Shown here: positions 1-64,000 of the stretch, in pieces
How positions within the stretch are numbered: the stretch's first letter is position 1
How the letters are laid out: the number at the start of each line of letters is the position of its first letter
Assembly: GCF_016446285.1 (NCBI RefSeq)
Contig: NZ_CP054140.1
Coordinates: forward strand, 1,469,501 to 1,533,500
Length of the DNA stretch: 64,000 bases
Direction: 5' to 3'
Origin: Desulfobulbus oligotrophicus
Lineage (GTDB): Bacteria; Desulfobacterota; Desulfobulbia; Desulfobulbales; Desulfobulbaceae
The notes under the pieces: generated by a model
Database searches by the model: none
What the model saw: only the letters and a program-made list of their open reading frames with translations
Told to the model about the DNA's origin: nothing
Translations under genes and position numbers: made by a program

Positions 1-1045
1 CAGGGTTGAGTCTGGAGAACTGCTCGGCCGACAGTCGATAATAAGATTGTATCTGTTTGACCGGTGTATCGTTTTTCAGCCGTAAAGTGATGATGGGTTC
101 TGGACGTTCGAGCGAAAATTTGTGAGTTTTCTCGATTTGTTGTGCTACACGCAAGGCGGCTATAAATTCAGAATAAAAATTACGGGATGCAAATTTAAAT
201 GCCCCCTGATTGTAAGAAGTAAAGATCCTTTCATAAGTGCCCATTTCTTTTTTTGCCCGCATTGTCCCATTTCGGCCATAGTTATACGCGGTCAGTGCCA
301 GTGGCCAGCAGTGCAACTTGTTGAAGTTGTCTTTAAGCAGTTGTGCAGCAGCTTCGGTGGCGGTATAGGGATCATAACGTTCGTCAACGAGTTCATTAAC
401 CGTCAGGTATTCTTTGCCGGTTGAACGGGTAAACTGCCAGAGACCGGCAGCACCAGCCTTACTGTAGGCTTTGGGGTTGAATGAGGATTCAACATGGGGC
501 AGGTAGATAAGCTCGGATGGCATGCCTTTGGAAATGAAAATTCTTCTGAATGTTGGTAGATATTTACCCGAACGGATAACGCCTTCGTAAAAACGATCAC
601 TTTGTCCCAGCTGGAAGCGGATCGTCTCTTGAGCAGCATGATACGCTGCAGGTCGATTGGAAGGAAACAGTGATGCTATGCGGCGTTCTTCCGGTGTTCT
701 CGGTGGCAAACCATTACCAAGTCTCAAGAGAATGGCCCTGATCTGCTCTTTGGCAAGTTCAACGCGTTGTCTGTTTATTTGTTCGGCATTTTTTGTTTTT
801 GCTTCGACAAGATGAATAACAGTGTACACCTTTCCAAGGTTGTCTCTGTCATGAATGATTCCCTGGCGAGTGGAGTACCGACCGTAGACATTCTCCCAGA
901 ATTTAACATGGGATTTTATACAGGGATAAACAGGAAACCTCTCTGTTGCGTAGACTGGCAGGTGAACGATAAGAACGAGGAAGACTGTAACGGTAAAAAC
1001 TGAAAACCAGGTGTTACTTTCTTTTTTCGATACAATGGAATTCAT
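1..1045 (-). CDS. MltD-like lytic transglycosylase, C-terminus beyond window
   Basis: The reverse strand is open from an ATG at 1045 to the window edge, giving 348 residues without a stop. Residues 1-33 form a signal peptide ending near VYA. After a helical region come the hallmarks of SLT-fold lytic transglycosylases: the catalytic Glu186 in PHVESSFN, then GAAGLWQF, and later ALTAYNYGRNG. These enzymes cleave the MurNAc-GlcNAc bond of peptidoglycan in the periplasm to give anhydro-muropeptides. The segment after the SLT domain, where MltD proteins carry LysM repeats, lies mostly outside the window. No strong ribosome site is visible before the ATG. The family call is firm; whether it is MltD proper is inference. 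Confidence 0.88.
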   Translation of the reverse strand, partial: MNSIVSKKESNTWFSVFTVTVFLVLIVHLPVYATERFPVYPCIKSHVKFWENVYGRYSTRQGIIHDRDNLGKVYTVIHLVEAKTKNAEQINRQRVELAKEQIRAILLRLGNGLPPRTPEERRIASLFPSNRPAAYHAAQETIRFQLGQSDRFYEGVIRSGKYLPTFRRIFISKGMPSELIYLPHVESSFNPKAYSKAGAAGLWQFTRSTGKEYLTVNELVDERYDPYTATEAAAQLLKDNFNKLHCWPLALTAYNYGRNGTMRAKKEMGTYERIFTSYNQGAFKFASRNFYSEFIAALRVAQQIEKTHKFSLERPEPIITLRLKNDTPVKQIQSYYRLSAEQFSRLNP

Positions 1046-1176
1046 GGTACATGTATTTCCGCGTTGGTAAAAGACAGGCCGTACTTGTTCACTTGTAAAC
1101 AGGATATCGTATTCTGTGTCTTTAAGCCATAGATACTGTCGAATCGATAACTTCTATTGTAGGAAAAAGACTTCAA

Positions 1177-1674
1177 TTGCGTCAAGTTATGTACATGCCG
1201 ATTATTGGTACCCTTGGCTATATAGTTTCTCCTGATGGGCGGCAAACCCTGCTTGTTCATCGAAATGCCCGCACTGCAGACCAACATTACGGCAAGTATA
1301 ATGGGCTGGGCGGAAAAATGGAAGCTGATGAAGATGTCGTTGCCTGTATGCGCCGGGAGATCTGGGAAGAGGCCGGTCTTACTTGTGTCGAGCTGCAGCT
1401 GCGCGGGACAATTAATTGGACCGGATTCGGCCCGAACGGGGAGAACTGGCTTGGATTTATTTTTTTGATTACGGTCTTTTCCGGTATCCCCAGGTTAATC
1501 AATGAGGAAGGGGAGCTTGGTTGGCATGCTGTTGATACGCTTGCCACGCTCCCGATGTGGGAAGGAGACCGTTTGTTTTTACCGTTGGTGTTTGATGGAG
1601 ATCCACGTCCATTCCATGGGTACATGCCTTATGCCGGCGGTCAGCCGTTGTCATGGAGTTATTCGCGTCTGTGA
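1177..1674 (+). CDS. NUDIX hydrolase, MutT/8-oxo-dGTPase-like
   Basis: A 165-residue single-domain NUDIX protein. The Nudix box is perfect: Gly46, Glu52, then REIWEEAGL at residues 60-68, which binds the catalytic metal. The family splits nucleoside diphosphates linked to another moiety; the compact form and the GLGGK lead-in resemble the 8-oxo-dGTP/NTP pyrophosphatase group, but the substrate is not provable from sequence. The start used is TTG 1177, six bases after an AGGAAAAAGA purine stretch; ATG 1189 and ATG 1195 are alternatives that remove only 4-6 residues. It is divergent from the lytic transglycosylase and stands alone. Confidence 0.88.
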   Translation: MRQVMYMPIIGTLGYIVSPDGRQTLLVHRNARTADQHYGKYNGLGGKMEADEDVVACMRREIWEEAGLTCVELQLRGTINWTGFGPNGENWLGFIFLITVFSGIPRLINEEGELGWHAVDTLATLPMWEGDRLFLPLVFDGDPRPFHGYMPYAGGQPLSWSYSRL

Positions 1675-2005
1675 CGACTCTGTTTTCCAAGACAGGTGCC
1701 TTTTTTCGGCTGTAAACAGGAAGGATGGTCATGAATCGAGAAAGCCCGGGGATCCATGCGGTTTCCCGTTGGCCAATGGTTCATCGATTTTAAATGGCAA
1801 CTCGTGTAACCATTCTGATTTATTCAGTATAATGAATGCCTCTCTGTTTTTGGAGGGGATATTTTCAGGTAGCCTGTAAAGTTGTTGCGTACAGACCGCT
1901 TGATTTGTATAGTTACACATACGTTGGAAATTTGTAGTTATTGCCATAATTTCATAAGGTTAGAAGATTTACTTTTTGAATAACTAAAAATGTAAAGGAT
2001 GTAAC
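1675..2005. other. Intergenic region before zapB
   Basis: No gene is supported in these 331 bases; short open frames on both strands lack a ribosome site and family features. A weak forward promoter may sit near the zapB end, with a CATAAT at 1945-1950 and TTGGAA at 1924-1929. The 15-base spacing is short, so this is only a hint. Confidence 0.4.
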
Positions 2006-2329
2006 ATGGATAATAATGCAGAACTTATTCGCCTTGAGAATTTTGTTGACAATTTGCTGACCAAATTTAACCAACTTAAAGCGGACTATCACGCCCTGCA
2101 GGAAACCTTGCGAGAACGGGATGCGGAATGTGCAGATCTCAAAAACAACGTGTTTAACTTGAGCACTGAACGCACAGAGGTCGGGAACAGGGTTTCAGAC
2201 CTGCTGACACGCATTCAGGAGTGGGAGACAGAGCAAGGGGGAGCTCATGATAGAGATGACTTTTCCGGTGACAGTATACAAGGCTCGTTGTTCAGAGGTG
2301 AAAATGAAGGTGAAGAAAGTTTTGATTAA
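2006..2329 (+). CDS. zapB: ZapB-like cell division coiled-coil protein
   Basis: A 107-residue protein, almost wholly a heptad-patterned coiled coil over residues 5-75, with a short acidic, disordered tail. This matches small ZapB-type proteins, which bridge ZapA-decorated FtsZ filaments at mid-cell. Low-complexity coiled coils are weakly diagnostic alone; the call rests on the zapA gene that follows nine bases later. The ribosome site is AAAGGATGTAAC just before the ATG. The pair is probably one transcript. Confidence 0.75.
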   Translation: MDNNAELIRLENFVDNLLTKFNQLKADYHALQETLRERDAECADLKNNVFNLSTERTEVGNRVSDLLTRIQEWETEQGGAHDRDDFSGDSIQGSLFRGENEGEESFD

Positions 2330-2338
2330 CTTAATTTA

Positions 2339-2656
2339 TTGACACTGATGCAAGATCGTCTTGTACGCTTTCAGTTATTTGGGCAAGAGTTTACTTTCTA
2401 CAGTAACTCCACGGAAGAAGAGGTTGAGTCGGTTATACAGCTGCTTCGACAGGAGCTGGAAAGTGATGGCAACCTGAATCGTGGCTCAGTTCCCTCCAGT
2501 AAGATGCTGGTTCTGGGCTGTTTACGGATGGCTGCAAAGTATGTGCAGTTGCATCGTGAGTTCGAGGAATATCGATCGGCTCAGGAATCGGTGGTCAGCC
2601 GTTTACTTCAGAAAATCTCTACAGCAGGAGGATTAAAGGAAAAAGAGATTTTCTGA
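2339..2656 (+). CDS. zapA: Cell division protein ZapA
   Basis: A 105-residue ZapA homologue. The N-terminal FtsZ-binding beta-alpha head (residues 1-45, including LFGQEFTFYSNSTEEEV) is followed by a helix SSKMLVLGCLRMAAKYVQL and a C-terminal coiled coil that forms the dimer/tetramer stem. ZapA cross-links FtsZ protofilaments in the Z ring. The start could be TTG 2339 or ATG 2348; neither has a clear Shine-Dalgarno, and translation may be coupled to zapB. A 6S RNA gene follows directly, the same zapA-6S order known from enterobacteria. Confidence 0.88.
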   Translation: MTLMQDRLVRFQLFGQEFTFYSNSTEEEVESVIQLLRQELESDGNLNRGSVPSSKMLVLGCLRMAAKYVQLHREFEEYRSAQESVVSRLLQKISTAGGLKEKEIF

Positions 2657-2699
2657 ATAGTAATTTTTTGTTTCAACTTTATAGTTAGTAGAGAACGAA

Positions 2700-2880
2700 C
2701 CTGTCATGCCCCTACTCTGTTGGTGATCTGCGGAGTATTGAGCCAACTCTCGTAAAAAGGGCAGTCTTCAGGTTGATCTATGGAAATCTGTTTAGATTTC
2801 CAGCAGTCAACCAAGACCTTGCCCACCTAATTTAATTAGGTTTAATCATTTCGCAGACACGGCAGCGTGGGGGCTTTTTG
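2700..2880 (+). ncRNA. ssrS: 6S RNA (RNA polymerase-binding regulatory RNA)
   Basis: Read by hand, the region folds as 6S RNA. A closing stem pairs GCCCCTAC (2708-2715) with GTGGGGGC (2867-2874). An inner stem pairs CTGCG (2728-2732) with CGCAG (2852-2856) beside a large open bubble. A long arm pairs GGGCAGTCTTCAGGTTGA (2759-2776) with bases 2807-2824, tipped by the hairpin GGAAATCT/AGATTTCC. The 3' side of the bubble holds the small hairpin CCTAATTTAATTAGG. A T-run at 2875-2879 follows the closing stem as terminator. The molecule mimics an open promoter and sequesters housekeeping RNA polymerase in slow growth. Position next to zapA agrees. Exact ends are estimates. Confidence 0.87.
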
Positions 2881-3282
2881 TTTACCCGATAAAGATCGTT
2901 TTGCAGTATGTGATTTTTTTTGTAAAAAAGAATGTCTTTCTGTGTGGATAGACGGATGAAACAGGCCCAGTGCCTGGATGATACCCTGAGGCGATCAGGT
3001 TTACGATATACGAGTATTTCTCATTATAGGTTGTTCTAGAGAGAAATATCTGTACATGTTTTATAATAATCCTATTTTATAGAACGTTTCAATAGAGTAG
3101 ACCTCTTGATGGTGCTGAGTTTATCTTAAGTTTTGCTCAGCATCTTCTTCGTGTGCTTTAGCCTACCTTTCCGTCTCCTGCAGTAGTTTCTCTTAACGAT
3201 GTCAAAAGGCATTTTTTGCTACAATTCATTTTTCCCGACACATAGGATCGTGAATTGTTTTTATATATTATTGAGGTGATGG
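2881..3282. other. Intergenic leader region of rny
   Basis: About 400 AT-rich bases without a supportable gene. It holds an inverted repeat TGCTGAG (3113-3119) / CTCAGCA (3136-3142) with a 16-base loop, and a possible -10 box TACAAT near 3220. The long spacer suggests RNase Y has its own promoter and a sizeable 5' leader, but no known riboswitch pattern is recognised. Confidence 0.4.
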
Positions 3283-4851
3283 ATGATGGATTTGAATATT
3301 ATTATTTTACTCTTTACTCTAACAAGTCTTGTAGCAGGGCTTGTTATTGGTATTCTTTTACGGAAAAAATTGGTTGAAGGTAACCAGAAGAATATTGCAT
3401 TACAAGGACGTCAAATTATTGAAAACTCAATCAATGAGGCGGAGCAGATAAAAAAGGAAGCGATTCTTCAAGCAAAGGAAGAAGCATTTTTTATCAAACA
3501 GGAAGCTGATAAAGAGTTAAAAGCTAATCGACTTGAAATTAAAGAGGATCAACGACGATTAGATAGAAAGTTTGATGAAGTACAAAAAGAATTCCAAATT
3601 CTTGAAGAGAGACAAACTTATTTAAAATACCGAGAAGAAGAGTTAATTGATCAAGAGGCGGAAATTGTTGGACATCGACAGAAGCTCGACGGATTAATTG
3701 AAGAACAACGTTATAAACTCGAACAGATCGCTGGTATCGGTCAAGAGGAAGCCAAAGTTCAGTTGATGCAGCTTATAGAGAGTGAGGTGCGCATGGACTG
3801 TGCTAAGCGGCTGGTCCGAATTGAAAATGAAATGAAAATTGAGGCTGACCGTAAAGGTAAGAATATTCTTGCCCTGGCTATTGCCCGATATGCCGGAGAT
3901 TATGTGGCTGACAAGACTGTTTCCGTGGTCTCCTTGCCCAATGAAGAGATGAAAGGACGTATTATCGGTAGGGAAGGCCGTAATATAAGAGCAATTGAAG
4001 CGGCGACCGGTGTGGATATTATTATCGATGATACTCCAGAGGCAGTGATACTCTCCGGATTTAACCCGATCCGACGAGAAGTTGCCCGTCTGGCCCTGGA
4101 ACAGCTCATATCTGATGGCCGCATCCATCCTGCCCGGATAGAGGAAGTCGTGCAAAAGGTATCAGAAGAACTGGAGGTTGGCATCCGTGAGTCCGGCGAG
4201 CAGGCGACCTTTGATGTTGGGGCTCACGGCATGCATGTGGAGTTGATTAACCTGATTGGACGATTGAAATATCGTACCAGCTATGGACAAAATATCCTTC
4301 AACATTCACTGGAGGTGGCTTTTCTTTGTGGAGTAATGGCAGCTGAACTGGGCTTAGATGTAAAAAAGGCCAAAAGAGCTGGGTTGCTCCATGATATCGG
4401 CAAAGCGGTGGATCATGAGGTAGAGGGGTCACATGCTATTATCGGCCGTGATCTGGCGCGTAAATATGGTGAAGCTGAAGATGTTGTTTATGCCATTGGT
4501 GCGCATCATGAAGACCAGCCTCCTAAAAGTGTGCTTGATGTGCTGGTTCAGTCTGCGGACGCACTTTCTGGTGCCCGTCCGGGTGCACGTAAGGAGATGC
4601 TGCAAAGTTATGTCAAGCGGCTTGAAGATTTAGAAAAAATCGCTAGTGGATTTACCGGGGTGGAAAAATCTTATGCCATACAGGCGGGCCGTGATTTACG
4701 CATTATAGTGGATAGTCAAAAAATCCGGGATGAAGAAACGGTTTTGCTCAGTCGTGATATAGCAAAGGCAATTGAGGAGCAGCTTACTTATCCCGGCCAG
4801 ATCAGGGTAACGGTAATCCGTGAAACACGAGCTGTTGAATATGCAAAATAG
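3283..4851 (+). CDS. rny: Ribonuclease Y
   Basis: A 522-residue RNase Y, the usual length. Residues 4-26 form one N-terminal membrane anchor, 35-190 a long charged coiled coil, 215-275 a KH domain with the RNA-binding GREG loop (229-232), and 330-430 an HD domain with metal ligands His341, His370 and Asp371. It is a membrane-tethered endoribonuclease that starts mRNA decay. The ribosome site GAGGTGAT precedes ATG 3283; ATG 3286 is equivalent. The first 450 bases are much more AT-rich than the rest, which may just reflect Lys/Glu-rich coiled coil. tyrS follows after eight bases and is likely co-transcribed. Confidence 0.97.
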
Positions 4852-4859
4852 GGGGAGGC

Positions 4860-6074
4860 ATGAAGTCGGTTGCAGAACAAATAGCCTTGATTGAGCGGGG
4901 TGTGGTTGATTTCCATTCTAAGGAGGAGCTCGCCAAAAAGCTTACCCGTTCTTTGGAAACCGGAACGCCGTTAATCGTCAAAGCCGGGTTTGACCCAACG
5001 GCCCCGGATCTGCATCTTGGTCACACTGTGCTTGTCCAAAAAATGCGCCATTTCCAGCAGCTTGGACACAGTGTGCATTTTCTGATAGGCGATTTTACCG
5101 GCTTAATCGGTGACCCTTCAGGGAAATCTGAAACCCGGCCGCCACTGACACCAGAGGATGTGAAACGAAATGCCGAGACCTATAAAGAGCAGATATTCAA
5201 AATTCTAGATCCAGAGAAAACAAAAGTCGTTTTTAATTCGACATGGTTAGGAACCTTGACTTCTTTTGACATGATCCGGCTTGCGTCGGAGTTGACTGTT
5301 GCCCGAATGCTGGAGCGAGAGGATTTTAAAAAGCGGTTTGAAGCGAACCGGCCGATATCAATCCATGAATTTCTCTATCCCCTTATTCAAGGCTATGATT
5401 CTGTTGCGATGAAAGCCGATGTTGAATTGGGGGGGACGGATCAACTGTTTAATCTGCTGATGGGGCGTGACCTGCAGCGCAGTCGCGGATTGGAGCCACA
5501 GGTGGTCTTGACGGTACCTTTGCTTGAAGGCTTAGATGGCGTTAATAAGATGAGCAAATCACTTGGCAACTACATTGGTATATACGAGTCGGCGGGCAGC
5601 ATTTTCGGGAAAGTCATGTCGATCAGTGATGACCTTATGTTTCGTTATTATGAATTGCTCAGTGACCTCTCCATGGCAGAGATTGAGAACATGAAGTGCC
5701 AGATCGGCAAGGGAGAATTACATCCCAAAGTAGCTAAGGTTCAATTGGCAAAGGAAATTGTGACACGATTCCACAGTGCTATAGCTGCGGATGAAGCTGA
5801 GCGTGCCTTTGAGCAGGTGTTCAGCCGTCATGAGCTGCCGGATGTTATTGATGAGGTCAAGATAGCGACAACTGAAACCGACCTGTGGATTCCAAAATTG
5901 TTGGTGAGTGCAGGGCTTGTGAAGTCAACTTCAGACGGTCGGCGCATGATTCAGCAGCATGCAGTGTCTATTGATGGAGAGCGGATAAGTGATGTGAACG
6001 GCACCGTCCCTGCAACAGGTAGTGTGCTTGTCAAGGTGGGAAAGCGTAAGTTTTGCCGAATCAGTTTTGTTTAA
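4860..6074 (+). CDS. tyrS: Tyrosyl-tRNA synthetase
   Basis: A 404-residue class I synthetase that charges tRNA-Tyr. The HIGH-type motif is HLGH at 52-55, the signature KMSKS at 230-234, and the tyrosine pocket region [18 protein letters not shown] lies between them. A C-terminal S4-like RNA-binding domain covers roughly 340-404. Length and the HLGH motif fit the TyrZ-like bacterial branch. A strong GGGGGAGG ribosome site sits just before the ATG. It forms a tight pair with rny. Confidence 0.97.
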
Positions 6075-6172
6075 ATTGAGTTAAAGAATCGGTTTGAAGC
6101 AGTAGTGAGGAGCCTGTGCACAGCAACACTTTTATTACTGTTTAAAGAAAGATTTTTGTTACTTTCTGTCAG

Positions 6173-6589
6173 TCAGGGAGTGATGGTCGGACTCTTTTTT
6201 TGGCAGTCTTCGCAGATACCGGTAAACTCAATATGATGTCCGAGTATGAGATGTGGTGATGCAGATGCTGCTTGGGCTACGAGGTCTTCTATAATCGGCA
6301 CGTCGATGTCATCTACCCGACCACATGTTGAACATCGGATATGGTAGTGATCATCGGTTGTTGCGTCGAATCGTTTTTGGGTACCACCGACCTCGACCTT
6401 GAGGATCATGCCACAGTCGGCCATCAGTTCGAGGTTACGATAGACAGTCCCCAGTCCGATATGCGGTAACCGCTTGCGGACCATATCGTAGAGTTCGTTA
6501 GCAGTTGGATGCGTTTTGACTTTTGACAGCTCTTCAAGAATGACTTGACGCTGTGTCGTCATTCGGATCATCTGGGTAGGTGCATTCAT
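6173..6589 (-). CDS. Fur-family metal or peroxide regulator (PerR-like)
   Basis: A 138-residue Fur-family repressor when started at ATG 6589; the frame is open to 6640, but the extra residues are not family-like. The N-terminal winged helix holds TTQRQVILEELSKVKTHPTANELY and the recognition helix GLGTVYRNLELM. The C-terminal dimerisation domain has HYHIRCSTCGRVDD and a closing CEDC, together the structural zinc site. The short His/Asp-rich core resembles PerR more than Fur, so it may sense peroxide rather than iron; this is inference. It converges with tyrS and is followed on its own strand by no partner. Confidence 0.88.
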   Translation of the reverse strand: MNAPTQMIRMTTQRQVILEELSKVKTHPTANELYDMVRKRLPHIGLGTVYRNLELMADCGMILKVEVGGTQKRFDATTDDHYHIRCSTCGRVDDIDVPIIEDLVAQAASASPHLILGHHIEFTGICEDCQKKSPTITP

Positions 6590-6845
6590 AGTTTGTATCA
6601 GTATATATTTCCGTACATAATTGACGCTAAGAGTTACCATGATTGTTTTTTATTGTCAAGATGGGAACTTTCTCCTGGTCGATTTTCTACCACATTGAAG
6701 GGTAAAGGTATGGATTGTTTCGATTCCTGCACGTGGCCTGCTGTTGTGCTGTATTTTTTTATACCTGTTGCATGCAGTGATGAAGATAGAGAGGCACGGT
6801 CGTCATTCCCGTAACAGGAAGTAATGCGTGTCTGTTTACTCTGTA

Positions 6846-8144
6846 TTACTCAAAAGATATGGGTGGGTTAAAGTAGCCAAATCCCAGTGATGGAAACCTG
6901 TGTCGTAATTGCTGTAGCCATTGCCTGATGCCCAATGGTGGTTGCTGAGGCTGGTGGTTGATGACCTGGAGGTAAAATTCCGGATCCATGTTAAGATTAC
7001 GCAACTGTAAAAAATCAGGTTGAAATTCGCTGATCAAGTTGCAGAGTGCAGTGAACTCCTGGGGATCATCGGTACAGCCCGGCAGCACAAAATAATTAAG
7101 TGAGACATGTCGCCTGAATTGCTTCATGACTGTTATGGATCGGCAGACATCAGTCAATGAGAATCCCTTCGGTCGGTAATATGCTCTATGTTTGTCAGAC
7201 TGTGCACTGTTAAGAGAAATACGGATAGAGTCGAGACCAGCTCTGGCAAGCTGTTTTACTGCATCGGGAAGGCTGCCGTTTGTGTTGAGATTGAGTGTAC
7301 CGCGGTCTGTTTGAGAACGAATGAGACGGACACTTTTTTCCAGCAGATTCGCCTGGAGAAGTGGTTCACCTTCGCACCCCTGTCCGAAGCTGGCAATGGC
7401 TCTCGGCGCCAGCTTCAGATGAGGAACAGCGATTTCTGCAATTTCCCGGGCAGTGGGAATAAAAGATATGCGGTCTTGTGTTGATGGGCAGCTGCCGGAC
7501 GGTTGTAATGAAATACACCCGGCACATGCTGCGTTGCATACAGGAGAAGTGGGAAGCGGTGCCTCCCAGCGTCTTAAAAAATAATTGCGGGCAGCCGGGC
7601 ATCCGTACGTGAGGCAGCATTTACCGAGATGTTGAATGAGTCGGTTGTGTTGATGTTTCCCCAGGTGGCTGAGGGTCCGCCGTTTAAGGAGTTTGTGGTC
7701 AAACTGATCGGCATCCTGCCGTTGATCCGCATCGCTACGAAATCCTGTGACCCACATCTTGCCATCGGCCCATCCTACAGCAGTATAAGAAAAAAGCGGG
7801 AGAAGAGCCGGCTTAGGGCTGCATGTCTGATAAGCTGCCGTGTAAATGGCCGTATGGGCAGGGGCCATAAAAGCGGCAACTGCCTGAATAGGATCTCCCG
7901 GAGTATAGGGGTTAGTCGCAAGGAGTGTCGGTTCTCCACTGTTGGGGTCGATGCCGACCGGGAGTCGATCAGGTAAACGGAACAGCTCGCTGCCAGGGGG
8001 GAGTTCAATGAGATCTTCAAGTTGCGGTTTGTAAAATTGACCTGCAGAACTGCCGGCCATTGTCAAACCGTTGTAATCGATTATATGCCCGGCTGGATCG
8101 GCAAAGAGTAAGGCAGGAACACTTCTTGGATGTTTCTCCGGCAT
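6846..8144 (-). CDS. Radical SAM protein with unknown N-terminal domain
   Basis: A 432-residue protein. The C-terminal half is a radical SAM barrel with CX3CX2C at Cys203, Cys207 and Cys210 (CNAACAGC), a glycine-rich AIASFGQGCEGEPLL strand and LNLNTNGS, which bind the 4Fe-4S cluster and SAM. About 200 residues come first, with no domain I recognise; they include WADGKMWVTGF and an extra cluster of Cys176, Cys177 and Cys182. No SPASM cysteine array follows. The reaction is unknown. It lies 12 bases downstream of the 140-residue gene at 8157-8579, so the two are probably one transcript. Confidence 0.85.
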   Translation of the reverse strand: MPEKHPRSVPALLFADPAGHIIDYNGLTMAGSSAGQFYKPQLEDLIELPPGSELFRLPDRLPVGIDPNSGEPTLLATNPYTPGDPIQAVAAFMAPAHTAIYTAAYQTCSPKPALLPLFSYTAVGWADGKMWVTGFRSDADQRQDADQFDHKLLKRRTLSHLGKHQHNRLIQHLGKCCLTYGCPAARNYFLRRWEAPLPTSPVCNAACAGCISLQPSGSCPSTQDRISFIPTAREIAEIAVPHLKLAPRAIASFGQGCEGEPLLQANLLEKSVRLIRSQTDRGTLNLNTNGSLPDAVKQLARAGLDSIRISLNSAQSDKHRAYYRPKGFSLTDVCRSITVMKQFRRHVSLNYFVLPGCTDDPQEFTALCNLISEFQPDFLQLRNLNMDPEFYLQVINHQPQQPPLGIRQWLQQLRHRFPSLGFGYFNPPISFE

Positions 8145-8156
8145 AGAATGACGTGT

Positions 8157-8579
8157 CTACCGGGACCGTATTTTTGATAATACCGAGTCCACGGTTCGGT
8201 AGATTTCCAGATCATCCCCAAAGACATCCTGTATATTCGGATGATTAACCAGATCCTCAATAATATATTGCGTAAGATACAGACTGACAATATTCGGGTC
8301 TGGTGTCAGATTACGGATCGGCGCTATTTTGAACTGTATATCAAACTCTTCCTTGTCACCGAGGTTTTGCAGTTGCCGAGCCATAACTTCTTGGATGGCA
8401 TGCACGGAATTGGTTTCAATAATATGCTGGTCAAGCAACCGTTGAACCAGAGAAACCGCCAGCTCCAATGCCATTTCCCGTGATTTTTTTAACATGAGCT
8501 GTCGTTCTCGTTCACGTTTACGATCAATGGCGTCGATGGTCCTGTTGGTGGAGCTGCTCGGGTTAAGATGGCGGGCCAT
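8157..8579 (-). CDS. Conserved-looking hypothetical protein, 140 residues
   Basis: Not recognised. The first 45 residues are basic and helical (a Lys/Arg run around IDRKRERERQLMLKK), likely a short coiled coil; the remainder looks globular, with FDIQFKIAPIRNL and an acidic helix-rich end. No signal peptide, membrane segment or metal motif is present, so a cytoplasmic protein is expected. A good ribosome site (AGGAGA, six bases from the ATG) and tight linkage to the following radical SAM gene support it as real. A role as partner or substrate binder of that enzyme is only a guess from position. Confidence 0.75.
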   Translation of the reverse strand: MARHLNPSSSTNRTIDAIDRKRERERQLMLKKSREMALELAVSLVQRLLDQHIIETNSVHAIQEVMARQLQNLGDKEEFDIQFKIAPIRNLTPDPNIVSLYLTQYIIEDLVNHPNIQDVFGDDLEIYRTVDSVLSKIRSR

Positions 8580-8657
8580 ATGGTCTCCTTTTAAAGGGTC
8601 AAATTCGCAGGCCTGGCGTGAGTTAAGACATCATCTGTACTTACGCACAAAAACAAG

Positions 8658-8686
8658 GGTATGCTAGTGGTTGGAACCCCTGTCAA
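8658..8686 (-). promoter_or_regulatory. Candidate sigma70 promoter for the 140-aa/radical SAM pair
   Basis: On the reverse strand a perfect TTGACA (8681-8686) is followed after 17 bases by CATACC (8658-8663). The -35 is ideal and the -10 poor. It lies about 80 bases before the ATG at 8579, a sensible distance for the two-gene unit. Confidence 0.45.
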
Positions 8687-8836
8687 CGACTCTTTTTATT
8701 GTTGGCAGGTACAGTACAGAGTAGAGAGAGTGACTTGACACCTTTTCTTTGTTAACAAGTCAGCCTTCCATTATACTGTATCGATGCATGTTAGACACTC
8801 GATTTTTGTAGAGAAAGTCTATTTTTCTCCGGCACA

Positions 8837-11068
8837 TTACGGATTGGCAAGATTCCTGACCACTGCCTGCTGGTTTGAAGCGTTTTCCTCACTTGTGTAC
8901 AGTTGGCTTAATAAGTCTATTTTGTCTCTTACCTCAGGGGCTAATTGAAGGGAGTACTGGTTGACGTATTCTGCCGCCATCCTGTGGGTATTGAAGATCG
9001 GGATATTAAGACGCAGATTGTTTAATGCTTTTTTCATATAATCATCTGGTCTTTCATAAAAAGTCTGCAGGATTGAAGGGAGCAGGTCATAAAAAGCCGA
9101 CGCGTCCTCCGTATAGAGAAGGGCATCCGGTGCTTCGCTGAGATCAGCCTTTTCGACCGGGCCTTCGTACCCGAACTTCCAGCCAGTCTGGCCCCCATGA
9201 TAACCCTCTACCCACCAACCGTCCATAATACTGATATTGGGCGCACCGTTCATGGCTGCTTTCATGCCGCTCGTCCCGCTCGCCTCGAGCGGGCGCTTTG
9301 GGTTGTTCAGCCAGGCATGCACGCCACTGACCATCATCTTGGCAACCTGCATGTCATATCCGGGTATGAACACAAGCTTGCCCAGTCCTCTGCTCCGGAC
9401 AAACAGTTCTTCCTGGTTGTCGAGAATGAGCTTGAGGACAGATTTTCCCGGCTCATCAGCAGGGTGTGCCTTGCCGGCAAAAAGAAAGTTAACCGGCCAG
9501 TTGTGAGTTATCAGGATGTCGGACAGGCGGGCGATATCGTCTAGAATGAGATCTGCTCTTTTATAGGTTGAAAATCTTCTGGCAAACCCAATTGTAAAGA
9601 CACCCGGCCGGAGCCATTCGTTCTCCGGTACGTTTGAAAGATGGTTAGGGGGGTCGATCCACGTTTCAACCATCTGCTCCCTATGGGTTCTCAGCATATT
9701 GTTGACATATTGGATCAGTTGGCGGTTGTCCTCATGCCATGCCGATTGAAGCATTGGACGTAATTGCAGCTCGCATTCAGGAGTAATGGTCCGAAAACAA
9801 CCGGGGTCACTGCGCCACGTCTGAAGGGAAGGTATGCGGTCAAAGCAGGCGGCCCGTTGATCACTGATCCAGGTTAAGTGGTGCACTCCGTTGGTGATTG
9901 CCTTTATTTTGTGACCAAATTCGGGGAACTGTTTTTTTGTAACATCCCGGTGCAGCCGGCTGACGCTGTTGATTGATCGGTTGATCCGCATCGCCATGGC
10001 TGTAAAATTATACTCATGAGGGACGTCGGTATCATGAGCCAGCAGGTTGAGGATACGATCAAAAACACTGTGGCTGATGGTTGAATAAAGGTGGCGTGAG
10101 AAACGATCATGCCCGGCCTTGACCGGAGTGTGGATAGTATAAACTATCTTTCGGGAGACTTTTTCGGCAGCTGTTATTATATTGGCGTCCGTCATCTGCT
10201 CCAGGAAATCGTCTCCCAAAGTGGTCTGCAGCTCTTGAAGGATCAGATGAAGGATAACGGTGGCGCCGTGCTGTTCATTAAGGTGGATTGTGTCAGTGCT
10301 GAATCTAAGGACATCGAGAAGCGGCAAGATTGCCGAGCCGAGCATACGGCGTTGATTTGCTTTGATGATGGTTGATTTAGCATTGTACAGTTGATGAGCC
10401 GAGTCTGTTACCCATGCCGGTGCCCCTGGTAAACAGTAATCAATCAAAAATTCCGGAACAAAATAGTCAAGTTTGTCAGAGATCTCCAGTTTCATCCACA
10501 CGTGAGCAGAGACAAGCGTCGGCTTTAACTGGCCGTTAAAAAAAGGAACGGAAATCGTCAGTGGTTCTGTCGGCTCGTGAGGATCACGTAATTGAAACAA
10601 GGTGGGGGTACTTTCAGGGGCCCAGCGCGTTGCATGATCAATCTGACCGACCTTTGAATCAACGAACTGAGAGAAATACCCTTCGCGGTAAAGAAGACTT
10701 ATGGCGAAGACCGGAATGTGCAGATCAGCGAAACTTTTGAGGGTATCACCGGCAAGTACACCTAACCCTCCACTGTAATTGGGTATTTTTCGCGGCCCAT
10801 GAAAATATTTATTCAGGAAATCATTCACCATGGGACGGGATGAGGAAAATATTCCAGCTTGCTTCAAGACATCGCGAACCGGATGGAAGACATCCGGATC
10901 AGCCCCTATTTCCATTGATATATATGCTACATTGGCCCTGTGTGGGTCAACAAGCCTGTTCCAGACTTCGTCAAAAACGACTTGACTGACGCCGAAAAAT
11001 GTACCGAATTGATTTGAGCAGATCATTTGCTCAACGCCAGTGGCGAGTGTTGTTACAGGAAGGTTCAT
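8837..11068 (-). CDS. glgP: Alpha-glucan phosphorylase, short GT35 type
   Basis: A 743-residue GT35 phosphorylase of the short alpha-glucan type. It releases glucose-1-phosphate from alpha-1,4-glucans using pyridoxal phosphate. Visible marks are VAYISMEIG near the start, PNYSGGLGVLAGDTLKS, the phosphate-binding FAGKAHPAD, and the PLP-lysine motif EASGTSGMKAAMNG with Lys603. It is clearly distinct from the classical enzyme at 52113-54602, so the cell has two paralogous classes. ATG 11068 has no good ribosome site; ATG 11026 is an alternative that still keeps the conserved region. Gene neighbours give no pathway context. Confidence 0.93.
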   Translation of the reverse strand: MNLPVTTLATGVEQMICSNQFGTFFGVSQVVFDEVWNRLVDPHRANVAYISMEIGADPDVFHPVRDVLKQAGIFSSSRPMVNDFLNKYFHGPRKIPNYSGGLGVLAGDTLKSFADLHIPVFAISLLYREGYFSQFVDSKVGQIDHATRWAPESTPTLFQLRDPHEPTEPLTISVPFFNGQLKPTLVSAHVWMKLEISDKLDYFVPEFLIDYCLPGAPAWVTDSAHQLYNAKSTIIKANQRRMLGSAILPLLDVLRFSTDTIHLNEQHGATVILHLILQELQTTLGDDFLEQMTDANIITAAEKVSRKIVYTIHTPVKAGHDRFSRHLYSTISHSVFDRILNLLAHDTDVPHEYNFTAMAMRINRSINSVSRLHRDVTKKQFPEFGHKIKAITNGVHHLTWISDQRAACFDRIPSLQTWRSDPGCFRTITPECELQLRPMLQSAWHEDNRQLIQYVNNMLRTHREQMVETWIDPPNHLSNVPENEWLRPGVFTIGFARRFSTYKRADLILDDIARLSDILITHNWPVNFLFAGKAHPADEPGKSVLKLILDNQEELFVRSRGLGKLVFIPGYDMQVAKMMVSGVHAWLNNPKRPLEASGTSGMKAAMNGAPNISIMDGWWVEGYHGGQTGWKFGYEGPVEKADLSEAPDALLYTEDASAFYDLLPSILQTFYERPDDYMKKALNNLRLNIPIFNTHRMAAEYVNQYSLQLAPEVRDKIDLLSQLYTSEENASNQQAVVRNLANP

Positions 11069-11194
11069 GGGAAAAGGAGTTTTTCTTATTAGCTGAAGTG
11101 AATAATTTATTTTTTGTAAGAAGCGATATTAAAAAGCGATCGATATTTTTGCAAGGAGATTCATTTTTGAGAGAGAAAATTCTTGTTTTTCTAG

Positions 11195-11200
11195 TATAAT
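11195..11200 (+). promoter_or_regulatory. Candidate -10 box upstream of pal
   Basis: A perfect TATAAT 56 bases before the pal start in an AT-rich stretch. No good -35 lies at 16-18 bases (TTGAGA is 22 bases away), so this is a probable but incomplete promoter. Confidence 0.45.
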
Positions 11201-11255
11201 ACGGTAAATTTGGAAAACTTGTGTGGTTTATTTTATCATACTATCGGAGGGATAA

Positions 11256-11771
11256 ATGAGAAGTAAAAATTTGTTACAGTTTGCCACTTTAGTGGTGCTG
11301 GCCTTGGGGTTGGTCGTATCGGGTTGCAGTAAAAAGGCGCCTGAGACTGTTCAGCAGGAGGTCGGTGCAGAAGAAGGGGCAGGGGTTAGTGAATCATTGG
11401 ATACCATGGATACAGGCATCATGGAAGGAAGGACTTCCGGGCCTATGGTTCCGGTGTACTTTGAGTTTGACAGCTCGGAGATCGTAGGTGAGCAGGTGCA
11501 GCGTATTCAAACCAATGCTGACTTTCTAAACGGCAACCCTGGTGTCCAGGTAAGGATCGAAGGGAACTGCGATCCCAGAGGGACGCAGGAGTACAACCTT
11601 GCCCTGGGCGAACGTCGTGCACAAAGCGCTAAATCCTATCTGACGAGGTTGGGTGTCGGTGCTGAACGGTTGTCAACAATTAGCTTTGGAGAAGAAAAAC
11701 TGTTGATTTTCGGGCACGATGAAATATCGTATGCGCAAAACCGGCGTGATGATTTTGTTATCATAAAATAA
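11256..11771 (+). CDS. pal: Peptidoglycan-associated lipoprotein Pal
   Basis: A 171-residue outer-membrane lipoprotein. The signal sequence ends in lipobox VVSGC, so Cys24 is acylated. A linker rich in Glu/Gly/Met leads to an OmpA C-terminal domain from about residue 65 (VYFEFDSSEI) to the end, containing DPRGTQEYNLALGERRAQ, which binds meso-diaminopimelate in peptidoglycan. Pal usually works with TolB at the division site; no tol genes are in the window. In the loop the family's usual His-Thr/Cys-Asp is Asn-Cys-Asp here. A GGAGG ribosome site precedes the ATG and a strong terminator follows. Confidence 0.93.
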   Translation: MRSKNLLQFATLVVLALGLVVSGCSKKAPETVQQEVGAEEGAGVSESLDTMDTGIMEGRTSGPMVPVYFEFDSSEIVGEQVQRIQTNADFLNGNPGVQVRIEGNCDPRGTQEYNLALGERRAQSAKSYLTRLGVGAERLSTISFGEEKLLIFGHDEISYAQNRRDDFVIIK

Positions 11772-11794
11772 CACGGTGCTGTGATGAGATGTGA

Positions 11795-11834
11795 ACCGGG
11801 TTGGGAATTGTCCCCAGCCCGGTTTTGTTTTTTT
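11795..11834 (+). terminator. Rho-independent terminator after pal
   Basis: ACCGGGTTGGG (11795-11805) pairs with CCCAGCCCGGT (ending 11823) around a short loop, followed by a T-rich run to 11834. It closes the pal transcript before skp. Confidence 0.88.
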
Positions 11835-11892
11835 AGAAGGCGTTTTTTTATTGTTGTGCAGGTTGAGAATTTTTTTTGAAGGAGTAAGAACT

Positions 11893-12423
11893 GTGAGTAT
11901 AATGAAGAGTTTGTGCGGATGGGTTGGCAGTTTGTTGATAATGGCAGCGCTTGTTTTTAATGGCCAGGCAGCGGCAGCAGATACAAAGATAGCTGTCATT
12001 GATATGAAACAGGTCCTCTCAACTTCCACAGCCGGTAAACGAGTAGAGGGCATCATAAAACAGAAAAGAGATTCTTTGCAGAGGTCTTTCAAGAAAGAAG
12101 AAGATGAACTGATAGCGCTTCAGCAGGAGATGGAAAAGAAGGGTTCAGCCTGGAGTGATAAGGTCAAGCAGGAGAAATTCGGTGCTTTTCAGCAAAAACG
12201 TCGTGATTTTGCTGTAAAACAGGAGGAAGCCGGGCAAGAGCTTCAAAGGCTGCGCGAGCAGCATGTTAACCCTATTTTGAAAAAACTTGAGGAGGTTGTG
12301 TCTCAAGTTGCTGCTAAAGGCGGTTATGCCGTCGTTTTGCCGCGCAATGTGGTTTTGTACAGTAGTGATTCCATCGATATCTCGAACACCGTCATCTCTG
12401 AACTGAATAAAGTAATGAAATAG
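11893..12423 (+). CDS. Skp/OmpH-family periplasmic chaperone
   Basis: About 176 residues from GTG 11893, chosen because GAAGGAG lies eight bases before it; the frame also runs upstream through the pal terminator, which cannot be coding. Residues 4-27 are a signal peptide ending AAAA. The mature part begins with the family strand TKIAVIDMKQVLSTSTAG, then a long amphipathic charged coiled coil (about 50-130) and a closing beta segment GYAVVLPRNVVLYSS. The trimeric family shields unfolded outer-membrane proteins crossing the periplasm. bamA and lpxD, frequent neighbours elsewhere, are absent here. Confidence 0.88.
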   Translation: MSIMKSLCGWVGSLLIMAALVFNGQAAAADTKIAVIDMKQVLSTSTAGKRVEGIIKQKRDSLQRSFKKEEDELIALQQEMEKKGSAWSDKVKQEKFGAFQQKRRDFAVKQEEAGQELQRLREQHVNPILKKLEEVVSQVAAKGGYAVVLPRNVVLYSSDSIDISNTVISELNKVMK

Positions 12424-12446
12424 CAGTCAGATCTGGTGTTGTTGGT

Positions 12447-13451
12447 ATGATTCAGTCTGTTTTGCAAAAACGTATAGCCCAGTTCGCCGATGCCAGAATT
12501 CTTGTCATCGGCGACATCATAGTTGACCATTTTTTGTGGGGAACTACAAATCGTATCTCTCCGGAGGCACCGGTACCGGTCGTTAATGTCCAACGGGAAG
12601 AGCTTTTATTGGGTGGTAGTGCCAATGTGCTGCGGAATATCGTCTCTCTTGGGGGACAAGCCGCGTTATGCGGCATTATCGGTAACGATGCGATGGGGCG
12701 GAAAGTACAGGAACTCGTTGCTGAGCTGGGGGTATCAACGGAAGGACTGGTTGTCGGTAAGCGACCTACCACAGTGAAGACGAGAGTCGTTGCCCAGGGG
12801 CAGCAAATTGTTCGTTTTGACCGTGAACAGACAGGGGCGCCCTCAAGAGATTCGTTGCATGCTTTACTGAATTTCCTGGAAAAGCACCTGCCTCGCTACG
12901 ATGCGATTATGGTGTCGGATTATGCCAAAGGGGTGATCGGAGAGCCGCTGATGGTTCGTCTGCGGCAGTTTCTACAGGAGATAAGGCGGCATGATAAACG
13001 ATCATTGCCGCTGATTGTAGATCCTAAACCAGTCAACATGCACTGTTTTGTGGGGGCAACTATTATCACTCCCAATCATTATGAAGCTATGCAGATGGCT
13101 GGAATCCGGGCAGATGATGAGCGCGGCCTGGCAGCGGCCGCCCGCCAGATTCGTGACGATCTGGGGTGTGAAGCGGTCCTGATCACCCGAGGTGAAGTGG
13201 GAATGTCGTTGCTGCAGTCTGATGATCAGATCGTGACGATTCCAGCTATGGCAAAAGAAGTATATGATGTCACCGGGGCAGGTGATACTGTGGCGGCGAC
13301 CCTTGCCCTCAGCCTGGCAGCGGGAAGCAGGATGTACGAGGCGGCCGTGTTGGCCAACCATGCAGCCGGCATAGCCGTGGGGAAAATCGGTACCGCCTGC
13401 GTGACGTTTAAGGAGTTGGCAGCAGCTGTTCTTCATGGTGCACGTGGATAA
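12447..13451 (+). CDS. hldA: D-glycero-beta-D-manno-heptose-7-phosphate kinase
   Basis: A 334-residue PfkB/ribokinase-fold enzyme matching the kinase half of HldE (RfaE). It phosphorylates heptose-7-phosphate at C1 in the ADP-heptose pathway for the LPS inner core. Visible marks are GGSAN (56-60), DPKPVN, TPNHYEA and the catalytic VTGAGDT with Asp280. The cytidylyl/adenylyltransferase half of two-domain HldE is missing, so this is the stand-alone form and the nucleotidyltransferase (HldC) must be encoded elsewhere. It follows skp by 23 bases and likely shares its transcript. Confidence 0.92.
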   Translation: MIQSVLQKRIAQFADARILVIGDIIVDHFLWGTTNRISPEAPVPVVNVQREELLLGGSANVLRNIVSLGGQAALCGIIGNDAMGRKVQELVAELGVSTEGLVVGKRPTTVKTRVVAQGQQIVRFDREQTGAPSRDSLHALLNFLEKHLPRYDAIMVSDYAKGVIGEPLMVRLRQFLQEIRRHDKRSLPLIVDPKPVNMHCFVGATIITPNHYEAMQMAGIRADDERGLAAAARQIRDDLGCEAVLITRGEVGMSLLQSDDQIVTIPAMAKEVYDVTGAGDTVAATLALSLAAGSRMYEAAVLANHAAGIAVGKIGTACVTFKELAAAVLHGARG

Positions 13452-13490
13452 AATTGATTCGGCTGAGTCACACGAGACAGGGGAGATGAC

Positions 13491-14372
13491 ATGCGTCCAC
13501 GAAGCATGACAGGTTTTGGCCGCGGTGAGGCCTCTGAAGGTGGGAAGATTTGGGTTGCTGAGATCAGAACCGTTAACCACCGTTTTCTTGATCAGCGAGT
13601 AGTTTTACCCCGTCTCTTCACAGTCTTTGAAGAACGTGTGAAAAAGCGGATTGCTTCGGTCTTTGATCGTGGCAGGGTTGACGTCACCTTCAGTTTGACC
13701 GGAGCAAAGAGCATTGAGCCGCAACTGGCGATCAACAGAAGTGCTGCTTTGCAGTATCGTCGTTGTCTTGAAGAGTTGATCAGCGAGTACGGAGCCGTTG
13801 GTCCGATTACCTTGCAGGATATGTTAACCCTGCGCGATGTGATCAGTCTGGAAGAACAGTGCCCTGATCTGGAGATCGAGTGGTCATTGATTTCAGCCAG
13901 TTTGGATATTGCTTTAAAAGATTGTGACATCATGCGGGAAAAAGAGGGTCAGGCCCTGAAGGACGATCTTCTTGCGGGGGTAGAGAGGTTTGCCGCCATC
14001 ACTCAGCAGATAAAAGACCAACTGCCTGTACTATTACAACAGCGTCAGGGTGATCTGCGCATCAGGATCCAGAATTTACTCATTGGTATCGATATTGATC
14101 CAATACGTCTTGCCCAGGAAGTGGCCATTATTGCAGATAAAAGTGATGTGGCCGAGGAGATTACCCGCCTGGAGAGCCACATTGCCCAGTTTGGGTGGTT
14201 TCTTGGCAGCAACGAACCAGTCGGCAGACGGCTTGATTTCCTCCTGCAGGAGTTCTTACGTGAGGTAAACACCTTATCCTCAAAGATCGCAAATGCAAGT
14301 ATTGCTCACCTTGGTGTTGAGATGAAAAATCAAATTGAAAAACTGCGTGAACAGGTTCAAAATATTGAGTAA
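13491..14372 (+). CDS. yicC: YicC-family endoribonuclease
   Basis: A 293-residue YicC-family protein with the diagnostic start RSMTGFGRGE and the C-terminal LDFLLQEFLREVNTLSSK, NxIEKLREQVQNIE end. The family contains endoribonucleases that act on small RNAs in enterobacteria; the substrate here is unknown. A GGGGAGATGAC ribosome site precedes ATG 13491. It opens the conserved yicC-remA-gmk order found across Firmicutes and Proteobacteria. Confidence 0.93.
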   Translation: MRPRSMTGFGRGEASEGGKIWVAEIRTVNHRFLDQRVVLPRLFTVFEERVKKRIASVFDRGRVDVTFSLTGAKSIEPQLAINRSAALQYRRCLEELISEYGAVGPITLQDMLTLRDVISLEEQCPDLEIEWSLISASLDIALKDCDIMREKEGQALKDDLLAGVERFAAITQQIKDQLPVLLQQRQGDLRIRIQNLLIGIDIDPIRLAQEVAIIADKSDVAEEITRLESHIAQFGWFLGSNEPVGRRLDFLLQEFLREVNTLSSKIANASIAHLGVEMKNQIEKLREQVQNIE

Positions 14373-14456
14373 TGCGGTTTTTGTTGTGCTGTGAAGAAGT
14401 CGAGTTTGAAAGCCATCCTGCCCGGGTTTTCTCATCAGTAAAAAGTGAATTTTATT

Positions 14457-14750
14457 ATGGATAGCAGACTTGTGAACATAGGTTTTGGCAATGCCGTTAA
14501 AGTCAGTCGCATTCTTGCCGTTGTAAATCCAGGCTCGTCGCCGGTCAGAAAATTAAAAGAGGATGCCAAGAGCGAAAGAAAATTAATTGATGTAACCGAA
14601 GGGCGACGAACCCGAGCCATCTTGATTCTTGATTCAGGTCACCTTGTTCTGTCTTCTGTGCAGCCGGAAACCCTCCACCATCGTCTGTTGATGATGGAGC
14701 ATGAACTACGTAACCCTGACTATGCACTGGCCAAGGTAGAGCCAAAATGA
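14457..14750 (+). CDS. RemA-like DUF370 protein
   Basis: A 97-residue DUF370/RemA protein starting at ATG 14457, where the family begins (MDSRLVNIGFGNAV); an in-frame GTG 14445 is less likely. In Bacillus, RemA is a ring-forming DNA-binding regulator of biofilm matrix genes; the role in Gram-negative anaerobes is not established. The core IDVTEGRRTRAILILDSGHLVLSS is present, and the tail is longer than the usual ~90 residues. Its last four bases overlap the gmk start (ATGA), so translation is coupled. Confidence 0.88.
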   Translation: MDSRLVNIGFGNAVKVSRILAVVNPGSSPVRKLKEDAKSERKLIDVTEGRRTRAILILDSGHLVLSSVQPETLHHRLLMMEHELRNPDYALAKVEPK

Positions 14751-15361
14751 ACGGGAATGGTGGTATGTTGCTCGTGGTATCCGCACCATCCGGATGCGGG
14801 AAGAGTACCATTGTAAACCGGGTGATGCAGATTCTGCCGCGTTTGGTTTTTTCCGTATCCCATACAACCAGGTTGCCGAGGTCCGGCGAAACAGATGGTG
14901 TCCATTATCATTTTGTTGATAAGGCCACTTTTGCGGCAATACAAGATCAGCAACCAACAGGTTTCCTGGAGTGGGCTGAGGTACATGACCATAAGTACGG
15001 CACAAGTGTGGATGAGATCAATCGGCATCGGCAAGAGGGCATGGACGTCATCCTCGACATAGATGTGCAGGGAGCTGCACAGGTACGACAGCGAGCCAAT
15101 CCGGTGTCAGTTTTCATCGCTCCACCGTCATTTGCAGAGTTAGAGCGGAGGCTTCGCAGCAGGAAAACTGAAAATGAGGCGACTATCAGGGTACGACTTG
15201 CCAATGCACGAAAGGAGATGGCCTGTGCAGATGTATACGATTATCTTGTTGTGAACGATCGGCTGGAAGATGCTGTGGAGAGTTTGAAAAGTATCATTAT
15301 TGCCGAGCGTTGTCGCCGTCGTCGTCTTTCCGATGGCCAAGACGCAGATTGGGGTGCCTGA
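14747..15361 (+). CDS. gmk: Guanylate kinase
   Basis: A 204-residue guanylate kinase that converts GMP to GDP with ATP. The P-loop is APSGCGKST (13-21), the GMP-binding region contains SHTTRLPRSGETDGVHYHF, and the lid holds LERRLRSRKTE. It overlaps remA by four bases upstream and its TGA overlaps the rlmB ATG downstream. rpoZ, common after gmk in other lineages, is replaced here by rlmB. Confidence 0.96.
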   Translation: MNGNGGMLLVVSAPSGCGKSTIVNRVMQILPRLVFSVSHTTRLPRSGETDGVHYHFVDKATFAAIQDQQPTGFLEWAEVHDHKYGTSVDEINRHRQEGMDVILDIDVQGAAQVRQRANPVSVFIAPPSFAELERRLRSRKTENEATIRVRLANARKEMACADVYDYLVVNDRLEDAVESLKSIIIAERCRRRRLSDGQDADWGA

Positions 15362-16173
15362 TGACGCACAACTCCAGCCGGGAAAATCAGTCGTCGCCTG
15401 TGGGAACTGCCGGACCTGAACCTGAGTCTGCAGAAGATCTTGTCTGGGGTGTTCATCCTGTCCAGGAAGCTCTGGAAAAAGACCCGACCACAATTCGTGA
15501 AATAACCGTTCAACAGGGAAAAACAGGGTATCGACTGCAACGGCTCATTGATTTGGCCAGAGACCAGGGGGTTCTCGTTCGATTTGCGAGCACCGATAGA
15601 TTAGGGGTACCCCGGCACTGTCGCCATCAGGGTGTGGTAGCCCGATTGAACGCTGTTCGCGTATTCCCCTTTCCCCATCTTTTGGAGCGATTGGCTGATC
15701 ATTCGCAAGAAAAACCCCGGACAGTCTTAGCTCTTGACTCGCTGCAGGATCCTCGTAATCTTGGTTCCATTCTCCGGTCAGCTCTTGCCGCCGGTTTTTC
15801 TGATGTGCTGATGACTCGCGAACGCAGTGTGCCTCTGACAGGTACAGTGGTCAGGGCGTCAGCCGGAGCTGTAGCCCATCTTCACCTCTATCAGGTCGGC
15901 AATTTAGTCGATGCTTTAGACTCTTTAAAAAAGCATGGTTACTGGATTTACGGCACAGTAACCGAACAGTCTGCAGCATCGATTTATACGGTTGATTTTT
16001 CCGGCCCAATCTGTGTGGTCATCGGCAGTGAGGGGAAGGGATTGCGGCCGCTGGTACGAAAACAGAGCGATTTTTTAGTGACCATTCCCATGCAGGCGGC
16101 GTTTAATTCGCTCAATGTCTCCGTCGCTGCAGCGATTGTCATGTTTGAAATAGTTCGTCGTTACCCTGAGTAA
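15361..16173 (+). CDS. rlmB: 23S rRNA (guanosine-2'-O-)-methyltransferase RlmB
   Basis: A 270-residue SpoU/TrmH-family methyltransferase. ATG 15361 overlaps the gmk stop (TGATG); upstream in-frame codons lie inside gmk. The N-terminal substrate-binding domain begins VWGVHPVQEAL, and the knotted SAM-binding domain has motif 1 LDSLQDPRNLGSILRSA, motif 2 VVIGSEGKGL and motif 3 IPMQAAFNSLNVSVAAAI. RlmB methylates G2251 in the ribosomal P loop; assignment to RlmB rather than another TrmH paralogue is likely from the N-terminal domain. Confidence 0.9.
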   Translation: MTHNSSRENQSSPVGTAGPEPESAEDLVWGVHPVQEALEKDPTTIREITVQQGKTGYRLQRLIDLARDQGVLVRFASTDRLGVPRHCRHQGVVARLNAVRVFPFPHLLERLADHSQEKPRTVLALDSLQDPRNLGSILRSALAAGFSDVLMTRERSVPLTGTVVRASAGAVAHLHLYQVGNLVDALDSLKKHGYWIYGTVTEQSAASIYTVDFSGPICVVIGSEGKGLRPLVRKQSDFLVTIPMQAAFNSLNVSVAAAIVMFEIVRRYPE

Positions 16174-16231
16174 CCACGTGCTGTTGGCCGAAAAATAGTG
16201 TGGTCTTGTCAGGGGGTGTGATGTTTTATCA

Positions 16232-17398
16232 TCACAAACTTCCTTTCTTTTGCAACTGCGTCTTAAGGAGATCACCCAAAGTGCCCATGGAAGAGGGTGT
16301 TTTGCTCTCCGGAGCGGGCCTGTACTTTTTTTCCTCGAACTCTTCAGTCTCCTGGTCAGCAAGAGTCAAAGCGATGCGTTTTTGTTCACCATCAAATGAT
16401 TCGATTTTGATGGTTACCTCCTGCCCTGTTTCGATAACCTCCCGCGGATGATGGATGCGGCGACCTGCTCCGAGTTTAGAGATATGAAGAAGCCCGTCAA
16501 TGCCTGGTTCCAGAGTTACAAAGGCACCAAACGGTACCAGTCGGCTGACTGTGCCCTGGTGAACTGAACCTGCCGAATATCGAGTACCTGCTGACTCCCA
16601 GGGGTTTTCCAGAGTTTCGCGGAGGCTTAAGGAAATTCTGTTTTTCTCCCAATCCAGCGTTTTGATGATCACTTCAACCTGCTGGCCGAGATGGAGCTCA
16701 TCTTCCACCTTATCGGTTTGTCCCCAAGTGATTTCCGAAATCGGAATAAGGCCATCAACACCACCCAGGTCAACAAAAGCCCCGAAATCACGAATAGAAC
16801 TGACGGTACCTTTGACTCGCATACCTTCGTTCAGCTGTGACTTCAGCTCCTCCCGTTCCTGCTGGCGCCGTTCTTCCTGGATTGCCCGGGCAGAAAGAAC
16901 AATGTTTCGTCCCTGGTTACCATACTCGATTACTTTGAAGAGAAAGGTCTTTTCAAGGTAATCTTCAGGGTTTTCCACCTTGCGAATATCCATCTGGGAG
17001 TAGGGACAAAATGCCCGTTGGCCGGCAATGGAAACCGAAAAACCTCCTTTTATTTCTTCGGTGACTCTTCCTTCAACCGGTATACCCGAGATAAAGGCCT
17101 CTTCAAGCTCTTTCGCAATAACCTGACCGGAACCCAGCCGAGTGGTAAATATCATTTCTCCACCACGATCAGCCAGGAAAAAAACCTGTACTTTGTCACC
17201 AGTGGCAACGGTGAGCTCTCCTTCCTGATTGCAGAGTTCTGAGGCACTGAGAACCCCTTCACTCTTCTGGCCAACATCAAGAAAGATATTTTCCCCACTT
17301 ATACCAACGATCGTTGCCTCCACCTGGTTACCAGGGCGAAGAGATTTTTGAGAAGCAGGAGTATCAGAGAAAAGATCAGCAAAGGTTTCATTACTCAT
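16232..17398 (-). CDS. S1-domain RNA-binding protein, rpsA-like
   Basis: A 388-residue protein from ATG 17398 (MSNETFADLF); the frame stays open upstream but those residues look non-coding. It has four S1 OB-fold repeats; the last two, starting near GMRVKGTVSSIRDFGAFVDLGG and QGTVSRLVPFGAFVTLEPG, are the most canonical. Ribosomal protein S1 normally has six repeats, so this shorter form is either a secondary S1-like protein or an S1 surrogate binding mRNA. A basic C-terminal tail ends GDLLKTQLQKKGSL. It is convergent with rlmB and a TGTGATG/CATCACA hairpin overlaps its stop. Confidence 0.88.
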   Translation of the reverse strand: MSNETFADLFSDTPASQKSLRPGNQVEATIVGISGENIFLDVGQKSEGVLSASELCNQEGELTVATGDKVQVFFLADRGGEMIFTTRLGSGQVIAKELEEAFISGIPVEGRVTEEIKGGFSVSIAGQRAFCPYSQMDIRKVENPEDYLEKTFLFKVIEYGNQGRNIVLSARAIQEERRQQEREELKSQLNEGMRVKGTVSSIRDFGAFVDLGGVDGLIPISEITWGQTDKVEDELHLGQQVEVIIKTLDWEKNRISLSLRETLENPWESAGTRYSAGSVHQGTVSRLVPFGAFVTLEPGIDGLLHISKLGAGRRIHHPREVIETGQEVTIKIESFDGEQKRIALTLADQETEEFEEKKYRPAPESKTPSSMGTLGDLLKTQLQKKGSL

Positions 17399-17680
17399 GG
17401 CGATGTTGTTGTACTGTAAAAGAAATTGAAGTTGATATGTCCGGTTGGAAGTTATCTGCTCAACAATACGCGTGTCCACAGGGGAGAGCAGGTCAGCCTG
17501 TCCGTTTGCGGAGTGTACATATGGTGACCTGGAAAGATAGTCTTTCAGGATTCATATACAAGAAACTGTAGGGTTCTATTCTATATGCCGGTGGAAAAGA
17601 CAAGTCCGTGTTTACAAAAAGTCATGGCTATACTGTTTTTATTCAACGGTATCTGTTCATGGTACCAGGATTCCGGTGTT

Positions 17681-18397
17681 CTACTGTCGTATTATTTCGG
17701 TTCCCGGAGCGGTGTTAAGTTGGAGTAATAATTGTACTTTTTGTCGATCTCCCCGTTGAAGGGCATTCAGGCGAATGTTGGTAAATTTTAGTTCGGTCAT
17801 GGCTCCGAAATGGTCCTCCATGAGCAATCGATCAATAATCAGACTGGAGGTGAACCAGAGCTGTACACGTTTAATTTGAGGGTGTGGCTGCCTGGGGGTG
17901 AGCAAAACACTTTCCAGATCTTTTGGGGGTTCATTGAGTAAAAAAGATGCATCACCCTGTGCTGCTATAAATTCGTCCACAAGCTTTTTGGTGCCAGTGA
18001 AAATAGCATACGTTATATCGGTTTCCAGATCATGTGCCGGGGAGATAATGAGCTGCTTGTCTTCCGGTGTATAAATCGAAAGCGTTGTGCCATCGTTGAT
18101 AATCGTCTGTTCCAGTGCACCTGTGTAATTCCATCGCATAATCCCCTGTTTGGTCGAGGGGGGGGAGCTGGTATCGGTCAGACGATAAAAAACCGCGTTC
18201 CCTGTACCCTGTTTAATCCGACCACTGTTTTGCGTTGTCTGGGAAAAATTAAATTCCAGGCTGTGGAGCTGCTGATACTGCTTCTGCAATTGCGTTACCT
18301 GCTGTTCAGGAGTCGGAGGGGACGCCGCAGCAACAGGCGAGGCAAAATACAGCATCAGAATTGTGAGTATCAGACACAGGGGTAAGTGCTTATACAT
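17681..18397 (-). CDS. lolA: LolA-like outer-membrane lipoprotein carrier
   Basis: A 238-residue periplasmic protein, started at ATG 18397 since a clean signal peptide (MYKHLPLCLILTILMLYFAS) begins there. The mature part has LolA features: LHSLEFNFSQTTQNSGRIKQGTGNAVF, GIMRWNYTGALEQTIINDGTTL and PEDKQLI, forming the open beta-barrel that ferries lipoproteins from LolCDE to LolB. It overlaps the end of murI by eight bases. Diversity within LolA/LolA-like families leaves some doubt about true function. Confidence 0.85.
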   Translation of the reverse strand: MYKHLPLCLILTILMLYFASPVAAASPPTPEQQVTQLQKQYQQLHSLEFNFSQTTQNSGRIKQGTGNAVFYRLTDTSSPPSTKQGIMRWNYTGALEQTIINDGTTLSIYTPEDKQLIISPAHDLETDITYAIFTGTKKLVDEFIAAQGDASFLLNEPPKDLESVLLTPRQPHPQIKRVQLWFTSSLIIDRLLMEDHFGAMTELKFTNIRLNALQRGDRQKVQLLLQLNTAPGTEIIRQ

Positions 18398-19178
18398 CGG
18401 TTTTCTCCAGTGTAACAGAGCGACCAAAAATTGTGCTGGCAAGATCGTGCACCGGTGCAGGTATGTCGGAAACAAAGAAACGACTTGATTGTTCCGGGCA
18501 GTAAAGTTCGCTGCGCATCTTCTCGTCAGCGGCAAGAAGAGCTTTGAGGTGCAAAGCTACTTCAACTGAAGAGTCAATAATCTGTACTCGGCGGCCGATC
18601 CGAGGAACAATAATCTTCTTGAGCAAAGGGTAGTGCGTGCAACCAAGGATTAAGGTGTCAATTTGTTTGTCCCGGAGAGGCCGCAGGTAGTTCTTAACTA
18701 TCATCTTTGTTTCGCGCCGCCCCAGCCAGCCCTCTTCAACCAAAGGAACGAGGAGTGGACAGGCCTGGTTGTACACCCTGCAGTCAGATCTTGCCGCCTG
18801 AAGTCGCTGCTCGTACAGACCGGAATTGATGGTGGCTCTTGTTCCGATCAGGCCGATTTTTCCTGTTTCACTCACAGAGACTGCCCTTGCCACGGCCGGC
18901 GAAATAACATCAATAATCCGTTGACTGTACGTATTTCGCAAGAAGGTCGAGGCAGTGCTTGCAGCGGAATTACAGGCAATAACAATCAGTTTTGCGCCCT
19001 GATTCAGTAAAAAATCGGTATTGCGATGGGAGTATTCCGTGATCATGGCCGGACTTTTTGAACCATACGGCGTCCGGGCAAGATCTCCAAGGTAGACAAA
19101 GGGATAGCCCGGGCAACACTGCTCAATAGCGCGGGCAACAGTCATACCCCCGACTCCGGAGTCAAAGATGCCGATCAT
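18390..19178 (-). CDS. murI: Glutamate racemase
   Basis: A 262-residue glutamate racemase that makes D-glutamate for peptidoglycan. The start IGIFDSGVGGMTVARAI, and the two catalytic cysteines, Cys69 in VIACNSAAST and Cys180 in LGCTHYPLL, are intact. The stop overlaps the lolA start, so both cell-envelope genes are translated from one message. No strong ribosome site is visible at the ATG. Confidence 0.96.
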   Translation of the reverse strand: MIGIFDSGVGGMTVARAIEQCCPGYPFVYLGDLARTPYGSKSPAMITEYSHRNTDFLLNQGAKLIVIACNSAASTASTFLRNTYSQRIIDVISPAVARAVSVSETGKIGLIGTRATINSGLYEQRLQAARSDCRVYNQACPLLVPLVEEGWLGRRETKMIVKNYLRPLRDKQIDTLILGCTHYPLLKKIIVPRIGRRVQIIDSSVEVALHLKALLAADEKMRSELYCPEQSSRFFVSDIPAPVHDLASTIFGRSVTLEKTDV

Positions 19179-19380
19179 GACAAGCTGATGATTTTACTTG
19201 CAAACTATTGGCTGTGGTTCGGTGGTGCACAGGATGAACAGAACATATTACTGAAGTGCGCACTGAAAACTCTGTCAGGTCGGATATATTTATCACAAGG
19301 AGCGTCCGGATGTACGACTTTTTGATGAGCAACACTTGGGGTGATTCTTTTAGCCCGTGCCTTTTTACAAGAAACTACCT

Positions 19381-19818
19381 TTATTTTGTTCTGTTTTTAG
19401 TACGCATTTCTATAGCTTTGCGCAGATTTTCAGGTAATCCTCGTTCTTTCCCCGATTGCGAGCGTTTTTCGGAAAGTGCTTTTGAACAGAGAGGCTGTCG
19501 TGCCGAAAAACCATGCTTTTTTCGGTATTCCCTGGAGGTGAGCCCATGTGATCTTAAATGTTTCGGAGAGAGCATTTTAAACTCCTGCCCACATTCCAAA
19601 CAGATAATTTTATTCCTCTGTATGGATTTTTTGGGGTCCATTACAGGGTTGGTCTCTTCGGGTTCTGCTTCAATTCCGTTGGCCTCAGCCTCCTGAAGAG
19701 ATTTTAAGGTCTGAAAGGTATCATTAAGAGCAGCTTTTATTTCTTCGGTGGTCATTTGTTTACTGCTGATCTGTGACTGAATTATTTCAGCGGTCATTTC
19801 AACAAGGGATTTGCTCAT
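19381..19818 (-). CDS. MucR/Ros-type zinc-finger transcription regulator
   Basis: A 145-residue MucR/Ros protein. An N-terminal helical region (1-60) ends in an acidic linker; the DNA-binding part has Cys73, Cys76, His87 and His91 (CLECGQEF...HLRSHGL) followed by the family SREYRKKHGF and a basic tail. Relatives regulate exopolysaccharide, motility and cell-cycle genes in alphaproteobacteria, with the N-terminal part forming oligomers. Targets here are unknown. A strong CAGGAG lies eight bases before the ATG. It sits alone between murI and a 650-base gap, consistent with its own, perhaps autoregulated, promoter. Confidence 0.88.
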   Translation of the reverse strand: MSKSLVEMTAEIIQSQISSKQMTTEEIKAALNDTFQTLKSLQEAEANGIEAEPEETNPVMDPKKSIQRNKIICLECGQEFKMLSPKHLRSHGLTSREYRKKHGFSARQPLCSKALSEKRSQSGKERGLPENLRKAIEMRTKNRTK

Positions 19819-20469
19819 TGTGATCTCCTGTGCAGAAAGATGAAGACTATTACTATTATTTTACCACTGTACAAGAATAGAGCATGTATGTATCAAATGC
19901 AAAGTTTTATTTCTTTAAAAGGACACATTTTCACATACAGCAGTACTGATAGCAGAGAGATCGAAAATCTGACCAATTATTCTTACCTGTTTGAGGAATA
20001 AATTTTATTTGATTGGCCGAGGATGAGGCGTGATTGCGATAGATGTTCTTGTATCACCGTGTTACATTTTTGAATGTCCTGATCAACTGTCTTCAAAATA
20101 GTATTTCTGGTCAGTCGCTCTAGAATAATGAAGGTTTCGAGGAAATAGTACAGATGATTTTAAATCATCACTGCTCAGGTCTTTTCCTGCAGTAAAATTT
20201 GTGACGAAATAATAGTTCGGGTTGATAGCAGTTTGGACGGTTGCATCATATTTCTTTTGGCGCACAGGCCAAGCAGCAGGAGAGGAGAGGTATCTGCCGG
20301 CTGGAATCCGGTGCAGTTCAACGTTGTGTTGCAGATGTTTCATAAAAGGGGACACCGCAATTGACAAATACCGTTGACAGTAAGAAGGACAGGTATTAAT
20401 TTTTTTCTCCATATCTAACGAATTGGTTATTGTTTGAACCTTTAAATAGAGCGTGTGTGAGGTACAGTT
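19819..20469. other. Long intergenic region upstream of the MucR-like gene
   Basis: About 650 AT-rich bases. On the reverse strand a candidate MucR promoter reads TTGCAT, 17 bases, TATTCT (19874-19902). A 17-base palindrome GATGATTTTAAATCATC lies at 20153-20169. AT-rich palindromes fit a MucR-type target, but that is inference. One weak open frame (20083-20412, reverse) is listed separately. Confidence 0.45.
20083..20412 (-). CDS. Doubtful hypothetical ORF, 109 residues
   Basis: An open frame from ATG 20412 gives a 109-residue protein beginning MEKKINTCPSYCQRYL and rich in Tyr, Ser and Asn. It has no recognisable domain, signal peptide or ribosome site. It fills an otherwise empty gap between two genes, so it may be real, but chance cannot be excluded. 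Confidence 0.25.
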   Translation of the reverse strand: MEKKINTCPSYCQRYLSIAVSPFMKHLQHNVELHRIPAGRYLSSPAAWPVRQKKYDATVQTAINPNYYFVTNFTAGKDLSSDDLKSSVLFPRNLHYSRATDQKYYFEDS

Positions 20470-20742
20470 ATGCCAGTGTACGAGTACGAATGCAGCGGGT
20501 GTAAGAAAATTTTTGAAATACAACAGCGTATCGCCGATGCTCCTGTTTCAACCTGTCCGGAATGTGGTGCTGATGTGAAAAAGCTCATTTCCATGAGTTC
20601 TTTTCAGCTCAAAGGTGGCGGTTGGTACGCTGATGGATACAGCTCAGCAGATAAGGGCTCCTGTGCCGACACAGGATCGGCACCATCCTGCCCGGCAGGA
20701 GCAGGTGGTTCCTGTTGCCAATGCCCGGCGGCGGCAAGCTGA
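20470..20742 (+). CDS. FmdB-family zinc-ribbon protein
   Basis: A 90-residue FmdB-type protein. The N-terminal zinc ribbon has Cys8, Cys11, Cys29 and Cys32 (MPVYEYECSGC...CPECG), followed by the family's IS/SMSSFQLKGGGWYADGY segment. The low-complexity tail ends in a second cysteine cluster, GGSCCQCPAAAS. FmdB proteins are putative regulators; their function is not settled. A GAGG site lies upstream and a strong terminator follows. Confidence 0.9.
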   Translation: MPVYEYECSGCKKIFEIQQRIADAPVSTCPECGADVKKLISMSSFQLKGGGWYADGYSSADKGSCADTGSAPSCPAGAGGSCCQCPAAAS

Positions 20743-20769
20743 CCGAAATCTTTTGTTTGCAGATCTGAA

Positions 20770-20791
20770 CCCGGCCATGTGCCGGGTTTTT
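20770..20791 (+). terminator. Rho-independent terminator after the FmdB-like gene
   Basis: CCCGGC (20770-20775) pairs with GCCGGG (20781-20786), then TTTTTC follows. It also separates the convergent queA. Confidence 0.85.
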
Positions 20792-20823
20792 CATTTTCAG
20801 ACGATGGAAAGATCATGCCTGCG

Positions 20824-21924
20824 CTACGGTTTGCTGATGATGGCCATGGCATCCCCATAGGAGAAAAATCGATAACCACTGTCGGCAGCCTGCTGGTAGG
20901 CCTCAAGGATGCGTTGTCGCCCGGCTAGTGCAGAGACAAGGAGGAGTAGTGATGATTTCGGCAGATGGAAGTTGGTGATCAGGTTGTCCACCGTACGAAA
21001 CCGGAACCCGGGATAGATATACAGATCGCACTCGCCGGTTCCCGGCTGGATATTGCCGTGCGGATCAGTAATAAACTCAAGGGTCCGCACGGTCGTGGTT
21101 CCCACTGCCCAGATTCTTCTGTTTTGATTTTTTGCCCGTTGGATGACAGCCGCTGTCTCAGGAGAGACTGTGTACCATTCCTTGTGAATACTATGCTTTC
21201 GAATATCTGAAGTCCGTATCGGTGCAAAGGTGCCATATCCGACATGCAGAAGTATGTCGGCGATTTCAACACCTTTGCTCTGTATCTGCGTTAACAGTTG
21301 ATCTGTAAAATGAAGCCCGGCCGTTGGAGCGGCAACTGAACCGGTTTGATACGCATATCGGGTCTGGTAACGGTCTTGGTCTGCAGCCAGATGGCCTGTG
21401 GGGCGGTTGATGTAGGGCGGTAACGGTATCTGACCATGATGTTCGAGGAGTTGCTCCAGACTCTGTGTGTTTTGCAGGTGAAACTGTAAGGTAACCTCTG
21501 CCTTACCGTCCGGATGGAGGGTGTTGATACGTGCCTGCAGCTGCTCACTGAAAAAAATCAGGCTGCCGATTTTTGGCCGTTTGGCACTTTTAATGAGAGC
21601 AGGTGCCACTGCCTCTGACCATTGTCCACCCGTTGAGCTGGAAATACTGTGAGGGAAAGACAGAAGAAACAACTCAGCCCTGCCTCCGGTCTCCTTGTGA
21701 CCGAGCAGCCGGGCGGGAAATACCTTGGTGGTATTAACGACAAGTACGTCACCCGGCCGGAAAAATGTAGAAATATCGGTGAAGATACGGTGACCGATAG
21801 CTTGAGTGTTCAGGTCCAGTATGAGCAGACGAGAGCGGTCACGTTGAGGTGCCGGAAACTGGGCAATCTGATCAGCCGGAAGGTCGTAATCGTAATCAGA
21901 TAATTGGTAAGAGAGTTTAGGCAT
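20824..21924 (-). CDS. queA: tRNA preQ1(34) S-adenosylmethionine ribosyltransferase-isomerase
   Basis: A 366-residue QueA that transfers the ribose of SAM to preQ1 in the tRNA wobble position, giving epoxyqueuosine. Family motifs are present from LPADQIAQFPAPQRDRSRLL at the start, through TAGLHFTDQLL, HVGYGTFAPI, VGTTTVRTLE, to LITNFHLPKSSLLLLVSAL near the end. It runs divergent from mqnB and converges with the FmdB-like gene. No other queuosine genes are in the window. Confidence 0.96.
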   Translation of the reverse strand: MPKLSYQLSDYDYDLPADQIAQFPAPQRDRSRLLILDLNTQAIGHRIFTDISTFFRPGDVLVVNTTKVFPARLLGHKETGGRAELFLLSFPHSISSSTGGQWSEAVAPALIKSAKRPKIGSLIFFSEQLQARINTLHPDGKAEVTLQFHLQNTQSLEQLLEHHGQIPLPPYINRPTGHLAADQDRYQTRYAYQTGSVAAPTAGLHFTDQLLTQIQSKGVEIADILLHVGYGTFAPIRTSDIRKHSIHKEWYTVSPETAAVIQRAKNQNRRIWAVGTTTVRTLEFITDPHGNIQPGTGECDLYIYPGFRFRTVDNLITNFHLPKSSLLLLVSALAGRQRILEAYQQAADSGYRFFSYGDAMAIISKP

Positions 21925-22062
21925 AGTTTCTGGTCAAGAAAGGACTGGTGATTTACTTGCAAAGCCCGATAGCCTACTTTACATTGAGGTAAATGTCTTG
22001 ACTAAATCTGTGAAAAAATGGGTGTGCCAAAAGAAGCTCCCTGGTCTGTAGAGGAAGAACTG

Positions 22063-22725
22063 ATGATACTGTTGACAGCCGCAACAGATATTGAAATGGG
22101 AGCTTTTCTTCATGCTTACCCCTTGCCTCAAGGTGTATCAACGTTGCTGACCGGTGTTGGACCGGTGGAAGCAGCGGTTCGTGTGTCCGCTTTTCTGGCT
22201 GCAAGCGTACCTCCACCATCTGCTGTCGTGAATTTTGGTGTTGCTGGTGCCTATGTGCTTGCCGGTCGAGAAAATGCGGCGCTGCTCGACATCTGTCTGG
22301 CTGAGCGTGAAGTGCTGGCTGATTTAGGAATCTGTGAGCAGGACGAGGTGCAGACTTTACATGGTACAGGCTTTGCGCTTGAGTCTTGTGTTGAGCTGGA
22401 TATCGAACTGCTGGTACGGGCGGCCCGGATACTGACAGCAGCGAAGATTCCTTTCAAACAGGGTGTTTTTGCCACGGTCAGCTGTGTCAGCGGAACGCAA
22501 AAACGGGGAGCACTCATAGCAGAGCAGCATCACGCACTGTGTGAGAACATGGAAGGGTTTGCCGTGGCCAGAGCATGCCGCTATTTTGGAGTACCGATGT
22601 TTGAATTGCGTTGTATCTCCAACACCGTTATTGATCGGAAATTGCAGGATTGGCAACTGCGTGAAGCTTGCAACAACTGTGGTGCTGCGATCGCTTCTCT
22701 TATTAATGGACTCAGGGATGACTGA
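22063..22725 (+). CDS. mqnB: Futalosine hydrolase
   Basis: A 220-residue nucleoside-phosphorylase-fold protein. ATG 22063 is chosen for the GAGGAAG site five bases upstream; the frame is open further back. The start MILLTAATDIEM, the glycine-rich TGVGPVEAAVR and VNFGVAGAY, and the substrate-region CENMEGFAVARACRYFGVP match MqnB, which splits futalosine to hypoxanthine and dehypoxanthine futalosine in menaquinone synthesis. mqnD overlaps its last eight bases, which secures the call over other MTA/SAH nucleosidase relatives. Confidence 0.92.
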   Translation: MILLTAATDIEMGAFLHAYPLPQGVSTLLTGVGPVEAAVRVSAFLAASVPPPSAVVNFGVAGAYVLAGRENAALLDICLAEREVLADLGICEQDEVQTLHGTGFALESCVELDIELLVRAARILTAAKIPFKQGVFATVSCVSGTQKRGALIAEQHHALCENMEGFAVARACRYFGVPMFELRCISNTVIDRKLQDWQLREACNNCGAAIASLINGLRDD

Positions 22726-23563
22726 TACTGTTTCACTACGCCTTGGCTATTCTCCGTGCCCCAATGATACGTACATCTTCAATGCCCTGGTGCATGGGCG
22801 TATTCCCCTTCATCGGTGCAGGATTGCCGGTGTTCAGCTTGAAGATGTCGAGACCCTCAATGAATGGGCTCTTGAGGAAAAATTGGATATCACCAAACTT
22901 TCCTTTCATGCCTTTGCTCATGCCCGGGATCACTATACCTTGCTGCAATCCGGTGCAGCGTTGGGGAGAGGGTGCGGCCCCTTGCTGATCACCAGCAGCC
23001 GCAGTAAACCTGCTCGTCCGGCTGATTGGAAAATCGCAATTCCGGGAAAGTACACCACTGCAGCCCTGCTGCTTCGTCTTTTTCAGCCCGCATGTCGCCG
23101 TCTGGTGGTTATGCGTTTTGATCAGATTATGACTGCTCTGGCAACGGGTGAGGTTGATGCCGGGGTGATCATTCATGAAAGCCGGTTTACCTACCAAAGT
23201 TTGGGATTTTGCTGTCTTCAGGATTTAGGCGAGTGGTGGGAGCAGACCACAGGCCTGCCTATTCCCCTGGGCTGCATTGCTGCAAAAAAATCCATTCCCA
23301 CAGCGGTGCGGCAGGAGTTTGATCAGGCTATTGCCGCAAGTATTCGTTGGGCTGATGCGCACAGCGAAGCAGGGTGGGAGTATATCCGTACTCATGCCCA
23401 GGAAATGGACATTCAGGTTATGCGCAACCATATCGGACTGTATGTCAACGAATTTTCAAAAGACATCGGCAACGAAGGCAGGCGTGCAATCCGTGAGCTG
23501 CTCAGGCGCGGTGCAGAGACAGGTCTTTTCCCTGTATATGATGATGAGAGGAGCGAGGAGTAG
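22718..23563 (+). CDS. mqnD: 1,4-dihydroxy-6-naphthoate synthase
   Basis: 281 residues from ATG 22718, overlapping the end of mqnB; upstream in-frame codons fall inside mqnB. It starts with the MqnD hallmark LRLGYSPCPNDTYIFNALVHG, followed by EDVETLNEWA and the solute-binding-like region with GRGCGPLLI and GEVDAGVIIHESRFTY. The enzyme converts cyclic dehypoxanthine futalosine to 1,4-dihydroxy-6-naphthoate. mqnA, mqnC and the late steps must be elsewhere. Confidence 0.95.
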   Translation: MTDTVSLRLGYSPCPNDTYIFNALVHGRIPLHRCRIAGVQLEDVETLNEWALEEKLDITKLSFHAFAHARDHYTLLQSGAALGRGCGPLLITSSRSKPARPADWKIAIPGKYTTAALLLRLFQPACRRLVVMRFDQIMTALATGEVDAGVIIHESRFTYQSLGFCCLQDLGEWWEQTTGLPIPLGCIAAKKSIPTAVRQEFDQAIAASIRWADAHSEAGWEYIRTHAQEMDIQVMRNHIGLYVNEFSKDIGNEGRRAIRELLRRGAETGLFPVYDDERSEE

Positions 23564-23565
23564 GT

Positions 23566-24231
23566 ATGGATGGGGTGCCGGTATGGGGTTGTGTGCTTAT
23601 CGGTGGTAAAAGCCGACGTATGGGACGCGCCAAACATCTCCTTGAGCAGGATGGCATCACCTGGATTGAGCGGACAGTCTGCCTGCTTGAGACCATGGTT
23701 GAACAGGTTGTGATCGCCGGTGCCGGGGAGTTGCCCCGATCGTTGTCCAGCATACCACGGGTTGATGATGTGCCGGGTATTGGTGGTCCGTTGGCAGGTA
23801 TTCTTGCTGTTTTTCGTCGGTACCCCCAGGTTTCGTGGCTGATTACAGCCTGTGATCAACCGGAGATCAGTCCAGCTGCCCTGTGCTGGTTACTCGAACA
23901 GCGGCAGCCGGGAGTGATGGCAATACTGCCGAGTTTGGCTGCAGATGGTCGTCTTGAGCCGTTATTTGCCTATTATGATCAACAGTGTCACCATCTGCTG
24001 GAAACAATGGCGGCAAAGAGAGCGTTTCGTTTGAGTGGTCTCCGGACAGAGGCGGGAGTCATCACTCCGCAGCCGCCACTCAGGCTGCAGTGCTGCTGGC
24101 GTAATGTAAACACCCCTCAGGAGTTGGCACAAAATAGAGGTGATCAATCGTCTCATGAGCAGGGGAGGGACCAGGCATACGGTATGTGCCCTTCTCAAGG
24201 GGCGAGCGGGTTACCAGCTGATGGGGTGTAA
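23566..24231 (+). CDS. mobA: Molybdenum cofactor guanylyltransferase MobA
   Basis: A 221-residue MobA-type nucleotidyltransferase that joins GMP to molybdopterin for bis-MGD enzymes. The GTP-binding LIGGKSRRMGRAKHLL opens the Rossmann-like core, with DVPGIGGPLAGIL and the metal-binding TACDQPE. NVNTPQEL is the usual C-terminal motif; the following 30 residues (Gln/Gly/Ser-rich) are an atypical tail that may only reflect a missing stop. It starts two bases after mqnD with a GAGGAG site. Menaquinone and Mo/W cofactor genes here form one transcript. Confidence 0.9.
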   Translation: MDGVPVWGCVLIGGKSRRMGRAKHLLEQDGITWIERTVCLLETMVEQVVIAGAGELPRSLSSIPRVDDVPGIGGPLAGILAVFRRYPQVSWLITACDQPEISPAALCWLLEQRQPGVMAILPSLAADGRLEPLFAYYDQQCHHLLETMAAKRAFRLSGLRTEAGVITPQPPLRLQCCWRNVNTPQELAQNRGDQSSHEQGRDQAYGMCPSQGASGLPADGV

Positions 24232-24331
24232 ATGCTACTTGGTGGACAGCTGCCGGATCGAGCGGGTCGTTGCAGTTTTACCCCTTGTCGCGGGGTATAC
24301 CCGAGGGGTTGATGTAAAAGGGAATGGTTGA

Positions 24332-25069
24332 ATGACAGGTCGGGAAGGAACAGATCAGCAGCAATGGCGGGAGGGGATCGGCAGATTGGAGCGTTTTTTT
24401 ATTCTCACTGCCGCAGAATGCCCATACGCTATGGGGAAAAAAGCCGTCTATCATCAGGCTGCATTCAGCAGGCTTAACGATGAGACCATGGCGTTGTTTC
24501 TTGAACATGGCTACCGCCGCAACGGCAACTGCATGTACAATATGCGTTGTCCGGATTGCTCCCTGTGCGTCCCGATCCGGCTGCGAACAGGACGACTGCA
24601 ACCAAATCGTAATCAGCGCCGGGTATGGAAAAAAAATCAGGATGTGGAGGTGGAGATTGCACCCCTCACCATGTCACAGGAAAATCTGACCCTTCTGCAG
24701 CGGTTTCTTTTCACCCGATTTCCCGAAGGGCAAAGCAGCGCTGAAAGTTATTACGGGGGATTTTTTATTACCAGTACCAGCCGCTGCTTTGAAGTCAGGT
24801 ATCGGGTCGAGGGACGGCTGTTAGGTGTGGCGATTGTAGATGCCGCCCCGTTGTGGCTAAACGCGATCTATTTTTTTTTCGATCCGGATCAGGGATGGCG
24901 AAGCCCTGGTACGCTCAATATCCTGACCCTTCACCATATCTGCACAGCTCAAAAGATTCCCCTGCTCTATCTGGGCTACTGGATCGACGGGCATGCCGGG
25001 ATGGGATACAAGAACGTATTTCGCCCCCATGAGCTCCTGATCAACGGTGTCTGGCAGGAAAAAGTTTAA
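24332..25069 (+). CDS. bpt: Aspartate/glutamate leucyltransferase
   Basis: A 245-residue Bpt, an ATE1-like aminoacyl-tRNA-protein transferase that puts Leu onto N-terminal Asp or Glu, making ClpS-recognised degrons. The cysteine knuckle is Cys67, Cys73, Cys76 and Cys79 (NCMYNMRCPDCSLC), followed by PIRLRTGRLQPNRNQRR and the transfer-domain YLGYWIDGHAGMGYKNVFRPHEL. It is the last gene of the mqnB-mqnD-mobA unit, beginning directly after a TGA, and converges with nadE. ClpS and ClpA lie 9-12 kb away. Confidence 0.93.
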   Translation: MTGREGTDQQQWREGIGRLERFFILTAAECPYAMGKKAVYHQAAFSRLNDETMALFLEHGYRRNGNCMYNMRCPDCSLCVPIRLRTGRLQPNRNQRRVWKKNQDVEVEIAPLTMSQENLTLLQRFLFTRFPEGQSSAESYYGGFFITSTSRCFEVRYRVEGRLLGVAIVDAAPLWLNAIYFFFDPDQGWRSPGTLNILTLHHICTAQKIPLLYLGYWIDGHAGMGYKNVFRPHELLINGVWQEKV

Positions 25070-25148
25070 GCAGATTTTCTCTGGTACGTGGTGACGGGCC
25101 AGGCACTGTTCTCATCGGTCTTTCCCTGTAGTTTGACAGGCATGCGGT

Positions 25149-26144
25149 TTAAGAAGAGATTTCCGGAACCTGACCGAGTAAAAAAGGTGCCAGGTGTAAG
25201 TATCTGGTTGTCTTTCGTTTTGTATCAATGTCAGCATAGACACGTTTTAACTGCTCCACGGTCAGGCCTGCTCCCCGGGCCACCTCTGCGATCGGCAACC
25301 CATTGTTTTTCCCATACAGACAGATGTCCATCCGTTCATAGGGCAACGAAAAGTAAAACTCATCCTGTCCCTGAGGAAGTGAATACGTGTCTGTGGTCGG
25401 GCGTCTGTTTCGGATCTCTTCCGGCACACCCAGATACTCTGCCAGCATGTACACCTGTGTTTTATAGAGATGGGCGATGGGTTTGACGTCTGCTGCACCG
25501 TCTCCCAGTTTGACAAAAAAACCCTGATCGTATTCCAATCGGTTTGGCGTGCCTATAACCGCATAGTGCATCCGGTCCGCATAGTAATATTCCAGCATCT
25601 TCCGGGTACGCTGTTTGAAATTAGTGGCGGCAACAATGGCGAGATAGGCGTTGAGCGGCAACCGCTTTTTTATAGTCTGACCATGGGGAGATTCGGCAAT
25701 AACACTGAAGTAGGTAAATCCCTGGTGGTCGGCAACGTTTGGGATAACGATCTTCGATTTCCAACCCTGACCGTACTCGGGAACAACCGACTGAACAGCC
25801 TGATCATACCGTTCATAAAAACGAATGGCTTCAAGAATAGGGGTGATGTCCTCGTCAATGGCTGTCACCCCGAAATGTTTGGCGAGTCTGCCGCTGATGC
25901 CGAGGGTTTCTTCGGAGGAATGCAATTCCGCCATCTGCAGGGCGATAACTTTTTCAGGTCCGAGCGCCCTAACCGCCAATGCTAAGCAGACACTGGAATC
26001 AATACCTCCGGAAATACCCAGGACCAATCCTCTTCGTTTAAGCTGTTGTACAAGCAGGTTTTTCAGTTGCAAACAGATTCTGTCGACTTCAGTCGCCAGA
26101 TCCAGGCTGAAAAGGTTTTGTGCGTAGGTCTTGTCAAAGCTCAT
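25149..26144 (-). CDS. nadE: NAD(+) synthase, ammonia-dependent type
   Basis: 331 residues from ATG 26144, set by AAGGAG six bases upstream. The PP-loop SGGIDSS (45-51) is intact; later GTPNRLEYDQGFFVKLGDGAADVKP is the NadE signature for deamido-NAD and Mg binding. It amidates deamido-NAD+ with ammonia; no glutaminase domain is fused. At 331 residues it is longer than typical ammonia-dependent NadE (about 245-275), with extra sequence around residues 110-190. It follows aspS by 37 bases in a hisS-aspS-nadE unit. Confidence 0.88.
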   Translation of the reverse strand: MSFDKTYAQNLFSLDLATEVDRICLQLKNLLVQQLKRRGLVLGISGGIDSSVCLALAVRALGPEKVIALQMAELHSSEETLGISGRLAKHFGVTAIDEDITPILEAIRFYERYDQAVQSVVPEYGQGWKSKIVIPNVADHQGFTYFSVIAESPHGQTIKKRLPLNAYLAIVAATNFKQRTRKMLEYYYADRMHYAVIGTPNRLEYDQGFFVKLGDGAADVKPIAHLYKTQVYMLAEYLGVPEEIRNRRPTTDTYSLPQGQDEFYFSLPYERMDICLYGKNNGLPIAEVARGAGLTVEQLKRVYADIDTKRKTTRYLHLAPFLLGQVPEISS

Positions 26145-26181
26145 TGCCGTCTCCTTTCGCTTGATACAACAGATAGAGGAT

Positions 26182-27972
26182 TCAGGCCTTTTCTTTCCAG
26201 TCCGGACGCAGGTGCAGCTCGGTGAGCTGCTTGCGAGAGACGGAAGCAGGCGCATCGGTAAGCGGACAGGTTGCCTTCTGCGTTTTGGGAAAGGCAATAA
26301 CGTCTCGAATGGAGGACGAGCCTGTCAGCAACATCATTAAACGGTCGACACCAAACGCAATGCCGCCGTGGGGTGGAGCACCGTGCTCCAGGGCGCGGAG
26401 GAGAAATCCAAATTTTTCTTCGGCCTCTTCCTGACCAATGCCCAGGGCTTGCAGAATGGTTTTTTGCAGTGCCGGGTTGTGAATACGGATCGAACCTCCG
26501 CCGATTTCATTGCCGTTGAGCACGAGGTCATAGGCCCGACTTTTGACCGCAGCCGGCTCAGTCTCCAACAGCGGCATATCTTCTTCACGGGGCGCGGTAA
26601 ATGGATGATGGACTGCCGTGTACCGTTTCTCATTCTCATCGTATTCGAGTAGTGGGAAATCTGTGACCCAGAGGAAGTTGAATGCCCGGCTGTCCGTAAT
26701 CAAGCCCAATCGTCGCGCTAACTCTAATCGTAGCTCAGAAAGAACCTGATGTACAGTGCCGGCTTTGTCAGCACCAAAAAGAATAAGGTCGCCGGGTTTT
26801 GCATCAAGGGCCTGCGCCATGGCGGTAATTTCCGTCTCATTGAAAAACTTTGTGATCGGTGACTGCCACTCATCATCTTTCACTTTGACCCAGGCCATGC
26901 CGCGGGCCCCGAAGCGACCGGCATACTCGGTCAGATCATCAAGATCCTTGCGTGAGAAACCGCTGCAGTCTTTAGCATTGATTGCCTTGACCACACCGCC
27001 GCTGTTCATTGCTGCTTGAAAAACTTTGAAGTTACAATCGCGAAGGATAGCAGTCAGATCAACCAGCTCCAGGTCAAAGCGGGTATCCGGGCGATCTGTG
27101 CCGAATCGGCGGATGGCCTCGTCATAGCTCATACGCGCAAACGGTGTTTGCAGATCGATTCCTTTGATGGTTTTAAAAAGCGTGCTGATCATGCCCTCAA
27201 CAATGGAGATAATTTCATGTTCAGAAACAAAGCTGAGTTCCATATCGATCTGAGTGAACTCAGGTTGACGGTCTGCCCGCAGATCTTCATCGCGAAAGCA
27301 TTTGACAATCTGATAGTATCGATCCATGCCGGCAATCATGAGTAACTGTTTGAAGAGTTGCGGTGATTGGGGCAAAGCATAAAATTTACCGGCATTCACC
27401 CGGCTCGGTACCAGATAATCCCGAGCACCTTCCGGCGTTGAGCGAGTCAGCATCGGTGTTTCGATTTCAAGAAAATTCTGTTCGTTGAGGTGGGAGCGGA
27501 CGGTCTGCAGCACCTGATGTCGCAGTATGAGATTGCCTGCTATTTCCGGACGACGGAGATCAAGATAACGATACTGGAGACGCAGGGTGTCGGAAACTTC
27601 AATATCTTCGTCCAGGGGAAAAGGTGGGGTTTCACTGGCATTCAGGATGCGCAGATCATGCACCAGCACCTCAATGGTACCTGTTGCCAACTTGGGATTT
27701 TCCATGGAAGCCGGACGTTGCATCACCCTGCCCTGAACCGCTATGACCCATTCACTTCGCAGCTGGTGAGCCTTGGCATGGACGGCTTCGTCAACCTCCG
27801 GGTTAAACACCACCTGGGTAATTCCCCAGCGATCTCGCAGGTCAACGAAAATAACGCCACCGTGATCACGACGCCGGAGAACCCAACCCATGAGGATGGT
27901 TTCCTGATCAAGATGCGACAGGTCCAGATCGTTACAGGTGTGTGTGCGCCGAAGCGCTCCCAATGATTCCAT
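26182..27972 (-). CDS. aspS: Aspartyl-tRNA synthetase
   Basis: A 596-residue bacterial-type class II synthetase. An N-terminal OB-fold anticodon-binding domain (about 1-105) leads to the catalytic core with motif 2 [20 protein letters not shown] and motif 3 [13 protein letters not shown], and the bacterial GAD insertion lies between. Whether it is discriminating or also charges tRNA-Asn cannot be told here; no gatCAB genes are in the window. It sits between hisS and nadE. Confidence 0.97.
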
Positions 27973-28053
27973 GTTTATTCTCCGTGTAAAAGGTGATCGC
28001 CAAGGTGAGTGAGTCTGAAAAGATGTTGCAGTATAATGGTGAGAAGGTGTGGA

Positions 28054-29328
28054 TTACTGCGGTGCAGGACCTATAATATCAGCCAGTCGGGAACACCATT
28101 CTTCCGGAGTGTCGGTCAGTGCAAATGGCTGTTGCTCCTGTGTGTGCATGTTGCGAAGAATAGCTTCGTGTTGAAGCCACTCGTCTTCACCAAGAATAAG
28201 GCTGTAACGGGCATTTATTCTGTTTGCCTGCTTGAGTTGTGCCTTGAGGCTTCGTCCGGCGTAATCGATGGCTGTTTTAACCCCGTTCTTCCTGAGTAAG
28301 TGTGCCAGCCGGCTGCAGGCGTTCAGGGCATTATCACCAAGGGCGATTAAGAAGATGTCCATGAAGCTTGCAGTATACTTTTGTGTGCTCTGCTGTTCCA
28401 TGAGTAGGGCCAGGCGCTCCAGTCCCATGGCAAATCCAATTCCTGAAAGGGCAGGTCCGCCCAACTGTTCAATGAGGCCGTCATACCGTCCTCCGGCCCC
28501 GACAGCAGCCTGTGCACCAAGAGCCGTGGTGAGGAATTCGAAGGTGGTGCGTGTATAGTAATCAAGACCGCGAACCATGAAGCGATTGATTTGAAAATCG
28601 AGGTCAAAGTGGTGTAATGCCTGACCAACGCGCTGAAAGTGGTCATCACAATCACGGCAGAGCATATCAAGTAACGAGGGGGCGGACTGTACCACTGCCC
28701 GGCAGGTTGCCTGTTTGCAGTCTAAAACCCGGAGGGGATTAGTGTGGGTTCGGCGCCGGCAGTCATCACAGAGGTCGGTGTGATGCTGTTTTAGAAAAGC
28801 CACCAGCAGGGCTTTAAAGGGCGGTCGGCAAACCGGACAGCCCAGGGAGTTGATCTCCAGGCTGGTGTGCAGTCCCAGTTCATCGAGCAACATCTGGCCC
28901 ATGGCGATGAGTTCGGCATCGACCAGGGGCTCTGTGGCACCGATAATCTCTGCATCCAGTTGATGAAACTGGCGTAATCGTCCTTTTTGTGGACGTTCAT
29001 GACGAAACATCGGGCCAATGGTATAGAGCCGTTGTACTGGTTGCTGTACATGCAGACCGTGCTCAATGAAAGCCCGCATGATGGAGGCCGTTGCCTCCGG
29101 ACGCATGGTGATGCCCTTGTCGGGAAAGCTGTACATCTCTTTTTCCACGACATCAGTCGCCTCACCGATGGAGCGGACAAAAAGTTCGGTTTTTTCGAGA
29201 ATTGGCACCCGGATTTCCTGTAAGCCGAAACGTGCAAAGATGTCTCTGGCTCGCTGTTCAATATATTGCCAGCGGTCGATGGTGTCGGGTAAAATGTCTT
29301 TGAAACCGTTAATAGCCTGAATTTTCAA
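28054..29328 (-). CDS. hisS: Histidyl-tRNA synthetase
   Basis: A 424-residue class II synthetase. TTG 29328 is preferred: GGAG lies six bases before it, and translation then begins KIQAINGFKDILP, the family start. The upstream TTG at 29340 would overlap that site. Motif 2 (MFRHERPQKGRLRQFHQLDAE), the histidine-binding GLDYYTRTTFEF and motif 3 (GIGFAMGLERL) are present, with the anticodon-binding domain over the last 95 residues. It heads the hisS-aspS-nadE unit. Confidence 0.96.
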   Translation of the reverse strand: MKIQAINGFKDILPDTIDRWQYIEQRARDIFARFGLQEIRVPILEKTELFVRSIGEATDVVEKEMYSFPDKGITMRPEATASIMRAFIEHGLHVQQPVQRLYTIGPMFRHERPQKGRLRQFHQLDAEIIGATEPLVDAELIAMGQMLLDELGLHTSLEINSLGCPVCRPPFKALLVAFLKQHHTDLCDDCRRRTHTNPLRVLDCKQATCRAVVQSAPSLLDMLCRDCDDHFQRVGQALHHFDLDFQINRFMVRGLDYYTRTTFEFLTTALGAQAAVGAGGRYDGLIEQLGGPALSGIGFAMGLERLALLMEQQSTQKYTASFMDIFLIALGDNALNACSRLAHLLRKNGVKTAIDYAGRSLKAQLKQANRINARYSLILGEDEWLQHEAILRNMHTQEQQPFALTDTPEEWCSRLADIIGPAPQ

Positions 29329-29619
29329 GGGTAACTCCAAATACGTCTCATTGTATGCTGCCGGTCAGGAGCAATGGTACTTATCAGTATAATAAAATCC
29401 ATAAAGTTAATCGAGAAACAGGTGAAAAGTCAAGCGCATGCGGTTGTGGTATGGTAGAATATAACGATTTTGATTTCGTGTTGCAGGACAGGTGACTGCA
29501 CTTGACAAACACTTCGCGACTGTGCATGGTTTATTTTTTTATTTCGATTCTTTGCCGTAGAGTTAAAGAAGTTTTTATTTTTTTTCAAAAGTAATTTTTT
29601 TGTTGATGAAGAGGTTTGA

Positions 29620-30597
29620 ATGAAACTGCCGGAACTGAAAATTGGCTCATTTATCGCAAAAATTCCGATCATTCAAGGAGGGATGTCTGTTCGGGTTTCC
29701 ACTTCTGCTTTGGCCGTGCCGGTTGCCGAGTGTGGAGGTATAGGCACCATTGGCGGTTCGGGCTTACCAGTGCCGGAGTTACAGGAGGATATCCGTAAAG
29801 CCAAGCAGGCGACCAAAGGGGTGATTGCTGTCAATATCATGTATGCCATGAAGGATTTCTATGAACTGGTTATGGGTTCTATTGAAGCCGGGGCAGATAT
29901 GATTATCACCGGAGCCGGGTTTTCCAGGGACATCTTCAAAATCGGCAAACAACACAATATCCCCATCGTTTCCATTGTCTCTTCTCCGGGGCTGGCTACC
30001 ATGGCCGAAAAACTGGGGGCTTCAGCGGTCATTGTTGAAGCTGCGGAAGCCGGTGGTCATCTGGGGACACAGTTATCACTGCGCGACCTGTTTCCAGCGA
30101 TTCGCAAGGTCATTTCAAAAATCCCGCTGATTGCGGCCGGCGGTATTACCAACGGATTTGAGATGGCGGAAATGATGGATAAATACGGTGCTGACGGTGT
30201 TCAGATTGCCTCACGTTTTGTCCTCAGCAAGGAATGTGCGGTCTCTCAGGCGTTTAAGGAGGCCTTCCTCAGGGCCAGGAAAGAAGATATTGTCCTGGTC
30301 TCTTCTCCGGTGGGGATGCCGGGCAGGGCGATCAAAACACCTTTTGTCGATAAGATGCTCAACGATGAAGATATATCGGCTGGTAGATGTCAGTTTAAAT
30401 GTCTGAAGAAGTGCAGCCATAAGTATTGCATCAGCGAGCGGCTGCTGGCGGCGCTCAACGGTGATCTGGAAAATGGTCTTTTCTTCTCCGGTGCCAACAC
30501 GTTCAAGATGAAGGAGATTCTTTCCGTCAAGGAAATCTTCGACAGTTTTGTGCGAGCTGCTGAATCGGTGTACAAAGAAAAGTGCGCTGTCTATTGA
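29620..30597 (+). CDS. FMN-dependent oxidoreductase, nitronate monooxygenase/FabK-like
   Basis: A 325-residue TIM-barrel flavoprotein of the NMO/FabK superfamily. Visible are IIQGGMSVRVS, GGIGTIGGSG, the FMN-binding AAGGITNGFEMAEMM and the His-containing EAAEAGGHLGTQ. A C-terminal cysteine group (CQFKCLKKCSHKYC) is unusual and might bind metal. Members oxidise nitronates or reduce enoyl-ACP; the two cannot be told apart with certainty, and this anaerobe context makes an oxygenase role doubtful. A GAGG lies before the ATG; pcnB follows 62 bases later. Confidence 0.85.
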   Translation: MKLPELKIGSFIAKIPIIQGGMSVRVSTSALAVPVAECGGIGTIGGSGLPVPELQEDIRKAKQATKGVIAVNIMYAMKDFYELVMGSIEAGADMIITGAGFSRDIFKIGKQHNIPIVSIVSSPGLATMAEKLGASAVIVEAAEAGGHLGTQLSLRDLFPAIRKVISKIPLIAAGGITNGFEMAEMMDKYGADGVQIASRFVLSKECAVSQAFKEAFLRARKEDIVLVSSPVGMPGRAIKTPFVDKMLNDEDISAGRCQFKCLKKCSHKYCISERLLAALNGDLENGLFFSGANTFKMKEILSVKEIFDSFVRAAESVYKEKCAVY

Positions 30598-30659
30598 GTG
30601 CCGGGAGATTTGCGCAGGGCAAAGGTTGATATCCCCTCTCCACTGCAGAGTATCTAGAG

Positions 30660-32048
30660 ATGGAGCCGATCGTTCAAATGTCTGATCAGGATGTACAGGT
30701 GCACACAGCTGCTACGATTATTCCTGAATCAGCGCATCCAATTCGAGAACAGCACATTGACCGCGAGGCGCTCAAGGTGCTGTATCGCCTCCGCGACGCC
30801 GGATTTAAAGGGTACCTTGTCGGTGGTGGTGTTCGTGATCTTTATCTTGGTAAAATTCCAAAAGATTTCGATATCTCAACAGATGCTCGCCCGGGGCAGT
30901 TGCGTCGGATGTTCCGCAATAGCCGCACCATTGGGCGCCGGTTCAGATTGGTGCAGGTGTTTTTTCGGGGCAATAAGATCATCGAGGTTTCAACACTGCG
31001 TTCACGAAGTGAATACGATATTGACAGTGATGATCAGGTGCTGCCCTCAAACAACACCTTCGGTACATTGGAAGAGGATGCATTTCGACGCGATCTGACG
31101 ATCAACGCGTTGTTTTACGAGATAGAGCAGCACACCATTATCGACTACACAGGAGGTGTTGCTGATCTTAAACAGGGAATCATCAGGGTCGTTGGTGAGC
31201 CTGCTAGACGTTTCACCCGGGATCCTGTCCGGATGATGCGGGTTGTTCGTCACGCCGCCCGGACAAACTTCGAAATCGAGAAAAGGGTCTTTACTGCACT
31301 CAGCGAGAATAGTGAGAAACTGCGCTTATGCCCGCCGTCGCGCGTTCGTGATGAGATTCTGAAAGACCTGCAGTCCGGCTGCTGTCGATCATGGGCAGAG
31401 CTGTGTATGACCTCGGGGCTGTGGCCGGTTCTTTTTCCTCTGTATACGTTTGGACAGATGGAAAACGGCGAGCAGGTCCGACAGCAGTTACTTGATGTTT
31501 TTTCAGTTCTTGACCGTCTGCACAGCTACCGGGAAGATGCTGAGATACTGAAAGTTCCCGATTCTATCCTGTTTGCCTGTCTTCTTCTCCCGTGGGCCTG
31601 CCATCGGTACAATCTTCCGGAAGTGAATGTCCGCGGTCAGGGGTTTCATCGTTTATCCCGAACAATCCGTGACGAAATTGACCATGTTTTCGGAGAACCG
31701 TTTAACATGCAGCGTATGGTCAAAGAGATGATAACGACCCTGCTTGTCAACCTGTCCACCTTCCATCATGCCCGAAAGCAGGGTGATGATCCTAAATGGC
31801 TGAAAAAGAAAAGCTATTACCGCGATTGCTCTCGTTTTTTTGACATTTATCAGGAGTCACGAGGGATTGGTTTGGTGAAGGTGGAACAGTTTATCCCTGA
31901 TAAACCCAAAACACAATCTGCCATTGATGCTCTGCCGGTTCAACAAGAACCGAGTGGTGGCGGCCGTTCCCGTGGAAGAGGCGGGATGAGCCCGGCATTC
32001 AGTCAGGCCCGCGGCGGCGTGTTTGGCCTGCACCGTGCCAAGAGGTAA
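30660..32048 (+). CDS. pcnB: Poly(A) polymerase / PcnB-family nucleotidyltransferase
   Basis: A 462-residue class II nucleotidyltransferase. The head domain has LVGGGVRDLYLGKIPKDFDIST with catalytic Asp69 and Asp71, then the RNA-binding RRDLTINALFYE and RMMRVVRHAARTNFEIEK. The C-terminal extension, with a Gly/Arg-rich basic tail, is the mark of PcnB rather than CCA-adding enzyme. PcnB adds 3' A tails that mark RNA for decay. Ribosome site is weak. The EEP hydrolase begins six bases after the stop. Confidence 0.92.
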   Translation: MEPIVQMSDQDVQVHTAATIIPESAHPIREQHIDREALKVLYRLRDAGFKGYLVGGGVRDLYLGKIPKDFDISTDARPGQLRRMFRNSRTIGRRFRLVQVFFRGNKIIEVSTLRSRSEYDIDSDDQVLPSNNTFGTLEEDAFRRDLTINALFYEIEQHTIIDYTGGVADLKQGIIRVVGEPARRFTRDPVRMMRVVRHAARTNFEIEKRVFTALSENSEKLRLCPPSRVRDEILKDLQSGCCRSWAELCMTSGLWPVLFPLYTFGQMENGEQVRQQLLDVFSVLDRLHSYREDAEILKVPDSILFACLLLPWACHRYNLPEVNVRGQGFHRLSRTIRDEIDHVFGEPFNMQRMVKEMITTLLVNLSTFHHARKQGDDPKWLKKKSYYRDCSRFFDIYQESRGIGLVKVEQFIPDKPKTQSAIDALPVQQEPSGGGRSRGRGGMSPAFSQARGGVFGLHRAKR

Positions 32049-32053
32049 GTTGG

Positions 32054-32797
32054 TTGGAAAGATCAGTGCGGTTTTTACTTTACAACATCCGCTATGGCAC
32101 CGGCAATGGCGGACGTTTCCACTTTCCCTTTCCTTATGCCGGTTATTTACGGCAATCTGAGCAGAATTTCCTTAAAATTCTCGAGTTTATCAGATCTGTT
32201 AATCCTGATGTTCTGGGGTTGGTCGAGGTTGATGGCGGGTCGTTTCGTACCAGACGAAAGTGTCAGGCGGAAATGATTGCCGAGCAGCTTGGCTATCACC
32301 ATGTGGTTGAAACCAAGTACGGCTTTGGCTCAATGGCTCAGAAGATGCCTTTGTTGAAAGCACAGGGTAACGCGGTTCTCACCCGGGCGCCGATCGTCAG
32401 CTACCGGCACCATTATTTCGATGAGGGCATGAAACGATTGGTTATTCAGGCATGTACAGAGCATCTGACTATATTTTTAGTGCATCTCTCTCTCACGTAC
32501 CGCAATCGTCAGTATCAGCTTGAACGCCTCTACCGGCTTATACGTGCTGTTGATCGACCTATGATTCTGGCTGGAGATTTCAATGTTCTCTGGGGAATGC
32601 GGGAGTTGGAGCTGTTTCTGGGTGCCACCGGACTGGTCAGTGCAAATCCTGAGAAAAAGCCATCGTATCCCAGTCGGGCACCAAAACGAGAACTCGATTT
32701 CATTCTCCATAGCCCGGAGTTGAAAGTTATCAATTTTCAGGTTGCTCCGGTCACCTATTCAGACCACGCTCCACTCATCTGTGATTTTTCCATGTAA
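32054..32797 (+). CDS. Endonuclease/exonuclease/phosphatase-family hydrolase
   Basis: A 247-residue EEP-fold protein starting at TTG 32054, eight bases after AGAGG. The metal-dependent active site is visible as YNIRYGTGNGG, VLGLVEVD with the metal Glu, the LVHLSL strand, AGDFNVLWG and the closing SDHAPLICDF. The family covers DNases, phosphatases and sphingomyelinases, so substrate is unknown. No signal peptide is present. It is translationally close to pcnB and converges with pgeF. Confidence 0.85.
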   Translation: MERSVRFLLYNIRYGTGNGGRFHFPFPYAGYLRQSEQNFLKILEFIRSVNPDVLGLVEVDGGSFRTRRKCQAEMIAEQLGYHHVVETKYGFGSMAQKMPLLKAQGNAVLTRAPIVSYRHHYFDEGMKRLVIQACTEHLTIFLVHLSLTYRNRQYQLERLYRLIRAVDRPMILAGDFNVLWGMRELELFLGATGLVSANPEKKPSYPSRAPKRELDFILHSPELKVINFQVAPVTYSDHAPLICDFSM

Positions 32798-32810
32798 CAG
32801 TACGAGTGCC

Positions 32811-33581
32811 TTATCTTCCCTGTATCGGGGGCAGGGCGATAATGCTCCCGTTTCTACCGGTCATACCATTTTGCAGTACACTTGCCCGTCGGTAGGAAAA
32901 AAACTGATGGTTGCAGCGAGTGCACAACCCAATCACATCGATGTGGTGTGGCAAAATCCCACTCTCTTCAAGCTGTCGGCAGCTGATTGCCCAGAAATTA
33001 AAATAATGCGGTCGTACCTGATAAGCCTGCATCCAGGCTGGTAACTCTCTGCGGTAGTGGATAAATTCGGCACAGCATGGGCCAAGAGACGGACTGATGA
33101 CTGCCCTGAGATTCTTCGGGTGTACAGCAAACTGTTTGCTTAAGCGCTGGACAGTCTTGCTGATGATGTTGAGGACACTGCCACGCCAGCCGCAATGGAC
33201 AGCTGCAACCACCTGTTGTTTTGGACATGACAGCAGCACAGCCTGGCAGTCTGCCTGTTGGATGAGCAGGCCGATACCGGGTGCGGTGGTGATAAGCGCA
33301 TCATATCCGTCTGCCTCTTCGTTTTCTGGATATTTCTCGTCAATTACGGCAATCTGATCACCATGGACCTGGTGGACGGCACAGAGTCGGTCAAGGGTAA
33401 GTGTTGTCCGAACCAGCTCACGGTTTGCCTCGACGTGTTCAGCTGCATCACCGACATGGTGGCTCAGGTTTAACGAGGCGAACAGTCCGCTGCTCACACC
33501 GCCCACCCGAGTGAACAGAGCATGGGGAACCGGCAGCAGCTCGCTGGTGTAGTGTGGAATCGGGTCTAGGGTATAACGCAT
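32811..33581 (-). CDS. pgeF: Purine nucleoside phosphorylase PgeF (YfiH/LACC1 family)
   Basis: A 256-residue YfiH-family protein, once called laccase. The zinc-binding and catalytic pattern is AVHQVHG, QQADCQAVLL and AAVHCGWRGSVLNII, ending SLGPCCAEF; relatives phosphorolyse or deaminate adenosine and assist cell-wall editing. It is convergent with the EEP gene. Family assignment is firm; the physiological role is not. Confidence 0.92.
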   Translation of the reverse strand: MRYTLDPIPHYTSELLPVPHALFTRVGGVSSGLFASLNLSHHVGDAAEHVEANRELVRTTLTLDRLCAVHQVHGDQIAVIDEKYPENEEADGYDALITTAPGIGLLIQQADCQAVLLSCPKQQVVAAVHCGWRGSVLNIISKTVQRLSKQFAVHPKNLRAVISPSLGPCCAEFIHYRRELPAWMQAYQVRPHYFNFWAISCRQLEESGILPHHIDVIGLCTRCNHQFFSYRRASVLQNGMTGRNGSIIALPPIQGR

Positions 33582-34003
33582 ATATTCTGCACAGTAGGTA
33601 GAGAGAACAGAGCATCGTGCATGCTCAACGCCTGAACACTAGACCATTCTTGTTGACAGAACAACATGAGTCTAAACGATCACAGATAAATGTTCCGATG
33701 ATCAGATTCTTCCTGCTGATTTTTCATAACAGGATGCAATATACGGTGGAGCAGAGTAACTCAGCGGAGGAGGTGGCTGTGATTGGAGAAAAAGATCACA
33801 TCTGCGCCAGATTCGTGATGAGGTTGTACGTGAACCAGCCGTCCCCGGTGGAGAATGACTGTGGCTTCGCGGTTTGTGTATCGGCAGCAGCCCGTTGAAC
33901 TGTTGTCCCTCCAGGCATGGAGTAGTTCTGCTGATTCTGCGGGCTGTGGGTTACGGGGAGGAAGCACCGGTTGAGCGATATGCCCCCAACCGGTGACTGT
34001 CCA
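33582..34003. other. Intergenic region downstream of clpA
   Basis: No gene is supported. The reverse strand stays open in the clpA frame for about 80 codons after the clpA stop (to 33761), with only a GTG at 33967 as a start and no ribosome site. The forward strand has a 93-codon open frame without family features. A perfect inverted repeat at 33965-33995 is listed separately. Confidence 0.4.
33965..33995 (-). repeat. Perfect 9-bp inverted repeat after clpA
   Basis: CACCGGTTG (33965-33973) and CAACCGGTG (33987-33995) form a perfect stem around 13 bases, starting nine bases after the clpA stop. No T-run follows on the reverse strand, so it is a weak or factor-dependent terminator, or an mRNA 3'-end stabiliser. 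Confidence 0.6.
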
Positions 34004-36274
34004 TTAGAGGTAGGAGAAGGTTGTCTTGTTGTTTTTACGATTGACCTTGACCTTGCCGCCTTTGGTTAATTTGCCAAACAGAATTTCTTCGGTGAGCACA
34101 TCACCGATCTCTTTCATAATCAGGCGCCGTAGAGGTCGGGCTCCAAAAGCCGGCTCGTATCCTGTTTGTGCCAGCCAGGAACGTGCTGCCGGGCTTAAGG
34201 TGATGGTGACCTTCTTGCTTGCCAGCTGCTGTTGCAGTTCGAGCACCATCTTGTCGACCACCTTTTCCACGGTTTCCGGTTCCAGGGCCGAGAAGGTGAT
34301 GATACCATCCAGTCGATTGCGAAATTCCGGTGAAAACAGATTTTTCAAAACCTTTTGTTCCTTTCCCGCAGAATCACCGATGAACCCAATAGTTCGTTCG
34401 CTCATTTCCCGTGCACCGGCATTGGTGGTCATAATTACAATGACATTACGGAAATCTGCCCGGCGGCCGGCATTATCCGTAAGAGTGGAGTGATCCATTA
34501 CCTGCAGAAGAATGGAAAAGACGTCGGGATGAGCCTTTTCGATCTCATCAAGTAACAGGACAGTGTACGGATGTTTACGTATGGCGTCGGTAAGCAGGCC
34601 CCCCTGGTCAAAACCGATATAACCGGGTGGGGCGCCGATCAGTCGAGACACTGCGTGTTTCTCCATGTATTCACTCATGTCAAATCGTTCGAAGTGAACA
34701 CCTAACGAGATGGCTAACTGTCTGGCTACCTCTGTCTTCCCAACACCGGTGGGGCCGGCAAAGAGAAACGAGCCTGTGGGCGATTGGGGATTACCCAGAC
34801 CAGCGCGTGATCGCTTCACTGCCTTGACAATTGCTTCAATTGCCTCGTTTTGACCGAAGATGACTGCCTTGAGTTTATTGTCAAGGTTGAGGAGCTGGGT
34901 CGTGTCATTGCTTACTTTGCTGCTTACCGGTACTCGGGCAATTTTTGACACAATCTGTTCCACATCGCGCACGCCGACCGTCCGTCCGGTTTTACCGTTG
35001 AGACGAAAATAGGCACCGACCTCGTCCATGACATCAATGGCCTTATCCGGAAGAAAACGATCGTTAATGTAACGGTTCGCCAGTTCAGCCGCCGCATCAA
35101 TCGCGGTCCGTGCATAACGGATCTGGTGATGTTCCTCGTAGCGGGATTGTAACCCGCGCAGGATTCTGCCGGTATCAGCCACCGACGGCTCTTCAATATC
35201 TATCTTTTGAAAACGCCGGGAAAGCGCACGGTCTTTTTCGATATGATTTTTATATTCCTCATAGGTGGTTGATCCTATGCAGCGGATGGTGCCCGCCTGC
35301 AAAGCAGGCTTGAGCAGGTTGGAAGCATCCATGGATCCACCACTGGTCGCCCCGGCACCGATGATGGTATGCATCTCATCAATAAAAAGAATGGCTTTTT
35401 TATTTTTTTCGATGGCGGCCACGACTTCTTTTAAACGTTTTTCGAAATCACCCCGATACTTTGTCCCGGCAACCAGGGTACCAAGATCAAGCATGTATAT
35501 TTCTGCATCCTGTAAGAGATCCGGAACGAGCTTTTTAGGGTCAGGTTGAGGATCTTGACGGGCGACACTGTCTTCGTGAATTCTCAAAGCCAGTCCTTCA
35601 GCCATGGCCGTCTTCCCGACTCCAGGTTCGCCGACCAGCAGAGGATTGTTCTTTTTTCGTCGACAGAGAACCTGCATCATTCGGTAGAGCTCATGATCCC
35701 GACCTATTAATGGATCAATGCCACCTTCAGCCGCGCGTTTGGCAAAGTTGACGGTGAACTCTTCTAACGCATCACCGGTTGCATTTTCCTGCTTCTTTTT
35801 TGAAGGATGTTGTCCGGGAGCCTGTCGCAGGGGTTCACTCTGCAGGTATTCCGGGAGGCTGTGGGAAATATACTCCACCACCTCCAGTCGTCCGACCCCC
35901 TCGCTTCCCAGGAAATAGACGGCATGGGAATCCGGTTCAGTGAAGATTGAGACCAGAACATCGCCGGTATCAACCTGTTTTTTGCCGCAACTTTGCACAT
36001 GGTTGACTGCACGCTGCAAAACCCGGTTGAAGGCAACGGTTTGTGCGGGTTCACCTTCAGCGGTTTTCATGACCGGCATACCGCTTTCAAAAAAACGTTC
36101 AAGCCGTTCTTTCAGTGTTTCGTTATTTCCACCACACTTATCAATGATATGGCGGGCAAGGTCATCATGGAGCAGTCCGTACAGCATATGCTCCACGGTG
36201 ACATACTCGTGGCGATGATTTTTTGCCTCTTTTATGGCCTTGATTAGAGCGATCTCTAATTCTTTACTCAGCAT
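34004..36274 (-). CDS. clpA: ATP-dependent Clp protease ATPase subunit ClpA
   Basis: A 756-residue class I Clp/Hsp100 unfoldase. The N domain (1-145) has the double repeat that docks ClpS. D1 has Walker [10 protein letters not shown] (215-223); D2 has GPTGVGKTE with the sensor and C-terminal D2-small domain to residue 756. The IGF/L-type loop that binds ClpP lies in D2 (ERTIGFIGD). It unfolds N-degron and other substrates into ClpP; no clpP is in this window. clpS precedes it by 78 bases on the same strand, which separates it from ClpB and ClpC. Confidence 0.96.
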
Positions 36275-36352
36275 AATGGTGTTCCTCGGTAGAGCGAATA
36301 TCTTGCACAGCTTTGGGTAACGCCTGGTGCCTTATCGGCTAAGGTTTGGTTG

Positions 36353-36670
36353 TTAACTGTCTGGTTCCAGTGAACATCTCAGTGGGTATTCGTTTCTTTT
36401 TGCAATGCGGTGCACCAGCGCCACCTTGGTTTCTCCTATTTCCCGTGTGTAGACTCCTGCTATACCTCTTCCTTGATGATGCACATTGAGCATGATTTGG
36501 GTAGCTTCTTCGATGTTTTTATGAAAAACAGACTGCAGAATCATGACGACAAAGTCCATGGTTGTGTAATCATCATTGTGCAATACAACTCGATAATACG
36601 GTGGCTCCTGCAGGGAGGTTTTTTCTGTTATGTCAGGTTTATCCTGAATGAGAGTATCTTCTTTTGCCAT
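36353..36670 (-). CDS. clpS: ClpS adaptor protein
   Basis: A 105-residue ClpS. The N-end-residue pocket is visible in YYRVVLHNDDYTTMDFVVMIL and the ring around NVHHQGRGIAGVYTREIGETK, which binds N-terminal Leu, Phe, Tyr or Trp and hands it to ClpA. An extended, polar N-terminus (about 20 residues) precedes the core, needed for degradation in E. coli. ATG 36670 is used; ATG 36673 and TTG 36676 are adjacent alternatives. It forms a clpS-clpA pair. Confidence 0.95.
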   Translation of the reverse strand: MAKEDTLIQDKPDITEKTSLQEPPYYRVVLHNDDYTTMDFVVMILQSVFHKNIEEATQIMLNVHHQGRGIAGVYTREIGETKVALVHRIAKRNEYPLRCSLEPDS

Positions 36671-36852
36671 CATCAAGGCGGTTCTGGGAAAAATCTATGT
36701 ATTTTTTACATGTACTGCTCAAGGCGTCGGTAACAAGAAGATGTACGTTAGAACCGTCTTGTCCACGGTCACTCGGCATTTTTCAGTTACCCACAAGTAT
36801 TTTAATGCTCACTGTGGTTTTTGCAAGGGCAGTGGAGTGGCTCCCGGTTGTT

Positions 36853-38232
36853 TTACCCGGTGTATGCCGCGTGCATGGAGGTAAGGAGGCTGTGGAGAAT
36901 CGTATCTGCAGCTACAGGGGATCCTTTGAGTTTCATTTCTGCTTTCAGCAGTAACTGCAACCAGGTGATAAGAACGTGTGTGCTGAAGTTATAGGCTGTT
37001 TTGAATTGCATGTATGAGGCGTAAGGGTGGCGGCTGCCAAATTCTTTTTTGAAGAATTCTTTTTCTTTGAGGCGGGACAGACAGACATGTTGGAATGTCT
37101 GAGCATTCATGGAGGGCAGAAAACCGATTGCAGGTTGCTCTGCCAATGCTTTGCTGAGAAGAAGACTGCGGGTATGGTTGCGGAGTGTTGCTACAATCGC
37201 CAGCGGATGGATATTATTTTCCTGAAGCCTGGTCGCTATGGTTAAGAGGAGCGGCAGGTTTTTACCGGACAGGGCATTGGTCAGCTCAAAAAGTGCTTCT
37301 TGACGGGTTCGACCAACAAGGAGATCAAGATCATCACGGGTTATCTCCCGGCGATCACCTGTATAGGCCATTACCTTACGGAGCTCCATGACCAGTGCCA
37401 CGGGATGGAACCCCACCCGCTCCAGGAGTACGTCGGTCAAAGAGGGAGCCATGATCTTGTTGTCTTCAGCCAGAGTCTGGCGAAGGAGATGGTGAAGGAT
37501 CTCCAGTTGTGTTTTTTCGGCTTTGATTCTTGAATCGGCTTTGGCGGTTATGTCTATAACAGTCTGTTCATCTTTAAGCATTTTGAACAGTTTCGTGCGT
37601 TTATCAACCTCTTCGGCGATCAAAATAAGAAAGTTGCTGTCCGGTATGCCGGCTTTCAGCGTGGTCGCCAAGATCTCACCGGATTGGGAAGAATCGGGAA
37701 CAGGTGCGGAATTCTCGTCAGTCAGAGTGTCCAGGTAGTCGTTGATATACTGTACGTCCTTGCCGGGATGCAAAAAGCCGAAACACTTTTTCCACTCTGT
37801 TGCCGATAACGATGCCAGATCACTTTCGTGGTGTACTGGGTCCAGACCACCACTTTTCAGAAGGGCTTTGAGCGCCCGTTGGGCCTGGTCCGGTTTGTCA
37901 TCGGCATGAGCTTTGCAAAATCGCTCCCATATTGACTTGGCAATGTTTTTTGAAAGAAAGAGACGTGTGTCGGTCACGCGATAAATCTGACGACCGGGAA
38001 GGAGACTGAAGCTGCGCAGCCTGGCGCAGGTAGTGGTGCTGTCTTCCCGGTCACCGTCGATGGGATGAATCGTACCGCCGTGTTTTTGCAACAGCACTTC
38101 AGCTAACTGATTGGCTGTTCGCAGGCAAAGGTAGCGTTCGCCGAAAAATAGATACACCTCTGAAGGCTGTTTTGCTGCCTGCTGAAGCAACTCTGAAAGT
38201 TTATCGTGGGTATAAAGCGGCACAGTTACCAA
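36853..38232 (-). CDS. holA: DNA polymerase III subunit delta
   Basis: A 459-residue HolA, the clamp-loader wrench that opens the beta clamp. Recognisable are VYLFFGERYLCLRTANQL, GRQIYRVTDTRL, ILIAEEVDKRTKLFKML, IMELRKVMAYTGDRREIT and the C-terminal collar. It is over 100 residues longer than usual because of an insertion near residues 115-175 (rich in Asp/Lys). The upstream gene stop at 38226 overlaps it; TTG 38232 or GTG 38223 could start it, with AGAGGA just upstream. Confidence 0.85.
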   Translation of the reverse strand: MVTVPLYTHDKLSELLQQAAKQPSEVYLFFGERYLCLRTANQLAEVLLQKHGGTIHPIDGDREDSTTTCARLRSFSLLPGRQIYRVTDTRLFLSKNIAKSIWERFCKAHADDKPDQAQRALKALLKSGGLDPVHHESDLASLSATEWKKCFGFLHPGKDVQYINDYLDTLTDENSAPVPDSSQSGEILATTLKAGIPDSNFLILIAEEVDKRTKLFKMLKDEQTVIDITAKADSRIKAEKTQLEILHHLLRQTLAEDNKIMAPSLTDVLLERVGFHPVALVMELRKVMAYTGDRREITRDDLDLLVGRTRQEALFELTNALSGKNLPLLLTIATRLQENNIHPLAIVATLRNHTRSLLLSKALAEQPAIGFLPSMNAQTFQHVCLSRLKEKEFFKKEFGSRHPYASYMQFKTAYNFSTHVLITWLQLLLKAEMKLKGSPVAADTILHSLLTSMHAAYTG

Positions 38233-40724
38233 ATTCCTCTGGAAGGAATAAATCGATCCCGAGTCGCTGTGCCGCTGGTTTGCTCAGTTTCATCCAGGAT
38301 CTTATGCAGGATAGCGGTGAGCGATCCGGGTAACAGATAATCTTGACCCCACTCACTTCGAAAAATGGGAGCTGACTGTTGAGCTACGGTTTTCCATGTG
38401 ATATGCGACGGATTGTTGGCAATGATTTCGAAAAACATTTTGTTGTACGGATCGTTAATAATGGCCACTCCTGTGCCGATGCTGGCCAATATATCGACGG
38501 AACTGGCAAAGAGTCGGGTCAGAATGGTATATACCTTGACCCCGCCGCACGATCCTAAACTGAGGAATCGTTGTTTGCTGCGAAGATCAGCCTCGGTGAT
38601 CCTGCCCTCCTCAATCAGCTTGGTCAGTGGTTCAATGATCTGTTCTGAGCGCCAGTAGCTATGCCCCCGCTGAGCAAGCATTTCGTCTTTGGAAAGGATA
38701 AAGCGTCTCAGCATCTCCTTTTGATTTTCCATATTGGAATAGACGAATTGTGTGTGAACGATGGTCATACCGCCGACATTCTTGACAAAGGCCACGGCAA
38801 AGTGCCGGTCGCGCATTGATCTGAACAACGAGGCCAGACCTGCACCGCTCATCCGTTCAATCTCCTGTCGGAAGGCCGGAGTCAGGGTTGGAATAGTGTA
38901 CTGTTGTGAGGGGACTAAACGGTAGCCGTTGTTTAACAGAAGGTTGGCATTGGATATGAAAGACTGTCTTCCATCATCATCGGGATGAAACATGGAGACT
39001 GAACCAAGGCGGCCATCCTGTTTCCACTCTTGAAATGGCGTTGTCTGATAGTTGTCAAGGTTGAGAGCACCGTAGCGGACAACGAGTCTGCTGATCAGGA
39101 GGCGGTCATTCGGGCCAAGGAGTTCCGGGTACGTTTGCAGGTAGTACTGCAGAATAACATTGACCAACTTGGCAAAAGAGGAGTTTTCGGCCTCACTGTT
39201 TTCTGCCATGGTCGTGATCAGAAAGGTGCGGGCATCTGGGGTCAACACCTTAAGGAGGTGGCTGAAGGTTGCAGAAAACAGCAGGATAGAGTCCTCATTG
39301 CGGAAGGCCGAGGCAGTGACCAGTTTGAGGATTTCTCGTTGCTTGACTCCATCTGTAGGAAAAAAGGTGGTTAATCTGCCCTTTTGGGCACAACTGGAGA
39401 TGAAGTCTGCAACCAAACGGCTTTCCGGATCGATTGAGCGAAGGAATGCCAGGAGATCTCCTTGATTCCTGTTTGCGATACGGGTCTGCAGCACTGGAAC
39501 CACAACTGAGCGGAACGAAGAATCATAGAGCTCGCTCCCTTGAGCTGTGATGGCGTACAGGTTGGCAACGGTCAGATCACGAGCGGTTTGGACACGGGCC
39601 GCTGCTGTGGCCTGTTTGAGCACTCCAATGGCCTGGCCCCTGTTGCTGCTTCGGAATTGTCCGGCAAACTGTTCTCTGACCGACGGGGGGAGTTCAGCAA
39701 ATTTGGCGGCCAGCTGTTGTGTTGACCAACTGTTGAGCGTGGCATCGGAGATCTCATAGCCATTGGCATCGGTAACCGAGTGAAAGTTATTGATCCTCCA
39801 TATCGCCTCGGTCCCTCCATCGTACAAGGCCTCAAGGAGTACTGTTTTCTGCCTGCTGTCCAGTTTGCTGAACTGAGTTTCCTGAACATTGGTGGGCAGT
39901 GCAAAGTAACCGACCAGCCAGTTCCAGGCATCCCGGGGAGTCAGCAGTTTGTTGGTAAACAGGCAGCGAGCATTCCAGGCGTCATCCTGGCGGAGTTTTT
40001 GCAGGAGTTCAAGGCCGTCGAGCAGAGTTTCCGGGTCCATGCCACGTACTTTGGCATAGGTTTCAGCAGCTCTGGCCTGGTTGTCTTTCAGACGTGCCAG
40101 CAAGGGCATTCCTTTCTGCGCCAGATCCATCCGCATGCCTCGAACTGAGAAAAGAGCCTGGGCAGCACGGTTGTTGTAATCAGGCATGTTGTTGAATGTC
40201 GTAATCATCGGGACAGCAATACCGGCAGTGGCACCCGGCAGACTGACGTATTTACGAAAGGAACGGCCTGCCTCAAATCCCATTTCTTTGATGGTGTTCA
40301 GGCTGGACATGCCCAGGTCAATGTTGACAGTGTCCATATCGGCGAAGGCTTCGAAGGTCTGAACCTGTTCAAAGGTAAATCGCTCGCGTCCGAGTGTATC
40401 AATAGCCTGTTTCGCATGCTCGAAGCTGACACCGGGTAATCCACAGATTTTGCGGAATATTCGTTGTGCATTATAAGGCATTCTTGGTATGGCGACTCTG
40501 CCGTATTCGACCTGCTGGCTGGTCAAACCAGGGATATTCTGATATAGGTCAAAGGTCTGTGCGGCACTGGCCTGGTTGAGTTGAATGTTGGCTGCAGACG
40601 GTGAAGCACCTGCGCCAAAGAGAGGAGAGGCTGTAACAGTTGCAAGGAGTACAGCCACAGCGGACAGTAGACCGGAACATCTGCAGAACCGGAAGAGTCG
40701 ACGATAAGGGGCATGATGTTGCAT
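38226..40724 (-). CDS. Secreted repeat-containing protein of unknown function
   Basis: About 832 residues from ATG 40724 (a GTG at 40763 would add 13). Not recognised. Residues 18-37 are a signal peptide (GLLSAVAVLLATVTASPLFGA). Residues about 57-250 hold six tandem degenerate repeats of about 32 residues; each has an Asn/Gln-Ala helix ending in Phe/Tyr, a turn such as YQNIPGL, CGLPG, VSLPGA, VRGM, then a second helix. The rest is helical, with a conserved-looking FVKNVGGMTIVHTQFVYSN and a late LSLGSCGGVKVYTILTRLF. It is likely a periplasmic or surface solenoid protein. holA overlaps its stop, so the two are coupled. Confidence 0.8.
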   Translation of the reverse strand: MQHHAPYRRLFRFCRCSGLLSAVAVLLATVTASPLFGAGASPSAANIQLNQASAAQTFDLYQNIPGLTSQQVEYGRVAIPRMPYNAQRIFRKICGLPGVSFEHAKQAIDTLGRERFTFEQVQTFEAFADMDTVNIDLGMSSLNTIKEMGFEAGRSFRKYVSLPGATAGIAVPMITTFNNMPDYNNRAAQALFSVRGMRMDLAQKGMPLLARLKDNQARAAETYAKVRGMDPETLLDGLELLQKLRQDDAWNARCLFTNKLLTPRDAWNWLVGYFALPTNVQETQFSKLDSRQKTVLLEALYDGGTEAIWRINNFHSVTDANGYEISDATLNSWSTQQLAAKFAELPPSVREQFAGQFRSSNRGQAIGVLKQATAAARVQTARDLTVANLYAITAQGSELYDSSFRSVVVPVLQTRIANRNQGDLLAFLRSIDPESRLVADFISSCAQKGRLTTFFPTDGVKQREILKLVTASAFRNEDSILLFSATFSHLLKVLTPDARTFLITTMAENSEAENSSFAKLVNVILQYYLQTYPELLGPNDRLLISRLVVRYGALNLDNYQTTPFQEWKQDGRLGSVSMFHPDDDGRQSFISNANLLLNNGYRLVPSQQYTIPTLTPAFRQEIERMSGAGLASLFRSMRDRHFAVAFVKNVGGMTIVHTQFVYSNMENQKEMLRRFILSKDEMLAQRGHSYWRSEQIIEPLTKLIEEGRITEADLRSKQRFLSLGSCGGVKVYTILTRLFASSVDILASIGTGVAIINDPYNKMFFEIIANNPSHITWKTVAQQSAPIFRSEWGQDYLLPGSLTAILHKILDETEQTSGTATRDRFIPSRGIW

Positions 40725-40742
40725 AGCGTCATGAGTAGGTTT

Positions 40743-41651
40743 ATGGAATGTGAGAGATTGCACAGATGGGTGCCACGGATGGCCTTGCTGGTGGCCATGG
40801 TCTTATGGGGCAGCTCATTTGTAGCGTTGAAGTACGGTTTTCAGGAGATGCATCCTTTACTGATTATTTTTGGAAGGATGGCAGTCGCTTCACTTTGTTT
40901 CCTTCCTTTTAGCCGCTCGTTTTTTCGTATGGGGTTGCGAAGGCACCATCTTTTACCGCTTGTGACGATGTGCCTTTGCGAGCCATGTTTCTATTTTCTT
41001 TTTGAATCAGCGGCCCTGGTCCATACGACTGCCTCTCAGGCTGCCATGATTACGACCATGCTGCCGCTCATGGTTGCCATAAGCGCTGGTTTTTTCCTTG
41101 GCGAACGTATTGCTGTCCGGACTGTTTTTGGTTTTACCATCGCGGCTACCGGTGCAATGTGGCTCAGTATTTCTGCCAAGGAAACTGCTCAGGCCCCAAA
41201 TCCCATGTTGGGGAATTTCCTTGAGTTTATGGCTATGATCTGTGCAGCAGGCTATACTATTCTAATGAAACGATTAAGTAAAGAACTCCATCCTTTTTTT
41301 CTCACCGGAATACAGGCTTTTGTTGGCGCGTTATTTTTTCTGCCTGTCTTGCTGATACCCTCTGTTCAGGACACGTGCCTGTCGTTCAACGGATGGATCG
41401 TTATCTTGTATCTGGGAACGGTGGTGAGTGTGGGGGCATACGGTCTGTATAATTTTGGCATCAGTCGCATCCCAGCCGGTCAGGCTTCAGCCTTTGTGAA
41501 CCTGATACCGGTTTTTACGATAATAATTAGTTTTCTGGTGCTGGATGAACGTTTGACTTCATGGCAGTGGCTGGCCAGCGGCCTTGTCATGACCGGCGTG
41601 TTTTTAAGCCAGAGCACTGTTGATATGCACCGAATAAAAAGTAAAACATGA
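40743..41651 (+). CDS. EamA-family (DMT) transporter
   Basis: About 302 residues from ATG 40743; it starts with a TAGG four bases upstream, divergent from the repeat protein only 18 bases away. Ten predicted membrane spans form two EamA halves, opening MALLVAMVLWGSSFVALKYG and later GTVVSVGAYGLYNFGISR with AFVNLIPVFTIIISFLVLDERLT. These inner-membrane proteins export metabolites or amino acids; the substrate is unknown. The last four bases overlap the next start (ATGA). Confidence 0.9.
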   Translation: MECERLHRWVPRMALLVAMVLWGSSFVALKYGFQEMHPLLIIFGRMAVASLCFLPFSRSFFRMGLRRHHLLPLVTMCLCEPCFYFLFESAALVHTTASQAAMITTMLPLMVAISAGFFLGERIAVRTVFGFTIAATGAMWLSISAKETAQAPNPMLGNFLEFMAMICAAGYTILMKRLSKELHPFFLTGIQAFVGALFFLPVLLIPSVQDTCLSFNGWIVILYLGTVVSVGAYGLYNFGISRIPAGQASAFVNLIPVFTIIISFLVLDERLTSWQWLASGLVMTGVFLSQSTVDMHRIKSKT

Positions 41652-41848
41652 ACAAGACATTGATTCTTCTTGGTTTATTGTTCATTGTTGCCGGGCTGTT
41701 CTGGCCCTGGTTACGAACTGTGCCCTTTGGACGTTTGCCCGGTGATATTGTCATTGTTCGAGACGGCATCCGTTTATTTTTTCCGCTTGCCACCTGTCTG
41801 GTCGTCAGTGTGATCTTGACAGTTTTTTTCTGGCTGTTTCGCAAATAA
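41648..41848 (+). CDS. DUF2905 small membrane protein
   Basis: A 66-residue protein with two membrane helices around WPWLRTVPFGRLPGDIVIVRDG, the hallmark of the DUF2905 family, and a closing helix. Function is unknown. It overlaps the EamA gene by four bases, so both are translated together. Confidence 0.9.
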   Translation: MNKTLILLGLLFIVAGLFWPWLRTVPFGRLPGDIVIVRDGIRLFFPLATCLVVSVILTVFFWLFRK

Positions 41849-42462
41849 ACATATCGTTTGGGTGAGTGTATTTGGTGATAGAGTTTCCTGCGAGCCGTCC
41901 AGGATGGCGCAGGTCTGCGCCGGATTTGCTTGCTGACGAGGTCTGATACCTGTCACACAGGTATTTTCTCTGCAGTGTATTTGATAAACGATGTTCTGCG
42001 GTATGTCCTGACGAGGCATTCGTCTTTCTTCAGTGCCTCAGCGTGTCAGCGGAAAGAGGGAGTCGATGACCGTGCAGTTTATGAAGCGTTGCTGCATACC
42101 GTATTGAATGCACGATATGTACGCTTATAATGATGCAGAGAGATACGCCGAAGGTCTGACTGTTAGACGGGTCTTTTTGTGACGATCGGGAGCGTTTTGT
42201 CTCAACAGGGAGGTGAAAGAGGGCTGTTTCCCTGACTCTGTTGGTCGATTGATTCCAGGTGCAACAAGCATGTACCAAATCACCGTCATGTCCGGCATCT
42301 TGCATTGTTCTATGACGGCTTGAAGCAAAATGACCGGGTTGACAGAGTCGGTACAGGTACGTGTACGTCCAAAGAGTGGGATCACCCCTCAACTGTCCTC
42401 CGGCAATCGGCTGGAAATACCTACAGCGTTTTGCTGATTAAAACTTGCAGCGCTGCTGTTTT
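41849..42462. other. Long gap between DUF2905 and LysM genes
   Basis: 614 bases with no supportable gene. A perfect hairpin ATACCTGT (41946-41953) / ACAGGTAT (41957-41964) with a three-base loop and TTTTC after it resembles a terminator for the EamA-DUF2905 pair, though about 100 bases after the stop. A ten-base palindrome GCAGCGCTGC near 42447 could end the reverse-strand LysM message. Short open frames are compositionally poor. Confidence 0.4.
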
Positions 42463-43449
42463 TTACTGGTTGCCCGGAGGACATTGGCTCTCCAGCCCGG
42501 TCAGTCGTAACCGCATCCCTGTCCGTAATCTTTCAGGGTCAGTGATTTGGTCTTTATTGAGCCGATAGACCGCCTCCCAGGCGGATTGCCGACAGAGCAC
42601 GCGTTCTGCAATCAGGCTAAGACAGTCACCTGGCTGTACAGTGTAGTAAACAGCAGGAAGAGGAGCAGAATTATCCTGTGGCTGTCCGTTTTTCTGAACA
42701 GTTGTTTCTTCCTGCCTGTCCTCTGTTGAGGGCGTCACACTCGACAGGGTGTTGTTTGTGGTTTCCTTTTTTTTTGCCGGCCGGGGTGCCTCTGCCTGTG
42801 TTGTGACGGATTGTCTGTCGGTGGTTGGTGTCGATGGGGGTGCAGGCCTGATCTGGTTTGAAATTTCAGCTGCTGGTGCATAAGAGTCGGTTTTCGCGTT
42901 CACAGCAGGTGCTGTCGACGTTTGTTGGTGCGCAGTAATTGTTGTATCCAGAGAAGATTCTTTCGCGATTGGTGGAGGGGATACGGGGTCCTGCCGCACT
43001 GTTATAAAGAGGGTGAGTGTTGCCACAGCGGTCAACAGCACTGCGCCGGTTATGATAAAACGTCGGCTTGGGTTGTTGCTTTTCTCCTGGGTTGTTGTCT
43101 GGGCAGCTGTTGCACGGATACGTTTATTTCTTCGTTGGATCGCACGCGATAAGGCAATGGCATCGTCCACACGTTTAATATGTTCGTGAAGGCCCGGAAA
43201 GTCGCAAACCTCATTGAGAACTGACATATACACTGTTTTAGCTTCTTCGTTTTTACCGGCTTGCTCAAGGCTTTCAGCCTGAGTAATAAATGTCTCGGCT
43301 TTGTGCTGCCGCTGTTCAATTTCCAGTCGATAGGCATTTTGTTCGGCAACAGAAAGGGAGGATTCAGTGACGGCAAGGAGTGTGCCGGCTTCAACTATTC
43401 GGCCGGCATCAATCAACTCCTGAATGGAAGGTGAGGGCTCGGTCTGCAA
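42463..43449 (-). CDS. Bitopic LysM-domain protein
   Basis: A 328-residue protein starting at TTG 43449, preceded by AGGAGG. Residues 1-115 are helical and cytoplasmic, with TPR-like AETFITQAESLEQAGKNEEAKTVY. A single membrane helix spans 131-150 after a basic stretch, giving N-in topology. A Pro/Thr/Ser/Ala-rich linker (about 155-265) leads to a C-terminal LysM domain (YYTVQPGDCLSLIAERVLC...) that binds glycan strands. It likely tethers a cytoplasmic interaction domain to the peptidoglycan. No exact match is recognised. Confidence 0.8.
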   Translation of the reverse strand: MQTEPSPSIQELIDAGRIVEAGTLLAVTESSLSVAEQNAYRLEIEQRQHKAETFITQAESLEQAGKNEEAKTVYMSVLNEVCDFPGLHEHIKRVDDAIALSRAIQRRNKRIRATAAQTTTQEKSNNPSRRFIITGAVLLTAVATLTLFITVRQDPVSPPPIAKESSLDTTITAHQQTSTAPAVNAKTDSYAPAAEISNQIRPAPPSTPTTDRQSVTTQAEAPRPAKKKETTNNTLSSVTPSTEDRQEETTVQKNGQPQDNSAPLPAVYYTVQPGDCLSLIAERVLCRQSAWEAVYRLNKDQITDPERLRTGMRLRLTGLESQCPPGNQ

Positions 43450-43522
43450 AGGTAGCCTCCTGGCAAGATGAACTGTTGCTGAAAGCGTAGCTGCCTGCCG
43501 CCTGTTTTGTCAAGACTGGAGA

Positions 43523-43552
43523 CAAAAAAAGGGGTGCCGGAAAGGCACCCCT
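43523..43552 (-). terminator. Rho-independent terminator after mdh
   Basis: Perfect nine-base stem AGGGGTGCC/GGCACCCCT with a GGAAA-type loop; on the reverse strand seven T follow. It lies 31 bases after the mdh stop. A second small hairpin (CACCGG/CCGGTG) sits between. Confidence 0.9.
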
Positions 43553-43583
43553 CTGAACACCGGATAAACCGGTGCATCAATTA

Positions 43584-44564
43584 TCAGCTGATGTGGTCAC
43601 TGACAGCAGCACGCTCACCCTGGAGCTCTGCCTCAGTTTTCTTGATCATCTCACGGCTGAAGTCGCTGATTTCAAGACCTTCAACAATTTTCCATTCGCC
43701 GTTTTCACAGGTGATTGGAAAGGCGAAGATCAGATCTTCATCAACAGCATAGGGGTTGCCCTTGCTGTACACACCCATGCTGACCCACTGACCGTTGCTG
43801 CCAAGCGCCCAGTTTCGCATGTGATCGACAGCAGCGGATGCAGCGGATGCTGCGGATGATGCACCCCGGGCCTTGATGATAGCAGCGCCGCGTTGCTGTA
43901 CCGTTGGAATGAAATCGTTCTTGTTCCATTCGTCGTCCACCAGTCCTTTGACTGCTTTGCCATCAGCGGTGGCATAGCTGATATCCGGATACTGGGTTGA
44001 AGAATGGTTACCCCAAACAACCACTTTCTCAACTTTGGTGGAGTGGGTGCCGGTTTTTTCGGCGATCTGCGACATGGCCCGGTTGTGATCCAAACGCATC
44101 ATAGCGGTAACGTTGCGTGGATTGAGTTTAGGGGCATTTTTCAAGCAGATCAGAGCGTTGGTGTTTGCCGGGTTGCCGACGACCAGGACGCGAACGTTGG
44201 GATTAGCATTGTCGCTCAGAGCCTTGCCCTGGACAGTGAAGATCGCGCCGTTGGCGTTGAGCAGATCGGAGCGCTCCATGCCTGGACCGCGTGGTCGGGA
44301 ACCGACCAAGAGGGCAAAGTCTGCATCTTTGAAAGCAACATTGGGATCGTCGGTGGCGATAACGCCTGCAACCAGCGGGAACGCACAGTCATTGAGCTCC
44401 ATCAATACACCCTGCAGAGCGCCCATTGCCGGTGGAATTTCCAGAAGCTGCAGGATGACAGGCTGATCCGGACCAAGCATGGTACCGCTGGCAATACGGA
44501 AGATGAGAGAATAGCTGATCTGGCCGGCGGCTCCGGTTACTGCTACACGTACTGGTGCTTTCAT
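43584..44564 (-). CDS. mdh: Malate dehydrogenase
   Basis: A 326-residue NAD-dependent malate dehydrogenase of the cytosolic-like (type 2) branch. The NAD fold is [12 protein letters not shown]; the substrate loop has [19 protein letters not shown]; the catalytic His is in [12 protein letters not shown]. It converts malate and oxaloacetate in the TCA cycle or reductive branch. Codons over 43829-43860 contain a nine-base tandem repeat (Ala/Ser/Asp), a normal family segment. AAGGAG lies six bases before the ATG. Confidence 0.96.
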
Positions 44565-44903
44565 TTGTTTCTCCTTGTGGTTAAATCGAGTAAATTAGTA
44601 GATCAAAACGATTTGGCAATCTACCGTAAGGTTGTTGTTTAAGCCCTGATAACAGGAGTACTGTATGGGAAGTAGCAAGTTTTGATACAGCATGACCAAC
44701 GAGCAGATATGCAAGTTACGTTGATATTTCAGAAGGAGTCTGGAGAACGAGTTGTCAGGCGTGTCTGAGCAGGCAATCACTTCGCTGCATGTACACTCTC
44801 ACGTCATCTGGAGTGTTCTCTCCTACGAGATATCTCCTTTCAAATCCGCCGATATTGAATACAGGTCAACGGTTAAAAAGTCAAGAGCTCTTTACCTCCG
44901 CGA
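44565..44903. other. mdh upstream region
   Basis: 339 bases, no gene seen. On the reverse strand a TTGACT (about 44878-44883) with TATTCA 18 bases on could start mdh transcription, though it would leave a leader of about 290 bases. No known riboswitch pattern. Confidence 0.35.
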
Positions 44904-45455
44904 TCACTCTTCTGCTGTTAAATTTTCCACCACAAGATCACTGTAATGATCGGCGATAATCATCATGAGAGTCTCGTAGGTAAAACCCCAGATAAAGCCT
45001 TCGGTTGCCGGAATACAGGGAAACAGAACCTCCGGACAACGTGGACTCATGGGACGGCGTATGATATTGTCCGTGTCACGGAGATATTCAAGGTCCAGCC
45101 ATTCGTGACAACTGATTTCCGCTTTTTGTAATGTTATGACCGGCTGTATTGATATCTCAAAGAGGAACGTTGTGACCGGAACCGGTCGGTTGAGATAGTT
45201 GCCGGCAGGTCGGGCCGGATATGTCTTGACAAGGCTGTCTGTTGAAAGATAGATGCCGCACTCCTCATAGGTTTCACGGAGGCAGGTCGCCAGCAGTGAC
45301 GGGTCGTCTTCATCGTGTCTGCCGCCGGGAAAAGCGTAGTGTCCTGACCAGGGGTCTCGTGGGTTTGCTCTGCGTTTCAGGAAAAGCACCTCTGGGCTGG
45401 GGGTGCGTGCAATGATGGCGGCAACAGCGGCCTCTTTTGTCAAAACAGGTTCCAT
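44904..45455 (-). CDS. NUDIX hydrolase, CoA-pyrophosphatase-like
   Basis: A 183-residue NUDIX protein. The box begins AFPGGRHDEDDPSLLATCLRETYEECGI: the acidic Asp-Asp spacing replaces the usual first Glu, as in CoA-type (NudL) enzymes, and REXXEE is intact. NudL splits CoA into phosphopantetheine and ADP. The upstream LFLKRRANPRDPWSGHY resembles the CoA pattern but is not identical. It sits on the reverse strand upstream of mdh. Confidence 0.8.
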   Translation of the reverse strand: MEPVLTKEAAVAAIIARTPSPEVLFLKRRANPRDPWSGHYAFPGGRHDEDDPSLLATCLRETYEECGIYLSTDSLVKTYPARPAGNYLNRPVPVTTFLFEISIQPVITLQKAEISCHEWLDLEYLRDTDNIIRRPMSPRCPEVLFPCIPATEGFIWGFTYETLMMIIADHYSDLVVENLTAEE

Positions 45456-45779
45456 GATTACAGTATCTATACCACAGCATCGGCTGATGCGCTAGATGCA
45501 GATATATTCCTTTTGTGGCTCTTTGCGATTGTTCAAGATGCATGGTTGCAGAATTTGAAGTTGTATGAAACTGTTTTTTTGTTCCTATTGCCCTATGCTG
45601 TGCACTTCTTTGTGCACCCTCTGTGTCTGTGGCAGCAGCATGTCGGCAATGCAGACCAGAATAGATGTGATTGATGACAGGGCATGATAGAGCGGTATAC
45701 AACCGTGTCGTTAATCTGAGGTATGAAATGATGGGTAACCAATGGCAGGAGGTCGCCGTCGTATTGGGGAGAGAAACCG
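45456..45779. other. Gap before the radical SAM pair
   Basis: 324 bases with no gene, hairpin or clear promoter recognised. It was checked for a small precursor-peptide ORF ahead of the radical SAM genes; none with a ribosome site was found. Confidence 0.4.
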
Positions 45780-46925
45780 ATGCATGCAGCTGAGCCGCCC
45801 TATCAGGGATTTGAACAGGGACCGATTCGGCCGCCCAGTGAAAGCGGCAGTCTGCTGATTCGGGTGACTCGTAACTGTCCCTGGAACCGTTGTACGTTTT
45901 GCGGGTTGTATAAAGGTCAACAGTTCAGTCAGCGGCCTGTAGATCATGTGCTCCGGGACATTGATACTGTGCGATATTGGGTTGAACGGATCCAGAACGG
46001 TCAGAACGGGGATGTGGAGGGAGACGTTGTTCTTGATCCAGCCTCGGGTGAGAGTGAGTGGATGGCCGCCTATGCAGCTCGTAACTGGCTGCAGGCCGGA
46101 GCTCGTTCAGTTTTTCTCCAGGACTCAAACAGTCTGATTATCAGACCTGATCATTTAGTGGCAATACTTGATCATCTTCAGGCAACCTTTCCCGGTGTCG
46201 AACGCATCACGTCCTATGCCCGGTCTCAAACCATTGCCCGGATAGATGATGACAGTTTGCGCGGTATTGCGGCAGCCGGGCTCAACCGCATACACATCGG
46301 TCTTGAGTCCGGGTGCGACCAGGTCCTTGATCGGGTACGGAAAGGAGCGAGCCAACACACGCATATTCTTGCTGGATGCAAGGTGAAAGCAGCCGGAATT
46401 GAGCTCTCTGAGTACTATATGCCTGGGCTCGGCGGCAAAGAGCTTTCGATGCAGCATGCACTGGAAAGTGCTGAAGCCTTAAACCGGATCAACCCGGATT
46501 TCATTCGTTTACGTACCCTGGCATTGCCTGCCGGTCTTGTGTTGACCCGTGAACAGGCAGACGGCAATTTTGTTGCTCTTGGCGATCAGGAAACAGCCAG
46601 GGAGTTGTTGGTTTTTCTGCAGTCACTTTCCGGGATTACCAGCCACGTCAAAAGTGATCATATTCTCAACCTGTTTGAGGAGATTGACGGTGTGCTGCCC
46701 AATGATCAGCACCGTATGATTGCGGTGATTCACCGGTTCCTGGCCATGCGGCCGGAAGAGCAGGTCGTGTATCAGATTGGTCGCCGAACCGGTCTTTTTC
46801 GAAAACTTGATGACTGCAACGATCCGCCTCTTCGCCGGCAGGTGCTTAAGTATGTGGAGCAGTGGGGGGTGACGCCGGGAAATGTGGATCTTGTCTGCAG
46901 TGAACTGATGCAACGTTTTATCTGA
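45780..46925 (+). CDS. Radical SAM protein with CX4CX2C cluster motif
   Basis: A 381-residue radical SAM enzyme. Residues 30-42 read TRNCPWNRCTFCG: Cys33, Cys38 and Cys41, i.e. CX4CX2C rather than CX3CX2C. The barrel includes QDSNSLIIRPDHLVAIL, ITSYARSQTIARI and IHIGLESGCDQVLDRVRKG, a layout like HemN/Elp3-type radical SAM enzymes. No extra domain and no SPASM cysteines are seen. GAGAGAAACCG precedes the ATG. A second radical SAM gene begins 27 bases later. Substrate unknown. Confidence 0.85.
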   Translation: MHAAEPPYQGFEQGPIRPPSESGSLLIRVTRNCPWNRCTFCGLYKGQQFSQRPVDHVLRDIDTVRYWVERIQNGQNGDVEGDVVLDPASGESEWMAAYAARNWLQAGARSVFLQDSNSLIIRPDHLVAILDHLQATFPGVERITSYARSQTIARIDDDSLRGIAAAGLNRIHIGLESGCDQVLDRVRKGASQHTHILAGCKVKAAGIELSEYYMPGLGGKELSMQHALESAEALNRINPDFIRLRTLALPAGLVLTREQADGNFVALGDQETARELLVFLQSLSGITSHVKSDHILNLFEEIDGVLPNDQHRMIAVIHRFLAMRPEEQVVYQIGRRTGLFRKLDDCNDPPLRRQVLKYVEQWGVTPGNVDLVCSELMQRFI

Positions 46926-46952
46926 AATGAACCTTGTTTAGACGACGACACC

Positions 46953-47918
46953 GTGAGTCAGAAGCAAGCAGGATTTAAGAAGATCTACATTGAAATCACC
47001 AACCGCTGCAACCTGGGCTGCTCATTTTGTGTCAGAAGCAAGCGCCCTTTGCAGGATATGGATATCACAGCTTTTGCCGAAGTGCTGGAGCGTCTGCAGG
47101 GGTACACGCAAGATCTCTGTCTGCATGTGCTGGGGGAACCGTTATTCCACCCTCGATTTGCATCGTTCCTCACACTCTGTCATGCCTTTGGCATGCGCGT
47201 CAACCTGACCACCAACGGTACCCTGATTAAACGGCATCGACAGCTTCTGCTGACAGCTCCTGCCCTGCACCAGCTGAATATCTCTCTCCACAGTTTGGAT
47301 GAACTCTCTACTGATGCGGCTCGAACACACTTACAGGAGATTATCGCGTTGACCAGGGAGGCAAGCCGATCGACTGCACTGTATGTCAGCCTCCGGTTCT
47401 GGAACATGCATGTGCATACACTTTTGCAAGGCTCCGAGAAAAAACACTGGCTGCTCAATGAACTGGTTGCTGCTTTTACTGATGCACCGGTGGATCTCAA
47501 CAGTGGATTGAACGGGCGTGGCCTTTGTTTGGCAGATCGGGTGTTTCTCAATCCAGAGCTGCCATTCACCTGGCCGCAACTTGCCTCGCCCGAGCTTGAT
47601 AAGTATGGCTCGTGTCGTGCTCTGCGAGATCATCTGGCCATTTTGGTTGATGGCACGGTTGTCGCCTGCTGTCTGGATGCTGAAGGTCATCTGACGCTGG
47701 GCAACATCTTTCAACAGCCTCTTGCTGAGATCCTGGCCGGCTCTCGTGCCGGCCGTATTCGGGAAGGCTTTGCTCATCAGTGGTTACTTGAACCACTTTG
47801 CCGCCGGTGTTCGTATCAGCGGCGATTTACCCGTCGTCATCCTGATGGTAACCAGTCAGCCTGGAGAACAAACGTTTGTCGGGATAGTGCGGGCAGTGCG
47901 CCGGTAAAGATCCGTTGA
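46953..47918 (+). CDS. Radical SAM/SPASM-type protein
   Basis: A 321-residue radical SAM enzyme from GTG 46953. Cys19, Cys23 and Cys26 (CNLGCSFC) bind the cluster; LHVLGEPLFHP and VNLTTNGTL are the GGE and SAM regions. The C-terminal part has a SPASM-like set: SCRALRDHLAILVDGTVVACC, HLTLGNIFQQPL and LCRRC, so an auxiliary FeS cluster is expected. Such enzymes modify peptides, sugars or nucleosides; the target is unknown. The C-terminal 40 residues are basic and non-conserved-looking. Confidence 0.83.
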   Translation: MSQKQAGFKKIYIEITNRCNLGCSFCVRSKRPLQDMDITAFAEVLERLQGYTQDLCLHVLGEPLFHPRFASFLTLCHAFGMRVNLTTNGTLIKRHRQLLLTAPALHQLNISLHSLDELSTDAARTHLQEIIALTREASRSTALYVSLRFWNMHVHTLLQGSEKKHWLLNELVAAFTDAPVDLNSGLNGRGLCLADRVFLNPELPFTWPQLASPELDKYGSCRALRDHLAILVDGTVVACCLDAEGHLTLGNIFQQPLAEILAGSRAGRIREGFAHQWLLEPLCRRCSYQRRFTRRHPDGNQSAWRTNVCRDSAGSAPVKIR

Positions 47919-47930
47919 GTGAAACAAAAG

Positions 47931-47976
47931 AACCTCTCTGCCACCGCTGAGAAGCATAGCGGCAGGAAGAGAGGTT
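47931..47976. terminator. Bidirectional hairpin between SPASM gene and kdnB
   Basis: AACCTCTC (47931-47938) pairs with GAGAGGTT (47969-47976), with a further CCGCT/AGCGG inner stem. A T-run lies on the reverse-strand side, making it a good terminator for kdnB; it also closes the convergent SPASM gene. Confidence 0.85.
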
Positions 47977-48026
47977 GTCCTGTTTGAAGATAAATGGAGA
48001 GGATAGACAGCTGTTCGTACAGTTGG

Positions 48027-49184
<1,158 letters not shown>

Positions 49185-49260
49185 TTACCAGACAGCGGTA
49201 TAAATCTCAAGAATGATTTGAGAGCCTGTCTGTTGACAAAGCAAAAGGCAACGGATCAGT

Positions 49261-50145
49261 ATGCAAGAAATCGAGACCTTAACCAGGGTGCTTTACGCAG
49301 ACACCCCACAGAGCACGCTCTATCATTACACGACCTTCAGCGGGTTACTGGGGATTGTTCAGAGCCGGACCCTATGGGCCAGTGATATTCGTTATATGAA
49401 CGATTCTGCAGAGTTGCGACATACCGCCGACCTGATAGCTGCCGAGGTGCGTGAACGTATCGAAGATGGTCGGGCCAACTCAAGCCTGTTATCCCAGTTT
49501 GCCGACTGGGTTGCACATTGGATTACCAGTGGCCACATGCTGTTTGGCGCGTCTTTCCGCTCCCACGGTAATCTACTCAGTCAATGGCGAGGTTACAGCC
49601 TGCCGGGCAAAGGGGTGAGCCTGGGTTTTTGCCCCGAGTATATCCTTCGTTGTGCGGCCAGGCAGGGGTTCATGATTGGTAAATGCATCTATGAGCCGGC
49701 ACGTCAGCAGAACCTGATCGGGCAGGTGGTCGACGCTGTGGAACGGTTGGGAGGAACTCGGGAGGATGAGAGTTTATCGGCTGTTGAACGGTCGGCCCTG
49801 TATCGCGAATCATTTGCCGCCGTGGAAACCGATTTGTTGCGTATCGCTGCTATCCTTAAGCACCCCTCTTTCCGTGAGGAAAAAGAGTGGCGGATCGTCT
49901 CGCCGGTCTTGACCCGTTCTGGTGAAATTCCCATTCGTTTCCGTGAGGGGCATGATATGCTGGTGCCGTATATTGAGTTCGATCTTGCCGGAGAAGGTGG
50001 GGCTCCGGTCATGGATCATCTGTACCTCGGGCCGACGGAAAATATGAATATTTCAATGAACTCATTGCAGATGTTTCTTGAGCAGTCCGGCATTGTTCCC
50101 AAACGCGGTATTGATTACTGCCGGATCCCTTTTCGCCAGCGGTAA
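49261..50145 (+). CDS. DUF2971 protein
   Basis: A 294-residue DUF2971 protein. It starts with the family YHYTTFSGLLGIVQSRTLWASDIRYMNDSAEL and later shows FGASFRSHGNLLSQWRGYSLPGKGVSLGF and EEKEWRI. The molecular function of DUF2971 is not established; the conserved polar set (His/Tyr, Ser, Arg/Glu) looks like an enzyme. No ribosome site is strong, and neither neighbour is related. Confidence 0.85.
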   Translation: MQEIETLTRVLYADTPQSTLYHYTTFSGLLGIVQSRTLWASDIRYMNDSAELRHTADLIAAEVRERIEDGRANSSLLSQFADWVAHWITSGHMLFGASFRSHGNLLSQWRGYSLPGKGVSLGFCPEYILRCAARQGFMIGKCIYEPARQQNLIGQVVDAVERLGGTREDESLSAVERSALYRESFAAVETDLLRIAAILKHPSFREEKEWRIVSPVLTRSGEIPIRFREGHDMLVPYIEFDLAGEGGAPVMDHLYLGPTENMNISMNSLQMFLEQSGIVPKRGIDYCRIPFRQR

Positions 50146-50172
50146 TCAGGACAGCAAAGAGATAACTCCGGA

Positions 50173-51039
50173 TCAGAGAAATTTTTCCTGCTCAATCCAG
50201 GCCCGGGTGCCCAGAGAGGTGCAGGAAAGGCTGGCAACCTCTCCGGAACGCTCCAGACTGAGCAGAAAATCACATTCCAGGATATAGTGGCAGAAAGCAC
50301 CATGAAAAATATCACCGGCGCCGAGAGTATCAACAGTTTTCACCTGCATGACCGGAATTTCCCTGGTTTGACCCTGACAATGGGCAATGATCGGTTGACC
50401 ATCCCTGGTAATGGCAATACACTGGATACCCTGTTGTTGTAGAAAATCCGTGAGCCCTTCCTGATTGGTACTGCCGGGCAGAAAAAAAGCATTCGAGCAG
50501 ATGGCGTAGTCAACCAGCGGTAACAGGTTTTCCAATCCGTCTTTCCAGCTGCCGCCGTCAAACACCACCGGAATTTTCAGTTTTTTCGCCAAAGTGGCCA
50601 GTTGAATTGCCTGCGGTAAATAGTAACCGTCGAGCAGCAGGACGTCAGAATACTCCAAAGTGTTTTTATTGATGGTGTCGGAACGAAGTTTGCGCAGATC
50701 TGTGCTCGAATACACCACACTGCGTTCACCACAGGAGAGATCAACAATAATTGTCGAAAGAATCGGCGGCCTGCGTGGTTGATCGGTACAGTCGATGAGC
50801 CGGACTTTGTGATCAGCAAGGTCCACCTTGGCAATATGAGCCATTGGATGCTGTCCCAGCCCGGTGAGCAGGGTGGATTCGTTGCCAAAGGCGGCAAAGG
50901 CAACTGCGGCATTGGTTGCCGGGCCGCCGGCATAAGCGAGCTGTCGCTCGGCTTTGAGTTTTTGGTTGCGTTCGAGAAAATGAGGGACATAGTAGACAGT
51001 ATCAGCAGTCGCCAGTCCGAGGAATGTACCTTTATGCAT
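50173..51039 (-). CDS. PfkB-family sugar kinase
   Basis: A 288-residue ribokinase-fold protein. It has the AYAGGPATNAAVAFAAFGNE substrate motif and the ATP/catalytic TLGAGDIFHGAF. It resembles fructose/ketohexose kinase-like PfkB members, but substrate cannot be set from sequence. It is convergent with the DUF2971 gene and divergent from the thioredoxin-fold gene. Confidence 0.88.
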   Translation of the reverse strand: MHKGTFLGLATADTVYYVPHFLERNQKLKAERQLAYAGGPATNAAVAFAAFGNESTLLTGLGQHPMAHIAKVDLADHKVRLIDCTDQPRRPPILSTIIVDLSCGERSVVYSSTDLRKLRSDTINKNTLEYSDVLLLDGYYLPQAIQLATLAKKLKIPVVFDGGSWKDGLENLLPLVDYAICSNAFFLPGSTNQEGLTDFLQQQGIQCIAITRDGQPIIAHCQGQTREIPVMQVKTVDTLGAGDIFHGAFCHYILECDFLLSLERSGEVASLSCTSLGTRAWIEQEKFL

Positions 51040-51094
51040 GATCGATAGTTGGCTGAGTTAGGAAAACGTACAGCTTTGGTATGTATACTGATTG

Positions 51095-51100
51095 TATAAT
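51095..51100 (+). promoter_or_regulatory. Candidate -10 box for the thioredoxin-fold gene
   Basis: Perfect TATAAT 80 bases before the ATG at 51181, with no good -35 at the usual spacing. The gene is divergent from pfkB here. Confidence 0.4.
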
Positions 51101-51180
51101 AGCCGAAATCGTATTGGAAAAAAGTATTATCCCTGCATTGCAGAGCGTAACAACAATAAAACTTGCAAAGGAGCACTATC

Positions 51181-51765
51181 ATGGTCCTGACCGCATCGAC
51201 TATGCTGGCCCTGGGGGCCGGCGCACCATCATTCGTCCTGCCGGACACCAGCGGAAACACCGTCCGACTCGAAGATTTCAAAGGGGCTGCCGGTTTGCTG
51301 GTGATGTTTCTCTGTAATCACTGTCCTTATGTCAAGCACGTGCAAAAGGAATTAACGGCCCTGGGGCATGCGTACATGGCCAAAGGTATTGCCATGGTCG
51401 CCATCAGCAGCAACGATGCCGATGCGTATCCTGATGACAGTTTTGTTCGCATGGGTGAGGAGGCTCGCCGGGCAGGTTATCCCTTTCCCTATCTCTACGA
51501 CAAAACGCAGGAGGTGGCCAGGGCATACCATGCTGCCTGTACCCCGGACTTTTTTCTTTTTAATCGTGATCTCGAACTTGTCTATCGGGGGCAACTTGAT
51601 GATGCCCGACCCGGGAAGCCGGTACCGGTCACAGGGCGTGATCTGCGCAGAGCGCTTGATGCTCTTCTGGCAGGTCACCCGATTTCTCCTGAGCAGAAAC
51701 CGAGCATGGGCTGTAATATCAAGTGGCTGCCGGGTAATGCACCAATATATTTTGCAGGTGGATGA
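51181..51765 (+). CDS. Thioredoxin-fold (AhpC/TSA-like) protein
   Basis: A 194-residue protein from ATG 51181, with AAGGAG eight bases upstream; upstream in-frame codons are not used. The thioredoxin/AhpC fold has VMFLCNHCPYVKH with Cys45 and Cys48 (CNHC) in place of CGPC. It continues VAISSNDADAYPDDS and the TPDFFLFNRDLELVYRGQLDDARPGKPVPVTG segment, and ends with a conserved GCNIKW motif. This profile is common in anaerobes and is a likely thiol oxidoreductase or peroxidase; substrate unknown. Confidence 0.87.
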   Translation: MVLTASTMLALGAGAPSFVLPDTSGNTVRLEDFKGAAGLLVMFLCNHCPYVKHVQKELTALGHAYMAKGIAMVAISSNDADAYPDDSFVRMGEEARRAGYPFPYLYDKTQEVARAYHAACTPDFFLFNRDLELVYRGQLDDARPGKPVPVTGRDLRRALDALLAGHPISPEQKPSMGCNIKWLPGNAPIYFAGG

Positions 51766-52112
51766 GCGCAGTGTAACGGCGCATCCGGAGAATACGGATA
51801 AAACATCTCTCCTGTTCTGCAGGCGGAAGTGGTTTTTATGGTAATGAGCCGGTGAAAAACGGCGCATGAACTGTTGTGCTGTTGACTGCTCTTTCTTTTC
51901 TTTACGGCTCATCTGTCGGAGTCAGCGAGTAAAGTCGGCGTCTTTATCCCGCTGGACTGTCTCTCTTGTAGCGATTTACAAGAGGAGTGTTTCTTTGAGC
52001 ATCCGATGATCCCTCCAAAAGAACCCGGCTTGCCGGATATATTTTTTCCTGTACAATAAGAACGTTGATTGCCTGTTGTACGCAGCCAGAACACTTACCA
52101 ACGGAGATTTTC
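51766..52112. other. glgP upstream region with inverted repeat and promoter
   Basis: 347 bases with no gene. A perfect inverted repeat CTCTTGTA (51963-51970) / TACAAGAG (51977-51984) may be an operator or terminator-like hairpin; a promoter candidate follows (listed). The ten-base phrase AACGGCGCAT occurs twice, near 51777 and 51858. Confidence 0.5.
52030..52057 (+). promoter_or_regulatory. Candidate sigma70 promoter of glgP
   Basis: TTGCCG (52030-52035), 16 bases, TACAAT (52052-52057). It lies about 55 bases before ATG 52113 and just after the inverted repeat at 51963-51984. Confidence 0.5.
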
Positions 52113-54602
52113 ATGGATAAACACATTGTTGATCCGGCTGATAACCATGCCTATGCATCTGTTTTCCAGGGAACCGGAATAGAAGATTTTAAGATCTGTA
52201 TCCGCCATCATCTGATGAGCTTTCAGGGACGTGATCCGGACCGGGCTGGGGATCAGGATGTTTATCGGGCCCTGTCCTATGCCTTGCGTGACGTTTTGAT
52301 GGAAAAATGGATCAAGACGCAGAAGACCTTTTATGCAGGTAAGATGAAGCGGGTTTATTACCTCTCGCTGGAATTTCTAGTCGGACGTTCGCTTGGTACC
52401 GCCATCCTCAATATGGGGCTCATGGATGAGGTGACACAGGCGATTGAGCAGCTGGGATACGACCTTGAAGAGTTGCGGGACTGTGAAGAAGACGCGGCTC
52501 TCGGCAACGGTGGTCTTGGCAGGCTGGCCTCCTGCTTCATGGATTCCATTGCCACTATGAAGATCCCGGCCTATGGCTACGGCATTCGCTATGACTTCGG
52601 TCTTTTTAACCAGCGAATTGTTGACGGCTACCAGGTGGAGACACCGGACAGTTGGCTGCGGTTGGGCTCACCCTGGATGTATGAGCGCACCTCGTTCATG
52701 TATCCGGTTCAATTTTATGGTCATGTGACAGCAACGACGGACAAGTTGGGCAATTACCGCGCCAGGTGGGTTGATACGGAGATTGTCATGGCCATGGCCT
52801 GCGATATGCTGGTGCCGGGTTTCAACAATGACCATGTCATCAATATGCGTCTTTGGAGGGCCAAGGCCTCCCGAGAGTTGGATTTACGGTATTTCAACGT
52901 TGGTGACTATATCAGCGCTGTAGAAAGTAAAGTGCTGTCTGAGACTATCTCCAAGGTGTTGTATCCCAGTGATGACATCAGTGAGGGCCAGGAGCTTCGG
53001 CTCAAGCAGCAGTATTTTTTTGTGGCTGCAACCTTTCAGGATATTTTACGTCGCTATCGTAAAGATAATGATACGTTCGATGATTTTCCCAATCAGGTGG
53101 CAGTTCAACTCAACGATACTCATCCTGCCATCGCCATCCCAGAGTTGATGCGCCTGCTTCTTGATATTGAGGGCCTGGGTTGGGAACAGGCCTGGAACAT
53201 CTGCGTCAACACCTTTGCCTATACCAATCACACGCTGATGCCGGAGGCTCTGGAGACATGGCCTGTTGATATGCTCGGTCGGGTTTTGCCCCGGCACCTT
53301 GAGATTATCTATGAAATCAACCGGCGCTTTCTTGAGGAAGTGGCGAACCTGTATCCTGGGAACACCCGAAAAATTCAGGAGATGTCACTGATTGAAGAGG
53401 GGTCGGTACGACGGGTACGTATGGCCAATCTTGCCATTGTCGGCAGTCATTCGGTGAACGGTGTGGCTGCGTTGCACAGTGAGCTCCTCAAAACCAATCT
53501 GTTCCGTCATTTTCATGAGATGTGGCCGGACAAAATCAACTCCAAAACAAACGGCATTACACCCCGCCGCTGGCTGTTGAAGTGCAATCAGGGGTTGGCG
53601 GGATTGATCGGTGACAAGATCGGTTTTGACTGGGTGGTTGATCTGGATAAACTTCGCGGTCTGGAGTCCTACTGCGATGATCCGGTTTTTCATCAGCAGT
53701 GGCAGACTGTGAAACTGGAGAACAAGAAGCGATTAGCCAGGATCATTACGGCAACCTGTGCTGTTGACGTGGATCCGGGCAGCCTGTTCGATATTCAGGT
53801 GAAGCGTATTCATGAGTATAAGCGACAGTTGCTCAATGTTCTCCATGCGATTGATTTTTACCATCGTATCATCACCCACCGGGACGAACCGGTGACCCCG
53901 CGAACAATTATTTTTGCCGGGAAGGCCGCGCCATCATACTGGAAGGCCAAGTTGATTATCAAGTTGATCAACTCGGTGGGCGATGTGGTCAACAATGATC
54001 CGCGTGTGGGCGACCGGCTGAAGGTGGTCTTCATTCCCAACTACAGCGTATCTCTGGCTGAACGGATTATCCCGGCGGCTGATCTTTCCGAACAGATATC
54101 CACTGCAGGCACCGAGGCATCAGGGACCGGCAACATGAAGTTTGCACTGAATGGTGCCTTGACGATCGGTACCCTTGATGGAGCCAATATCGAGATCCGC
54201 GAAGAAGTGGGGGCAGAGAATATCTTTATCTTCGGCATGACCGCTGAGGAGGCTGAGTATGAGAAAAAATGCAAATCTCGTAAGCCCTGGCAGATTTACG
54301 AAGCCAACCCTGCTGTGCGTCAGATCATTGATGCCATTGGTGGCGGTGCCTTCAGTAATGGTGATACCGAACTGTTTCGACCGTTAGTCAACGATCTGCT
54401 GAGTGAAAACGATCCTTATCTGCTCCTGCTTGATCTGGAATCCTATCTGGACTGTCAACGGCTGGTGGGGCAAACGTATGTTGACAAGGCGATATGGACC
54501 CGACGATCAATCCTGAATGTGGCACGGATGGGTAAGTTTTCCAGTGATCGGACGATTAAGGAGTATGCCGAACAGATTTGGGGTCTGAAGTTGGAGAGGT
54601 GA
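52113..54602 (+). CDS. glgP: Glycogen/maltodextrin phosphorylase, classical GT35
   Basis: An 829-residue enzyme from ATG 52113 (CGGAGA upstream); the frame is open before it. It shows the classical family: EDAALGNGGLGRLASCF, VQLNDTHPAIAIPELMR, KTNGITPRRWL, and the PLP site TEASGTGNMKFALNGALTIG with Lys676. It phosphorolyses glycogen to glucose-1-phosphate. The window has a second, short-type alpha-glucan phosphorylase at 8837-11068. Confidence 0.97.
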   Translation: MDKHIVDPADNHAYASVFQGTGIEDFKICIRHHLMSFQGRDPDRAGDQDVYRALSYALRDVLMEKWIKTQKTFYAGKMKRVYYLSLEFLVGRSLGTAILNMGLMDEVTQAIEQLGYDLEELRDCEEDAALGNGGLGRLASCFMDSIATMKIPAYGYGIRYDFGLFNQRIVDGYQVETPDSWLRLGSPWMYERTSFMYPVQFYGHVTATTDKLGNYRARWVDTEIVMAMACDMLVPGFNNDHVINMRLWRAKASRELDLRYFNVGDYISAVESKVLSETISKVLYPSDDISEGQELRLKQQYFFVAATFQDILRRYRKDNDTFDDFPNQVAVQLNDTHPAIAIPELMRLLLDIEGLGWEQAWNICVNTFAYTNHTLMPEALETWPVDMLGRVLPRHLEIIYEINRRFLEEVANLYPGNTRKIQEMSLIEEGSVRRVRMANLAIVGSHSVNGVAALHSELLKTNLFRHFHEMWPDKINSKTNGITPRRWLLKCNQGLAGLIGDKIGFDWVVDLDKLRGLESYCDDPVFHQQWQTVKLENKKRLARIITATCAVDVDPGSLFDIQVKRIHEYKRQLLNVLHAIDFYHRIITHRDEPVTPRTIIFAGKAAPSYWKAKLIIKLINSVGDVVNNDPRVGDRLKVVFIPNYSVSLAERIIPAADLSEQISTAGTEASGTGNMKFALNGALTIGTLDGANIEIREEVGAENIFIFGMTAEEAEYEKKCKSRKPWQIYEANPAVRQIIDAIGGGAFSNGDTELFRPLVNDLLSENDPYLLLLDLESYLDCQRLVGQTYVDKAIWTRRSILNVARMGKFSSDRTIKEYAEQIWGLKLER

Positions 54603-54672
54603 GCGGTACTGAACTCTTGCAGCGGGTATGAGCCTGGACTGCTGCCCGGCTTAACTGCAGGGTGGGGGGGGG

Positions 54673-55218
54673 TCAGGCCTCTTTTCGAATGAAACTGTTA
54701 CTGTAGTGCTTGAGTTCTGCAATGGATTCGCGAATATCGTCAAGGGCGAGATGATGACACTCTTTATCGAATCTCGGCAGGTTAGGTGCCCAGCGCCAGG
54801 CCAGTTCCTTAAGCGTGCTGACATCGATGTTGCGATAATGGAAATATCTCTCCAGTTCCGGCATGAAACGCGCCAGGAACCGGCGGTCGTGCCAAACTGA
54901 ATTACCGCACATCGGCGAGATTCGACGGCGGACCCACTGTTTGACAAAATCCAGGGTTTCCAGCTCAGCCTGACGACATGTCACTGTACTTTGTCGTACA
55001 CGCTCCAGCAGTCCTGATTCCCGGTGATGTTTTCTGTTCCATGCATCCATAGCTTCGAGCACCTCTTCCGGCTGATGAATGGCAATAACCGGTCCATCGG
55101 CAAGGATGTCCAAGTGGGGGTTGGTCACCACCGTTGCCACTTCGAGGATCTTGTCTTTCATGGGGTTCAGTCCGGTCATTTCCAGATCAATCCAGACTAA
55201 GTTGCCGTCACTTTGCAT
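54673..55218 (-). CDS. orn: Oligoribonuclease
   Basis: A 181-residue DEDDh exonuclease. [11 protein letters not shown] has catalytic Asp11 and Glu13; the Asp/His pair is in [16 protein letters not shown] and [12 protein letters not shown]. Orn clears two-nucleotide RNA and pGpG left by RNA decay and c-di-GMP turnover. Nine Gs lie just after the stop (54664-54672). It converges with glgP. Confidence 0.95.
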
Positions 55219-55850
55219 TGAACACCGCCCTCCGTTTCATCTGTTTTAATCAGTTGTATTCAGTGTTTACTTATACTGGACCACAGCAAGTCACCTAATT
55301 CAATCCTTTTGTTGAGTGGTACCATGGCTGCTCTTGTCTCTACTGTACATAACGATAATCATTCGAAAAGACTATGGGGGTGACAGTAAGCCTGAATGGA
55401 GACAGGGGCAGTGATTTCAGTTTTTTTTAATCTCAGCACACACTGTCTGGGTAGTCTCTGCGGGTTGTGCCAACAGTACGACGGTAGCGACAGGGGATCC
55501 AATACCCTGAAAGAGCCCCTGGCAGTCACCTCCAGTAACAGGTAGCTGTTATTTCCTTTTTATATACCATGTTTAAAAAAAATGGTGTCTGAAAACCGGT
55601 GTACACGACCATTGATCGTGTATACCGGCAGTCTGTGAGACTGCTGCTGCCCTGCAGACAATCACAATCTGCAACCACAGCGCATAGTGCAATAAAGCAG
55701 AAGTGTGATCAGTTGACAGACTCTGACGGGAGCAGTACGGGGAGGACAGCTGTATACAGGCGTGCCTCTTTTGCTTGCCCGGCCGAAACCCGCCCTGATG
55801 CAGTCATAGGTGACTGATCTCCGATTATCATGTAAACAGGAGGATACTCC
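55219..55850. other. Long structured gap between orn and ridA
   Basis: 632 bases without a supportable gene. It holds a dense hairpin cluster at 55566-55644 (listed). An extra pairing CAGGGG/CCCCTG lies near 55490-55521. TTGACA at 55714 might belong to a ridA promoter, with a poor -10. Confidence 0.5.
55566..55644. repeat. Cluster of three consecutive hairpins
   Basis: First, ACCAT (55566-55570) / ATGGT (55582-55586). Second, a 13-pair stem of CCGGTGTACACGA (55596-55608) with bases 55616-55628 and a seven-base loop (one G-T pair). Third, GCAGTCT (55628-55634) / AGACTGC (55638-55644) with a GTG loop, sharing one base with the second. Such density in 79 bases suggests a functional RNA or binding element. 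No T-run follows, so it is not a simple terminator. Confidence 0.6.
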
Positions 55851-56234
55851 ATGCAACAGCGAATACCTGTTATCACACCTGAGGCACCGGCTGCGATAGG
55901 CCCTTATTCACAGGCTGTCCGCACCGACTCCTTTTTGTTTACCTCCGGTATTATCCCCATTGATATACAGACCGGCGGTATCTCTGAAGGCAGTATTGAA
56001 GAGCATGCCCATCTGGTTTTTCGGTATTTGAGCGCTGTTGCCGAGGCTGCAGGTACGTGTCTGGCCCGGGCGGTCAAGGTGACGATTTTCTTGACCGATA
56101 TAGCACATTTTCAACAGGTCAACGCGGTGTATACCCAATACTTCAACGAACCTTATCCAGCCCGAACTGCTCTCCAGGTTGCAGCGTTGCCCAAAGGGGC
56201 GATGATTGAGGTTGAAGCGGTTATCCTGTTATAA
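55851..56234 (+). CDS. ridA: RidA-family 2-iminobutanoate/2-iminopropanoate deaminase
   Basis: A 127-residue YjgF/RidA protein with the substrate Arg105 in YPARTALQVAALPKGAMIEVEAV and Glu120 nearby. It hydrolyses reactive enamine/imine products of PLP enzymes. AGGAGG lies six bases before the ATG. It is monocistronic between the structured gap and the oxidation cluster. Confidence 0.94.
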   Translation: MQQRIPVITPEAPAAIGPYSQAVRTDSFLFTSGIIPIDIQTGGISEGSIEEHAHLVFRYLSAVAEAAGTCLARAVKVTIFLTDIAHFQQVNAVYTQYFNEPYPARTALQVAALPKGAMIEVEAVILL

Positions 56235-56670
56235 GGTGCACGTTATCCTTTAGGTTCACCGGGCGGTGCGTTTGCAGGTCACCCCCCGATAACTCAACCT
56301 GTGTGCGGCTTTTCTTATGTTTTTATTTCCGCAGAAGGTTTTTGAGATATGTTGCATGTCTTGGTCTGCTATCTCACTCGTACAGAAACTTGATCGGAAA
56401 TGGTTGAAGTATCTGGAAGAATTGAGTTGCAGGCAGCGTGGCAGATTTAAAAAATGTTTGACAGCTCAGCACTTTTACAATAGTAAGTACCCATTTTGTG
56501 CTTGCACTATTTGCTTCATTTTCCAAGGATTGATGATGTGAAAAAAGTGCGGGACAATGGTGGAAACAGCACATTTTTTCCTGGTCCGAGAGAAGAGGGG
56601 ATTGAGTCTGTTTGAGTTTCCTCGTCCGTATCCTGCAATGAGTTTTCTCAACCTGAATGGGAGGTAAACA
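56235..56670. other. Region upstream of the beta-oxidation cluster
   Basis: 436 bases, no gene. A candidate promoter has perfect TTGACA (56458-56463), 17 bases, TAGTAA (56481-56486); the -10 is poor. A CACC/GGTG hairpin near 56260 may close ridA. Nothing resembling a FadR operator is clear by eye. Confidence 0.4.
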
Positions 56671-57462
56671 ATGGCCTACACATCCATAGAATTCAGCTGT
56701 TCTGATGGCATTGCACGCATAACCTTCAACCGTCCAAAAGCTCTTAATGCACTTAACGCTGCCCTGCTTGACGAATTTGCCGACGCACTGAAAAAAGTCA
56801 GTCAAGACGAAGCAGTTCGGGTTTTGCTTGTAACCGGGGCCGGGGAAAAATCTTTTGTGGCCGGTGCGGATATCACCGAGATTGCTCCTCTGAGCCCATT
56901 AGGGGCGAAGAAGTTCGCACAACGTGGGCAGACTGTGATCGGGCAGCTGCAGGATCTTGCTGTTCCTGTCATCGCCGTGGTCAATGGCTATGCGCTGGGT
57001 GGGGGGTGTGAAGTGGCGTTGGCGTGTGATTTTATCTATGCGTCTGAAAAAGCAATTTTCGGGTTGCCGGAAATCAGTCTCGGGGTCATTCCCGGCTTTG
57101 GAGGCACACAGCGTTTACCTCGTATTGTGGGGGAAAGTCGTGCCAAAGAGATGATTTTAACCGGCAAACATATAAGTGCGACTGAAGCCCTGGAGATAGG
57201 TCTGGTGAACAGGATGTTTCCTCCGGACACTTTGATGGAAGCCGCCATGGAGACAGCCAGGATGATCGCCTCTAAAGGAAAGGCTTCGCTTTGCGCAGCT
57301 AAACAGGCGGTAAATCAGGGGCTGAACGTTGATCTGCCTACAGGAATGCATATTGAACGCGATCTTTTTGCCCTCTGCCTGGCAAGCCCTGATGCCAAAG
57401 AGGGGACAGCAGCCTTCCTCGAAAAACGCAAGCCGGTTTTTACCGGCAGTCTGCATGATTAG
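56671..57462 (+). CDS. Enoyl-CoA hydratase/3-hydroxybutyryl-CoA dehydratase
   Basis: A 263-residue crotonase-fold enzyme that hydrates trans-2-enoyl-CoA. The acyl-CoA site is FVAGADITEI and GYALGGGCEVALACD, with catalytic Glu114 and Glu134 (FGLPEISLGVIPGFGGTQRL). Length and pairing with thiolase and dehydrogenase point to a short-chain (crotonyl-CoA) enzyme. A GGGAGG precedes the ATG. It heads the cluster. Confidence 0.94.
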   Translation: MAYTSIEFSCSDGIARITFNRPKALNALNAALLDEFADALKKVSQDEAVRVLLVTGAGEKSFVAGADITEIAPLSPLGAKKFAQRGQTVIGQLQDLAVPVIAVVNGYALGGGCEVALACDFIYASEKAIFGLPEISLGVIPGFGGTQRLPRIVGESRAKEMILTGKHISATEALEIGLVNRMFPPDTLMEAAMETARMIASKGKASLCAAKQAVNQGLNVDLPTGMHIERDLFALCLASPDAKEGTAAFLEKRKPVFTGSLHD

Positions 57463-57503
57463 ATGCCTGTTGTGCGTAACTCAAAAAATGGAGCTCGAAA
57501 TCT

Positions 57504-58793
57504 ATGAATGAGGTGGTGATAGTCAGTGGCTGCCGAACCGCGGTCGGCTCTTTTGGCGGCAGCCTGAAGAGTACACCGGTGGTGGACCTGGGAGCCCGTG
57601 TCATGCATGAGGCTTTACGTAAAGTGGGGTTACGCCCGGTGGCTGATGCGGCCACGCTGTCAGTTGCACCGAAGACGCTGAAAGATGAGGGAGTGATTGA
57701 CCTGGAGCGAGCAGCTGAAAGTTGGGATACAGCTGCACAAGACATTGCCGTTGATGAGGTGATTATGGGTAATGTCCTCCAGGCGGGTCAGGGGCAAAAT
57801 CCGGCTCGACAGGCCATGATACGGGCGGGGATATCAAAAGAAACTCCGGCCTTCACAATCAACAAAGTCTGTGGTTCCGGACTGAAAGCCATTGCTTTGG
57901 GTGCACAGGCAATCATGACCGGTCAGGCAGAGGTCATTCTTGCCGGTGGTCAGGAAAATATGTCCATGGCGCCCATGGCACTGCCGAAAGCACGGTGGGG
58001 GCATCGCATGGAGCTTACCGGTGTCGGTGAGATCTATGACCTGATGGTCTATGATGGTCTCTATGAGATCTTCTATGGATATCACATGGGGGTAACAGCT
58101 GAAAATATCGCCAGGATGTACAGTATCAGCCGCGAGGATCAGGACAGACTCGCAGTGCTGAGCCATGCCCGAGCCCTTCAAGGTATCCAGAACGGATTGT
58201 TTGCAGATGAAATTGTACCGATACCCGTGAAGAAGGGCAGACAGGAGGTAGTTTTCTCCCGGGATGAACGGCCCATGGAGACTTCCATGGAAAAGATGGC
58301 CGGGTTGCGTCCGGCGTTTGATAAAAACGGCACGGTTACAGCCGGGAATGCCTCAGGTATAAACGATGGTGCAGCTGCTGTTTTACTGATGAGTGCTGCC
58401 AAAGCTGCACAGCTGGGTCTGCAACCAATGGCAACGATTGAAAGCTTTGCCTCCGGCGGCCTTGATCCTGCTTATATGGGGTTGGGGCCGGTACCGGCGA
58501 TTCAGAAAGCTTTGGCCATGTGCGGAAGAAAAATAAGTGATATCGACCTGATCGAACTTAATGAAGCCTTTGCTTCCCAGGCAATCGGATGCATGTTGGA
58601 GCTGGGTATTGATGTGGAGAAGCCCAACGAGTTGGGCAGCGGCATCTCCATGGGACATCCGATCGGCTGCACCGGTGCTCGGCAAATGGTTACTGCGATT
58701 CACCATATGCAACGACAGCACTATACCACCGGATTGATCAGCATGTGTATTGGCGGCGGCATGGGAATGGCCATGGTAATCAGTCGAAAATAA
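57504..58793 (+). CDS. Acetyl-CoA acetyltransferase (thiolase) with N-terminal insertion
   Basis: A 429-residue thiolase. The nucleophile is Cys123 in [12 protein letters not shown], the others His385 in [11 protein letters not shown] and Cys415 in [10 protein letters not shown]. Typical thiolases are about 392 residues with the nucleophile near 88; here about 35 extra residues occupy positions roughly 44-80, between the first strand/helix and [20 protein letters not shown]. It cleaves 3-ketoacyl-CoA to acetyl-CoA plus a shorter acyl-CoA. It lies 41 bases after the hydratase. Confidence 0.93.
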
Positions 58794-58850
58794 TTCAGCG
58801 GTTTGGTGCATGGATTAGCGTCGCACCTGCAAAAGAGAAGGGGAAACGAT

Positions 58851-59702
58851 ATGGATGTCAAAATATTTGGAGTAATTGGTGCGGGACAGATGGGAAATGG
58901 TATCGCCCAAGTGGCTGCTGCCAGTGGTCTGAACGTGATCATGAACGACATTAACCAGGATTTTGTTGCACGTGGACTGGCCACAATCAGCAAAAATCTG
59001 CAGCGGAATGTTGACAAGGGAAAACTGACAGCAAGTGAGAAAGAAGCTGTTCTCGGTCGAATCAAGACCTCTGTTGACATTAAGGATATGGCTGCCGCAG
59101 ACTATGTTGTCGAGGCTGCTTCCGAGAACGAGGCTATTAAATTTAAGATTTTCGAAAGCCTTGAAGAAGTTTGTCCTGCACATGCTATCCTTGCTTCCAA
59201 CACCTCCTCGATCCCGATCGGTAGAATTGCTGCGCATACTAAACGGCCTGGTAAGGTAATCGGTATGCACTTCATGAACCCTGTTCCGGTCATGAAGCTC
59301 GTGGAAGTGATCTGCGGCCTGGCCACATCTGCTGAAACTCTGGAGGTGACTCTGGCGTTAATTAAGCGCATGGATAAAACTCCGGCTCAGTCCAACGATT
59401 TTCCAGGGTTCATTGCCAATCGAATCCTCATGCCGATGATCAACGAGGCGGTCTTCTGTTTATATCATGGTGTCGGTACCAAAGAGGATATCGACACTGT
59501 CATGAAGCTGGGTATGAATCACCCGATGGGGCCCTTGGCACTTGCTGATTTAATAGGGCTTGACACCTGTCTGGCAATCATGGAAACCCTGCATCAAGGC
59601 CTGGGAGACTCCAAATATCGACCTTGTCCTCTGCTGCGACAGTATGTTGAGGCCGGTTGGCTCGGTCGAAAGAGCGGGCGCGGTTTTTATAGCTACGAAT
59701 AA
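58851..59702 (+). CDS. 3-hydroxyacyl-CoA (3-hydroxybutyryl-CoA) dehydrogenase
   Basis: 283 residues from ATG 58851, with GGGG-type purine run upstream. It begins GVIGAGQMGNGIAQ (dinucleotide loop, Gly10-Gly15), then NTSSIPI, GMHFMNPVPVMKLVEVI and the C-terminal NHPMGPLALADLIGLDT. It oxidises (S)-3-hydroxyacyl-CoA with NAD. Length and lack of fused hydratase match Hbd-type enzymes. Confidence 0.95.
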   Translation: MDVKIFGVIGAGQMGNGIAQVAAASGLNVIMNDINQDFVARGLATISKNLQRNVDKGKLTASEKEAVLGRIKTSVDIKDMAAADYVVEAASENEAIKFKIFESLEEVCPAHAILASNTSSIPIGRIAAHTKRPGKVIGMHFMNPVPVMKLVEVICGLATSAETLEVTLALIKRMDKTPAQSNDFPGFIANRILMPMINEAVFCLYHGVGTKEDIDTVMKLGMNHPMGPLALADLIGLDTCLAIMETLHQGLGDSKYRPCPLLRQYVEAGWLGRKSGRGFYSYE

Positions 59703-59762
59703 AGCGCTCATGAGTGTTCCAGGCGATTGTCCTTGTCAGTAAATAACACCAGTGGCTGCGCG

Positions 59763-60215
59763 ATGAGTAAACAGGCTTTTCAAGATCAGTATCCTGCTGA
59801 ATATGCCCACTGTTTCGGTTGCGGCCGTCTCAATCCTCACGGTTTTCACCTCAAAAGTTACTGGGATGGAGAGGAAACCGTGTGTCGATTTACACCGGGC
59901 CCGGAATACACCGGAGGCGTTCCCGGCAATCTGTATGGAGGGCTGATTGCCTCGCTCTTTGACTGTCATGGTGCAGGTACAGCGGCAGCGGCTAAATCCA
60001 GAGAAGACAGAAAGCCTTTGTCGCGTTTTGTCACCGCATCATTGCACGTTGATTTTCTGTTGCCGACCCCGATCAACACAGAGCTGGAGATACGAGGTAA
60101 GGTCAGGGAAATCAGAGGACGAAAGGTAACGGTCGAGCTGGTGCTTATTGCCCAGGGGACGACTTGTGCCACTGGAATGGCGGTTATGGTGCAGATGAAA
60201 AATCCGGATATATAA
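59763..60215 (+). CDS. Hotdog-fold acyl-CoA thioesterase, PaaI-like
   Basis: 150 residues from ATG 59763; an upstream TTG exists. The hotdog core has HCFGCGRLNPHGFHLK at the start, GVPGNLYGGLIASLFDCHG with the usual Gly and Asp, and SLHVDFLLPTPINTELEI. It probably hydrolyses short acyl-CoA to free CoA. It sits inside the operon, between dehydrogenase genes. Confidence 0.85.
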   Translation: MSKQAFQDQYPAEYAHCFGCGRLNPHGFHLKSYWDGEETVCRFTPGPEYTGGVPGNLYGGLIASLFDCHGAGTAAAAKSREDRKPLSRFVTASLHVDFLLPTPINTELEIRGKVREIRGRKVTVELVLIAQGTTCATGMAVMVQMKNPDI

Positions 60216-60363
60216 AATGCCTGGCTGCAGGTGTGAGTATGAACAGCTGCAGAGCGTTTGCGGGGGCTGCCGGTTGACAAAAGTATACCGACCATGTCGT
60301 TAGGGTCATTGCAATCATGATAGATATAGACGAGAAGTACATCAGATTTATATCCCGGGGGAA

Positions 60364-61515
60364 ATGAGCATGAATTTTGAATTGACTGAAGAGCAGAATC
60401 TTATCCGTGACATGGTACGCAGCTTTGCTGAAACAGAGGTGGCTCCATCGGCGGCAGAGCGAGATGAGCAGGAACATTTTGACAGAGCCCTGATGTTTGA
60501 TCGCCTTGGTGAGCTGGGGTTGACCGGGATCGTTTTTCCGGAGGAGTATGGCGGCGGCGGTGCAGACTACATCAGTTATGCAATAGCTGTCGAAGAGCTT
60601 TCCAGAGTCTGCGGCTCCACCGGTGTGACGCTCTCGGCGCATCTCTCCCTTTGTGCCAACCCTATTTTTATGTTCGGGACCGAGGAACAGAAACAGAAAT
60701 TTCTCACCCCGCTGGCCACGGGGGAAAAGTTAGGGGCGTTCGGGCTGACCGAACCATCGGCCGGTTCCGATGCCGGTGGTACAAAAACCACCGCTGTTCG
60801 TGATGGGAATGAATGGATTTTAAACGGCTCGAAGATTTTTATCACCAATGCAGGGGAGGCCGAGACCTACGTCGTTTTAGCCCGTAGTGACAAAACAGCC
60901 CAGAAGCACCGTGGTATCAGTGCCTTTATCGTTGAAAAAGGCACGCCGGGTTTTTCTTTCGGCAAGAAAGAGAAAAAGATGGGAATCCGCTCTTCACCGA
61001 CCATGGAACTCGTTTTTGAAAACTGCCGTATTCCTGCAGAGAATCTTCTCGGTCAGGAAGGGCAGGGATTCAAAGTGGCTATGCAGACCCTTGATGGCGG
61101 CCGGATTGGTATTGCCGCTCAGGCCCTTGGTATTGCTCAGGGTGCTCTGGATGCAACTTTGGCATATGCCAAAGAGCGTGAGCAGTTTAATAAGCCGATT
61201 GCTGCTTTCCAGGGTGTTTCGTTTCAGCTGGCTGATATGGCAACCCAAATCGAGGCCGCCCGATTGTTGGTATACAATGCCGCCTACCGTGCCAGTGCCG
61301 GTCTTTCGTATTCAAATGAATCAGCCATGGCCAAGCTCTTTGCAAGTGAGACAGCCATGAAGGTGACAACCCAGGCCGTTCAACTGTATGGAGGGTATGG
61401 GTACACCCGTGAGTTTCCGGTCGAACGTATGATGCGTGATGCTAAAATTACCGAAATTTACGAAGGGACCAGTGAAATTCAACGGGTGGTTATCGGTGCG
61501 GCACTTACCAGGTGA
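60364..61515 (+). CDS. Short-chain acyl-CoA dehydrogenase
   Basis: A 383-residue FAD enzyme. It has [13 protein letters not shown], the FAD-binding [18 protein letters not shown] and the catalytic base Glu367 in [10 protein letters not shown], the position of the butyryl-CoA dehydrogenase family. It oxidises acyl-CoA and passes electrons to ETF. The start may be ATG 60364 or 60370. It is followed by the FeS oxidoreductase and etfB, its likely electron path. Confidence 0.95.
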
Positions 61516-61625
61516 CCTCGTAACCACTACTGTAGAGGCCAGGAAAGAGAGGCCGGCCGCCTTTCTTCCTATGGTTGCACTAACCGGCCGAAGATCGTTC
61601 GTTTTTTCATATGAAGGGGGCCTGC

Positions 61626-63629
61626 ATGGAGTTTACCCGTGAAATTTATTGGAACGTTGGTCATGGGTTCACGACCTTGGGGCCTATGTACGGCCTTCTG
61701 CTGGTAGCGCTGGTCTTTTTTACGGTTGGGTTTCTCAAACGAATCACTGTGTACCGTCTGGGACAGCCCTTGAACCGAACCGATCAGCGAGGGGTACGAC
61801 TGAAGAGTCTGTTGGAAACAGCTCTCCTTCAGACCAAGGTTTTTCGGGTTCCCGGGGCGGGGACAGCACATGGCGTCTTTTTCTGGAGCTTTTTTGTACT
61901 CTTCATCGGCACTGTACTCATCGTTATCCAGGCCGATTTTACAGATCTCTTCTTTGGGATCAGATTCCTTAAAGGGACCTTTTATAAACTTTTTTCCTTA
62001 ACACTTGATCTGGCCGGTCTGGTTGCCCTGTTCATGCTGAGCGGCCTGCTGGTTCGCCGCTATCTGGTGCGACCGGAAGGTCTGACCACCAAGAGTGATG
62101 ACGCCCTCATGCATTGCCTCCTTTTTGCGATCCTTATTACAGGATTTGCTCTTGAGGGTGCACGCATGGCGGTGACTGAGCTGGGAACACCGTTGGCCGG
62201 CTGGTCTCCCGTTGGTTTCGGCGTTGCCTTGCTGCTCTCCGGTATCCAGGAGGCAGATCTGCGTACTCTGCACAGCACCCTCTGGTGGATACATCTTAGT
62301 TTAGCGATGGGCTTCATCGCGGTTATTCCCTACTCTAAGTTTCGTCATATCGTGACAACGAGTGCCAATGCCTTTCTAACGGATCTGGGCCCGACAGGCA
62401 AATTAACCACCATCAATCTTGAAGACGAGGATATCGAAAAGTTTGGTGCCGATACAGTAACCGACCTGAGCTGGAAGGATATTTTTGATGCGGATGCCTG
62501 TACCCTGTGCAAGCGCTGTCAAGACCGATGTCCTGCATATGCCACAGATAAACCGTTGTCTCCGATGAAACTGATCAATCAGATAGGTGCAGTTGCCTTC
62601 TCTGATCGTACGGCGAATCTGCTTGATACCATAACACGTGATGCCATCTGGTCGTGCACCACCTGCCGAGCCTGTCAGGATATCTGTCCGGCCTCAGTGG
62701 AACATGTGAACAAAATTGTCGAGATGCGGCGGAATCTGGTGCTGATGGAAGGAGAGTTTCCCGGTGAAGAGGTCATGGCTGCCATGGAACAGACCGAAGT
62801 CAACGGTAATCCGCTGGGAATGGGCTATGCCTCCCGGGGAGACTGGGCAGAGGGACTCGGTGTCAAGCCTCTTGCTGAGGATCCTGAGGTGGATGTGCTC
62901 TATTTTGTCGGTTGCTATGCCTCCTTTGACAAGCGCAATATTGCCGTTGCCCGGAGTTTTATTACCCTTTGTCAGGCTGCAGGCGTCAAGGTAGGCATCC
63001 TGGGGAAGGAAGAAAAATGTTGTGGCGAACCGATGCGCAAGATGGGCAACGAGTATCTGTATCAGACCCTGGCCATGGAGATGGTCGAGGCTATTAAGGG
63101 GTACGGGGTACGGACTATTGTGACCACCTGTCCACATTGTTTTAATACACTGCATAAAGATTATCGTGATTTTGAGCTTGATGTCACAGTCATTCCGCAT
63201 GTTGTTTTTCTTCAGCAGCTGATAGCTTCCGGTGCTCTGGCGGTGAAGCCTCTGGAGTTTACCTGTACCTATCACGACTCCTGTTATCTGGGCAGGCATA
63301 ACGACATCTACGATGCGCCTAGAAATGTCATTCGAACCGCCGGCGGTCGGATTACCGAGATGACCAGGACTCGTGATCAGTCGTTTTGTTGCAGTGCGGG
63401 CGGTGGCCGAATCATGGCTGAGGAAAAGTTAGGTACCCGAATGAATATCAGGCGAGTGCAGATGGCGGTGGCTACCGGGGCTGACAGGTTACTGAGTAAT
63501 TGCCCGTTTTGTTTGACGATGTTTGAAGATGGCATTAAGGGAGCCGATGTTGAAGAACAACTGCGGCCGTATGATATTGCCGAGGTGCTTGCCGAGCGGA
63601 TTGAACCTGTTGGCACTGAGGGATATTGA
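61626..63629 (+). CDS. Membrane FeS oxidoreductase (HdrD/NarI-like, ETF:quinone type)
   Basis: 667 residues from ATG 61626, six bases after AAGGGGG. The first 240 residues have about five membrane helices with His82, His163, His216 and His223 as possible haem b ligands. Two 4Fe-4S sites follow: Cys292/295/298/302 (CTLCKRC...C) and Cys344/347/350/354 (CTTCRAC...C). Two CCG domains, with FVGCYASF...EKCCGEP and HDSCYLG...FCCSAGGG, form the HdrD-type part. Such proteins pass ETF electrons to menaquinone. It links acyl-CoA dehydrogenase and etfB. Confidence 0.9.
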   Translation: MEFTREIYWNVGHGFTTLGPMYGLLLVALVFFTVGFLKRITVYRLGQPLNRTDQRGVRLKSLLETALLQTKVFRVPGAGTAHGVFFWSFFVLFIGTVLIVIQADFTDLFFGIRFLKGTFYKLFSLTLDLAGLVALFMLSGLLVRRYLVRPEGLTTKSDDALMHCLLFAILITGFALEGARMAVTELGTPLAGWSPVGFGVALLLSGIQEADLRTLHSTLWWIHLSLAMGFIAVIPYSKFRHIVTTSANAFLTDLGPTGKLTTINLEDEDIEKFGADTVTDLSWKDIFDADACTLCKRCQDRCPAYATDKPLSPMKLINQIGAVAFSDRTANLLDTITRDAIWSCTTCRACQDICPASVEHVNKIVEMRRNLVLMEGEFPGEEVMAAMEQTEVNGNPLGMGYASRGDWAEGLGVKPLAEDPEVDVLYFVGCYASFDKRNIAVARSFITLCQAAGVKVGILGKEEKCCGEPMRKMGNEYLYQTLAMEMVEAIKGYGVRTIVTTCPHCFNTLHKDYRDFELDVTVIPHVVFLQQLIASGALAVKPLEFTCTYHDSCYLGRHNDIYDAPRNVIRTAGGRITEMTRTRDQSFCCSAGGGRIMAEEKLGTRMNIRRVQMAVATGADRLLSNCPFCLTMFEDGIKGADVEEQLRPYDIAEVLAERIEPVGTEGY

Positions 63630-63659
63630 TATCACGTACGAGATTGCTGGAGGAGCACG

Positions 63660-64000
63660 ATGAAAATTCTTATATGCATCAAACAGGTTCCTGACATGGA
63701 ATCTAAATTTAAGGTTGATAGTGAGGGCATCTGGTACGATCGTGCTGATCTTGCCTGGCGGATGAACGAGTACGATGAATATGCGGTTGAGCAGGCCATC
63801 CGTCTTAAAGAACAGGTGAAAGAGGCTGACCTGACCGTTTTGTGCATCGGTCCGGGGCAGGTTACCGAGACCATCAAGAAGGCGCTGGCCATGGGATGTG
63901 ATCGGGGAGTGCACATAGCAGATGCAGATTCTTACAAAAAAGAACCCATTGAAATTGCCGCAATGATCGCTGGTTTTGCTCAGGACAAGAACTTTGACAT
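63660..64000 (+). CDS. etfB: Electron transfer flavoprotein beta subunit, partial
   Basis: A frame open to the right edge begins at ATG 63660, preceded by GGAGGAG four bases away. 113 codons are visible: KILICIKQVPDMESKFKV, then WRMNEYDEYAVEQAIRLKE and VLCIGPGQVTETIKKALAMG, the standard ETF beta start. The nucleotide-binding end lies outside the window; etfA is expected next. It completes the acyl-CoA dehydrogenase electron route. Confidence 0.93.
   Translation, partial: MKILICIKQVPDMESKFKVDSEGIWYDRADLAWRMNEYDEYAVEQAIRLKEQVKEADLTVLCIGPGQVTETIKKALAMGCDRGVHIADADSYKKEPIEIAAMIAGFAQDKNFD

Follow-up and report, generated by a model that had tools for sequence, protein, structure and literature searches.

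A lineage-restricted exported protein of the Desulfobulbus order that joins a helical-hairpin solenoid to an unrecognised enzyme-like C-terminal domain

Background

Several described systems resemble parts of the protein analyzed here. LpoA, a helical-repeat lipoprotein that activates its peptidoglycan synthase, is an exported protein with a helical-repeat N-terminal part and an alpha/beta C-terminal part, and ComEA binds DNA outside the cytoplasm. Among cysteine peptidases, those of clan CD (families C11, C14 and C25, together with YabG) are described in PMC12445089 and PMC4357240 as carrying their catalytic His ahead of a Cys that follows Ala; PMC12445089 also places a Gly before the His and, in the C11 motif, another Gly after it.

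In this work we analyze a gene of Desulfobulbus oligotrophicus located in a window of 64,000 nucleotides, by which we mean the whole stretch of DNA under study. Its product is a lineage-restricted exported protein that combines a true helical-hairpin solenoid with an unrecognised enzyme-like C-terminal domain. Finding a conserved exported protein with an unrecognised enzyme-like motif in three families of one order points to an unannotated step in the envelope and, if its Cys-His pair is catalytic, the protein would represent a new family of hydrolases, in which C726 and H688 are the obvious residues of interest.

Methods

Conservation was computed on an alignment of 95 rows, comprising the window protein and 94 loci drawn from 87 of the 94 order-sample genomes and from seven further near genomes. 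Left out of the 94 loci were the D. oligotrophicus genome itself, already represented by the window row, and genomes G025, G029, G125, G152, G189, G191 and G028, most of them with split or partial copies. A quick tree was derived from 90 rows after dropping five that were truncated or on short contigs. The full-length AlphaFold model was built from an 8-row alignment and has an overall mean pLDDT of 67 and a pTM of 0.37. For the hhalign comparisons, the decoys were the three clan CD families reversed (C11, C14, C25) and nine neighbour families.

Results and discussion

The open reading frame of the secreted repeat protein (P0001) occupies 38226..40724 on the minus strand, the coordinates assigned to it in an earlier note on this DNA, and encodes 832 residues from an ATG at 40724; an alternative, longer frame would start at a GTG at 40763. 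The N-terminus (about residues 1-40; 40605..40724, minus strand) is signal-peptide-like, with a 13-residue hydrophobic stretch ahead of the repeats that is found in 93 of the 95 family rows, the other two being without an N-terminus. This signal-like start supports the export proposed earlier, and we regard the protein as exported and probably periplasmic. As read from its sequence, the window protein has no Cys after the hydrophobic stretch and therefore no lipoprotein box. A 19-residue hydrophobic window inside the C-terminal domain (738-756) scores just above 1.8, as does one window in L002; we read it as a buried strand rather than a membrane helix.

Residues 57-283 (39876..40556, minus strand) make up a helical-hairpin solenoid with a period of 32. 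The six helical repeats of about 32 residues claimed in the earlier note are real, and both autocorrelation and AlphaFold support the solenoid it proposed. Self-comparison of residues 57-250 by profile autocorrelation gives a clear period at lag 32, with a value of 0.06 that stands far above the shuffled maximum (mean -0.70, sd 0.04, 300 shuffles). AlphaFold models periodic hairpins over residues 51-270, with helices at 69-81/84-94, 101-113/118-128, 135-146/150-160, 167-179/182-192, 199-211/214-224 and 231-243/246-256, followed by a seventh hairpin of lower confidence; ten-residue mean pLDDT is 72-95 over this region and 50 at 271-280. All six anchors named earlier are present, at residues 61, 94, 128, 160, 194 and 226, but the spacing given for them (29, 36, 33, 32 and 32) is replaced by a more even one when the same loop position is followed through the sequence, since it recurs at residues 66, 98, 131, 164, 196 and 228, or 32-33 apart. 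None of the six best autocorrelation lags of residues 300-560, or of residues 560-812, is 32; in the former, lag 27 lies just over the 95% level (-0.558 vs -0.592).

The statement that the protein belongs to no known family holds for the protein as a whole, since searches of Pfam, NCBIfam and PDB sequences returned no meaningful family match. With either the protein or 40 order-wide members as query, Pfam, NCBIfam, PADLOC and PHROGs gave weak matches, each in at most two of the 40, and the best single match to a Pfam or NCBIfam family among those members has an E value of 0.00068. Against Pfam and NCBIfam, the C-terminal domain consensus matched no family and the middle-region consensus gave matches only at E 0.0047 or worse, while the protein, two profiles and a consensus, each searched against PDB sequences, yielded nothing better than E 0.44. 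Foldseek returned no match at E <= 0.001 for the full-length and domain models, and the best VIA-align Z scores, 9.4 for the helical stretches and 5.0 for the C-terminal domain, are within the noise stated by the tool. None of the papers listed by a literature search deals with such a protein.

The better-conserved part of the protein, which the earlier note had missed, is residues 290-812. All 40 residues that are invariant in the 95 rows map to it (29 in 562-812 and 11 in 290-560, with none in the repeats), and the commonest residue of a column reaches a mean frequency of 0.44 across the repeats, against 0.60 across residues 290-560 and 0.61 across residues 562-812, with peaks of 0.81 at residues 681-700 and 0.84 at 719-732. 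The middle region (residues 290-560; 39045..39857, minus strand) is mostly helical according to AlphaFold, and N312, H315, E324, S403 and D432 are among its invariant residues. On the evidence of the models and of its invariant residues, the C-terminal region (residues 562-812; 38289..39041, minus strand) is an alpha/beta domain and a candidate Cys-His hydrolase. It begins beta-alpha-beta in both the full-length and the domain model, and shortly after its start a DxDG..S motif (D582-D584; 38973..38981, minus strand) has both Asp residues in 95/95 rows. Further along, the proposed catalytic residues are H688 of an RGHSYW motif in which all six residues are invariant (38661..38663, minus strand) and, 38 residues later, C726 of a G[SA]CG motif (38547..38549, minus strand). 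Both are present in 94 of the 95 rows, the remaining row ending earlier; besides C726 no Cys is invariant, and besides H688 the sole invariant His is H315. G687 precedes H688 in 94/94 rows, and C726 is preceded by Ser in 85 of these rows and by Ala in the other 9. The domain model has a pTM of 0.66, and AlphaFold confidence is low around the H688 and C726 motifs in both models; residue propensities disfavour a strand ahead of H688 and favour one ahead of C726 only weakly.

Relatives are present in 35 of 55 near genomes (own included). Of 193 genomes sampled across the order, 94 carry one, and these belong to three families only (f1, f3 and f12); in a phylum-wide set of 297 genomes, the 8 that carry one are all members of this order. 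As far as sampled, relatives lie within one order of Desulfobacterota; the earlier note had named homologues confined to that phylum as something that would support novelty. Searched alone, the C-terminal domain was found in 12/395 at E <1e-90, all in the order, next to four chance-level matches (E 0.08-0.74). With the single protein as query, a scan of 84,980 species, able to reach only close relatives, recovered seven loci; the records of six are titled Desulfobulbus or Desulfobulbaceae, and that of the seventh Proteobacteria bacterium. No relatives were found in plasmids or phages by tblastn, nor in viral contigs. In the protein tree f1 and f3 each stay together, the pattern that vertical inheritance would produce, and genera g9 and g32 unite in one clade; gene context changes three times on this tree.

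Directly downstream lies a holA-like gene (36853..38232, minus strand; 115.8 bits to TIGR01128, cut-off 80). It encodes 459 residues, of which the best TIGR01128 stretch covers only 186-366, the N-terminal part being long and divergent. Its start is ambiguous (38221-38232), so that the seven-base overlap reported earlier stands if holA begins at the TTG at 38232 and is gone if it begins at the GTG at 38223. The pairing, previously thought odd, is widespread, with holA as the next gene downstream, in the same orientation, in 70 of 94 loci (48 of these within 15 bases, taking first possible start codons), but it is absent from family f3 and genera g9 and g32, which account for 22 of the 24 loci without an adjoining holA; the other two are cut by a contig end. 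In the window, holA is followed by what we take to be clpS and clpA (34004-36676), and in 55 of the 94 loci, those at contig ends being kept in the total, clpA is found no more than 3 kb downstream of the repeat-protein gene. On the other side, a divergent EamA transporter gene (40713..41651, plus strand; PF00892, 163.7 bits) is a frequent neighbour, and upstream beyond it lies the gene for a LysM-domain protein (42463-43449; PF01476, 24.2 bits), there in 5 of 35 loci.

Among the 22 loci of f3, g9 and g32, a peptidoglycan gene (rodA, nagZ or a YkuD/DpaA-like gene) adjoins the repeat-protein gene in 16, a pattern noticed after the fact and amounting to two or three events; of the six without, one is truncated at a contig end. 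In genus g9 the gene comes directly after rodA, itself preceded by mrdA, in 3/3 loci; mreB was tested in one, and mreC and mreD presumably belong to the same cluster. One g9 genome has, after the repeat protein, a gene for a trypsin-like protease with a hydrophobic N-terminus (L096, 4899-6941). Genus g32 has the gene tail-to-tail with NagZ in 4 of 7 loci (the one NagZ tested scores 217.3 against NF003740, cut-off 207) and an outer-membrane barrel gene upstream in the five of the seven that were looked at. In family f3 it is tail-to-tail with a YkuD gene in 9 of 12 loci, one of the other three being cut, and the two YkuD genes tested reach 272 and 257 with the DpaA/LdtF model NF040599, short of its cut-off of 365. 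Because holA is missing from these lineages, we regard the pairing as neighbourhood rather than function, widespread but dispensable; and because a peptidoglycan gene so often takes its place there, we take holA to be probably no more than a neighbour, and the protein to act probably at the envelope.

The reading we favour, tentatively, is that the protein may be an exported Cys-His envelope hydrolase mounted on a helical scaffold. In it, the solenoid of 32-residue helical hairpins (residues 57-283) and the second helical region (residues 290-560) accompany an alpha/beta domain, residues 562-812, that would most likely be a cysteine hydrolase (a peptidase, amidase or transferase) in which C726 would be the nucleophile and H688 the base. 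Holding or recognising the substrate would fall to the helical parts, and that substrate would most likely be peptidoglycan or a protein tied to peptidoglycan or its synthesis. We infer a cysteine hydrolase as the simplest explanation because a lone invariant Cys and an invariant His occur in an exported protein whose domain starts beta-alpha-beta; one lone invariant Cys in such a protein would be unlike a disulfide. Counting against this reading are the decoy-level profile comparison described below, the residue propensities before H688, the low AlphaFold confidence around both motifs and the lack of a Foldseek match at E <= 0.001. The middle region is also, on average, as conserved as the C-terminal domain, so that the decisive site might be found there and might include H315; the commonest gene context, holA-clpA, is silent on the envelope; and the peptidoglycan contexts, noticed after the fact, amount to at most three events, with 6 of the 22 loci lacking one.

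The C-terminal domain is perhaps remotely clan-CD-like. It shares with clan CD peptidases, as these are presented in PMC12445089 and PMC4357240, a putative catalytic His that precedes the putative catalytic Cys in every row reaching that far (94/95), a Gly before the His and an alpha/beta start; its [SA]-Cys, in most rows Ser-Cys, resembles the Ala-Cys of the clan in part. It differs in that Ser follows H688 where the C11 motif has Gly (PMC12445089), and in that strands ahead of the His and the Cys, a feature given in PMC4357240, are not confirmed for H688 and C726 in models or propensities. Compared by hhalign with C11, C14 and C25, the domain scored no better than the decoys, one of which, NagZ, scored highest. 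This test is weak because its controls (C25-C14 70%, C11-C14 2.1%, C11-C25 0.2%) miss C11-C25 and hardly recover C11-C14. One run placed the C25 alignment on its catalytic His and no longer did so with more rows. There is no clan CD protein among the 50 fold matches listed for the domain, which says little with this model. The fuller proposal, of a new secreted family of clan-CD-like cysteine hydrolases on a helix-hairpin-helix-like solenoid, trimming peptidoglycan or peptidoglycan-linked proteins in the Desulfobulbus order, is one we consider doubtful.

Other enzyme classes were considered and rejected. The alpha/beta-hydrolase elbow needs a small residue at the position where GHSYW has Trp; sortases carry an Arg after the catalytic Cys, and no invariant Arg follows C726. 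For PIG-L deacetylases, the His of HPDD is variable (H580 in 73/95 rows), and for Slt70, the SLT family is absent from the Pfam outputs. The YkuD L,D-transpeptidase family (PF03734) is likewise absent from the Pfam outputs for the protein, the 40 members and the consensus.

The main rival to an envelope hydrolase, and a possible one, is a periplasmic protein that would not be an enzyme but would scaffold or activate wall synthesis, acting on a peptidoglycan synthase as LpoA does, with the invariant residues forming structure or a binding surface. Such a role fits a protein that consists mostly of two helical regions, the middle one conserved like the C-terminal domain, and that shares with LpoA its export, its general layout and, in one genus (g9), a position among the genes for PBP2 and RodA, directly after the cluster with mreB, mrdA and rodA. 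An invariant RGHSYW...G[SA]CG with a lone Cys would be unusual in a scaffold, however, and sets the protein apart from LpoA, as do the missing lipoprotein box and the absence of the LppC family from the Pfam outputs for the protein, the 40 members and the consensus. We consider it unlikely that the conserved region instead binds a metal or cofactor through C726, H688, H315, E681 or D582/D584, for electron transfer or sensing: acidic, His and Cys residues are indeed invariant, but Pfam, NCBIfam and PDB sequence searches found no metal-site family.

A further point that the earlier note overlooked is the likeness of the repeat consensus to helix-hairpin-helix motifs. The repeat consensus, derived from the 95 rows, reaches 28.5 bits against HHH_5 (PF14520, cut-off 27) over one window, whereas natural sequences stay below the cut-off and only 2 of 40 members match at E <= 1 (best 0.029), so the kinship is suggestive only; the repeats also differ from HHH_5 in forming a long array in an exported protein. 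That they are tandem helix-hairpin-helix motifs by which the protein attaches to extracytoplasmic DNA in the manner of ComEA is quite improbable, since for all the score of the consensus few natural members match and the hairpins, which mostly read PG[ILM] followed by S, T or D, lack the second Gly of the DNA-binding hairpin. The same consensus also matches Transposase_20, below its cut-off.
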